A stretch of 31,276 bases of DNA from a virus, in IMG/VR virus record IMGVR_UViG_3300033145_001383, positions 1 through 31,276 of that record; one strand, given 5' to 3'. Position 1 is the first letter of the stretch; every line of letters starts with the position of its first letter. The notes beneath the pieces are model-generated. The model saw only the letters and a list, made by a program, of their open reading frames with translations, made no database searches and was not told the DNA's origin. The position numbers and the translations under genes are program-made. Shown one piece after another: positions 1 to 31,276 of the stretch.

Positions 1-1
1 A

Positions 2-151
2 CTATGCAATATACAAGAACGAATGAAAAAAAGGAAGGATTGTCCATTGTGGCTATTAGAAAGATTAGACGAAATGATTTATAAATCAAGTTGTCTTATC
101 CGACCTATTGTTGAACACAGAGACGAAATACCACCCTATTTAGATGGCTAA
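2..151 (+). CDS. small ORF, possibly the 3' end of a gene cut by the window edge
   Basis: The frame is open from the first base and ends at TAA 149-151. An internal ATG at 23 would give 42 residues (starts MKKRKDCPLW, ends PPYLDG). No clear ribosome-binding site precedes that ATG, so the ORF may continue upstream of the window. The composition looks protein-like, with charged and aromatic residues and two cysteines, but I recognise no family. It is followed 13 bases later by another small plus-strand ORF, consistent with a string of small early or accessory phage genes. Confidence 0.4.
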   Translation, partial: LCNIQERMKKRKDCPLWLLERLDEMIYKSSCLIRPIVEHRDEIPPYLDG

Positions 152-164
152 CAAGCCATTGCAA

Positions 165-318
165 ATGACGCCGAAAGTAGGCGCATTTGAACTAAATCGT
201 TATACGCCAAGGAAGGAGGATTGAATGGGATCCGGTTCCAGAACATAATATATGTATTGCATGTGGAAAGCCGTACGTGAACTCAAACGTTAGTGATAAG
301 GAGATAAATTATGAGTGA
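165..318 (+). pseudogene. small CxxC protein, apparently split by a +1 frame change
   Basis: ATG 165 opens a 19-codon ORF (ends YTPRKED) that stops at TGA 222-224. The +1 frame from GAA 223 reads straight on as EWDPVPEHNICIACGKPYV and ends at TGA 316-318, overlapping the ATG of the next gene at 311. Joined, this is a ~50-residue protein with a CIACGKP motif like those in small phage zinc-binding proteins. The second half has no ATG, GTG or TTG of its own. An AAGGAGG purine run lies directly before the TGA. This could be a sequence error, real decay, or recoding; the sequence does not decide which. Confidence 0.4.
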
Positions 319-604
319 AGAAGAAAAATTTAGGGATTTGGTTTTACAAAAAGAAAAAGAAGGTAAAATTGTTTTTATGACTTTTAATGGGCCAATGGAA
401 GCAGACCTTGAGGAGTTTATAAAACAACCTACTGAAGGGCTTTTATATGATCTTAATCGTGATCGAGTTACAGTTTTGACATTTATAGATGACCCAAAAT
501 GGGTTAATGATTATGCTGTGGGTATTGTAATTGCTAAACTTAAAGAAAAAATCGCTAACCATTCGCTGGACCCTGACGGCAAAGAACCGGCGCAGGTGAG
601 CTAA
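311..604 (+). CDS. hypothetical protein, 97 aa
   Basis: ATG 311 is preceded by AAGGAG at about 298-303, a good ribosome-binding site. The product is acidic and soluble, with no signal peptide or membrane segment. It has an N-terminal charged helix (MSEEEKFRDL), a central region rich in beta-type residues, and a second helix near KLKEKIANH. I do not recognise the family. The start overlaps the end of the preceding CxxC ORF by 8 bases, indicating coupled expression. A short hairpin (TAAGGC/GCCTTA, 602-620) covers its stop codon but lacks a T-run. Confidence 0.65.
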   Translation: MSEEEKFRDLVLQKEKEGKIVFMTFNGPMEADLEEFIKQPTEGLLYDLNRDRVTVLTFIDDPKWVNDYAVGIVIAKLKEKIANHSLDPDGKEPAQVS

Positions 605-688
605 GGCGTTAGCTGCCTTACGTCTGACGGAGGTTAGAAAGTATAGCTCGTAGACTGATAATCATTTTTCTGTATGGAGGTAAATATA

Positions 689-865
689 ATGTATGACATT
701 GAATTTGATAAACTGTTTGACAGCAAAAGACAAGCCGTTGTTTGTTTTCTTAGTCTTGAGCGACGATATCAAGCCCTATACAAGCAATTCAAAGAAAAAA
801 CTACGAAAACAAACAAATATGCCTTCGGGCAGAAAGGAAAAATTGAGATGCCACAAAAAAACTGA
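689..865 (+). CDS. hypothetical protein, 58 aa
   Basis: I chose ATG 689 because GGAGG at 676-680 sits at good spacing; an in-frame ATG at 674 overlaps that site. The product begins MYDIEFDKLF, has one hydrophobic stretch (AVVCFLSL) and a basic helix (YKQFKEKTTKTNK), and ends at TGA 863-865. Family unknown. A different frame over its second half encodes a more convincing Cys-rich tail (819-932), so the true product may switch frame near 830-855 and end at 932. Confidence 0.45.
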   Translation: MYDIEFDKLFDSKRQAVVCFLSLERRYQALYKQFKEKTTKTNKYAFGQKGKIEMPQKN

Positions 866-932
866 TGGATATGGAATACATTTAAGTCCTTGCAAGGGTT
901 GCTACAACAGGTCTGTTTCTAATCCGGAATAA
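819..932 (+). CDS. possible Cys-rich C-terminal segment or small ORF
   Basis: This frame overlaps the end of the 689-865 ORF and reads on to TAA at 930-932. It encodes a Cys/His cluster (CHKKTDGYGI, then SPCKGCYN) that looks like a small metal-binding motif. The ATG at 819 has no good ribosome-binding site. It is therefore either the frame-shifted tail of the preceding ORF (a +1 change is needed) or a weakly translated small gene. Its last 14 bases overlap the holin remnant on the opposite strand. Confidence 0.3.
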   Translation: MPSGRKEKLRCHKKTDGYGIHLSPCKGCYNRSVSNPE

Positions 933-1017
933 AAATGCTTTTTTTGAACCTTCCAATCACGCCGATTGTAATGTCCCTCATATACGGGGCTGCGAAATCA
1001 TCTATTATGTTTATATG
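919..1017 (-). pseudogene. remnant of a second 3TM-holin gene (C-terminal fragment)
   Basis: The minus strand is open from just after TGA 1020-1018 to TAG 921-919. It encodes a fragment containing FAAPYMRDITIGVIGRFKK, which aligns with the C-terminus of the intact holin next door (FSAPYMKDIAEGVMNKFNK). The shared pattern is F-APYM-DI--GV---F-K. There is no start codon before the internal Met and no upstream coding, so it is a decayed duplicate or the scar of a recombination between holin genes. It lies directly downstream of the intact holin, at the end of the late operon. Confidence 0.6.
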
Positions 1018-1022
1018 TCAAG

Positions 1023-1484
1023 TTATTTAACTGCCCCACTAACGTTTTTGTTAAATTTATTCATAACTCCTTCAGCAATGTCTTTCATATACGGGGCCGA
1101 AAAATAGAACGCCAGTATAAGCATGATCGGGGAGTTGAGTGTCTTAGCTGATTCCCCGATTACCTTTGCAGAAGCTATTAACTTCTCCGGTGAATCAATC
1201 CATATACCAGCAACACTCAGAAACATAGAAGCTACATATTGAAACAGCCAGACTGCTACGATGGATAATGCAATCAGTCGGCGAGCAAGGTTTTGGCCTT
1301 TTGTGGTCTCCATCCATTGAACGATCATCTTCCGTGCAGCAGCTCGTTCTTTTCCTGCGTCCTGCGCTTTCTCCTCATCTGTATAGACAAGGGCATCAAG
1401 GCCTTTGCTGACGTTATCAACTATGTTGATCAATGCCTTGTCAGAGCCAAAAATCTTTCCTATTGTTGCACCTACCCCAAACAT
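1023..1484 (-). CDS. holin, 3TM/GTA type
   Basis: Membrane protein that would permeabilise the inner membrane at the end of infection. I chose ATG 1484 (MFGVGATIGK) because GGAGG lies 6 bases upstream; a longer in-frame start at 1523 has no such site. The 153-residue product has a soluble N-terminus with a helix around YTDEEKAQDAGKERAAARK. Hydrophobic segments follow, at LIALSIVAVWLFQYVASMFL and IMLILAFYFSAPY. This layout matches the family described as 'holin of 3TMs, for gene-transfer release'. It follows the endolysin and is the last intact gene of the late operon. Confidence 0.75.
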   Translation of the reverse strand: MFGVGATIGKIFGSDKALINIVDNVSKGLDALVYTDEEKAQDAGKERAAARKMIVQWMETTKGQNLARRLIALSIVAVWLFQYVASMFLSVAGIWIDSPEKLIASAKVIGESAKTLNSPIMLILAFYFSAPYMKDIAEGVMNKFNKNVSGAVK

Positions 1485-1485
1485 A

Positions 1486-1914
1486 TTATTCCTCCACAAC
1501 TTTCTTAAAAAATTCATAATCAAGTTTCACATATTCACCCGATACGAAACATCCCCAGCGTGCATCAAAAGCCTTTCGTTCTTTACGGGGTCTTACATCA
1601 ACGTGAATACCAGGATTATTCCAATTAGGATATACGCCTATGCCATTAAGCGCATCAAACCTTTCAGCGATAAGATACATATCAATCACATGGAGTCCCT
1701 CTATATCAAGATCGCTTGCCATTTTAAGTGGATGATATCCAGTGCTTCCTGGTCGGAACCCACTATGAATATTAATCTTCCGTCCTGTATAGTCTCTCAT
1801 ATCCTGCAAAGTATAAATAAGAATCTGAGACATGTTAGTAGTGTTAAATTCACCAGGACTAAAGTTTGGGATATCTTCCCACATTTCATAGGTCATCGTT
1901 ACCATTGTTTTCAT
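1486..1914 (-). CDS. endolysin, peptidase M15 family
   Basis: Zinc peptidase expected to cut peptide cross-links of peptidoglycan for host lysis. ATG 1914 (MKTMVTM) is preceded by a GAGGAGGAG run; the longer in-frame ORF to 1992 lacks a site and overlaps more of the upstream gene. In the 142-residue product the likely zinc ligands are H61 and D68 (YHPLKMASDLDI) and H104 (GIHVDVR). The SGFRPGS segment before H61 and the GIGVYP segment before H104 are typical of M15A enzymes. There is no signal peptide, so release relies on the adjacent holin. It overlaps the upstream gene by 29 bases. Confidence 0.85.
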   Translation of the reverse strand: MKTMVTMTYEMWEDIPNFSPGEFNTTNMSQILIYTLQDMRDYTGRKINIHSGFRPGSTGYHPLKMASDLDIEGLHVIDMYLIAERFDALNGIGVYPNWNNPGIHVDVRPRKERKAFDARWGCFVSGEYVKLDYEFFKKVVEE

Positions 1915-2125
1915 TTCTCTGCTCCTCCTCATGTGCATTAATAAGATGAACCCCGATTGTTTCAAAAGCATTTCCAATTGATCTCGCTTCAACGCCTAAT
2001 TTAATGAGCGAAGGCTTATCATTTTCTTCAAAAGCCGGATTATACTGGAAAACTCCATAAGTCAAATGCCTTACTCTTTCAAACAACTCTTCTAATTCTC
2101 TATGTATAGTTTCTAATTTTTTCAT
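1886..2125 (-). CDS. hypothetical small protein upstream of endolysin
   Basis: 79 residues, start ATG 2125. It begins with an amphipathic helix (MKKLETIHRELEELFERVRH) and ends in an acidic, Asn-rich tail (EEEQRNENNGNDDL). No membrane segment is visible. It overlaps both the gene before it (26 bases) and the endolysin after it (29 bases), so it is translated as part of the lysis cluster. A lysis-timing or structural accessory role is possible, but no family is recognised. Confidence 0.6.
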   Translation of the reverse strand: MKKLETIHRELEELFERVRHLTYGVFQYNPAFEENDKPSLIKLGVEARSIGNAFETIGVHLINAHEEEQRNENNGNDDL

Positions 2126-2339
2126 TATTCTCCTTTATATTATTTTTCACAACTTCCAATTCTACCCGCAACTTCGCATATCCAAAGCAAAACTGTGCAA
2201 TATCCTCTTGGATAGCTTCTGTTGAGATAGCATCTTCCGCCCCTAATTCAGATATCCGATCGGTTATATTTTGTGCGTCATCAGCAAGGCATTGAGCTTC
2301 TTTAGCTAATTTTTTCACCTTCACCTCAATCTTGGTCAC
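2100..2339 (-). CDS. hypothetical coiled-coil protein
   Basis: 79 residues. The start is GTG at 2339, overlapping the TGA of the upstream gene (2338-2336) as GTGA, a typical coupled junction here. The protein is almost wholly helical by eye. Heptad-like stretches run through KLAKEAQCLADDAQNITDRI and again near the C-terminus (LRVELEVVKNNIKENNEKI). No membrane span or catalytic motif. It sits between a membrane coiled-coil protein and the endolysin, and could pair with its neighbour through coiled coils. Function unknown. Confidence 0.6.
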   Translation of the reverse strand: MTKIEVKVKKLAKEAQCLADDAQNITDRISELGAEDAISTEAIQEDIAQFCFGYAKLRVELEVVKNNIKENNEKIRNYT

Positions 2340-2578
2340 CTTTTCAAAAGTTCCTTGATATCATCTCGTGCCTCGTGTTGGAGTTTCTTGATATCTGCAA
2401 GTTCTCTGTTAAGCCCCTCAACGATTTTATCACAAGTAACCTCGTATCGTGCAGTATTTCGGATTTCTTTAAGATCTTTTTCAACATTCTTTATACGAGC
2501 TTTGAATCCCAGCCAGCCAAGAATAATGCCGAATAATCCTGACCCACTTGCTATGCCGCCTGCTGTTATATTATCCAT
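2336..2578 (-). CDS. membrane-anchored coiled-coil protein of the lysis region
   Basis: 80 residues, start ATG 2578 with GAGG about 13 bases upstream inside the preceding micro-ORF. The N-terminal ~25 residues form one Gly-rich hydrophobic segment (GIASGSGLFGIILGWLGF). A highly charged predicted coiled coil fills the rest (IKNVEKDLKEIRN, REVLADIKKL-like pattern). One TM plus a coiled coil, placed before endolysin and holin, resembles inner-membrane spanin-like or XhlA-like lysis accessories, but no specific family signature is seen. Confidence 0.55.
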   Translation of the reverse strand: MDNITAGGIASGSGLFGIILGWLGFKARIKNVEKDLKEIRNTARYEVTCDKIVEGLNRELADIKKLQHEARDDIKELLKR

Positions 2579-2583
2579 AGTAG

Positions 2584-2637
2584 TTATACCTCGTACATGT
2601 TCTTCTTTTCAAGTCTTCTGTCTGTTTCTCCGGCCAT
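2584..2637 (-). CDS. 17-codon micro-ORF coupled by TAATG
   Basis: ATG 2637-2635 shares its A with the TAA stop of the preceding 165-aa gene (TAATG), the same junction used elsewhere in this operon. It encodes MAGETDRRLEKKNMYEV and ends at TAA 2586-2584, five bases before the next ATG at 2578. Its codons fill the only gap here. The GAGG that would serve the next gene lies within it, so it may act mainly as a coupling leader. Existence of the peptide is inferred from the junction alone. Confidence 0.4.
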   Translation of the reverse strand: MAGETDRRLEKKNMYEV

Positions 2638-3134
2638 TAGATATTCCTTTTAGCTAATTCAGCCATTTTAGTCTTGTATATGTCTATAATTTCCGGTGTA
2701 TGAAGTTTCACTGCAATTGCTTTACTTATTACATCTGCTTTGCTTGGGTCGTCACCTGGCATTACCCAGCTCCGGTGATACTTCTTACTTACTTCTTCAC
2801 CGTCATCAAAGATTCTGGTTATTCGCCTGACTGATATTCTGCCCAAGTCATCAAGGGTGCGGTCATAAGTTACTATTTCCTCAAGTCCCTGTCCGGTTGG
2901 TTCTTTCTTTTCAGTTGCGAAACTTGCCAAAGTGTTTTTATCAGTAATCGCTTCAACAATCTCCTTTGACCTGTCATCCCAGCCTGTCATGTCTTTTGTA
3001 TCGGCAGGAGTTACGGGGTCTGAGTATTTTTTATCCAAAACCTTGCCTTCATCATCTTGATATTCGGTAATTATTCTGAGTTGGAGATTCCCGTTTTCGG
3101 TTATTGAATGGTGGTACTTCATATTTTTATTCAT
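2637..3134 (-). CDS. hypothetical tail-region protein with an internal duplication
   Basis: 165 residues, start ATG 3134. Two halves look homologous. Residues ~14-62 (GNLQLRIITEYQDDEGKVL, DKKYSDPVTP) and ~97-145 (GRISVRRITRIFDDGEEVSK, KYHRSWVMPGDDP) share a beta-strand pair, an acidic turn, a KY-S/H block and then a helix. It follows the two fibre genes, so an accessory tail-fibre or assembly role is likely but not shown. No known family recognised. Confidence 0.6.
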   Translation of the reverse strand: MNKNMKYHHSITENGNLQLRIITEYQDDEGKVLDKKYSDPVTPADTKDMTGWDDRSKEIVEAITDKNTLASFATEKKEPTGQGLEEIVTYDRTLDDLGRISVRRITRIFDDGEEVSKKYHRSWVMPGDDPSKADVISKAIAVKLHTPEIIDIYKTKMAELAKRNI

Positions 3135-3144
3135 TTTACTCCCC

Positions 3145-4947
3145 TTAATCTACCATGTAACTTCCGGTGAATTGCATATCGTTGTTATCAACAGCCGTTT
3201 TCATGCTTGTAACATCTACAGAGCTTTCAGGTCCGTTTGCATCTGTATTACTGTGCTTCCACACATCCGCTGTAGTTGCATTCCTAAGCATTTGAATAGA
3301 TTTGGGGAAATTATTAGCAGCAAACTCATAGCTATGTGTAACCACAAAACCGCCGTACTGATATTTGTTGGCCGATGTGAAAGGAAAGCCGGATATTTGC
3401 AGACCACCATCGGCAGCCCCTATTGTTAGAGCGTCAGTCCGTATGCCACCCTGAATGAATATCTTATTACCAATCTTCGTGTAGCGGCCTCCTGTTATAG
3501 TTGTATCCATTGTTATTGAAGTCCACTGTGTCGCGCTGCATAGATATACAGGCGTCCACGTCCCCTCCTCATAGTCATCCAGCGTATTAGGGTCAGAACT
3601 TGGTACGGCTGTGGCGGGGAACTTCATTTGACCGCCGGTGAGATTGATAGAGGGGATGGTTTGCTGACCTGATAAAGCTGTGAGGGAGGTTATTGTGTCA
3701 TCCGCTCCGCTCTTAGCAAATCCCGTATGCTTACTATCTGCATAATCCAGATGACTCAAATTAGCATGACTTGCCGCTTCCGCTCCACTGAAAAATTGTG
3801 AAGTTACCATTACTATTTTGGTAAACTCTCCACCTAATTGTGGAGCTACTACACAGCCTATCAGACAGCCAAAATCATTTAAGTGAGTTGGTACTACTGG
3901 AGGTATCACTGCGTTTAGTACGGCTTCTGCCAAAGTATAACTGCCTTCTCCATATCGAATATAAACATCATTATCATCTATATGCTTGTAGATATAGTGA
4001 TTGCTAAACTTATTATTTCCGACTGTGTTTAATGTTCCGCTGCCATCGTCATAATGAGCAAAGTCAATTACATTACTTGCAGCACCTTCTGTAAATCCTG
4101 CCCCACCATCGGAGTAAATCGGAGTAAAGGTTGTTGTGGCACTATTATAAGCCGATAAAGAAAATTCGTTTAACCCACCAAAAGCTATTCCAGTGTCCAT
4201 GGTAAAGTTATTCGTACCGGAATAAGCTATTGCAGAGCCTCCATTTAACTCTAAGCTTCTCAATGTTTTTGCTCGTACGTGCAGCTTCTCTACGCCATCT
4301 TGAAAATTATACCCCCCTGAGATAAAATGAACATTGTCGCTAACATCTTTCATTACCTTGCCAATAGGAATGTTTCTTTTATCTGCTTTATACGGGTTTG
4401 TTTCTGACAATGAAATAGTCGGAGTTACACCATCATTATAATTCAGGCAGACAAAGTAAGTGGTGTCTGCAGCTGTTATAGCTTGATTGTCTTGTTCCGC
4501 AAGTGTCAGGTATGTCAAAGCTCCTGTTAAGCTGTTTGTTGCCCTGAGGAGGCATGTTAGGGCAGCAACCTTGAATGTTCCAGCATTTGTTCCTTCTGTT
4601 ATTGCTCCTCCAGTTACAACCATAGGGCTTTCTGTGTAATTCTTTGCATTCGTGTTGTTTTCCAATGTTGTTATTTGTGCAGCTGTTGCTAATCCCTTTT
4701 GTGCGTTTGTTGCGTTCTGTATATCATCTGTGCCGTTTACATGCTTAGTCGCATGATTCTCAAGAACATATTTATTATATAGCGTATCAAAATAAGTCTT
4801 CAAAAATGCCTTAATACTTGTCCAGCTACTTCTTTTGGTTTCCCCTGTGGCCTGATTGGTAGTATCAGAGACATCCCGAACTGTTATATTGTCTCCATCA
4901 GCAAGGGTTGTAAGTTCATCAAGATCGCTATTTCGTTTTAATGCCAT
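3145..4947 (-). CDS. tail fibre or spike protein
   Basis: 600 residues, ATG 4947. The N-terminus (RNSDLDELTTLADGDNITVR) resembles fibre N-termini that attach to the tail tip. A collar-like stretch follows (HATKHVNGTDDIQNATNAQK). The long middle is rich in Gly, Asn and Ser, as expected for a beta-structured shaft. The C-terminus has the fibre-head signature with GTWTPVY followed by GGRYTKIGNKIFIQG. Probably a trimeric receptor-binding protein. It starts one base after the stop of the other fibre gene, so both are co-translated. The receptor cannot be predicted. Confidence 0.75.
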   Translation of the reverse strand: MALKRNSDLDELTTLADGDNITVRDVSDTTNQATGETKRSSWTSIKAFLKTYFDTLYNKYVLENHATKHVNGTDDIQNATNAQKGLATAAQITTLENNTNAKNYTESPMVVTGGAITEGTNAGTFKVAALTCLLRATNSLTGALTYLTLAEQDNQAITAADTTYFVCLNYNDGVTPTISLSETNPYKADKRNIPIGKVMKDVSDNVHFISGGYNFQDGVEKLHVRAKTLRSLELNGGSAIAYSGTNNFTMDTGIAFGGLNEFSLSAYNSATTTFTPIYSDGGAGFTEGAASNVIDFAHYDDGSGTLNTVGNNKFSNHYIYKHIDDNDVYIRYGEGSYTLAEAVLNAVIPPVVPTHLNDFGCLIGCVVAPQLGGEFTKIVMVTSQFFSGAEAASHANLSHLDYADSKHTGFAKSGADDTITSLTALSGQQTIPSINLTGGQMKFPATAVPSSDPNTLDDYEEGTWTPVYLCSATQWTSITMDTTITGGRYTKIGNKIFIQGGIRTDALTIGAADGGLQISGFPFTSANKYQYGGFVVTHSYEFAANNFPKSIQMLRNATTADVWKHSNTDANGPESSVDVTSMKTAVDNNDMQFTGSYMVD

Positions 4948-4948
4948 T

Positions 4949-6061
4949 TTATTTCCTCTTTAGTCTTTTTGTTTTTATGTATGATGGCTTTGGTATAATT
5001 TTCCGTATCGGCGTTATAACATCATCTTTCCCCATAAATCTGTAATCAGCTAATATTTTCTTGCCTGTCTTTTTGTCTACTATATGTTTGGGCAATCCTA
5101 CTGTTACTGGCTTTGTAGGCCATGCAGGGCTTGAGTCTTCATCAATTTCGTAATTTTCTGTAATGACTTCAAGCAGGTCTTTATCGGGTTTTGTTTCGTC
5201 ATCAACAATAGTCTCTAATTCCATTTGTTCTATTTCTTCGTTAGTTGGATTGATGACTATTATTTCGTATTTTGTTTCGTCATAATCTCCAAAGGGATGA
5301 GGTATTAATAAGGGTTTGCAACTACCAAAACATGGATGATCAGGAGTTTGCCATAACTGCACAGTTTTTTTAGTAATTTTATCTCTTAATATAAAAATCC
5401 AGTGGATTTCGCCTGAAGATGTTACATATCTCCAACGCACAGCATAATCTCGGTCCCCTCCTCCATTATAAAGCGCAAAACGAGCTATTTGATCAGCAGA
5501 ATTTACGTTACTGGCAATTACAGACCCAACATTACTGGCTGGAGCCTGTACAAAAATATTTGGAGAAAAATTATATGCCGACATAGTAATATATGTCATA
5601 CCACCCGCCAATGTACCTGACAATGATCCTGTGCTTGTTTTAAGTTTTGCCTGAGTTACACTTGCACCTGTCGGCGTTCTCGTATCACTCAGCCTCGAAT
5701 CATTACCAGCACAAGCTTGAGCCGCTCCTGTGCCAAGACGTCTCAATCCATAGGTTCCTGCTGCGGGGTCTTTAATGGCTGCGGCAATCATTGCTCCTGT
5801 AATTTCATCTGATAGATTCGAGATTATAGGCTTGCTATTCGCAAAATCCCATACGCTTTGCCATGCATTGTTAGCTTCGTTTCGTATTTTCAGAATGTTT
5901 GCAGTAGTATCAAACCACCACATGCCAGCAACTGCATCAGCCGGAGTAGTAGTTCCTGAAAAGGCAGATTTCAATGCTGCAAAGTTGTTTTCTATGTTTT
6001 GCATGTCTGTTTGTACGGCATGGTCGGTCGCAAAAACGTTGTCAGTAAAATCTTGTGACAT
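4949..6061 (-). CDS. tail fibre-like / distal tail protein
   Basis: 370 residues. The N-terminal ~60 residues contain a 'SAFSGTTTPADAVAGMWWFD' block typical of phage fibre proteins that carry a short beta module (WFDTTANILKIRNEANNAW). The middle includes a LGTGAAQACAGNDSRLSDTR segment found in fibre shafts. The C-terminal ~130 residues are charged, with acidic and then basic stretches (ending KTKRLKRK), unlike a receptor-binding head, and may bind another tail part. It lies between the tip protein region and the large fibre gene. Confidence 0.65.
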   Translation of the reverse strand: MSQDFTDNVFATDHAVQTDMQNIENNFAALKSAFSGTTTPADAVAGMWWFDTTANILKIRNEANNAWQSVWDFANSKPIISNLSDEITGAMIAAAIKDPAAGTYGLRRLGTGAAQACAGNDSRLSDTRTPTGASVTQAKLKTSTGSLSGTLAGGMTYITMSAYNFSPNIFVQAPASNVGSVIASNVNSADQIARFALYNGGGDRDYAVRWRYVTSSGEIHWIFILRDKITKKTVQLWQTPDHPCFGSCKPLLIPHPFGDYDETKYEIIVINPTNEEIEQMELETIVDDETKPDKDLLEVITENYEIDEDSSPAWPTKPVTVGLPKHIVDKKTGKKILADYRFMGKDDVITPIRKIIPKPSYIKTKRLKRK

Positions 6062-6300
6062 TATATTTCCTCCTTAAATTCCGCCAAAGCCTGTTCAACC
6101 TCAATCATCTTTGCCTTTTTGGCATTGTGGTTGTCTCGTATCTTTTTGGTTTTGGCTTTTAATTGAGTTTTGAAGTCCTTTTTATTTTTCCATGTTATAC
6201 AGGTAGTTTCTAAGACTTCTCCTGTTTTGTCGATTACATGGATATAAACTACATGACCTTTTTTATCATTTACAATTTTGTCTACTTTGTATTCAATCAT
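6061..6300 (-). CDS. hypothetical protein, 79 aa
   Basis: Start ATG 6300. The first half looks beta-rich (VVYIHVIDKTGEVLETTCIT). The second half is a Lys-rich helix (KTQLKAKTKKIRDNHNAKKA) ending in an acidic tail. No membrane span. It shares a base with the start of the fibre-like gene and begins one base after the tip protein's stop, so it belongs to the tail-tip/fibre unit. A chaperone or fibre-attachment role is conceivable but not supported by a recognised family. Confidence 0.55.
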   Translation of the reverse strand: MIEYKVDKIVNDKKGHVVYIHVIDKTGEVLETTCITWKNKKDFKTQLKAKTKKIRDNHNAKKAKMIEVEQALAEFKEEI

Positions 6301-6301
6301 A

Positions 6302-8800
6302 TCAGCTCCAAAATGCGGCTTTGCAGTTTAATTTTTTAATGTATAGTTGTGCGTCTGTTTGGGGATCCGTGATTTCAATTTCTACCTGAACGTATCGTGC
6401 GGTGAATTCAGGTGAAAGAATCTGGAAGAAATCCGCTTCGAATGGATAAACTCCGGTAGCCGTTCCCCATTTTATTTTGGCATTCAAAATAGCTGCCACG
6501 TCAGGGGTGGTTAATTCATACCAGCGAATATTTGAGTCGGTCTTGTCTGCCCACGTTGTCGCTCCTGGGAATATCCCCTCCCAAGAAGTTGCAGATGACG
6601 TGAAGACCGTCAAAAAGTCACCCCAGACTCTGACTGTCTTTTCTGAACCTAAATCATATTCAGGGGATGTCCATGTACCCGTGAGAACTCCATCTATATG
6701 ACTACATTTCAGGCAATCATCACCGCTATACAATACATATTCCGTGTTATCATGTGTTCCAATTCCGTTGTAATCCCATGACCAGGTATTCTTATCACTA
6801 TACCCAGGCGGGTAAAAAACAGTCACGGAGGCTGATACAGGATTCTCGGAATAGTTGCCACTGTTGTCTTTTGGAGAACACCACAAAGTAAAAGTTCCAG
6901 GCTTCACTCCGGTCAATCGGAAGTTTGGCGTCTCGTTGGAAGCCATAAAAACACCTCCAACCCAGGAATCACCTATACGTAATTCATACACAGAGACATC
7001 CGGATTGGTTACTTTCTCTCCGTACACGCTGACTGTATCACCTGCGGCGGTTGCAACTATACCAACCATACTGTCAGGGAGTTCTGTCTTCCCGTAAATG
7101 TACTGAGATATTGTATAGGCAGAATCAAAGCTTTCCTTCACTCCAAAAATTGAAACTGATCTTAATTTTACATAATAAGTTTCGCCCTCCTCAACAGGAT
7201 CAACCTGATAATCAGAAGCGGCCTTGGTCATAAATTTATAGTTACCCGTCCCTATTTTCAGCCATATTTCAGCATAATCCCAGAAGGGGTATGAGGTTAC
7301 AGGAGGAGGATCAAAGTCAATCTTCCAACGGGTAAAACTCCTGTCTCGATAGTAATAGACCTCCTCTTCCCTTGTCACATTAATTACAGATTGAACCGTT
7401 GCGGAGGGGCTTAGGAGGTCAGTAATAAACAACTCCTGCGTGTCTATATCATAACTATCATTATAAAGATTGTCGGTTTCTTGTATAAGAGATAATGCCA
7501 CATTTCCGTCTTTTTGTAACTGCGCAACTTCTACTCGGTACAAAGGTTTTGCAGTATCTGTCCATCCTGGCATTCTGTGCGTTATTTCAATTAAATCCAT
7601 CGGCTCAAGAGATATCCCTTTGTTCCCCATCACCATGCTTAAAGCGTTTCCCCATCTCGCGCGCTCAAGATAGTAAAACGACATTGGAATGACTTTATCC
7701 AGGGAAGATAACCCTAATAATTCAATTGCAAGTTCTCTATAATCCCCTTCTGTGTCATATGCATCGTCATCTTGATATACTTTTTCGTCTTGATGATATT
7801 TTTTATCAGCGCTGATAAATGTAGCCTTTATTGCATTAGGCCGACCAAACAAGGTTGCAGCAGGGGCAATTTCCATTGTGCTTTCTTTGCCAGACTGGAT
7901 AATATCATCTTCTCCTATTTGCATACAAACTGATTCTTCCCTGGTATCTCGAAATTTTAACTTAAATTTGCTATTAGAATATATTATCTCACTCCGTCCG
8001 TTTACTAACAACATGGCTATATTATCTTCTATCGATTGATCTCTATCAATAGGCATATTGCAAGTCCACCCATAGGTGTCATAGTAAGTTGCGGCATCCC
8101 TGAATGAAGGAAGATCAATTCTTGTCGGGTCAAGTTCTTTCCCTCCTCGGACACTCGGTCTTGTGAGCGCATCATAAACACAATATGCAAGATTATCTGT
8201 AAATATCATTGGCATAGAATCATAATCATTTTCAGTTGCAAAATTCTTGACTTTGAGTGCTTCCAAAACAACTGTTACTAAAGGAACGGAAGTAAATTTG
8301 TCTCTATCATACTCAAGTCTGCAATAAAGATAAGATGTATATCTTAGACAATCTGTCCAATCAGGATAGGCTGTGTGTAGTGTTGCACATACATTTTGCG
8401 TAGAAGATCCATTAAAAAATTCATAATAAAAATTATCTGCAAAATCAGATTCTGTATAAAGTTTGTCATTAAGAAATATTTGATCAACGCCGGAGACTTG
8501 ATGTATTCCGTTGACCTCTCCTTCTGAAAGAGTATATATTAGGTGAAGATATTTATTGTCTGTACCGGTTGTAGTTGCAAAGACCCTATTTCCGCCAATT
8601 CTGAACGTACCATATCCAAAAGGAAGAACCTCAGAAGTATCACAGGTATTTACTAATCTTCCTTTGTCTTCTGGCTTTCTATCAAGCGGCTTAAAAGAAG
8701 GTGCTTTCTTATTCACAACACTTATAGATTGCAAGAGTGCAAAAGCAGTTGCCGAATAAGATATAAATGCGCCTAAAGTGGCTGGGACTGCCGCTGGCAT
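6302..8800 (-). CDS. tail tip / central fibre protein, gpJ- or GTA-like
   Basis: 832 residues, start ATG 8800 coupled as TAATG to the NlpC-like gene. It begins with a hydrophobic, Ala-rich segment. The conserved tip block (VLPFGYGTFRIGGNRVFATT, then YLHLIYTLSEGEV) is typical of lambda gpJ and GTA tip proteins, and a 'NLAYCVYDALTRPSVRGG' block resembles the gpJ 'ADCLLDYLTN' region. The second half contains fibronectin-III-like beta repeats (YAEIWLKIGTGNYKF; GEKVTNPDVSVYELRI) and a C-terminal beta-sandwich-like domain. It would close the tail tube and contact the host surface. Confidence 0.75.
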   Translation of the reverse strand: MPAAVPATLGAFISYSATAFALLQSISVVNKKAPSFKPLDRKPEDKGRLVNTCDTSEVLPFGYGTFRIGGNRVFATTTGTDNKYLHLIYTLSEGEVNGIHQVSGVDQIFLNDKLYTESDFADNFYYEFFNGSSTQNVCATLHTAYPDWTDCLRYTSYLYCRLEYDRDKFTSVPLVTVVLEALKVKNFATENDYDSMPMIFTDNLAYCVYDALTRPSVRGGKELDPTRIDLPSFRDAATYYDTYGWTCNMPIDRDQSIEDNIAMLLVNGRSEIIYSNSKFKLKFRDTREESVCMQIGEDDIIQSGKESTMEIAPAATLFGRPNAIKATFISADKKYHQDEKVYQDDDAYDTEGDYRELAIELLGLSSLDKVIPMSFYYLERARWGNALSMVMGNKGISLEPMDLIEITHRMPGWTDTAKPLYRVEVAQLQKDGNVALSLIQETDNLYNDSYDIDTQELFITDLLSPSATVQSVINVTREEEVYYYRDRSFTRWKIDFDPPPVTSYPFWDYAEIWLKIGTGNYKFMTKAASDYQVDPVEEGETYYVKLRSVSIFGVKESFDSAYTISQYIYGKTELPDSMVGIVATAAGDTVSVYGEKVTNPDVSVYELRIGDSWVGGVFMASNETPNFRLTGVKPGTFTLWCSPKDNSGNYSENPVSASVTVFYPPGYSDKNTWSWDYNGIGTHDNTEYVLYSGDDCLKCSHIDGVLTGTWTSPEYDLGSEKTVRVWGDFLTVFTSSATSWEGIFPGATTWADKTDSNIRWYELTTPDVAAILNAKIKWGTATGVYPFEADFFQILSPEFTARYVQVEIEITDPQTDAQLYIKKLNCKAAFWS

Positions 8801-9195
8801 TAGATTAGTCTCCTTGCCTGTACAGGTTTGAATCTTTTCCCGAGAGGCAGCACCATCACACCTTGCTCTTTTGTCGCAACCATTATATTATTATTCCCTA
8901 GATAAATTGATGGAAATCTTGAATCTTTATACTCTGCTACCACAATATCCCCTCGCTTTAGGAAATTTGTATCGGTTTCTTCCCCGATCGTTCTAAATAA
9001 TTCCATCATATCCTTAATGGCATTTTGGGGATTTTCCTCCCAATAGGCCATATAGGTATCAAGGTCATATTCTTTGTAGCTATTTGGCACATCAAAACCC
9101 ATATCTGTATAGATACTATATAGCAGCCCTAAGCAATTGCATTCATCAAAGGATTTTCCTAAATACTTTCTTGTTACATGTCCAAAGCCCTTCAT
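8800..9195 (-). CDS. NlpC/P60-like tail assembly protein, catalytic His apparently absent
   Basis: 131 residues, ATG 9195 overlapping the stop of the gpL-like gene (ATGA). The N-terminal FDECNCLGLLYSIY block corresponds to the NlpC/P60 nucleophile region, with C19 the likely catalytic position. The second motif reads GDIVVAEY followed by FPSIYLGNNNIM. Active enzymes normally carry His just before the 'GIYLG' strand; here Pro-Ser occupies that place. It is thus probably a structural or weakly active member. Position between the L-like and J-like genes matches lambda gpK and GTA gp14-type peptidases. Confidence 0.7.
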   Translation of the reverse strand: MKGFGHVTRKYLGKSFDECNCLGLLYSIYTDMGFDVPNSYKEYDLDTYMAYWEENPQNAIKDMMELFRTIGEETDTNFLKRGDIVVAEYKDSRFPSIYLGNNNIMVATKEQGVMVLPLGKRFKPVQARRLI

Positions 9196-9896
9196 GTATT
9201 TGTCCGCCCCCAGTATATTTCTCGTTCCATCAGATCTAACAACCAGCGGTAACCTGAATAATTATCTTGATTTCCCAATGCCACACATCTCGCATAACTT
9301 CTATCGCACCAAGTTTCACTGCCTGAATATGTACACTCTTTTCCTTTAAACGCCCATGTGCAGGCAGAAGGATGTTTCCGCAAGGTTTTTTTATTCCAGA
9401 ATATAAATTCATTAACCAATGTTATTTCTGCCGTTGGTTCTGTTAGTTTCCATGTTGAAACCAATCCTCGAAATACTTCAATCGGTTGAGCTATTATTGT
9501 GTTGTTGTTATCAAAAAAGCCAATCCACAAAATTCCCCATTTGTTCAAGATATTTTCATTCAAAAATACTGCCGACATTTGAAGATCAACATTTGCTATA
9601 TTAGTCTCGACTTTATCGACAGAAGACTTTGCACTATAATTTATTGTTGATATTGAAAATGGCATAGTTTCAAATTTATTACTTGAATATTCTTCCGCAA
9701 TTAGATAATCCCCGCTTTCTGTTATTAAGTAATCTTCACTTTCTGCCACTAATTGAATATAATTCGCGATATTCCAAAGATCAATATCTGCATCGGTGTA
9801 TCTAAGAATTGTATCGAACTGCAACTCAAGAAACCAGAACATTTTACCCTGTTCTGCGGCCGCAGCAGCTTCAAAAAATGGTGATAAATCTCTCAT
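9192..9896 (-). CDS. minor tail protein, lambda gpL-like with Cys cluster
   Basis: 234 residues, ATG 9896 overlapping the stop of the homing endonuclease by 4 bases. The C-terminal part carries four cysteines in the gpL pattern (CTWAFKGKECTYSG, then WCDRSYARC), followed by NYSGYRW. In lambda gpL, C-terminal cysteines bind an iron-sulphur cluster; the same is inferred here. Residues ~52-70 contain a near-repeat (EDYLITESGDYLIAEE), an insertion-like peptide also seen in other phage tail proteins. It would sit at the distal tail hub, between the DUF2460-like ring and the tip. Confidence 0.75.
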   Translation of the reverse strand: MRDLSPFFEAAAAAEQGKMFWFLELQFDTILRYTDADIDLWNIANYIQLVAESEDYLITESGDYLIAEEYSSNKFETMPFSISTINYSAKSSVDKVETNIANVDLQMSAVFLNENILNKWGILWIGFFDNNNTIIAQPIEVFRGLVSTWKLTEPTAEITLVNEFIFWNKKTLRKHPSACTWAFKGKECTYSGSETWCDRSYARCVALGNQDNYSGYRWLLDLMEREIYWGRTNT

Positions 9897-10735
9897 GCAG
9901 GGGAAAGTCCTTTATGAAATTCTTTTATTTTACTTTTCACTGTACTTATATCCTTTAATTCATGCTCCCAAATTACCAAGGTATTAAATCCATATTGTTT
10001 AAAATGGTCAATTCTATCCTGCGGGTCATCATCCTTATGCCAATAATCACCATATAATTCTATCAGCTTTTTTTGACCATTAATATTCATAAAATCTGGA
10101 TTCTTGCCGCCTAACCAAAATTGAAAATCGCCGACATATTTATATTCTTTTGGAAAGAGCTTATTAAGGAGATTACCCAAGTTTGTCTCTGCCTTGTTGG
10201 GACTTATGTTTCGTGCTTTTTGCATTTTATTTTGGTATTCCGCATTTTTCCAAAGAGCGGACACTGTCAAAGATATTCTTTCCTTTGTTTTTTCCGTCAT
10301 TTTTTGTTTTGCGATTGAAATATTTCTTTTATGTTCTTCAGAAAAAGTCATGCCCTTTCTGGAGACAGATATTTTCTTTTTTGTTTCTTCAGAAAACTTC
10401 CTCCCCATATGAGCCAAGGACATTTTTTTCTTTGTTTCCTCAGAAAGTTCTTTGCCTATATTAAACAAAGATAATTTTTTCTTAGCTTCCTCGGAATGAT
10501 GTTTTCCAAACATTGGATGTTTTTCTCCACTGTGAGCTAAGCTTACTTTTCTTTTTGTTTCCTCAGAATGTTTGTATCCTTTTGTGTTTGTATTCCCCAT
10601 CATAGCCAGAGATAACTTTGCCTTTTGTTTATCGGAGAATTTCTTTCCTTTTCTATTATGACCATGGATATATTTTCTTCCAGGGTTTACAATTTGTCCG
10701 CAACCACATTGACATTTTTGTGTTATCGTTTTCAT
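9893..10735 (-). CDS. homing endonuclease, NUMOD3 repeats plus Vsr/EDxHD-type nuclease
   Basis: 280 residues, free-standing between two tail genes. The N-terminus has a small Cys cluster (CQCGCGQIV, then IHGHNRKGKK). Residues ~30-150 are tandem NUMOD3 DNA-binding motifs (repeated S-EETKKKMSLAHMG-like units, about seven). Residues ~178-265 form a very-short-patch-repair-like nuclease: E183, PDF with D214, KLIELYGDYWH with E226, D230 and H233, then IWEHEL. This matches the EDxHD homing endonucleases such as I-Bth0305I. It would cut phage genomes lacking the insertion and spread by repair. It overlaps the downstream gene by ATGA and its last codons mimic the upstream gene's end. Confidence 0.9.
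   Translation of the reverse strand: MKTITQKCQCGCGQIVNPGRKYIHGHNRKGKKFSDKQKAKLSLAMMGNTNTKGYKHSEETKRKVSLAHSGEKHPMFGKHHSEEAKKKLSLFNIGKELSEETKKKMSLAHMGRKFSEETKKKISVSRKGMTFSEEHKRNISIAKQKMTEKTKERISLTVSALWKNAEYQNKMQKARNISPNKAETNLGNLLNKLFPKEYKYVGDFQFWLGGKNPDFMNINGQKKLIELYGDYWHKDDDPQDRIDHFKQYGFNTLVIWEHELKDISTVKSKIKEFHKGLSPA
9899..9913. repeat. 15-bp direct repeat, left copy, flanking the homing endonuclease
   Basis: The plus strand reads AGGGGAAAGTCCTTT, matching 10749-10763 at 14 of 15 positions. On the coding strand it spells the AAAGGACTTTC-CCT that ends the endonuclease gene and also supplies the AAAGGA ribosome-binding site for the gpL-like gene at 9896. Confidence 0.8.
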
Positions 10736-10742
10736 GATTCTC

Positions 10743-11327
10743 CTATTGAGGTGAAAGTCCTTTCAATTTTATCCCATAAGAATAAATCCGTTCAATAAAT
10801 GTTTCTCTTGGTAATTTGTCTTCTGCGAATCTCGCTCGTATTCTCAAATAGCCGGTAAAATCCGCTGTAATAATTACCCCCTCGCCTGGTGCTGTATTAT
10901 ACTCGACTCTATCGCTGTCAGAATTCCCTCCTCCGACCAAGATAGATGTACTTGACGTTACATCCACACCATCTGAATAGATAGTATGAGATACTGTCTC
11001 TCGTCCGGGGATATCGAATATTTTAGTAACCCCATCCCCAGTCCCACAGTATTGCTTTTTATGATTGAATTTATGCCCAAACAATAAGGACAAATCATAA
11101 ATATAAAAAGCCTCATAAGCTCCATTACAAGCCAGATAAAATTCCCATATTGTTTTTACTTTGGCAAAACTTATATTTTCATAACGTACAACAACATCAT
11201 ATTTTGGATATAATTGTTTTTGCCTTCTTTGTTCTCCTCCCCCATCAAAATCAGAAACAAGAGTGTTGAATTGAGGACTAATAACTAAATGTTTCGGAGC
11301 AGGATTTATTTCAGGAAAAGTAGCCAT
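10743..11327 (-). CDS. distal tail protein, DUF2460 / GTA gp12-like
   Basis: 194 residues, ATG 11327 sharing a base with the tape-measure stop (TAATG). The N-terminal region (FNTLVSDFDGGGEQRRQKQL, later IWEFYLACNGAYEAFYIYDL) matches the DUF2460 pattern: a 'GG-EQR' turn, then a helix followed by G--E-F---D. A second beta domain follows (GDGVTKIFDI ... GVIITADFTG) ending RARFAEDKLPRETF. GTA homologues form part of the distal tail ring. Its position directly after the tape measure agrees. It ends KGLSPQ, with TAG followed by GAG just before the homing endonuclease start. Confidence 0.7.
   Translation of the reverse strand: MATFPEINPAPKHLVISPQFNTLVSDFDGGGEQRRQKQLYPKYDVVVRYENISFAKVKTIWEFYLACNGAYEAFYIYDLSLLFGHKFNHKKQYCGTGDGVTKIFDIPGRETVSHTIYSDGVDVTSSTSILVGGGNSDSDRVEYNTAPGEGVIITADFTGYLRIRARFAEDKLPRETFIERIYSYGIKLKGLSPQ
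10749..10763. repeat. 15-bp direct repeat, right copy, end of the DUF2460-like gene
   Basis: The plus strand reads AGGTGAAAGTCCTTT, one mismatch from the copy at 9899-9913, exactly 850 bases away. On the coding strand it encodes the final KGLSP of the DUF2460-like protein, mirrored by HKGLSPA at the endonuclease C-terminus. Confidence 0.8.
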
Positions 11328-13837
11328 TAAACTGTACCTCTGATTGTGTCTAAAAGTCCCGACCTATTTTCCAGAGCATCATTTACCACTGTTATGATTG
11401 ATTCAGGATTTCTTTTTACCATATCAGCAAAACTTTTTGCATCATTTGCAACAACCACTATTGTATTTCCGCCACCACCTTCTGATTGCACTCCAAGTTT
11501 CCCGTTTGAATTACGAGTCAATGGCATAATTGCTTCCGGCCCTGCCTCTCCCATAAGACCTGCGCCTTTTGCAAAAGAAAAACGAGTGGGTTTATTCACG
11601 ACTTGATTTGAATGAGAATTAATTCCTTCTGGAAAAGCACCGCCTTTTGACCAAGTTGTTATAATGTTTGGGATACCTTGTTGCGCCGCTGTATTGACTC
11701 CTGTGCCTGCGATCGTAGTCGTTCCCCCACTTAACCATGCTCCCGCCGCCTTCATTCCCAAGCTAAGCCAACCACCGCCACCGCCAAACATCGGCTCTAT
11801 TACAGATTTTTGAATCATCATTTGAGTTATCATTTTGCCGAAAGATTCTGCAATACTTTTGAAAGTAACCTCTGCTCCCCATAACATATCATTAAGAGTA
11901 GAACTAAACCCACTTGCCCAGCCTTGCATTGCATTGTCCATAGACTTGTATTTATCTTCCTCTAATTTTTTCATTTCTTCTGCATACAATTTATTTATTC
12001 TATCTTCTTTTATTTTAGCTTCTATTAAAGTGTCATTTTTATCTTTCAGTACTTCTCTCCATATTTCAACTTGCCTATCCAATTGTGCTCGTTCAAGATC
12101 AAATTTACTTTTTCCCATTTCAAAATATTGATCATCAAATTGAGATTGAATATCAAGTTTTTCCTGTTCGGCCGATATAATTTGTTCAAGAGTTTTGCCA
12201 GAAAAGTTTTTCCTTAATTCAAGTGAATTTTCAAAATATGCAAGTTGTTTGTCTCTCATTCCATCAAACATTTCTGTATGTGCATCACTTCTATTTTTCC
12301 ATATTTTATACTCTTCTTTGGTAACGGCAGCAAATTTAGAAACAGAGGTTTTAGTAGGTATTTTAGTTGGGTCTGCAAGAACTTCTTCCACCCTACTTGT
12401 TCCTTTTGAAATACCAAGAAGTTGATTTAATTTAGCAATCTTCTTGTCGTAACTCGCAATGGATATTTCGTTTCCTCTTTCTTCAGCACGGGCACGCCAT
12501 TTAATAGCTTGAGATAATTCTCGCTCTAATTCTGTTTGTGCCACCAACCCACGACCTGTTTTAAGAAACTGATCAACCGCTCCGGTTCCATCTGTTAATG
12601 CTTCTTTCCATGATATAACACCTGTTGAAGCAAGCCCCATTGCCTGGAATGTCTTTACCCATATATTTGTAAATTCAACGCCAAGCCCGATAACCTTTGC
12701 CATTGCTTTTGACAATTCGAATATATTTTTTGCTAACTCTGCAACCTGTTCAATTGCTTGTGGATTTTGTCTAATCCATTCAGTTGTAGATTGTACAACT
12801 TCCCGTATGTAATCTTTATATTTATCGAATGTTCTTAATAATTCTTCCTCAATCGTTGAATTTAAAGTTTTCAAATCAACATCAAGAGAATCTCTTATTA
12901 TTTCTGCAAGTTTTTTAGTTGCTCCTTTGTTATTTATTATTTTTTGGGTTAGCTCCTCAAACATTTCAATATTATTCATTAAAATAGCGGCAGTTTTAAC
13001 TTGTCTTGCCCCAAACGCATCTGCAATTTCAACAGCCCCCCATTGTTCTTCTTTCATCCTTTTCAAAACTTCTATTAATGGAGTTCCTGCATCCAATCCT
13101 AACTTTTTTGCAGCCTTGGCACTTCTTAAAAGAGCCATATTAAGGCCGGAGCCAGCCATTTCAGCTTTAATGCCTGAATTAGCAAGAGTACCAAGCAATG
13201 CCGCTGTTTGTTCAACCGTTAATCCAAAGAGTTTTGCAGTAGGCGCAACCATTTTGAACGATTCACCTAACATTAATACATTTGTATTACTGTTGGACGA
13301 AGTAGTTATAAATGCATCATTAACACGACTTAGTTCTTCAACTGACAATCCAAAAGCAGTTAAAACATCTGTGGTTATATCGGTTGCCCTCGCAAGACCT
13401 ACTTGCCCCGCAGTTGCTAAATCTAATGTACCAGGCAAAGCTGCAATACTTTTCTTAGCATCAAACCCAGCCGCAGCCAAAAACTTTAATGCTCCTGCCG
13501 CTTCAGTTGCTGTATGTTCTGTAGTAGCTCCCATCTCACGAGCAATAGCAGTTAAATCGGCCAAATCTTTTCCGGTGGCGCCTGACCATGCCTGCACTGT
13601 CTTCATTGTAGACTCAAATTCACGACCTAATGAAATAATTCTTTTGGTTAAAGCAACAACCCCCATCGTAATACTTGCAACAGCAACCGCTCCCATAACC
13701 TTGACGGTTCTGTTTAAGCTTTTTTCTATCTTTTTAGCAGCAGCTTCAACTCTACTCCCCGCTTTTTTAAGATCACCAGGAAGCTTTTTTGAATCTCCTC
13801 GAATCTCAATATATGCCCCTCCTGCCTTGACTGCCAT
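11327..13837 (-). CDS. tail tape measure protein
   Basis: 836 residues, ATG 13837 overlapping the stop of the T frame (TAATG). An N-terminal hydrophobic segment (VMGAVAVASITMGVVAL) precedes a TP901-type tape-measure core at ~70-270 (FESTMKTVQAWSGATGKDL, EHTATEAAGALKFLAAAGFD). A long helical and coiled-coil body follows, then another hydrophobic section (MMIQKSVIEPMFGGGGGWL). The C-terminal block GLMGEAGPEAIMPL is characteristic of lambda-type tape measures. It sets tail length and would be ejected with the DNA. It follows the G/G-T chaperones, the usual order in siphoviruses. Confidence 0.9.
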   Translation of the reverse strand: MAVKAGGAYIEIRGDSKKLPGDLKKAGSRVEAAAKKIEKSLNRTVKVMGAVAVASITMGVVALTKRIISLGREFESTMKTVQAWSGATGKDLADLTAIAREMGATTEHTATEAAGALKFLAAAGFDAKKSIAALPGTLDLATAGQVGLARATDITTDVLTAFGLSVEELSRVNDAFITTSSNSNTNVLMLGESFKMVAPTAKLFGLTVEQTAALLGTLANSGIKAEMAGSGLNMALLRSAKAAKKLGLDAGTPLIEVLKRMKEEQWGAVEIADAFGARQVKTAAILMNNIEMFEELTQKIINNKGATKKLAEIIRDSLDVDLKTLNSTIEEELLRTFDKYKDYIREVVQSTTEWIRQNPQAIEQVAELAKNIFELSKAMAKVIGLGVEFTNIWVKTFQAMGLASTGVISWKEALTDGTGAVDQFLKTGRGLVAQTELERELSQAIKWRARAEERGNEISIASYDKKIAKLNQLLGISKGTSRVEEVLADPTKIPTKTSVSKFAAVTKEEYKIWKNRSDAHTEMFDGMRDKQLAYFENSLELRKNFSGKTLEQIISAEQEKLDIQSQFDDQYFEMGKSKFDLERAQLDRQVEIWREVLKDKNDTLIEAKIKEDRINKLYAEEMKKLEEDKYKSMDNAMQGWASGFSSTLNDMLWGAEVTFKSIAESFGKMITQMMIQKSVIEPMFGGGGGWLSLGMKAAGAWLSGGTTTIAGTGVNTAAQQGIPNIITTWSKGGAFPEGINSHSNQVVNKPTRFSFAKGAGLMGEAGPEAIMPLTRNSNGKLGVQSEGGGGNTIVVVANDAKSFADMVKRNPESIITVVNDALENRSGLLDTIRGTV

Positions 13838-14157
13838 TACTTTTTCCTCACTGATTTAAGCCAAAATTGCGACATCTTCAAAACCTTTTCAAAACATTCC
13901 TTTTTGTTCTTAATCTTATACAATTTCATTGCCTTATGTATCGGTTCATGCATTATGTCTATTGCACTTTCAGCCCCCATAATTAACTGCCCCCGTATTA
14001 AAAAAAATATCCTAATTGCATCCTGATTTTCTTCTATAAACTCTGGCCTACAAGTATCACATGGAGGTTTTGCAGGCGGAATTCTTTCACCATAGTCTTC
14101 ACAACACGCTTCGCACATTGGAGCATAAGTATCATTCCATTCTATGGTGTCTTCAAG
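13837..14157 (-). CDS. T extension of the tail assembly chaperone, made by -1 frameshift (G-T)
   Basis: After a -1 slip at 14163-14157 translation continues without interruption as LEDTIEWNDTYAPMCEACC and on to TAA at 13837. The whole G-T fusion is 262 residues (156 codons of G plus 106 of T). The T part has a zinc-ribbon-like Cys set (CEACC ... CDTCRPEF), then a helical region (ENQDAIRIFFLIRGQLIMG) resembling DUF1799-type proteins found at this position in phages. An internal ATG at 14118 exists but the frameshift route explains the extra upstream codons better. G-T would recruit tail tube subunits to the tape measure. Confidence 0.75.
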   Translation of the reverse strand, partial: LEDTIEWNDTYAPMCEACCEDYGERIPPAKPPCDTCRPEFIEENQDAIRIFFLIRGQLIMGAESAIDIMHEPIHKAMKLYKIKNKKECFEKVLKMSQFWLKSVRKK

Positions 14158-14624
14158 TTTTTTTCGGATTTCTCCGCCTGTTTAATATTAGCATTTACTT
14201 GTAATTCCATGCATCTTGCCATAAAACGATCAAAAACAGGAACTTTAACAAGAGCAATTTTGTTCTTACGAGTACATTTAATTGGAGTTCCATCGGGCTC
14301 AAAGAAATCTTCTAATCCTGTAAATGCATAGTCAATCAGATCTTCTCTTTCTTGTTTTTCTTCTTTTGCCGTTAACGGCTTGTAAGATTCAATTCTTTCC
14401 ATCGCCCTTGTTTTTGGATTTAATACCACTTCTGATATTTTCTTTCTTTGCTCTAATTTCTCTTCTAAAAATGGGCGAGCAGGTCGAAAACACGCCCTTC
14501 CTGTTCCTGGAATTGGATCGTCATAAATAACATTTCCCGTTTCCAAATCAAGTTTAGATGTAAAAAAATCAAACCAATCCCCTTCCTGATTTTCCGTAAG
14601 GTCAAAAACAGTTCCTTTACTCAT
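14142..14624 (-). CDS. tail assembly chaperone, gpG-like (zero-frame product)
   Basis: 160 residues, ATG 14624 with AAAAGGAGAG upstream. It begins MSKGTVFDLTENQEGDWF, matching the usual description of the substrate-like segment in phage tail chaperones. It carries an acidic and basic helical middle (FLEEKLEQRKKISEVV). The end contains the slippery codons GAA AAA AAC, after which the zero frame stops within five codons at TAG 14144-14142. Position between tail tube and tape measure is the standard place for G/G-T. No enzymatic motif. Confidence 0.75.
   Translation of the reverse strand: MSKGTVFDLTENQEGDWFDFFTSKLDLETGNVIYDDPIPGTGRACFRPARPFLEEKLEQRKKISEVVLNPKTRAMERIESYKPLTAKEEKQEREDLIDYAFTGLEDFFEPDGTPIKCTRKNKIALVKVPVFDRFMARCMELQVNANIKQAEKSEKNLKTP
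14157..14163 (-). promoter_or_regulatory. programmed -1 ribosomal frameshift site A AAA AAC
   Basis: On the minus strand the zero-frame codons are GAA AAA AAC TTG. The heptamer A AAA AAC fits the X XXY YYZ rule in the correct phase. The -1 frame is open from here into the full T extension, whereas the zero frame ends 15 bases later. No strong downstream hairpin was worked out by eye. Confidence 0.8.
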
Positions 14625-14652
14625 TCAACTCTCCTTTTTTTATTTTCTATAT

Positions 14653-14691
14653 TATTTTTACGTACTATTTTTACGTACTATTTTTACGTAC
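14653..14691. repeat. three tandem copies of a 13-bp element at the tail-tube stop codon
   Basis: The minus strand contains GTACGTAAAAATA three times in perfect tandem. The first copy in transcription order includes the tail-tube stop TAA (14686-14684), so the repeat starts inside the gene's last codons. Each copy holds the palindrome TACGTA and an A-run. The same 13-mer recurs once at 20978-20990 in a hairpin loop. Confidence 0.9.
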
Positions 14692-15103
14692 CATAAGCAG
14701 TCATTACTGCACCTGATATTTTACCCGCAAACTCCACCTTAGCTAAAGCATTACGCTCAAACGTGATTGAATCACATTTTGTTGGTAAAATATGCCCACC
14801 AGCGGCCACAGCCCAATACTTTGTTGCCGTTTCATAAAAATACAGATTTGAAAGCTTAACGCCTGCCTTGCAAGCAGTTGCAAATGCCGCTTGCCCTGTA
14901 GAATCTGCCGGATCATGATATCCTGAAAAAGAAACCGTCCCAGGATCACCCGCTCCACCAAACACAAAAGACTGAACAGAATCCCCAAATTCTGTATCTT
15001 CTAACGTTTGAGCTTCATACCCGCTCATCGACCATTCCGATAATCCTGCAATCTTAACCGAGCCATACATCACTTTTGCTAATTTTCCGATTACCGATGC
15101 CAT
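14684..15103 (-). CDS. major tail (tube) protein
   Basis: 139 residues, ATG 15103. It begins VIGKLAKVMYGSVKIAGLSEWS and has a beta-rich body with LEDTEFGDSVQSFVFGGAGDPGTVSFSGYHDP broken by Gly/Ser turns. This pattern is typical of small siphovirus tube proteins, where 'T-FGD-----F-G--D-G-VSFSG-YDP' precedes the C-terminal strands (ITFERNALAKVEFAGKIS). Many copies would stack into the non-contractile tube. It lies between the tail terminator region and the G/G-T chaperones, as expected, but is separated from the terminator by the glycosyltransferase cassette. Confidence 0.8.
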   Translation of the reverse strand: MASVIGKLAKVMYGSVKIAGLSEWSMSGYEAQTLEDTEFGDSVQSFVFGGAGDPGTVSFSGYHDPADSTGQAAFATACKAGVKLSNLYFYETATKYWAVAAGGHILPTKCDSITFERNALAKVEFAGKISGAVMTAYGT

Positions 15104-15114
15104 TTTACTACCTC

Positions 15115-16611
15115 CTATTTATTGTTTTTATGTTTCGTTAATTTATTTTCTTGTTCTTTGCTAATCAAAACAGTTGAATCCAAATACTTCCCTGGAAATC
15201 TATCATAAAGCCATTTCCACATTCGCATGAACACAGCCCCAGGCTCCCAGCTATTATGAAATCTTGTGCAATAATGTTCAGCCCAAGCATCAAGAATCCA
15301 AGCCGTTCCCATTTCTTGTGCTCGTAAACAAGCATAAGTGCCATACAAATCCCATCCTTCAAGAGCTTCGTCAAATCTAAACCCAGTCTTCATATTAACA
15401 ATAATAGTGCATTCATCAATACATGAACATTGAACTGGAAATTGATGATCTGATACAATCCAAAGCGGAGAACTCATATCGTGAAAGTTCCCGCAAAGAA
15501 CGCCTTTTTCATCTTTACCTACAATACCCGCAATCACCCAATTTTCAGGCAATAAAGAGATTTGTTTTTTTACAGCGGGTAACCAGTGCTCACGATAATA
15601 CATATCCTGATGAGTCAAAATACCTATTTCAGCACCACTTTTTTCAATCGTATCAAGAAGTGTATTTAGCCCTTTTGTAGCACTTTCCGGATCATGAATA
15701 GTGTAACAAGAACACTCTCCAATTGATGAATTCCTAAGTATCATATCAAGTCGTTTCATATCATTGACCATACAGCCGAAAGCAATTTTAGAAGCAATTT
15801 TGGATTTATGTTTAGTTGATTTTTTACCATCAAGATATTTTGCAATTATTTTCTTTGCATCGTGATTTTCTTTTACATAGTTATATAAAAAATCAGAGTC
15901 ATTTGAATTGTATTTTGCAAGCTCTGATTCAACCCATTCTCTTGTAATTGGTATTTTAAACCGCCGTCCTGAAAAATTGTTTTTTGCTATCTCATTTATA
16001 TTTACCTGCGTTACATATCCATCCCCAAAAGCTCCAATATATTCCCGATTGTCGGCTATTAAAACTGGTTTACCTCTTGACATACTTTCAAGCGCCCCAC
16101 GGCCTAATGAAATACATAAATCAGCCCAATCAATCTGCCTTTCTATTGAAATATTTGGATCACTAATTCTGACATTATAATTATTGTACAAAAAGGCAAA
16201 AGGTTCAAATTCTAATTGTTCTTCTCTTCTGATAATTAAAATATTTCTTAATTTATTGCCTGGTCTGCTTTGCTTTCCTACTTTAATTGGCTGCCTGATA
16301 ACTTCACTATTAAACCCATAAACATTATATGCAAATTGTATTTCTTCACTAATGGCAATATATCTATCCGCACCTTTGACAAAATGCTCCTCCTCAATAA
16401 TCCCATGAGATATAAACACTTTTCTTGCCGGGTTGTTTTTAATTTTATCAAGACTATGGCTACAAATTATCAAATCACAAGGCTTACTAACATCTGTTGA
16501 TACTTCACATCCAAGTTCTATAAGCGTATCAATAACACATTTCATAAAACGGCTTGACCCACCTTCAGAGACTTTCCCCGATATATATTTTGCGATAACA
16601 AGGATTTTCAA
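15115..16611 (-). CDS. two-domain glycosyltransferase in the tail module
   Basis: 498 residues, ATG 16611 overlapping the upstream stop (ATGA). Residues 1-~255 look GT-B-like: a KILVIAKYISG Rossmann start, DLIICSHSL, KVFISHGI, and a C-terminal half with WADLCISLGRGALESMSRGKPVLIAD, the nucleotide-sugar-site pattern of group-1 transferases. Residues ~270-480 resemble the GT-A-like StrF/GT2 family: FGCMVNDMKRLDMIL, AEIGILTHQDMYYREHW, and a late EALEGWDLYGTYACLRAQEMG. It could modify a virion protein or host surface sugar. No signal peptide or TM. It is unusual for this location, just before the tail tube gene. Confidence 0.75.
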   Translation of the reverse strand: MKILVIAKYISGKVSEGGSSRFMKCVIDTLIELGCEVSTDVSKPCDLIICSHSLDKIKNNPARKVFISHGIIEEEHFVKGADRYIAISEEIQFAYNVYGFNSEVIRQPIKVGKQSRPGNKLRNILIIRREEQLEFEPFAFLYNNYNVRISDPNISIERQIDWADLCISLGRGALESMSRGKPVLIADNREYIGAFGDGYVTQVNINEIAKNNFSGRRFKIPITREWVESELAKYNSNDSDFLYNYVKENHDAKKIIAKYLDGKKSTKHKSKIASKIAFGCMVNDMKRLDMILRNSSIGECSCYTIHDPESATKGLNTLLDTIEKSGAEIGILTHQDMYYREHWLPAVKKQISLLPENWVIAGIVGKDEKGVLCGNFHDMSSPLWIVSDHQFPVQCSCIDECTIIVNMKTGFRFDEALEGWDLYGTYACLRAQEMGTAWILDAWAEHYCTRFHNSWEPGAVFMRMWKWLYDRFPGKYLDSTVLISKEQENKLTKHKNNK

Positions 16612-16844
16612 AGTAGTATTCCTTTCTCTTCTCCTTCTCCGTATTTTGATTCTTTTTCGTTTGATTCTTTTAATATTGCCTTTTTCGATTTTGAAATCAC
16701 TTTTGGTTTACAAGGCATAGTCTTTTTCTTCTTCATACATACAGGACACAAATCAAGAGTTCCATCATATCTATGTTCATCAAAATCAGTGCCGGAAACT
16801 TTAAATTCACTATTGCATTCTTGGCAAATTATTGTTAGCATCAT
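16608..16844 (-). CDS. small zinc-ribbon protein
   Basis: 78 residues, start ATG 16844 overlapping the previous stop by 4 bases; a second Met follows at once. Two CxxC pairs (CQEC near residue 7 and CPVC near 33) form a likely zinc ribbon. A Lys-rich basic middle (KKKKTMPCKPKVISKSKKA) and an acidic tail (EKESKYGEGEEKG) complete it. The ribbon resembles that of the next gene upstream (CEKC ... CPVC), so the two are probably paralogous. It is coupled to the glycosyltransferase, suggesting a shared role or shared acquisition. Confidence 0.65.
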   Translation of the reverse strand: MMLTIICQECNSEFKVSGTDFDEHRYDGTLDLCPVCMKKKKTMPCKPKVISKSKKAILKESNEKESKYGEGEEKGILL

Positions 16845-17140
16845 ACCTCCTTAAAATATTCTCGTTTGAAATATGCATAATCATTACTTATAGTTACCAA
16901 TTCCCAACCATTTTGGCCTAACTTATTAAAATTAGTTTCAGCATTCATCACTACAGAAATATAAATATCTTTATATTCAAAACATCGTTTAGGAGACCTG
17001 TTTGTTTCTTTCTCTGCCTCAATCATATCATCAAAACACACAGGGCATAGATAAGGCATTTTATGTTCTGCTTGCTCTTCAAATTCGTCCTCTGTAAGTT
17101 CATAAAGATTACTGCATTTTTCGCATGTCATTTCTACCAT
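16841..17140 (-). CDS. zinc-ribbon plus DUF4177-like protein
   Basis: 99 residues, ATG 17140. Residues 1-~40 are a zinc ribbon with CEKC and CPVC. Residues ~52-99 match the DUF4177 pattern: FEYKDIYISVVMNAETNFNK, then LGQNGWELVTI and a terminal YAYFKREY, where 'GWELV' and a closing FKR are the hallmarks. DUF4177 has no known catalytic function. The combination in one polypeptide is notable. It is coupled by ATGA to the second zinc-ribbon gene and then to the glycosyltransferase, forming a three-gene cassette. Confidence 0.7.
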   Translation of the reverse strand: MVEMTCEKCSNLYELTEDEFEEQAEHKMPYLCPVCFDDMIEAEKETNRSPKRCFEYKDIYISVVMNAETNFNKLGQNGWELVTISNDYAYFKREYFKEV

Positions 17141-17150
17141 TTTGATTTCC

Positions 17151-17537
17151 TTATTCTCTCCTTGAAAATGGAATTGTTACATTAAACCTATACCACTCAT
17201 CCTCTATGCCTAAGTTTTGAGCACAAGCTTCATCACAATTAATTGCCCCAAAATCTTCCAAATTGAATATAGCAGCTAATGTATCTGCATATTGCCTTGC
17301 TACATTATTCCCTGAATCCTTCGGCACAAATATTCCAATATCTATAATGCCAGAATACTCAATATCGGTATCCTTGCCGAAAGCTAAACCCTCAGCACTA
17401 CCAGGCAAGATCGTACATCTAATCCAGGCCGTTCCTGGAGTCGGAACATAAGCCACATTATCCCAAGCAATAGGAGTCGTTGACCAATTTGTTCCTAATC
17501 TGGATTCAATATCTGCTCTTTCCTGACTATATGACAT
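17151..17537 (-). CDS. tail terminator / DUF4128-like protein
   Basis: 128 residues, ATG 17537. It begins with a helix (ERADIESRLGTNW), followed by strands (WIRCTILPGSAEGLAFG, YSGIIDIGIFVPKDSG) and a helix (ARQYADTLAAIF). This order matches DUF4128/tail-terminator proteins, in which a G--D/V--F-P--SG strand precedes the -A--ADTLA-IF helix. Such proteins cap the tail tube and join it to the neck. It lies after the neck genes and before tail tube, the usual place, though the membrane cassette and glycosyltransferase cassette flank it. Confidence 0.7.
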   Translation of the reverse strand: MSYSQERADIESRLGTNWSTTPIAWDNVAYVPTPGTAWIRCTILPGSAEGLAFGKDTDIEYSGIIDIGIFVPKDSGNNVARQYADTLAAIFNLEDFGAINCDEACAQNLGIEDEWYRFNVTIPFSRRE

Positions 17538-17540
17538 ATC

Positions 17541-17741
17541 TTACTTTGCCTTTACGTCTGCCTTTGGCTGTTTGATTGATTTCGCCATGCCTAAAAGCAT
17601 ATTGATTATTTTGTCATCTGCTGTCCATGAAGTATATTTTGCAAGAATTTTCAAAATACCAAGCAAAAGAATAATTACAAACCCACTGCCTTCGATTGCA
17701 TCAAACATAAACTTATCAAGATTAAAAAGAATATCCATCAT
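17541..17741 (-). CDS. small single-TM membrane protein
   Basis: 66 residues, ATG 17741 overlapping the lipoprotein stop by 4 bases. One clear transmembrane segment (GFVIILLLGILKILAKY) is followed by a cytoplasmic-looking tail (TADDKIINMLLGMAKSIKQP). The 'KYT-WTADDKII' pattern after one TM occurs in many small phage membrane proteins of unknown role, some annotated holin-like. It ends three bases before the tail terminator start. Together with the next two upstream genes it forms an envelope-protein cassette. Confidence 0.6.
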   Translation of the reverse strand: MMDILFNLDKFMFDAIEGSGFVIILLLGILKILAKYTSWTADDKIINMLLGMAKSIKQPKADVKAK

Positions 17742-18010
17742 TTAGCACCTTCCTTATTTGACAGCTTTACATCAGTCTTCATAATTAATACGCCAAGAAG
17801 ACTTTGCACAACTCCGAGTTGACCCCTGTTATCAACCTCAAGTTTAACTCCGTCCTTTTCCAGCTTTACAAGAGCGTCTCTTTTCGATTGAACAGTCCAT
17901 ATTTCACCCTGTGAATTTGTGATTATAGTCTTAACAGAAGTAATAGAAGCGCAGCCTGCCATAAATACAAGTAGAATAATTATGATTGTCCATTTTGTAA
18001 TAGTGCCCAT
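17738..18010 (-). CDS. phage lipoprotein
   Basis: 90 residues, ATG 18010. A signal sequence (KWTIIIILLVFMAGC) ends in a lipobox with C20 as the probable lipidated residue. The mature part is short and mostly beta-type (EIWTVQSKRDALVKL, LEVDNRGQLGVVQSLLG). Lipidation implies export to the outer or inner membrane of a Gram-negative-type host. It could be an outer-membrane spanin partner or a superinfection-exclusion lipoprotein. It overlaps both neighbours, each of which has a TM segment. Confidence 0.65.
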   Translation of the reverse strand: MGTITKWTIIIILLVFMAGCASITSVKTIITNSQGEIWTVQSKRDALVKLEKDGVKLEVDNRGQLGVVQSLLGVLIMKTDVKLSNKEGAK

Positions 18011-18297
18011 TTTTCGAACTTCGCCCTTCGCATTGATATTATTTCAATTCCAGCTTTATGCTCTACCAAGATATAAGAAAAACTGTAATCAATGATTTTA
18101 CCTTCTATCCCTCGAACCTTGACCTTTACTCCTAAACCAAGCCTTTTATCCAGCCTAAATTGAATGTAAGCCACTGCAGACTCAATATAGCCCTTCAGTA
18201 TAAGAACAATAATTCCAACTGCTATAAATTTTATAAGTAGCCAGAAAAGAGTCGGTTCAATTTGATTTACTATTTCTAAAACTTGTTTATCAATCAT
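17980..18297 (-). CDS. membrane protein with an MscS-like beta domain
   Basis: 105 residues, ATG 18297 overlapping the next upstream stop by 4 bases. One TM helix (LFWLLIKFIAVGIIVLILKG) is followed by a linker and a small beta domain: LGLGVKVKVRGIEGKIIDYS, then a strand, then EIISMRRAKFEKW. The pattern 'G-KVKV-G-EG-I-DYS ... I-----' echoes the beta domain of MscS-family channels, where it surrounds the pore exit, but the protein is far shorter than a full channel. It could be a truncated mimic or an unrelated SH3-like fold. Confidence 0.55.
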   Translation of the reverse strand: MIDKQVLEIVNQIEPTLFWLLIKFIAVGIIVLILKGYIESAVAYIQFRLDKRLGLGVKVKVRGIEGKIIDYSFSYILVEHKAGIEIISMRRAKFEKWALLQNGQS

Positions 18298-18707
18298 AAT
18301 AGATTCTTAATCTCATTCAATTTCTTTTGTATTAAATTAGCAGTATTTCTAATCCAGCCCCTTGGTGCTTGCGTTAATGTTCCATATTCCAACGGAATTG
18401 CATACTCAAGATTGTTATGAAGAAACATTGTTTGTCCAAGTTTATAGCCTGCAATTCCTTTTGAAGTTCTCTTAAAATCAGGCGGACAAGATAATTTATG
18501 CAAAGAAGTCTTCACTTCCGGTTCTGGAAATATTTCATTATGCATATTGTCAACAGATGTTGACCAATTACATTTAAAACGAGCTGTATCAACTGGCGAT
18601 TCCTTTACAAGCCCTTTCATCCCATCCATTATAATTTTCCGAATAGCTTGAGCAGCCTCGTTTTCAATTTTGTTTGCCAGTTTTTTTGTGTCAAAATCAA
18701 GTTGCAT
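18294..18707 (-). CDS. head-tail joining / neck protein, HK97 gp10-like
   Basis: I chose ATG 18707 (MQLDFDTKKL, 137 residues), two bases after the upstream stop TAA 18712-18710; a TTG at 18740 would add 11 residues. A long N-terminal helix (NEAAQAIRKIIMDGMKGLVK) leads to ESPVDTARFKCNWSTS, the characteristic 'SPVDTG-L--W' signature of HK97 gp10-like proteins. The C-terminus reads YAIPLEYGT ... RGWIRNTA, also typical ('YA--LEYGT------GM'). It would connect portal-side adaptors to the tail terminator. Confidence 0.75.
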   Translation of the reverse strand: MQLDFDTKKLANKIENEAAQAIRKIIMDGMKGLVKESPVDTARFKCNWSTSVDNMHNEIFPEPEVKTSLHKLSCPPDFKRTSKGIAGYKLGQTMFLHNNLEYAIPLEYGTLTQAPRGWIRNTANLIQKKLNEIKNLL

Positions 18708-18709
18708 TT

Positions 18710-19090
18710 TTACCCACTCTTTCGTACTTGGAATACCCAAAGTGCCCTTGCTGAATCTTTTTCAATATTTTCAATTGCCCAAACAACAGAATCTGAATCA
18801 GTTATCAAATCTTTTATCTGCGGTGTCGGAGTTAAATTAAGCTGGGGAATACTGGCTTTTTGATCTGTTGATAATATCACGCCTCCAGCATCTTCGATTT
18901 CTTTTGCTGTAAAATCTTCAAATAAGAACTTAAGGCCTGTATACTCAACAACATCAGGATATGTATAGCCACCCGTAGCAGGGTCATAGACAGAAGCACC
19001 TTGATCAGTATAAGTACAAGTCAAAGGAATATTCCCGATGGCTTTAAATACTGTTTTTGCTGCCTTCTGCACTACATCTGCTAATCCCAT
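18710..19090 (-). CDS. probable head closure / neck protein
   Basis: 126 residues, ATG 19090, whose A is shared with the TAA of the 45-aa gene (TAATG). An N-terminal amphipathic helix (LADVVQKAAKTVFKAIG) precedes a beta-rich body (CTYTDQGASVYDPATGGYTY, YTGLKFLFEDFTAKEIEDA). Beta strands continue to the end (DSDSVVWAIENIEKDSARAL). Gene order (connector, this gene, gp10-like, terminator) and its strand-rich layout fit a head-closure protein, but I see no decisive family signature. Confidence 0.55.
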   Translation of the reverse strand: MGLADVVQKAAKTVFKAIGNIPLTCTYTDQGASVYDPATGGYTYPDVVEYTGLKFLFEDFTAKEIEDAGGVILSTDQKASIPQLNLTPTPQIKDLITDSDSVVWAIENIEKDSARALWVFQVRKSG

Positions 19091-19227
19091 TATCTATTTT
19101 TTCCTTTGCCTTTTCCCTGCCCTTGACCTCTCCCAACGCCACCGGATGGACAAGGCCTCTGATTAGCATTTCTTCCGCCCTTCTGCCCTTTGCCACTTCC
19201 GTCTTGTCTATTCCTTGGTCTTTGCAT
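19090..19227 (-). CDS. small Gly/Lys/Gln-rich basic protein, 45 aa
   Basis: ATG 19227 has GGAGT five bases upstream, and TAA 19092-19090 overlaps the next gene's ATG (TAATG), so it is a coupled gene. The sequence is low-complexity and basic: MQRPRNRQDGSGKGQKGGRN, one central Cys in RPCPSGG, then VGRGQGQGKGKGKNR. No hydrophobic core is apparent, so it is probably disordered. It may bind DNA or act as a flexible virion component; no family is recognised. It is easily missed because of its length. Confidence 0.55.
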   Translation of the reverse strand: MQRPRNRQDGSGKGQKGGRNANQRPCPSGGVGRGQGQGKGKGKNR

Positions 19228-19236
19228 TATAACTCC

Positions 19237-19749
19237 TTATGCCCTAATCACTCTACTTATTCCCTTTGGATTTATCTTCTCTCCAAACCATTGCACCATC
19301 TGGAATACCGCATCTGCCAAAACTGGGACTCTGTCTGCTTTGTCAATTATAAGTTTAATTGACCCAACTCCGATCTCTTTGAAGCCTGCTGTGTCTGGAT
19401 CGGCAGTTCTATCTACTATTGCAAGTAATCTTGCCAATTCACATTGAGCATTCTGGATTTCAGAAGGGATTTCGTCATTATCAATGAAATTACCATTTTT
19501 GTCTGCCATGCCGGAACGAGGAAGGTCAAGGGATTGATCTGAGTCAGTCTGCCAGCCATCCCAATCCATTTGCTCATTGAGAACACGGCATGACATAACC
19601 GCATAGCCATTCTTTTGTGCATCTGTAAGAGCAGACCATGTACTGTCATGGGGATTAGTAAGCACCCAGTCATCAATCGTTGAGATTGAAACGTATGAAT
19701 TCGCCCCAACAATCTGTGCCCCTGTTTCCACTATTACTGTAACCGCCAT
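19237..19749 (-). CDS. head-tail connector, DnaT-like family
   Basis: 170 residues, ATG 19749 with AAAGGA upstream. The N-terminal GAQIVGANSYVSISTIDDWV matches the 'GANSYVS---AD-Y' signature of phage proteins often labelled DnaT-like ssDNA-binding but placed structurally as head-tail adaptors. Helices follow (DAQKNGYAVMSCRVLNEQMD, then WDGW...LDLPRSGM), with a late QNAQCELARLLAIV helix. It is the first gene after a likely terminator at 19767-19796 and is followed by the 45-aa gene. It probably docks on the portal to begin the neck. Confidence 0.75.
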   Translation of the reverse strand: MAVTVIVETGAQIVGANSYVSISTIDDWVLTNPHDSTWSALTDAQKNGYAVMSCRVLNEQMDWDGWQTDSDQSLDLPRSGMADKNGNFIDNDEIPSEIQNAQCELARLLAIVDRTADPDTAGFKEIGVGSIKLIIDKADRVPVLADAVFQMVQWFGEKINPKGISRVIRA

Positions 19750-19766
19750 AAGAATAATCCTTTGTA

Positions 19767-19796
19767 AAAGGGCGGCGTTTTGAATACCCGCCCTTT
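19767..19796 (-). terminator. hairpin between the secreted protein gene and the connector gene
   Basis: AAAGGGCGG (19767-19775) and CCGCCCTTT (19788-19796) form a perfect 9-bp GC-rich stem with a 12-base loop. In the minus-strand transcript it is followed by only a short T-run (the stem end TTT plus one T, then AC), so it may be a partial terminator or an mRNA-stabilising 3' hairpin for the capsid-region message. Confidence 0.6.
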
Positions 19797-19824
19797 GATT
19801 AAATGTTAAAGATTATCTCATAGC

Positions 19825-20715
19825 CTACAGCGTTCCGCCTTCACCTGCTACAACAGCTCCTGTACTATCAAGAGGAGTCCAGTAAATATGGAAAACCATT
19901 GAACCGGCTGTCAAGGCATTCGTGCCGACTGTATAACCAATATCTTTCCCGGCAGCTACCGCAAATTCAACTGCATTTAGTTGCGTTCTGGTAAGGATTG
20001 TTCTGGTAAGTGTTGCATCAACCCATAGTTCGCCGGCAGCCATCGCACCTGCACCTATTGTTGAAGCGGCTATAATACTGTCTCCTGTTGTTTCATCCCC
20101 TAAAGCCATTGTGCCAGTATCGCTGGTTGAAGATACAGAAGTGACACACTCAGCTATAATCAGCATTCTAACCATACCGGTTACAGTAGCTATCTCATGC
20201 GAAGCGACTGTACTCCATGTTCCGGTTGTATCAAAAGTTCCGGTCGCAACTGCAAGATAATTAGCATGACCATAAGATGCTCCGGCAGCAGCAGCAATAG
20301 CATCGATTGTAGTCTGCGTCGCAGTTAATAGATTAACCCCACTTGCACCAGTAATAATATCAAGGTCATTCTGAGCAGTGGTGATCGTTGCAGGGATCGT
20401 GGTTCCTGTGTCGACCAAAATGGAATCAACCACCGTATCAATAGCAATATTCGCAGTTACATTCTGCTTGGCATAAGCAACTAAACTTTCAGTTTCACTA
20501 ACAGCATCGGCAGCCGCCGCATCCGTCTTGTTACCTATAACGTCCCTGGAATAAGCGTTAGTCACCGCATCTGCGGTCGCCACGACATCATGGGAATCAT
20601 AAAGCGGCTGTGTATATGTTGATGTTATTGCACTTACTGACTGATACCCTAAAAAACCAGCAATACAAATTATTGCAGTAATAAAGGGTAAATATATTCT
20701 TTTATTTTTCCACAT
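19825..20715 (-). CDS. putative exported or membrane-anchored virion protein
   Basis: 296 residues, ATG 20715 with GGAGG upstream; it overlaps the KEPET-repeat gene by 14 bases. The N-terminus is a clear signal-type segment: KNKR, then IYLPFITAIICIAGFLGY, then SVSA as a possible cleavage site. The body is Ala/Thr/Gly-rich with no cysteine cluster. A repetitive helical part (DTVVDSILVDTGTTIPATIT) is common in phage structural proteins, and a beta C-terminal half follows (GTWSTVASHEIATVTGMVRM ... VFHIYWTPLD). A capsid-decorating or head-fibre role fits the location; the signal peptide does not, which makes it odd. Confidence 0.5.
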   Translation of the reverse strand: MWKNKRIYLPFITAIICIAGFLGYQSVSAITSTYTQPLYDSHDVVATADAVTNAYSRDVIGNKTDAAAADAVSETESLVAYAKQNVTANIAIDTVVDSILVDTGTTIPATITTAQNDLDIITGASGVNLLTATQTTIDAIAAAAGASYGHANYLAVATGTFDTTGTWSTVASHEIATVTGMVRMLIIAECVTSVSSTSDTGTMALGDETTGDSIIAASTIGAGAMAAGELWVDATLTRTILTRTQLNAVEFAVAAGKDIGYTVGTNALTAGSMVFHIYWTPLDSTGAVVAGEGGTL

Positions 20716-20950
20716 TTTTCTTTACCTCCCGTTTTCGTTTTGGAGTTTCAGGTTCTTTTTTTGTTTCAGGTTCTTTTTTTGTTTCAGGTTCTTTTTTTGT
20801 TTCAGGTTCTTTTTTTGTTTCAGGTTCTTTTTTTGTTTCAGGTTCTTTTTCTTTGAAAAGTTCATGCCTGTTTGTAAAATCTGATTTATTTATAGTCATA
20901 TAACCAAGTTTGTTTTTGGCCACGACTTTGACTGTTTCTACTACTGCCAT
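20702..20950 (-). CDS. KEPET-repeat protein downstream of capsid
   Basis: 82 residues, ATG 20950 with AAAGGAGG upstream. The N-terminal ~32 residues (VKVVAKNKLGYMTINKSDF) resemble small phage proteins often found beside the coat gene. They are followed by six KEPET units encoded by 18-bp DNA repeats, then a basic tail (PKRKREVKKNVEK). The repeat region is highly charged and presumably disordered or helical. Copy number can change easily by replication slippage. It lies directly after the coat gene and a hairpin, so it is probably a head-associated protein. Confidence 0.6.
   Translation of the reverse strand: MAVVETVKVVAKNKLGYMTINKSDFTNRHELFKEKEPETKKEPETKKEPETKKEPETKKEPETKKEPETPKRKREVKKNVEK
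20751..20840. repeat. five perfect 18-bp tandem repeats encoding KEPET units
   Basis: The plus strand repeats GGTTCTTTTTTTGTTTCA exactly five times (20751-20840), with degenerate partial copies on both sides. On the coding strand each unit reads ACA AAA AAA GAA CCT GAA, so each has an in-frame A-run. Confidence 0.95.
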
Positions 20951-20966
20951 AATGCCTCCTTTGAAA

Positions 20967-21000
20967 ATTGAGCGGAATATTTTTACGTACTCCGCTCAAT
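20967..21000 (-). terminator. perfect hairpin after the coat gene, loop carries the 13-bp element
   Basis: ATTGAGCGGA (20967-20976) pairs perfectly with TCCGCTCAAT (20991-21000); the 14-base loop includes GTACGTAAAAATA on the minus strand. It starts eight bases after the coat gene's stop. In the transcript the stem is followed by TTTC, so it may end or protect the coat message while letting some transcription through to the next gene, whose AAAGGAGG lies a few bases on. Confidence 0.7.
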
Positions 21001-21007
21001 CATTTAT

Positions 21008-22165
21008 CTATCCAGCAAGTCTACAAGCTCTTGCTGCACTAACCAGAGCGGTACCCCACAAACAATCCAAATCCCAGATTGTCATTTTGTATCCTCGAAT
21101 TAATTCAAGGCGCATGATTAATTTTGAAACTGGATCTTGCAGAGTAACCGAAGAAAGAACATTCCCTCCTGGAATCCCACCTAAAAGTTCCTTAATTCCA
21201 GCATCAGGCGCTCTAACCGCAAGGCCAAAGGCATCCCTATGAAAACCAAGATTAACAACATGAGAAGCTTTCAGAGTAATTGCAGGAGCACTTCCACCAG
21301 TTATTGCGACTTTCAAGCCAGGCTGAATAGCAAGGGTCCCACTGGAACTATCAGTTGTACCACCTACAACATAGGTCTGAGTATCACCGGCAAAAGTTAT
21401 AATATCGCCTTCCAAATAATTGCCTGAACCTCCCGAAACGCCTACACTGGTTGCCGCTAATGCTGCATCGCCTGCAACCGGAGAACTGGTAACCGTCCCT
21501 GCCGTATGATCTGGAACACCATCCTCTCCGTACCAATTAAACCCAAATATCCTTCCCAACTCACCACTTGCCTTGGTTTCTTTGTCCCCTCTTTTCTCTG
21601 CATCAGAAAACTGCGAAAGATTTAAAGCCGCTGCTTCTGCTGCAAAGTCAAGAACTGCTCTACGATTGTCCCGTGGGCATAACTGCTCATGCAGAGTTTT
21701 ACGAAGATTAGTTGCACTTGCTACTTCAACACCGGAACCAAAAGGAGTTGTCGCTGCTGTACCAACATAACCGTAAATACCCTTATAGGTTGCAAATACA
21801 GTATCATTGATATCTTTTGCAATTGCCTTGAATGCTTCCTCCATCTGGAGAGGCACGAAATCCTTATCTGCCCGAATACGACCAACTTCTTGATCATTAA
21901 GCGCAAAATCAGTATGTTTCCAATTATCAAGGGTAATTTGCGCTGTAGTAGGAGTAAGATCAGTAGGAGCTGAAGGAGTTGCTGCCGGAGTTACATCTTC
22001 CGTGGTTTGTGCGGCAGACAGAGGAATATCAATTGTCTCCCCTTTCTTTTTCGCCTCAAGTGAATAATCGGTATTTACGAGACGAGTCATCAGAACTTCC
22101 TCTCTAAGGCACATAAAGCCCTTAGAAAGGATTTGGACCAAAATACTTGTAAGTGTATTTGCCAT
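21008..22165 (-). CDS. major capsid protein, P22 coat-like with I-domain-like insert
   Basis: 385 residues, ATG 22165 with AGGAGG upstream. Layout resembles the P22 coat family: an N-arm (MANTLTSILVQILSKGFMCL), a long-helix region (QMEEAFKAIAKDINDTVFAT), YGYVGTAAT, and a block ending GRIFGFNWYGEDG. Next comes an inserted beta domain (SVGVSGGSGNYLEGDIITFA, then GDTQTYVVGG), comparable to the P22 telokin-like I-domain. The C-terminus is VTLQDPVSKLIMRLELIRGY. It forms the icosahedral head. It follows the scaffold gene, as in P22-type morphogenesis, and uses the HK97 fold by inference. Confidence 0.8.
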   Translation of the reverse strand: MANTLTSILVQILSKGFMCLREEVLMTRLVNTDYSLEAKKKGETIDIPLSAAQTTEDVTPAATPSAPTDLTPTTAQITLDNWKHTDFALNDQEVGRIRADKDFVPLQMEEAFKAIAKDINDTVFATYKGIYGYVGTAATTPFGSGVEVASATNLRKTLHEQLCPRDNRRAVLDFAAEAAALNLSQFSDAEKRGDKETKASGELGRIFGFNWYGEDGVPDHTAGTVTSSPVAGDAALAATSVGVSGGSGNYLEGDIITFAGDTQTYVVGGTTDSSSGTLAIQPGLKVAITGGSAPAITLKASHVVNLGFHRDAFGLAVRAPDAGIKELLGGIPGGNVLSSVTLQDPVSKLIMRLELIRGYKMTIWDLDCLWGTALVSAARACRLAG

Positions 22166-22349
22166 AATAAAAAACCTCCTGTCGTTATGTCAGGGTGAAA
22201 TCCCTAACGAAAATGATTGTTAAAATCAAATCCCTTCGGGGACTTCGCCAAGCTGACTACGGCCAGAAGGCTTTAAATTACTGTCTATATTTTATATTTA
22301 TTGCAATACATTGATAAAAATACTTCGGCATCTTTATCAATTTTTTCTT
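22166..22349 (-). promoter_or_regulatory. structured leader between scaffold and coat genes
   Basis: A 184-base gene-free stretch. On the minus strand it contains a hairpin TCCC-CGAA-GGGA near 22228-22239, two AGGGATTT direct repeats, and CGTTAGGG...CCCT...AACG near the coat ribosome-binding site. A separate 9-bp stem lies at 22310-22341. It could tune coat-protein translation or act as a processing site. No promoter is convincing. An 18-codon ORF inside (MPKYFYQC...) lacks a ribosome-binding site. Confidence 0.4.
22310..22341. other. 9-bp inverted repeat after the scaffold gene
   Basis: ATTGATAAA (22310-22318) and TTTATCAAT (22333-22341) are perfectly complementary around a 14-base loop. 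A T-run follows on the plus strand, so it would be an intrinsic terminator only for plus-strand transcription; in the late minus-strand message it is a simple hairpin 8 bases after the scaffold stop. Confidence 0.55.
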
Positions 22350-23096
22350 TTATACTGCCTCTATTTTTCCAGACGCTAAATCCTCAATCATACTGCTTGA
22401 TATATCCTTTCCAGAAATATTATCAACATTAACCTGATTTCCACCAATAAGAGGAATGTTCTCTGCCCCTAACGCCCCTCCACCCTGTGATTTACGGAAA
22501 AGTTTAGACTTTGGGATATAACTTTTTACCAAGTACTCTTCAAGATCAAGGTCTTTATCCCCTGCCTCGTTCTTTTTCTTGAGGCCTTTCTCATCCAGAA
22601 AAACAATTTGCTGTGTTTCAGGATCAATTGATGCCTGCTCCAGAATATCCGCTTGGATATATTTCATGTTTCCTTCTTCAGGAACAGCATGACGAGTAAC
22701 AATCATTGCCGTTTGGTTTGCAATCTTCTCTTGATTCCATCCATCCTGAATTGCTTTTATCTTTGCTTTCTCTGCTTTCAGTACATCGGCATGACTTTGC
22801 TCAAGATTTGCCTTCAAAACTTTCCATTCCCCTGCTTCGGCAAGGCGTTCGTTTTCAAGCTCTTGAAGTTTCTCAACCGACTCCGCGTACTTTGCCGGAT
22901 CGATGTCCTTGAATTTTAGAAGTTGTGCTTGCAATTCCTCTTTTTCTTTTGCAAGATTGCGATTGTTGGTTCTGAATTCATCAAGTTTCCCTTTGGGAAT
23001 ATATCCATCAAGTACCCAGATGTCATCTTTCTCAACATAATGAGTTTTTAACTCTTCGGGAATCTCGGATTCCTTTTCATAACTCACTTTCAGCAT
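22350..23096 (-). CDS. scaffold-like / minor head protein
   Basis: 248 residues, ATG 23096 with AAGGAGGAGG upstream. After a short beta start (MLKVSYEKESEIPEELKTHY) most of the protein is charged helix and coiled coil (GKLDEFRTNNRNLAKEKEEL, then ERLAEAGEWKVLKANLEQSH). The C-terminal part turns Gly/Ser-rich (RKSQGGGALGAENIPLIGG), which often marks the end of phage scaffolds. It lies directly upstream of the coat gene, the normal place for a scaffold. It has no protease motif. Confidence 0.75.
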   Translation of the reverse strand: MLKVSYEKESEIPEELKTHYVEKDDIWVLDGYIPKGKLDEFRTNNRNLAKEKEELQAQLLKFKDIDPAKYAESVEKLQELENERLAEAGEWKVLKANLEQSHADVLKAEKAKIKAIQDGWNQEKIANQTAMIVTRHAVPEEGNMKYIQADILEQASIDPETQQIVFLDEKGLKKKNEAGDKDLDLEEYLVKSYIPKSKLFRKSQGGGALGAENIPLIGGNQVNVDNISGKDISSSMIEDLASGKIEAV

Positions 23097-23127
23097 AAAT
23101 ACCCTCCTCCTTTTTTATTTTTTTTAA

Positions 23128-23156
23128 TTATTAAATAAATTATTTTAAAAAATCAA
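23128..23156 (-). promoter_or_regulatory. possible late promoter upstream of scaffold
   Basis: On the minus strand TTGATT (23156-23151) is followed by a 17-base AT-only spacer and TAATAA (23133-23128), then the scaffold ribosome-binding site ~20 bases on. The -10 match is weak and the whole gap is AT-rich, so this could be chance. Confidence 0.25.
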
Positions 23157-23230
23157 GTCTTTTTTCTGTTTTGTATTATTTATTTATTGAAATCTTTATA
23201 GCGATGTCTTTTTGGCGTCCGCTCCAGCAG

Positions 23231-23632
23231 TTAGTTATTTTGCATTTTTTCTGCCCCAGCATTGAGCTGGGAAGGCATTTCTTTCATGTCAAAAGTTTTT
23301 CTTATTTTATACTCTGCCTGTTTCCCTGCATTCCACTGTTTTACAGGACGCAGATAACCAACGACTCGTGAATACACTTCGCAACTTTGGTAATTGCGAA
23401 GTGTGTGATCTTTAACAAAACACTTATCACACTTCAAATATTTACGCCCAACCTGATAATCAACATCGGCAGGTAAATATAATGCTCCTCCTTTAACCAC
23501 AGTTTTCCCGTCTCTATCCATTTCTATTTCTACCTTAACCTCAGTCCCGCAATCATGGCATTTTCCTTCAAATTCCAAGACTGGGACTTTGTATTTATCG
23601 AACAATGTCTGTATTTCCTCTATTGTCGCCAT
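23231..23632 (-). CDS. NrdD C-terminal-like zinc protein
   Basis: 133 residues, ATG 23632 with AAGGAA upstream. CHDC (C25, C28) and CDKC (C68, C71) form a zinc-binding pair. The segment SCEVYSRVVGYLRPVKQWNA, then GKQAEYKIRKTF, matches the C-terminal end of anaerobic ribonucleotide reductase NrdD ('RV-GYL-PV--WN-GK--E---R'). There is no glycyl-radical or catalytic domain, so it is not a reductase. Small stand-alone proteins of this type occur in phage genomes and are often mis-annotated as NrdD. Its place is between the ParB-like gene and the scaffold. Role unknown. Confidence 0.65.
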   Translation of the reverse strand: MATIEEIQTLFDKYKVPVLEFEGKCHDCGTEVKVEIEMDRDGKTVVKGGALYLPADVDYQVGRKYLKCDKCFVKDHTLRNYQSCEVYSRVVGYLRPVKQWNAGKQAEYKIRKTFDMKEMPSQLNAGAEKMQNN

Positions 23633-23651
23633 ATTGTTTCCTTTTTATTTT

Positions 23652-24035
23652 TTATCTTTTAATATAAGTTGGTTGAGGATCTTCTTCAAACCTCACAGCT
23701 TTTATTGTTTCATGCCCTTCAAGCAATGCCTTTGCAACCCTATGCCTCCCGTCAAATAAGCATGCCTCATCATCAAGTATAATTGGATATTTCATATCAG
23801 CCTCAAGGATTAATTTCATGTGTGACACAAATTCACGTACTTTTATCCCGCATATCTTAAAATCAAGAGTAAGATGGTCTGTTGGAATTTCTTTAACCGG
23901 TAAGTTTTTAGCTTTCTCTATAATATCAACAACCATCCAAACAGCTTTATCATTTTCTACTCTTTGTTCACTAATCGTATCCCATGCTTTTTTGATTTTA
24001 ACTTTCATAAGCTCCTCATCTAAGAATTTTTTCAT
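23652..24035 (-). CDS. ParB-like domain protein
   Basis: 127 residues. ATG 24035 overlaps the TGA of the preceding small ORF (ATGA), favouring this start; an alternative ATG at 24008 has GAGGAG just upstream. The protein has a helical N-terminus, a beta part (PTDHLTLDFKICGIKVREFV), then MKYPIILDDEACLFDGRHRV followed by AKALLEGHETIKAVRFEE. The 'LFDGRHR-AKAL--G' motif is that of ParB N-terminal/sulfiredoxin-like domains, which bind or hydrolyse nucleotides. Phage copies in the head region have unknown roles, perhaps DNA handling at packaging. Confidence 0.65.
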   Translation of the reverse strand: MKKFLDEELMKVKIKKAWDTISEQRVENDKAVWMVVDIIEKAKNLPVKEIPTDHLTLDFKICGIKVREFVSHMKLILEADMKYPIILDDEACLFDGRHRVAKALLEGHETIKAVRFEEDPQPTYIKR

Positions 24036-24155
24036 TTGTTGCTCTTAATCGCTTTACCCTGTTTCAAAGCCTTTGCTTTTGCACGTTCACGACTGGCTTT
24101 GTCACCTGGTTTATAAGCATATGCCTTTCCGCTTTTACCCCATCGGAAACCTCAC
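24032..24155 (-). pseudogene. small basic protein, frame broken by one base near its start
   Basis: From CGA 24145 to TGA 24034-24032 the frame encodes RWGKSGKAYAYKPGDKASRE, then RAKAKALKQGKAIKSNK. This pattern resembles small stand-alone phage proteins and ends in a perfect ATGA overlap with the ParB-like gene. The frame has no start codon of its own. GTG AGG TTT at 24155-24147 is in the adjacent frame; omission of one C at 24146-24144 would join them. The same omission would end the upstream MuF-like gene after ...RGEVSMG. It is either a sequence error or a recent mutation, or needs recoding. Confidence 0.55.
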
Positions 24156-25272
24156 CTCTCAATTCTGTCAACAACTTAATCTTCCCATTTTTATCTGCCA
24201 AATCAGCAATCTTGATTTTACCTGACTTCCACAATTCATAACGATTCGGCCCCAGTATTTGCCTTTGAACTGTTGCTGATTGCACCTTGAGAAAATCCTC
24301 ATAACTTCCCAAGAAACGACCTGTTGAAATTGTCTTACCTCCGCCGACTCCAATTTTGCCTGGAATTAGTTTACCTGTAAGAGGATCAATCTTACCTCGT
24401 ATTGTATAAGGCCGATACGCTTCTTTTATCTCGTCAACATCAATGCCCAGCTCCCTGAATGTTTTCGTAATAATTTCAGGAAAACAACGGCAGCGAATGT
24501 GGAGCGGCATCTCCGGCCCAGCACCTAACGGATAAACTATCTGTTGTGCGTCTAAAGACATGCAAGCGTAACAGGTTCTATTCTCAGCTACACTTGACCA
24601 CTTCCATCCTTTTACAATGTCTTTATTTGCTTTTGCAACATCCTGCGCTGCCTGAACGTTAATTGATTGCACATAGCTTCTTGTAAGCGCTTCCACGTCT
24701 CTTGTTAATGGTGGAAAAGCTACGTTATCAAATCTTTTTACAAGGCTTTTATATCCTTCTCCTTTTAACATCCCCGTTGTTATCTCTGATTTGATTGTAT
24801 CTTTGAGGGTATTGTCAAACGTTCTATCTACCCATTCACTTAGCAGACGACCGCCCACAGGCGTCTTTACAACCATTGAATGCAATTGTGCCGCCGACAA
24901 CATAACAGGGTTAAAATGAGGCACAAGACCACCAAACGATAGAATTTCATTATGAGTAGTATAAGAGGCTGCTCCAGCAGATGTTGCAACCTGCGTAATT
25001 CCACCTGTAATCTGCGCCCGTGCTGCAACTGTTAAATCCTGCATTTCGTCCGCAAGAACATTCAACCGTTCTCTCGTAAAAACAGAACCAGGCTTGATTT
25101 GAGTTAACCTTTGATTGATTTCTCTTCTTGCTTGCAATACAGATTTGTTAATTTCTTGGAGGGCCGCCGTTTCGTATTGCTCCAATTTGTAATTCCACTG
25201 TGTTTTTTGCACAAGTTGAATTAGGCGCTGTGTTTCGTTATCTGTTAAAGATTGAGGTTTAATTTCTGGCAT
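24064..25272 (-). CDS. minor head protein, F/MuF-like head morphogenesis protein
   Basis: 402 residues as read; ATG 25272 overlaps the preceding small gene by 14 bases. Helical N-terminal half (LVQKTQWNYKLEQYETAALQ...). The MuF-type core spans ~170-280: LTRSYVQSINVQAAQDVAKA, WKWSSVAENRTCYACMSLD and PEMPLHIRCRCFPE, with Cys and His placed as in MuF zinc sites. A C-terminal tail includes GSYEDFLKVQSATVQRQILG. The last 30 or so codons (after RGEVSDG) overlap the small basic ORF and may be an artefact of a one-base change. It sits near portal and coat and would aid DNA entry or head assembly. Confidence 0.8.
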   Translation of the reverse strand: MPEIKPQSLTDNETQRLIQLVQKTQWNYKLEQYETAALQEINKSVLQARREINQRLTQIKPGSVFTRERLNVLADEMQDLTVAARAQITGGITQVATSAGAASYTTHNEILSFGGLVPHFNPVMLSAAQLHSMVVKTPVGGRLLSEWVDRTFDNTLKDTIKSEITTGMLKGEGYKSLVKRFDNVAFPPLTRDVEALTRSYVQSINVQAAQDVAKANKDIVKGWKWSSVAENRTCYACMSLDAQQIVYPLGAGPEMPLHIRCRCFPEIITKTFRELGIDVDEIKEAYRPYTIRGKIDPLTGKLIPGKIGVGGGKTISTGRFLGSYEDFLKVQSATVQRQILGPNRYELWKSGKIKIADLADKNGKIKLLTELRGEVSDGVKAERHMLINQVTKPVVNVQKQRL

Positions 25273-25444
25273 TATTTATTTCTTCTGGATAAAGTTCTGC
25301 CTCCCATTTACACCACATTGGCCTTACTGAAATATATGCTCCATCTATATCAGTAATTTTGCCAAATACTTTTCCTTTTCTGAATCTGTGCTTTAAATAA
25401 AAAATATCTTTTCTTTTAATTTCAACTCGATCTCCAATTTTCAT
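25259..25444 (-). CDS. small SH3-like protein, 61 aa
   Basis: ATG 25444 with AAAGGG upstream. The product is basic and beta-rich: KIGDRVEIKRKDIFYLKHRF, then GKVFGKITDIDGAYISVRP, reading like a small SH3/KOW-type barrel (G-RV-I, G--G-I--I). It ends in YPEEINNARN and overlaps the MuF-like gene by 14 bases. Possibly a head-associated or RNA/DNA-binding accessory. No specific family recognised. Confidence 0.55.
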   Translation of the reverse strand: MKIGDRVEIKRKDIFYLKHRFRKGKVFGKITDIDGAYISVRPMWCKWEAELYPEEINNARN

Positions 25445-25649
25445 AATTAACCCTTTATCTTAATTGAAATTTTATAGCGTTATCCATTATATTATTTCTA
25501 TGGCAAAAATAATTGAACTAATTGAACTAATTGAACTAATTGCATGGACAAATTATCGGCTTTGGAAAATAGGAATTAAGTCAAAACCAAAACAAAATAA
25601 ATCTAAATCTAAACAAAATAAATCTAATCCTAAATTAAAATTAATTAAA
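25445..25649. other. AT-rich gap of 205 bases with short repeats
   Basis: No convincing minus-strand gene fits here. The plus strand has three 9-base TTGAACTAA-type units (about 25510-25541) and two AAACAAAATAAATCTA-type units (about 25588-25626). A plus-strand ORF (25464-25670) runs through but is low-complexity and has no ribosome-binding site. The stretch could hold a promoter for the MuF-side genes; none is clear enough to mark. Confidence 0.5.
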
Positions 25650-26066
25650 TCACAAAAAAGTAGGCCTTAATTTAACTTTTCCTGCAAGATAACTTCTTTG
25701 CCCGCTTCCCATTTCAGAATTGTCCAATAAATCAACGTCAATAGAAATACCGACATTGTATGGAATTTCTATTTTACTGATTATCGGGCTAATGGCTAAT
25801 CTCAATTCATCTTCAATTTTATTTAAGTATGGTATAAGTTCACTTACTCTGATATCTTTCATTTTATCCTCTCTACCCCGAATCATACCTAACTCTTCAC
25901 CTTCTCTTAACGGCTCAAAATTCTTGCAAACCATTGGATGCCAAAAATCAGGAAAAAGGACCCTACCTTTATTCAATCCAGCCCAGAAACATTGACATTG
26001 ATTATAAATCCGACCTAAATAACGGCATTTTCCGCAATTACATTCTTTGAGAACTTCTAAATCCAT
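25650..26066 (-). CDS. hypothetical Cys-rich protein
   Basis: I chose ATG 26066 (MDLEVLKECN, 138 residues) because AGGAGGGG lies just upstream; a longer in-frame start at 26102 lacks one and runs into a tandem repeat. The N-terminal 50 residues contain six cysteines (CNCGKC, then CQC, then a later C in MVCKNFEPL) and could bind zinc or Fe-S. The C-terminal half is a helix (SELIPYLNKIEDELRLAI) plus strands (IEIPYNVGISIDVDLL). Unknown family. It lies between portal-side genes and the MuF-like gene. Confidence 0.55.
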   Translation of the reverse strand: MDLEVLKECNCGKCRYLGRIYNQCQCFWAGLNKGRVLFPDFWHPMVCKNFEPLREGEELGMIRGREDKMKDIRVSELIPYLNKIEDELRLAISPIISKIEIPYNVGISIDVDLLDNSEMGSGQRSYLAGKVKLRPTFL

Positions 26067-26094
26067 CAATCCCCTCCTTGTTTCCTTGTTGAAA

Positions 26095-26130
26095 GACTCC
26101 ACAACGAAGACCCCACAACGAAGACTCCAA
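26095..26130. repeat. 14-bp tandem repeat in the leader of the Cys-rich gene
   Basis: GACTCCACAACGAA (26095-26108) is followed by GACCCCACAACGAA (26109-26122) and the start of a third unit (GACTCCAA). It lies 28 bases upstream (in transcription order) of the chosen ATG at 26066, outside coding sequence. Confidence 0.75.
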
Positions 26131-26151
26131 CATTATACGGGATTTTTATCA

Positions 26152-26517
26152 TCAATTAAAATAAATAAACCCAAAACAAATTAATATATATCCTGCCGTG
26201 ACTAATATATTAAACAGTCTGGTGAATTCAGTCCGGTCTTCAAGTTTTCCTATAATATTGCCTGATATTGTGCCATCCTTAAAATCAGTATAGCCAGCAA
26301 GAAACGAAAGTGTCCGCCTGCGGAACAGATTGCCGGATATTATTTCACACCTTTTTGGCATTGAAGGCATAACAGTAGCGTTCCAAATAGTTGTTGAGCT
26401 AAAACTGCCAGAAAACGAAAACCCCTTTACTTCCGGTAAGCTAAAATCACTCATCTCATTAATTTTAATTCCTCTAATTATAGCTCCTGTTCTTTTTTTA
26501 TGATTTTTTATATCCAT
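26152..26517 (-). CDS. hypothetical protein with a C-terminal TM segment
   Basis: I chose ATG 26517 (MDIKNHKKRTG, 121 residues); a TTG at 26532 would add five residues. A basic start is followed by a soluble beta-rich middle (FSFSGSFSSTTIWNATVM, GTISGNIIGKLEDR). The C-terminal end is one hydrophobic segment (LFNILVTAGYILICFGFIYF). Tail-anchored topology with a soluble N-terminal domain is likely. It directly follows the portal gene, where membrane proteins are not usual. Family unknown. Confidence 0.5.
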   Translation of the reverse strand: MDIKNHKKRTGAIIRGIKINEMSDFSLPEVKGFSFSGSFSSTTIWNATVMPSMPKRCEIISGNLFRRRTLSFLAGYTDFKDGTISGNIIGKLEDRTEFTRLFNILVTAGYILICFGFIYFN

Positions 26518-26543
26518 ATCTCTATTATACAATATTTATTTTT

Positions 26544-27938
26544 TTATAAAAAATTTCCCGCTAAATCCTGTAAATTTTTATTATTCCGCTGAGAAACCAA
26601 CCTGTCCTCTGCAATAGCTTCCTTCTCCTCTTCAATGCTTTTTTCAGGAGGTAATATTTCGCCTTGCTCAAGATTGTACAAAAATGTTTCTTCTGACATC
26701 TTACCGGACTGGACAGCAGACAACAACGCCGTAATTTCCTGCGGACTTAACTTCGTAGAAACAAAATCCTTGTTAACAGAAACAACACAATCCTTTTCAG
26801 CAATGCCTTTCCAAAATCCAATATTAATAAGTACTTTTGTCAGCCCACCCTCAATATTAACTGCCATATCCGCCAATGTTGCACTATCGCCAGAACTTCT
26901 CAACTTTACTGTTTCAGCAGCTTCGACACCCGGCCTTAATCCTTCAAGTAATCTTGCCCCCGTTACCGCCATTTGGCTTTCAAGGCGATCTAATCCCTTT
27001 TCCATATCTGTCAAACCTTCTCCACCTGTTTGAAGAAACCATGATGTTGCGCCCTGCTCCCCATGATAGCTTGTACCAGGCCCCAGAGGCGTCTTCTGCC
27101 CTTGCTCAAATCCGAACCCCGCAAAACATGGAGTCGGAAGACCGGCAAAATGTAATCCGTATTGATATGCTACTGTCAATCGCCAATGACCTTTTGAAAG
27201 ATTGAGAAGATCAAGAAGTGGTGGCCTGGATGGAGCTGGAATATTTGAAGAACTTCCAAAAAATACAAACGGAATATAATCTAATAACTTTCCTTTATAC
27301 GCTGGGTATCTCGGCCCATCAATCAATATCCATTCGTCATCTGCTTTGTCTTTTTTCTGATAAACTGAAACAGCATAATAGCCAGCCTCATCTATTTCAA
27401 GTTTCCTCCTTTGTTCAACAATTTCAATTTCATTTGGAGTATCTACTTTTTGTCTCCCAACAAATTCCTGTAATATTATTTCTTGCTTTACATTTTTGCT
27501 TTTATTTTCCGGCCAAGACAAAATCGACAAAGCATTATAAAAAGCCGCATATGGTTCTTCACCTTCATCAACATCAACTAATACTCCACAACGGCCATAA
27601 CCCAACACAGCATCGCATACAAGCCTGGCAAGATCATTGAAAGATGCGCCGTTTAACATAATCGTTTTCAATAGTTCTTTTGAGCTTTCAGGAAATTGAA
27701 TATCAATAGGCTTGCGCAGTATAGCCCCTTTCAATCCCTGTCTGGTACGGCCTAATGCATTGTAAAGAATACCGAACTCTTTATACCGATCATACAGCCC
27801 GTCACTTTTATCGTGCCCTTCCAATCGGGGCGTATATCTTTCGGCCTGCTCTTTTACCCTTCGTTCACCTGCGAAAAAATCAGATAAATCAATGTAGTCC
27901 TCTTTGTATTTCAAGTAATCTTTGTTTTCTGTTTGCAT
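26544..27938 (-). CDS. portal protein, DUF4055-like
   Basis: 464 residues, ATG 27938 with AAAGGAG upstream. The N-terminal block YDRYKEFGILYNALGRTRQG and LKGAILRKPIDIQFPE, then DLARLVCDAVLGYGRCGVLV and VDVDEGEEPYAAFYNA, match DUF4055-type portals. A helical stem region (LNLSKGHWRLTVAYQYGLHF) and VKLRSSGDSATLADMA in the clip/crown part complete it. It would form the dodecameric DNA channel at the packaging vertex. Located directly after TerL, the usual order. Confidence 0.8.
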   Translation of the reverse strand: MQTENKDYLKYKEDYIDLSDFFAGERRVKEQAERYTPRLEGHDKSDGLYDRYKEFGILYNALGRTRQGLKGAILRKPIDIQFPESSKELLKTIMLNGASFNDLARLVCDAVLGYGRCGVLVDVDEGEEPYAAFYNALSILSWPENKSKNVKQEIILQEFVGRQKVDTPNEIEIVEQRRKLEIDEAGYYAVSVYQKKDKADDEWILIDGPRYPAYKGKLLDYIPFVFFGSSSNIPAPSRPPLLDLLNLSKGHWRLTVAYQYGLHFAGLPTPCFAGFGFEQGQKTPLGPGTSYHGEQGATSWFLQTGGEGLTDMEKGLDRLESQMAVTGARLLEGLRPGVEAAETVKLRSSGDSATLADMAVNIEGGLTKVLINIGFWKGIAEKDCVVSVNKDFVSTKLSPQEITALLSAVQSGKMSEETFLYNLEQGEILPPEKSIEEEKEAIAEDRLVSQRNNKNLQDLAGNFL

Positions 27939-27948
27939 TTTGTCTCCT

Positions 27949-29244
27949 TTACCACGACGTTGATGATATTACTCCTCTTGATTTTATAGGCATTTCAAAT
28001 TCTATCGGATACGTTGATGCATCATTTTGATGATCAACTCCACTTATTTTATCCGGTTCCCCATTTTTATCATAACTTTGCATCTCAAAACATTCTGCAA
28101 CAGTTGGGCATTCAACATGATTAACAAATAACAATCCGTTTTCAAAGGCTTTATTCGTTGCCATTACACGACCCTTGACTGATGGATTTGCCAAATGTGC
28201 TTTAACCTTGAATTTCGCTTGCCTCAATAAAGAAATATCAGATGAAGAAGCATTTACTGTCTCCCTATTCTTCCCCGAAGGATCTGGATAAATTGTTATT
28301 GAATGATTTTTGCTTTGCCATCGCTCTTGAATTATTTTTATGATATCGGGCGTATCAAACACTTCTTTCAATTCAGCTACAGCATGCCATTCTCTTTTTT
28401 GATCTTTTTCCCGATGAACATAAATAGTTGCCGCCATGTGTTGCACATTAAAATCCATACCAATATAAAGCGGTTCCTTTTCTTGAATTGTTTCAGCGCT
28501 GTTGTGTTTTTTTCTATCATAATTGCGATATACTGTACCGGATGTTAAATTAACAAACTGCCCATTGATATATGCATCAATGAGTTCACTTGGATAAGCT
28601 TCGATAAGAGAGGGGATATAATCTTCAGGAAGATGTTTTTCATTATCATAAGTACTTGCCTGAATTAGTCCATAATTCTTTTTTAATTCTGGCTTTTCAG
28701 ATGGATTCTTAAAAAACAACTGATAAACATATCGGAACCCTTCTGGGGTAGTTGTAACATCAATACCGTTTTTTAGCTCGTCAATTTTATATCGCATTCG
28801 GGCGATGATCTTTTGCCACGCTATTTTTGCCTTGTGAATAGGCAAAATATCAAATTCATCAATCATAGCATGCCCGATCTTAAACCCGATTATTGAACCC
28901 GGTCTTTCCAGTGATCTGCAGATAGTAGTACCCCGGTATTGATTGCCTGAATAAAAATGGACTTCTTTATTCCCCTCCTTAATTTCAACAGACATGCCCA
29001 TCTTTTCAGCAACTTCTTCAATTGTTGGATAAAAAATATCCCTAATATGTGGATAAGTGGGAGCAAAATAGCCTTGATTGATTAACGGCCATTCATAAAA
29101 ATGATTACACATAGACATACAGCCAGTAAAAGTTTTTGAGCCCCCATATCCGGACACAAACGCCTTGAACTTCTGCTTCATGTCCAAAAACTTAACTTGA
29201 GGAATAATTGCTTTAACTTTAATTGTTTTTGTGTATCCTGCCAT
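27949..29244 (-). CDS. terminase large subunit (packaging ATPase and nuclease)
   Basis: I chose ATG 29244 (MAGYTKTIKV, 431 residues); an upstream TTG at 29256 is possible. It overlaps TerS by 26 bases. The ATPase domain has Walker A GYGGSKT (32-38) and Walker B MIDEFD (D129, E130), with a coupling motif DVTTTPEG near 162. The nuclease domain has YIGMDFN (D264), YPDPSG (D321) and VDHQNDAST (D404/D408) as the metal-binding acids. It packages DNA into the prohead through the portal and cuts the concatemer. Confidence 0.9.
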   Translation of the reverse strand: MAGYTKTIKVKAIIPQVKFLDMKQKFKAFVSGYGGSKTFTGCMSMCNHFYEWPLINQGYFAPTYPHIRDIFYPTIEEVAEKMGMSVEIKEGNKEVHFYSGNQYRGTTICRSLERPGSIIGFKIGHAMIDEFDILPIHKAKIAWQKIIARMRYKIDELKNGIDVTTTPEGFRYVYQLFFKNPSEKPELKKNYGLIQASTYDNEKHLPEDYIPSLIEAYPSELIDAYINGQFVNLTSGTVYRNYDRKKHNSAETIQEKEPLYIGMDFNVQHMAATIYVHREKDQKREWHAVAELKEVFDTPDIIKIIQERWQSKNHSITIYPDPSGKNRETVNASSSDISLLRQAKFKVKAHLANPSVKGRVMATNKAFENGLLFVNHVECPTVAECFEMQSYDKNGEPDKISGVDHQNDASTYPIEFEMPIKSRGVISSTSW

Positions 29245-29587
29245 CTTCTGCAACAATCTCTATTTTTATTGGTTTTGGTTTAGTATCGTCCGGATTTATA
29301 CCGACTTGTAACTTTTCAATATAGCCACGTTGTTTACCTTGGCATTTCAAATAAAAGCAAATCGCTCCTAAATTATTATTGTTGACTTGCTGAATAAGTT
29401 TCGTTTCTACAAAATCAATTAATTCTTCCTTAGCATCCGAAACTTGGGCTGCAAATCTTTTCTCTTTAAGCCACTTATAATAACATGCTCTGGTTATCTT
29501 TAATTTCTTGCAAGCAGCGCTAACATTAAAAACAGATTTCTTGTATACCTCAATAAATTGTTTTTGTTTAGCTTTCTTTTTTGTCAT
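29219..29587 (-). CDS. terminase small subunit
   Basis: 122 residues from ATG 29587 (MTKKKAKQKQ). An alternative TTG at 29620 overlaps the previous stop as TTGA, in the style of this operon, and would add 11 residues. A helix-turn-helix (NVSAACKKLKITRACYYKWL) is followed by a helical oligomerisation region (ELIDFVETKLIQQVNNNNLG) and AICFYLKCQGKQRGYIEK, the standard pattern of TerS proteins. It would recognise the packaging start site. It overlaps TerL by 26 bases. Confidence 0.85.
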   Translation of the reverse strand: MTKKKAKQKQFIEVYKKSVFNVSAACKKLKITRACYYKWLKEKRFAAQVSDAKEELIDFVETKLIQQVNNNNLGAICFYLKCQGKQRGYIEKLQVGINPDDTKPKPIKIEIVAEDGRIHKNN

Positions 29588-29616
29588 TATTCTGTCAACT
29601 TTTGTTATTTTTAAAA

Positions 29617-30078
29617 TCAAATTAACATATTTAATTCTTGATTAATTATATTCAGTTCTATCTTAAATGCTTTTCTATAATCTCTTCTTTTACCATTGCC
29701 AATGCCCATAAATATATCAGCACTCGCTAATGCTGCCCTTCGTACTATTTTTGCTAAAATATTCGCATCTAAATCATATAGCTTTTCTTGTTTTTCTTCA
29801 TCAATATATAAAGATAAAGCCTCTATGCATTGCAACCGCAAATCTCGTGAACCCATTGATCTTCTATAATTACTTGCACCGCCCTCTGTTTTATTAACAA
29901 GCTTCCATCCATTTTTCCAACCATGCGCTATCCATTTTCTTTCAGCTTTTTCCCATTCTTCAATCTTAACCTTTTCCAATATAATAAGTTCTGGTTTAAG
30001 ATTTTGTTTAAGAAGTTTTTTAATCCAATTTCTTTTGTGATTATTTGCATACCTTTTTATATAGATTGTTTTTTTCAA
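29617..30078 (-). CDS. truncated GIY-YIG-like protein upstream of terminase
   Basis: 153 residues, start ATG 30078. Residues ~12-70 resemble the second half of a GIY-YIG domain: KRNWIKKLLKQNLKPELIIL, then EEWEKAERKWIAHGW and NKTEGGA, with the Glu of AERKWI at the place of the metal-binding residue. The GIY and YIG strands and the catalytic Arg region are missing, so nuclease activity is unlikely. Residues ~80-153 are helical and unassigned (LRLQCIEALSLYIDEEKQEK). First gene of the late operon, coupled to TerS. Confidence 0.55.
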   Translation of the reverse strand: MKKTIYIKRYANNHKRNWIKKLLKQNLKPELIILEKVKIEEWEKAERKWIAHGWKNGWKLVNKTEGGASNYRRSMGSRDLRLQCIEALSLYIDEEKQEKLYDLDANILAKIVRRAALASADIFMGIGNGKRRDYRKAFKIELNIINQELNMLI

Positions 30079-30130
30079 TAAATCAAGCTTTTATATTTGT
30101 AATAATATCAGCAATTTATGTAAAAACATT

Positions 30131-30150
30131 AAAATAAATCAAAATAAATC
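30131..30150. repeat. two perfect 10-bp tandem repeats upstream of the plus-strand promoter
   Basis: AAAATAAATC is present twice in tandem directly before the -35 box; a related AATAAATCAA occurs at about 30078-30087. They may be protein-binding sites in the divergent intergenic region, or simply AT-rich sequence. Confidence 0.6.
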
Positions 30151-30178
30151 TTGACATTGTTTATAAACTTTATTATCT
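30151..30178 (+). promoter_or_regulatory. sigma70-type promoter with a palindrome in the spacer
   Basis: TTGACA (30151-30156) is a perfect -35 box; TTATCT (30173-30178) after a 16-base spacer is the best -10. The spacer contains GTTTATAAAC (30159-30168), a perfect 10-bp palindrome that could be an operator overlapping RNA polymerase. It would drive the plus-strand genes from 30220 on. The region between 30079 and 30219 has no gene. Confidence 0.6.
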
Positions 30179-30219
30179 TTATTTTAACATTAATCATTAA
30201 CCCTTAAATGGAGGCAAAA

Positions 30220-30411
30220 ATGAAGGAAAAAAGAGATTGCACGGAAGTTTTTCGGAGACTCTTCTGGAGGGAACTCCCTCCAAGAAGGTCTTATTACTTT
30301 TTCGCCCGTCGTGAGATGGACGGCGGGCAGATTCATGACAACGAAGGAAACTACGTCGGCCGCATCCACTGGGCCGACAGTGGAAAGTCGGTTACAGTGA
30401 CCATACTGTAG
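30220..30411 (+). CDS. hypothetical basic protein, 63 aa
   Basis: ATG 30220 with GGAGG six bases upstream is chosen over the in-frame ATG at 30208, which overlaps that site. The product has an Arg/Trp/Phe-rich start (EVFRRLFWRELPPRRSYYFF) and a beta-type end (HDNEGNYVGRIHWADSGKSV). First gene after the promoter at 30151. Family unknown. Its last codons and TAG stop lie inside a hairpin (30387-30416), so translation would unfold that structure. Confidence 0.65.
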   Translation: MKEKRDCTEVFRRLFWRELPPRRSYYFFARREMDGGQIHDNEGNYVGRIHWADSGKSVTVTIL

Positions 30412-30476
30412 CCGACATGAAAAAACTGCTACACTAACGATGATGTAGCAGCACCAATGGTCACTACGTGTTTTTT
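30387..30476 (+). promoter_or_regulatory. structured RNA element with a possible pseudoknot and terminator
   Basis: Hairpin 1 pairs 30387-30397 with 30406-30416 (11 bp including one G-T); its loop is TGACCATA. Hairpin 2 pairs CTGCTACA (30426-30433) with TGTAGCAG (30444-30451). AGTGACCAT (30396-30404) is also fully complementary to ATGGTCACT (30457-30465), after which comes ACGTG and six Ts (30471-30476). The loop could thus form a pseudoknot, or an alternative long stem ending near the T-run. The stop codon of the upstream gene is inside hairpin 1, so ribosome position could choose the fold. Confidence 0.55.
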
Positions 30477-30506
30477 ATCCGATGCAGGCCGGGAAAGGTG
30501 GGGAAA

Positions 30507-31019
30507 ATGGAAATTAAAGAGATAATCAAAAAACTGACAGAAGAAAAAACCCACGGCATCAAAGACGGGGTCCTACAAACCGTAGAAGCCAAGAAAATGT
30601 GGGAACAATTCGAGCATGAAAACAATCCCGTGGGGGTAATAGAAAACCCCCATATATGGGATAACGAATTCATCGATAAATACCGGATATACCGAGTGCA
30701 TGAAGATTATATTGCCCTGGTTGAAGAGGAATATTGGGGGCTCGGAACACCGGATGCTGACAGCAGGCACAGCTCAGCAGAAAAAGGGTATATTGTTATG
30801 GTTGAGCCAATTGAATGGAAAACAAAAAAAATTACACTCAGGCACTGGGAGGATGGAAAAATGATATTTCAGATCGCTGATATTAGCGAAAATAAAATAA
30901 AATATCTACTGAAAGCACCAGGTCCAGCAGGATTTTCTGCGTGGGAAAATCAAGAGTATAGGGACTTCGGCTGTCAGTTCGATGATCAAGAATACAATAA
31001 AATGTGGTACAGAGAATAA
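30507..31019 (+). CDS. hypothetical protein, 170 aa
   Basis: ATG 30507 with AAGGTGGGG upstream. It is acidic and aromatic-rich: a helix (EIKEIIKKLTEEKTHGIKDG), a strand region (PVGVIENPHIWDNEFIDKYR), IALVEEEYWGLGTPDADSRH, and a late beta part (GKMIFQIADISENKIKYLLK) ending MWYRE. No signal peptide or known motif. It follows the structured element at 30387-30476, which could regulate its expression. Possibly an early host-takeover protein; this is only from position. Confidence 0.6.
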   Translation: MEIKEIIKKLTEEKTHGIKDGVLQTVEAKKMWEQFEHENNPVGVIENPHIWDNEFIDKYRIYRVHEDYIALVEEEYWGLGTPDADSRHSSAEKGYIVMVEPIEWKTKKITLRHWEDGKMIFQIADISENKIKYLLKAPGPAGFSAWENQEYRDFGCQFDDQEYNKMWYRE

Positions 31020-31059
31020 TCAGCCAGAAATAAAACACCAAATTAAAAGGAGAACCAGA

Positions 31060-31206
31060 ATGAAAACAAGAGAAGAAAGAAGAGCAGTCCGAAAAGCGAG
31101 ATGGGCGGCGCAAGAAAAAGAATGGGATAAAGATCCCGATAAATACAGAGAAGCATTGAATAGACAAATACCTAATGTCACTATTAAAATAACAAAGGAG
31201 AAATAA
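31060..31206 (+). CDS. small charged helical protein, 48 aa
   Basis: ATG 31060 with AAAAGGAGA upstream; the longer in-frame ORF from 30982 overlaps the previous gene and has no site. The protein is rich in Arg, Lys, Glu and Trp (MKTREERRAVRKARWAAQEK, then EWDKDPDKYREALNRQI) and probably forms a single long helix. It ends four bases before the next gene's ATG. Unknown function. Confidence 0.55.
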   Translation: MKTREERRAVRKARWAAQEKEWDKDPDKYREALNRQIPNVTIKITKEK

Positions 31207-31209
31207 CAA

Positions 31210-31276
31210 ATGCCAAATTACAACGATTACAAAAAGCTCATTCATAAACTTTCTTGGTCATGGCACAAGACAACAG
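31210..31276 (+). CDS. 5' end of a gene, possibly sigma-factor-like
   Basis: ATG 31210 has AAAGGAG about eight bases upstream. The 22 codons available read MPNYNDYKKLIHKLSWSWHK, then TT, and run off the window. The pattern (helix with L-W-WHKTT) resembles the start of phage sigma-like proteins where 'LAWSFHKTTG' opens region 2, but too little is present to decide. It is translationally close to the 48-aa gene. Confidence 0.4.
   Translation, partial: MPNYNDYKKLIHKLSWSWHKTT

Follow-up and report, generated by a model that had tools for sequence, protein, structure and literature searches.

A homing endonuclease gene in a phage tail operon probably replaced the end of the upstream gene and took over the displaced native end

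Results

A repeated gene end flanks the endonuclease gene

The stretch of viral DNA analysed here (the window; 31,276 nucleotides, IMG/VR record IMGVR_UViG_3300033145_001383) carries a free-standing homing endonuclease gene between two tail genes. This gene probably entered the tail operon by asymmetric homing, whereby the end of the upstream gene would have been replaced and its native end displaced to the far side of the insertion. We observed a repeat at the two gene ends, both junction alleles in endonuclease-free relatives, a mosaic tract in the upstream gene, an extra tail on the endonuclease and the same architecture at unrelated sites. The features are listed below; form A and form B denote the overlapping and the spaced junction of endonuclease-free relatives.

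10743-11327, minus strand: DUF2460-like tail gene, 5′ of the endonuclease gene, ending KGLSPQ-TAG (open reading frame; Pfam PF09343, E 1.6e-15)
10743-11055, minus strand: 3′ part of the DUF2460 gene, putatively imported (donor-type), 5′ border approximate (identity to L101, L102 and L093; maximum chi-square breakpoints)
10749-10763, minus strand: upstream repeat copy AAAGGACTTTCACCT, within the form-B end common to L101 and L102 (sequence and junction comparison)
10736-10745, minus strand: DUF2460 stop codon and endonuclease leader TAGGAGAATC with an AGGAG element, matching the form-B leaders of L101 and L102
9893-10735, minus strand: free-standing NUMOD3/EDxHD-type homing endonuclease gene, 280 aa (open reading frame; NUMOD3, E 4e-25; PHROG homing endonuclease)
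10263-10641, minus strand: tandem NUMOD3-type repeats, putative DNA-binding region (seven copies of about 40 nt; NUMOD3 profile)
9911-10204, minus strand: nuclease domain, residues 178-275 (profile match to I-Bth0305I, 3r3p; structure match)
9893-9913, minus strand: putative displaced native DUF2460 3′ end AAAGGACTTTCCCCTGCATGA, now endonuclease C-terminus and stop codon (past the point at which most homologues end; form-A end as in L093, L103, L095 and L097)
9908-9913, minus strand: AAAGGA, 11 nt 5′ of the downstream ATG, a candidate ribosome-binding element for that gene (same position in form-A relatives)
9893-9896, minus strand: ATGA, shared by the endonuclease stop codon and the start codon of the next gene
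9192-9896, minus strand: downstream tail gene, 'gpL-like' (match to PHROG 2048, 'tail protein'), outside the imported tract

The two minus-strand copies, AAAGGACTTTCACCT at the DUF2460-like gene end (10749-10763) and AAAGGACTTTCCCCT at the endonuclease gene end (9899-9913), agree at 14 of 15 bases with a spacing of 850 nt, as the original prediction had it and at the position it gave. Both copies are read in the same frame (KGLSP) and stand at equal distance from the stop codon, the DUF2460-like protein ending in KLKGLSPQ and the endonuclease in EFHKGLSPA, in each case KGLSP and one further residue. As raw DNA the repeat is no more than moderately improbable, an equally good local match being found in 28 of 1700 mismatched endonuclease/upstream pairs, and the 15-mer pattern alone does not discriminate (three matches in the window versus 3.5 expected at three mismatches). 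A survey of flanking repeats on DNA alone gave mostly matches near noise and was therefore replaced by a comparison of stop-anchored protein ends with mismatched-pair controls. The stop-anchored match of the window's two protein ends is not chance. Five of the last six residues are identical, and at least four are identical in none of 3782 mismatched endonuclease/upstream pairs. The presence of the repeat at unrelated endonuclease termini had been named as an observation that would speak against the original prediction; this 15-mer is absent there, and what other endonuclease loci repeat is their own local gene end.

The window joins two natural junction alleles

DUF2460 relatives were recovered at 22 loci, none of which has an endonuclease at this junction (0/22), so that the DUF2460/gpL-like junction shows the presence/absence polymorphism of free-standing phage homing endonuclease genes. 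Among annotated phages no relative of the window DUF2460 protein was found. Most endonuclease-free relatives (L093/L007, L103/L009, L095, L097, L091/L104 and L005/L105) carry form A (GC-ATGA-GAG), in which the DUF2460 stop lies within the ATGA of the next gene. In L093/L007, L103/L009, L095, L097, L091 and L005 the overlap is preceded by an AAAGGA or AAGGGG element in the KG codons. As the stop/start overlap is found in these relatives and also in the more distant L111-L113, this overlapping arrangement is probably ancestral. The junction that the original prediction had drawn for the ancestor, with the DUF2460 gene supplying AAAGGA and an overlapping stop, is thus seen in uninterrupted form in relatives, and the endonuclease occupies the place where the upstream gene supplied these elements. 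An overlapping junction with exactly one copy of AAAGGACTTTCCCCT, which had also been predicted, did not occur among the relatives found.

Form B (CAA-TAGGAGAA..ATG) is a spaced junction present in two endonuclease-free contigs, L101 and L102, whose DUF2460 genes end with AAAGGACTTTCACCTCAATAGGRGAAWYATGAGAG, giving KGLSPQ and a stop codon, followed by a short leader that contains a Shine-Dalgarno-like element. In both contigs this end (TAG and an AGGAG/GGGG leader) lies at positions 5579-5590. In L101 and L102, form B may go back to the donor state that preceded the endonuclease, or it may be a scar of endonuclease loss in which the two ATGA motifs recombined.

In the window, form B precedes the endonuclease gene (CAATAGGAGAATC-ATG) and form A follows it (GCATGAGAG). 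Judged by these junctions the window combines two natural alleles and is not a single allele with a duplicated stretch. The original prediction had the insertion supply a copy of the gene end, which is not supported; it is the copy at the endonuclease end that resembles the original and the copy in the upstream gene that resembles an import.

In one of the form-A relatives the gpL-like gene (L097:2101-3381) encodes 426 aa versus 234, and by the look of its sequence the inserted stretch resembles a laminin-G/concanavalin-type domain.

The upstream gene is mosaic up to the endonuclease

The first half of the window DUF2460 gene is 64-71% identical to the clade of L101, L102 and L093, no closer than to other relatives, whereas its last ~310 nt are 81-97% identical to this clade. 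The final 39 nt are 95-97% identical to the form-B contigs L101 and L102 compared to 77% for the form-A contig L093. Maximum chi-square breakpoints against L093, L101 and L102 reached 43.6-52.4 (p=0.0005), whereas control pairs gave at most 16.2. The gene 3′ of the endonuclease shows no such rise: it is 63-73% identical to L102 throughout, and its start reaches 82% at most with L091. The imported tract hence extends as far as the endonuclease gene, and by this pattern of identities the 3′ half of DUF2460 is a recombinant tract ending there, as expected for one-sided co-conversion. Because mosaicism is usual in phage genes, the tract could also predate the insertion. A second, small mosaic patch lies at 11327-11420: here, at the end of the tape-measure gene, ~90 nt show 88-90% identity to L102, clearly more than the preceding region.

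The endonuclease carries an extra tail

In a profile search the C-terminal domain of the window enzyme matched I-Bth0305I (PDB 3r3p) with an E-value of 3e-5, the match covering part of the domain. The nuclease domain was modelled with a pLDDT of 91, and the best PDB matches of the model in Foldseek were 3r3p_A and 3r3p_B (E 4e-5, TM 0.71-0.73 by target length); the predicted structure has the Vsr-like nuclease fold of EDxHD homing endonucleases of the I-Bth0305I type. In an alignment of 26 relatives E34 and D65 of the nuclease domain are invariant and H84 is nearly invariant, and these we take to belong to the conserved E, D, H, D residues of the EDxHD motif. On this model the enzyme is an EDxHD-type (I-Bth0305I-like) NUMOD3 homing endonuclease for which cleavage and mobility are predicted. 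It shares the nuclease fold and several conserved positions with I-Bth0305I, but the latter is named a mobile intron protein in the PDB, whereas the gene in the window is free-standing and contains NUMOD3 repeats. Both flanking genes consist of complete open reading frames that align end to end with those of endonuclease-free relatives, so splicing would not be needed.

Most endonucleases in the alignment end within a few residues of EFH, and those of the window, L169 and L174 have extra tails. The GLSPA tail of the window enzyme was modelled with low confidence (pLDDT 48 in the last block). Its last 21 nt extend past the stopping point of homologues and look like the displaced native DUF2460 end, in which the ATGA overlap and AAAGGA are still present. 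With 21 nt this end is short in the window, and its native origin rests on form A and on the sister cases below.

Matches to the endonuclease in annotated phages are all below 60% identity, and none covers 80% of the protein. A close relative (78% in the nuclease domain) is encoded at positions 3689-4300 of contig IMGVR_UViG_3300023246_000149 (L120), which has a DUF2460/gpL relative elsewhere. In the genome collection 13 nuclease relatives were found; L212-L220, L223 and L224 are mostly archaeal (Borrarchaeum, Nanoarchaeota, Woesearchaeota, Pacearchaeota; E 8e-39 to 5e-5).

A proposed route of entry

In the ancestor, the DUF2460 gene would have ended in KGLSPA-TGA, its stop would have overlapped the start of the next gene (form A), and its last codons would have contained AAAGGA, 11 nt ahead of that start. 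A break at this gene end or close to it would have been repaired off an endonuclease-bearing relative, bringing in ~310 nt of donor DUF2460 with its own end (KGLSPQ-TAG and the AGGAG leader, form B) together with the endonuclease gene. The other join would have fallen within the final resident codons, so that the native 21-nt end was moved downstream and not lost. Read in frame, the displaced end would now serve as the C-terminus and stop of the endonuclease, with AAAGGA and the ATGA overlap retained. The C-terminus of the upstream protein would thereby be complete, and the downstream gene would keep the context in which it is initiated. We infer cleavage as the cause, this order of events and a translational benefit; selection for coupled translation or for a kept start context is plausible. 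No endonuclease-bearing donor or near-identical recipient was present among the relatives found, and that the window contig is a metagenome assembly counts against the proposed route.

The KGLSPA tail could instead have been on the endonuclease already, gained earlier at the same junction in another phage, with the window inheriting the cassette by ordinary recombination. Phages recombine freely, and form B in L101 and L102 makes the left end of the cassette older than the window. However, such inheritance shifts the same event into another lineage and does not replace it, and no donor of this kind was found among the relatives recovered, which makes it an unlikely account.

Other endonuclease sites show the same architecture

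In two sets of endonuclease loci, the end of the endonuclease was compared with that of the preceding gene. At L169 the two protein ends are RLDSTVIGMSEDDIKFATSAA and RLDSTVIGMSEDEIRFETSAA, with 54 of 66 nt identical. At L174, which lies on the contig of L012, both proteins end in HTEATMYAVK (30/34 nt). A NUMOD3 endonuclease of the other set, L086, ends in IQGF like the gene before it (14/15 nt); four of its last six residues are the same, a level found in 1 of 2352 mismatched pairs, and TAGGAG is retained 5′ of the next gene. Weaker end repeats were seen at L196 (MIG) and L145 (VKI). In the related tail operon of L130 (172-1107) the endonuclease gene lies between the 'gpL-like' and NlpC genes, and GGGGAAGACAACTTGA, which matches the native gpL-like end of relatives and overlaps the TTG start of the next gene, follows the endonuclease stop. 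The cases therefore share a kept start context of the next gene, not a fused tail. At the sites of L169, L174 and L130, endonuclease-free relatives have the native gene end followed by a spacer or the next gene. A foreign replacement 3′ end together with a displaced native 3′ end is thus found in the window as well as at the sister sites. Among 62 testable loci of this endonuclease family only a minority has an end repeat.

Taken together, the two copies in the window, L169 and L174 differ at 17 positions, of which 14 are synonymous and three are not, whereas without constraint about 24% of differences should be synonymous (P about 8e-7). From this synonymous excess the copies had most likely been working gene ends of different lineages, and diverged as such, before they were joined, which argues against a target duplication at insertion, the other origin that had been suggested for the repeat. 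A staggered cut at a single target would leave two identical copies of ~15 nt that later drift apart, and two near-identical 15-nt copies do flank the insertion. However, the two sides carry different junction alleles, the 3′ half of DUF2460 appears recombinant, the copies differ almost only synonymously, and the repeat length varies from ~15 to 66 nt between sites. Transposition would give identical flanking repeats of constant length from one target, which is not what these sites have, and homing endonucleases are not known to produce duplications of 15-66 nt. Target duplication is therefore improbable and largely refuted. Still less credible is convergence, in which selection to initiate the downstream gene shaped an unrelated KGLSP/AAAGGA end on the endonuclease: AAAGGA and the ATGA overlap are the translation-useful parts of the repeat, but the identity extends over the full five codons, equally far from the stop in both genes, and never occurs in mismatched pairs, and the repeats of L169 and L174 reach far past any ribosome-binding element. 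Both readings were rejected, convergence having been disfavoured by the sister cases already.

Discussion

The closest known case is the mORF gene hybrid of fungal mitochondria, described for Glomus atp6, atp9, cox2 and nad3 and earlier for Allomyces atp6, Rhizopus atp9 and Mortierella cox2 (PMC3630166). In these hybrids, as in the window, an endonuclease ORF lies at a gene 3′ end between a foreign C-terminus upstream and the displaced native C-terminus downstream, and the copies differ mainly at synonymous sites, as at the present sites (PMC3630166). The hybrids involve LAGLIDADG or GIY-YIG enzymes and mitochondrial genes, and the displaced end is often untranscribed (PMC3630166). In contrast, the window has an EDxHD-type enzyme in a phage, and the displaced end is an in-frame endonuclease tail that keeps the stop-start overlap of the operon. 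The window thus works like a mORF gene hybrid but is not a member of that group, given its EDxHD-type fold and its origin in a virus record.

In the searched passages of a paper on nuclease genes at phage genetic-exchange boundaries, the recombination boundary coincides with the endonuclease gene as in the window, and replaced and displaced gene ends are not described (PMC10448857). Our literature search, which took in few subscription papers, found no phage description of gene-end replacement or displacement.

It is conceivable, although we hold this with somewhat less than even confidence, that free-standing phage homing endonucleases have repeatedly spread as gene-end replacement cassettes. 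They would break the last codons of an operon gene, bring a working substitute end and reuse the displaced end in two ways, to form the endonuclease C-terminus and to provide the following gene with its initiation context; an insertion among tightly overlapping genes would then be nearly neutral. If the endonuclease were lost later, a scar would remain (form B, as in L101 and L102), with the next gene switched from a stop-start overlap to its own leader. This suggests a route by which an endonuclease without intron or intein may enter dense, overlapping phage operons, leaving the cut gene intact and the next gene unsilenced. It would extend to phages an arrangement described, in the papers found, only in fungal mitochondria, and would link endonucleases with gene-end replacement and with shifts in translational coupling. 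Synonymously diverged gene-end repeats could serve as a sequence signature for finding such events.

The free-standing homing endonucleases of phages (T4 seg and mob, intronless homing) resemble the window in their intergenic position between conserved genes, their co-converted flanks and their overlap with the upstream stop, and the word duplication does not occur in the T4 mobile-DNA review (PMC2988022). When seven endonuclease insertions of T4 were tested, none had an upstream-end repeat, and mobC had a possible start repeat. The start of mobC (42906-43538 in T4, NC_000866), ATGAATTATGACAGAATCTAT, is identical at 19 of 21 nt to the start of the downstream nrdG, and T-even phages that lack mobC have a direct nrdD/nrdG ATGA junction. 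The mobC/nrdG pair may be a mirror case of gene-end swapping, but is no more than a lead, because HNH endonucleases of the mobC kind often have similar starts.
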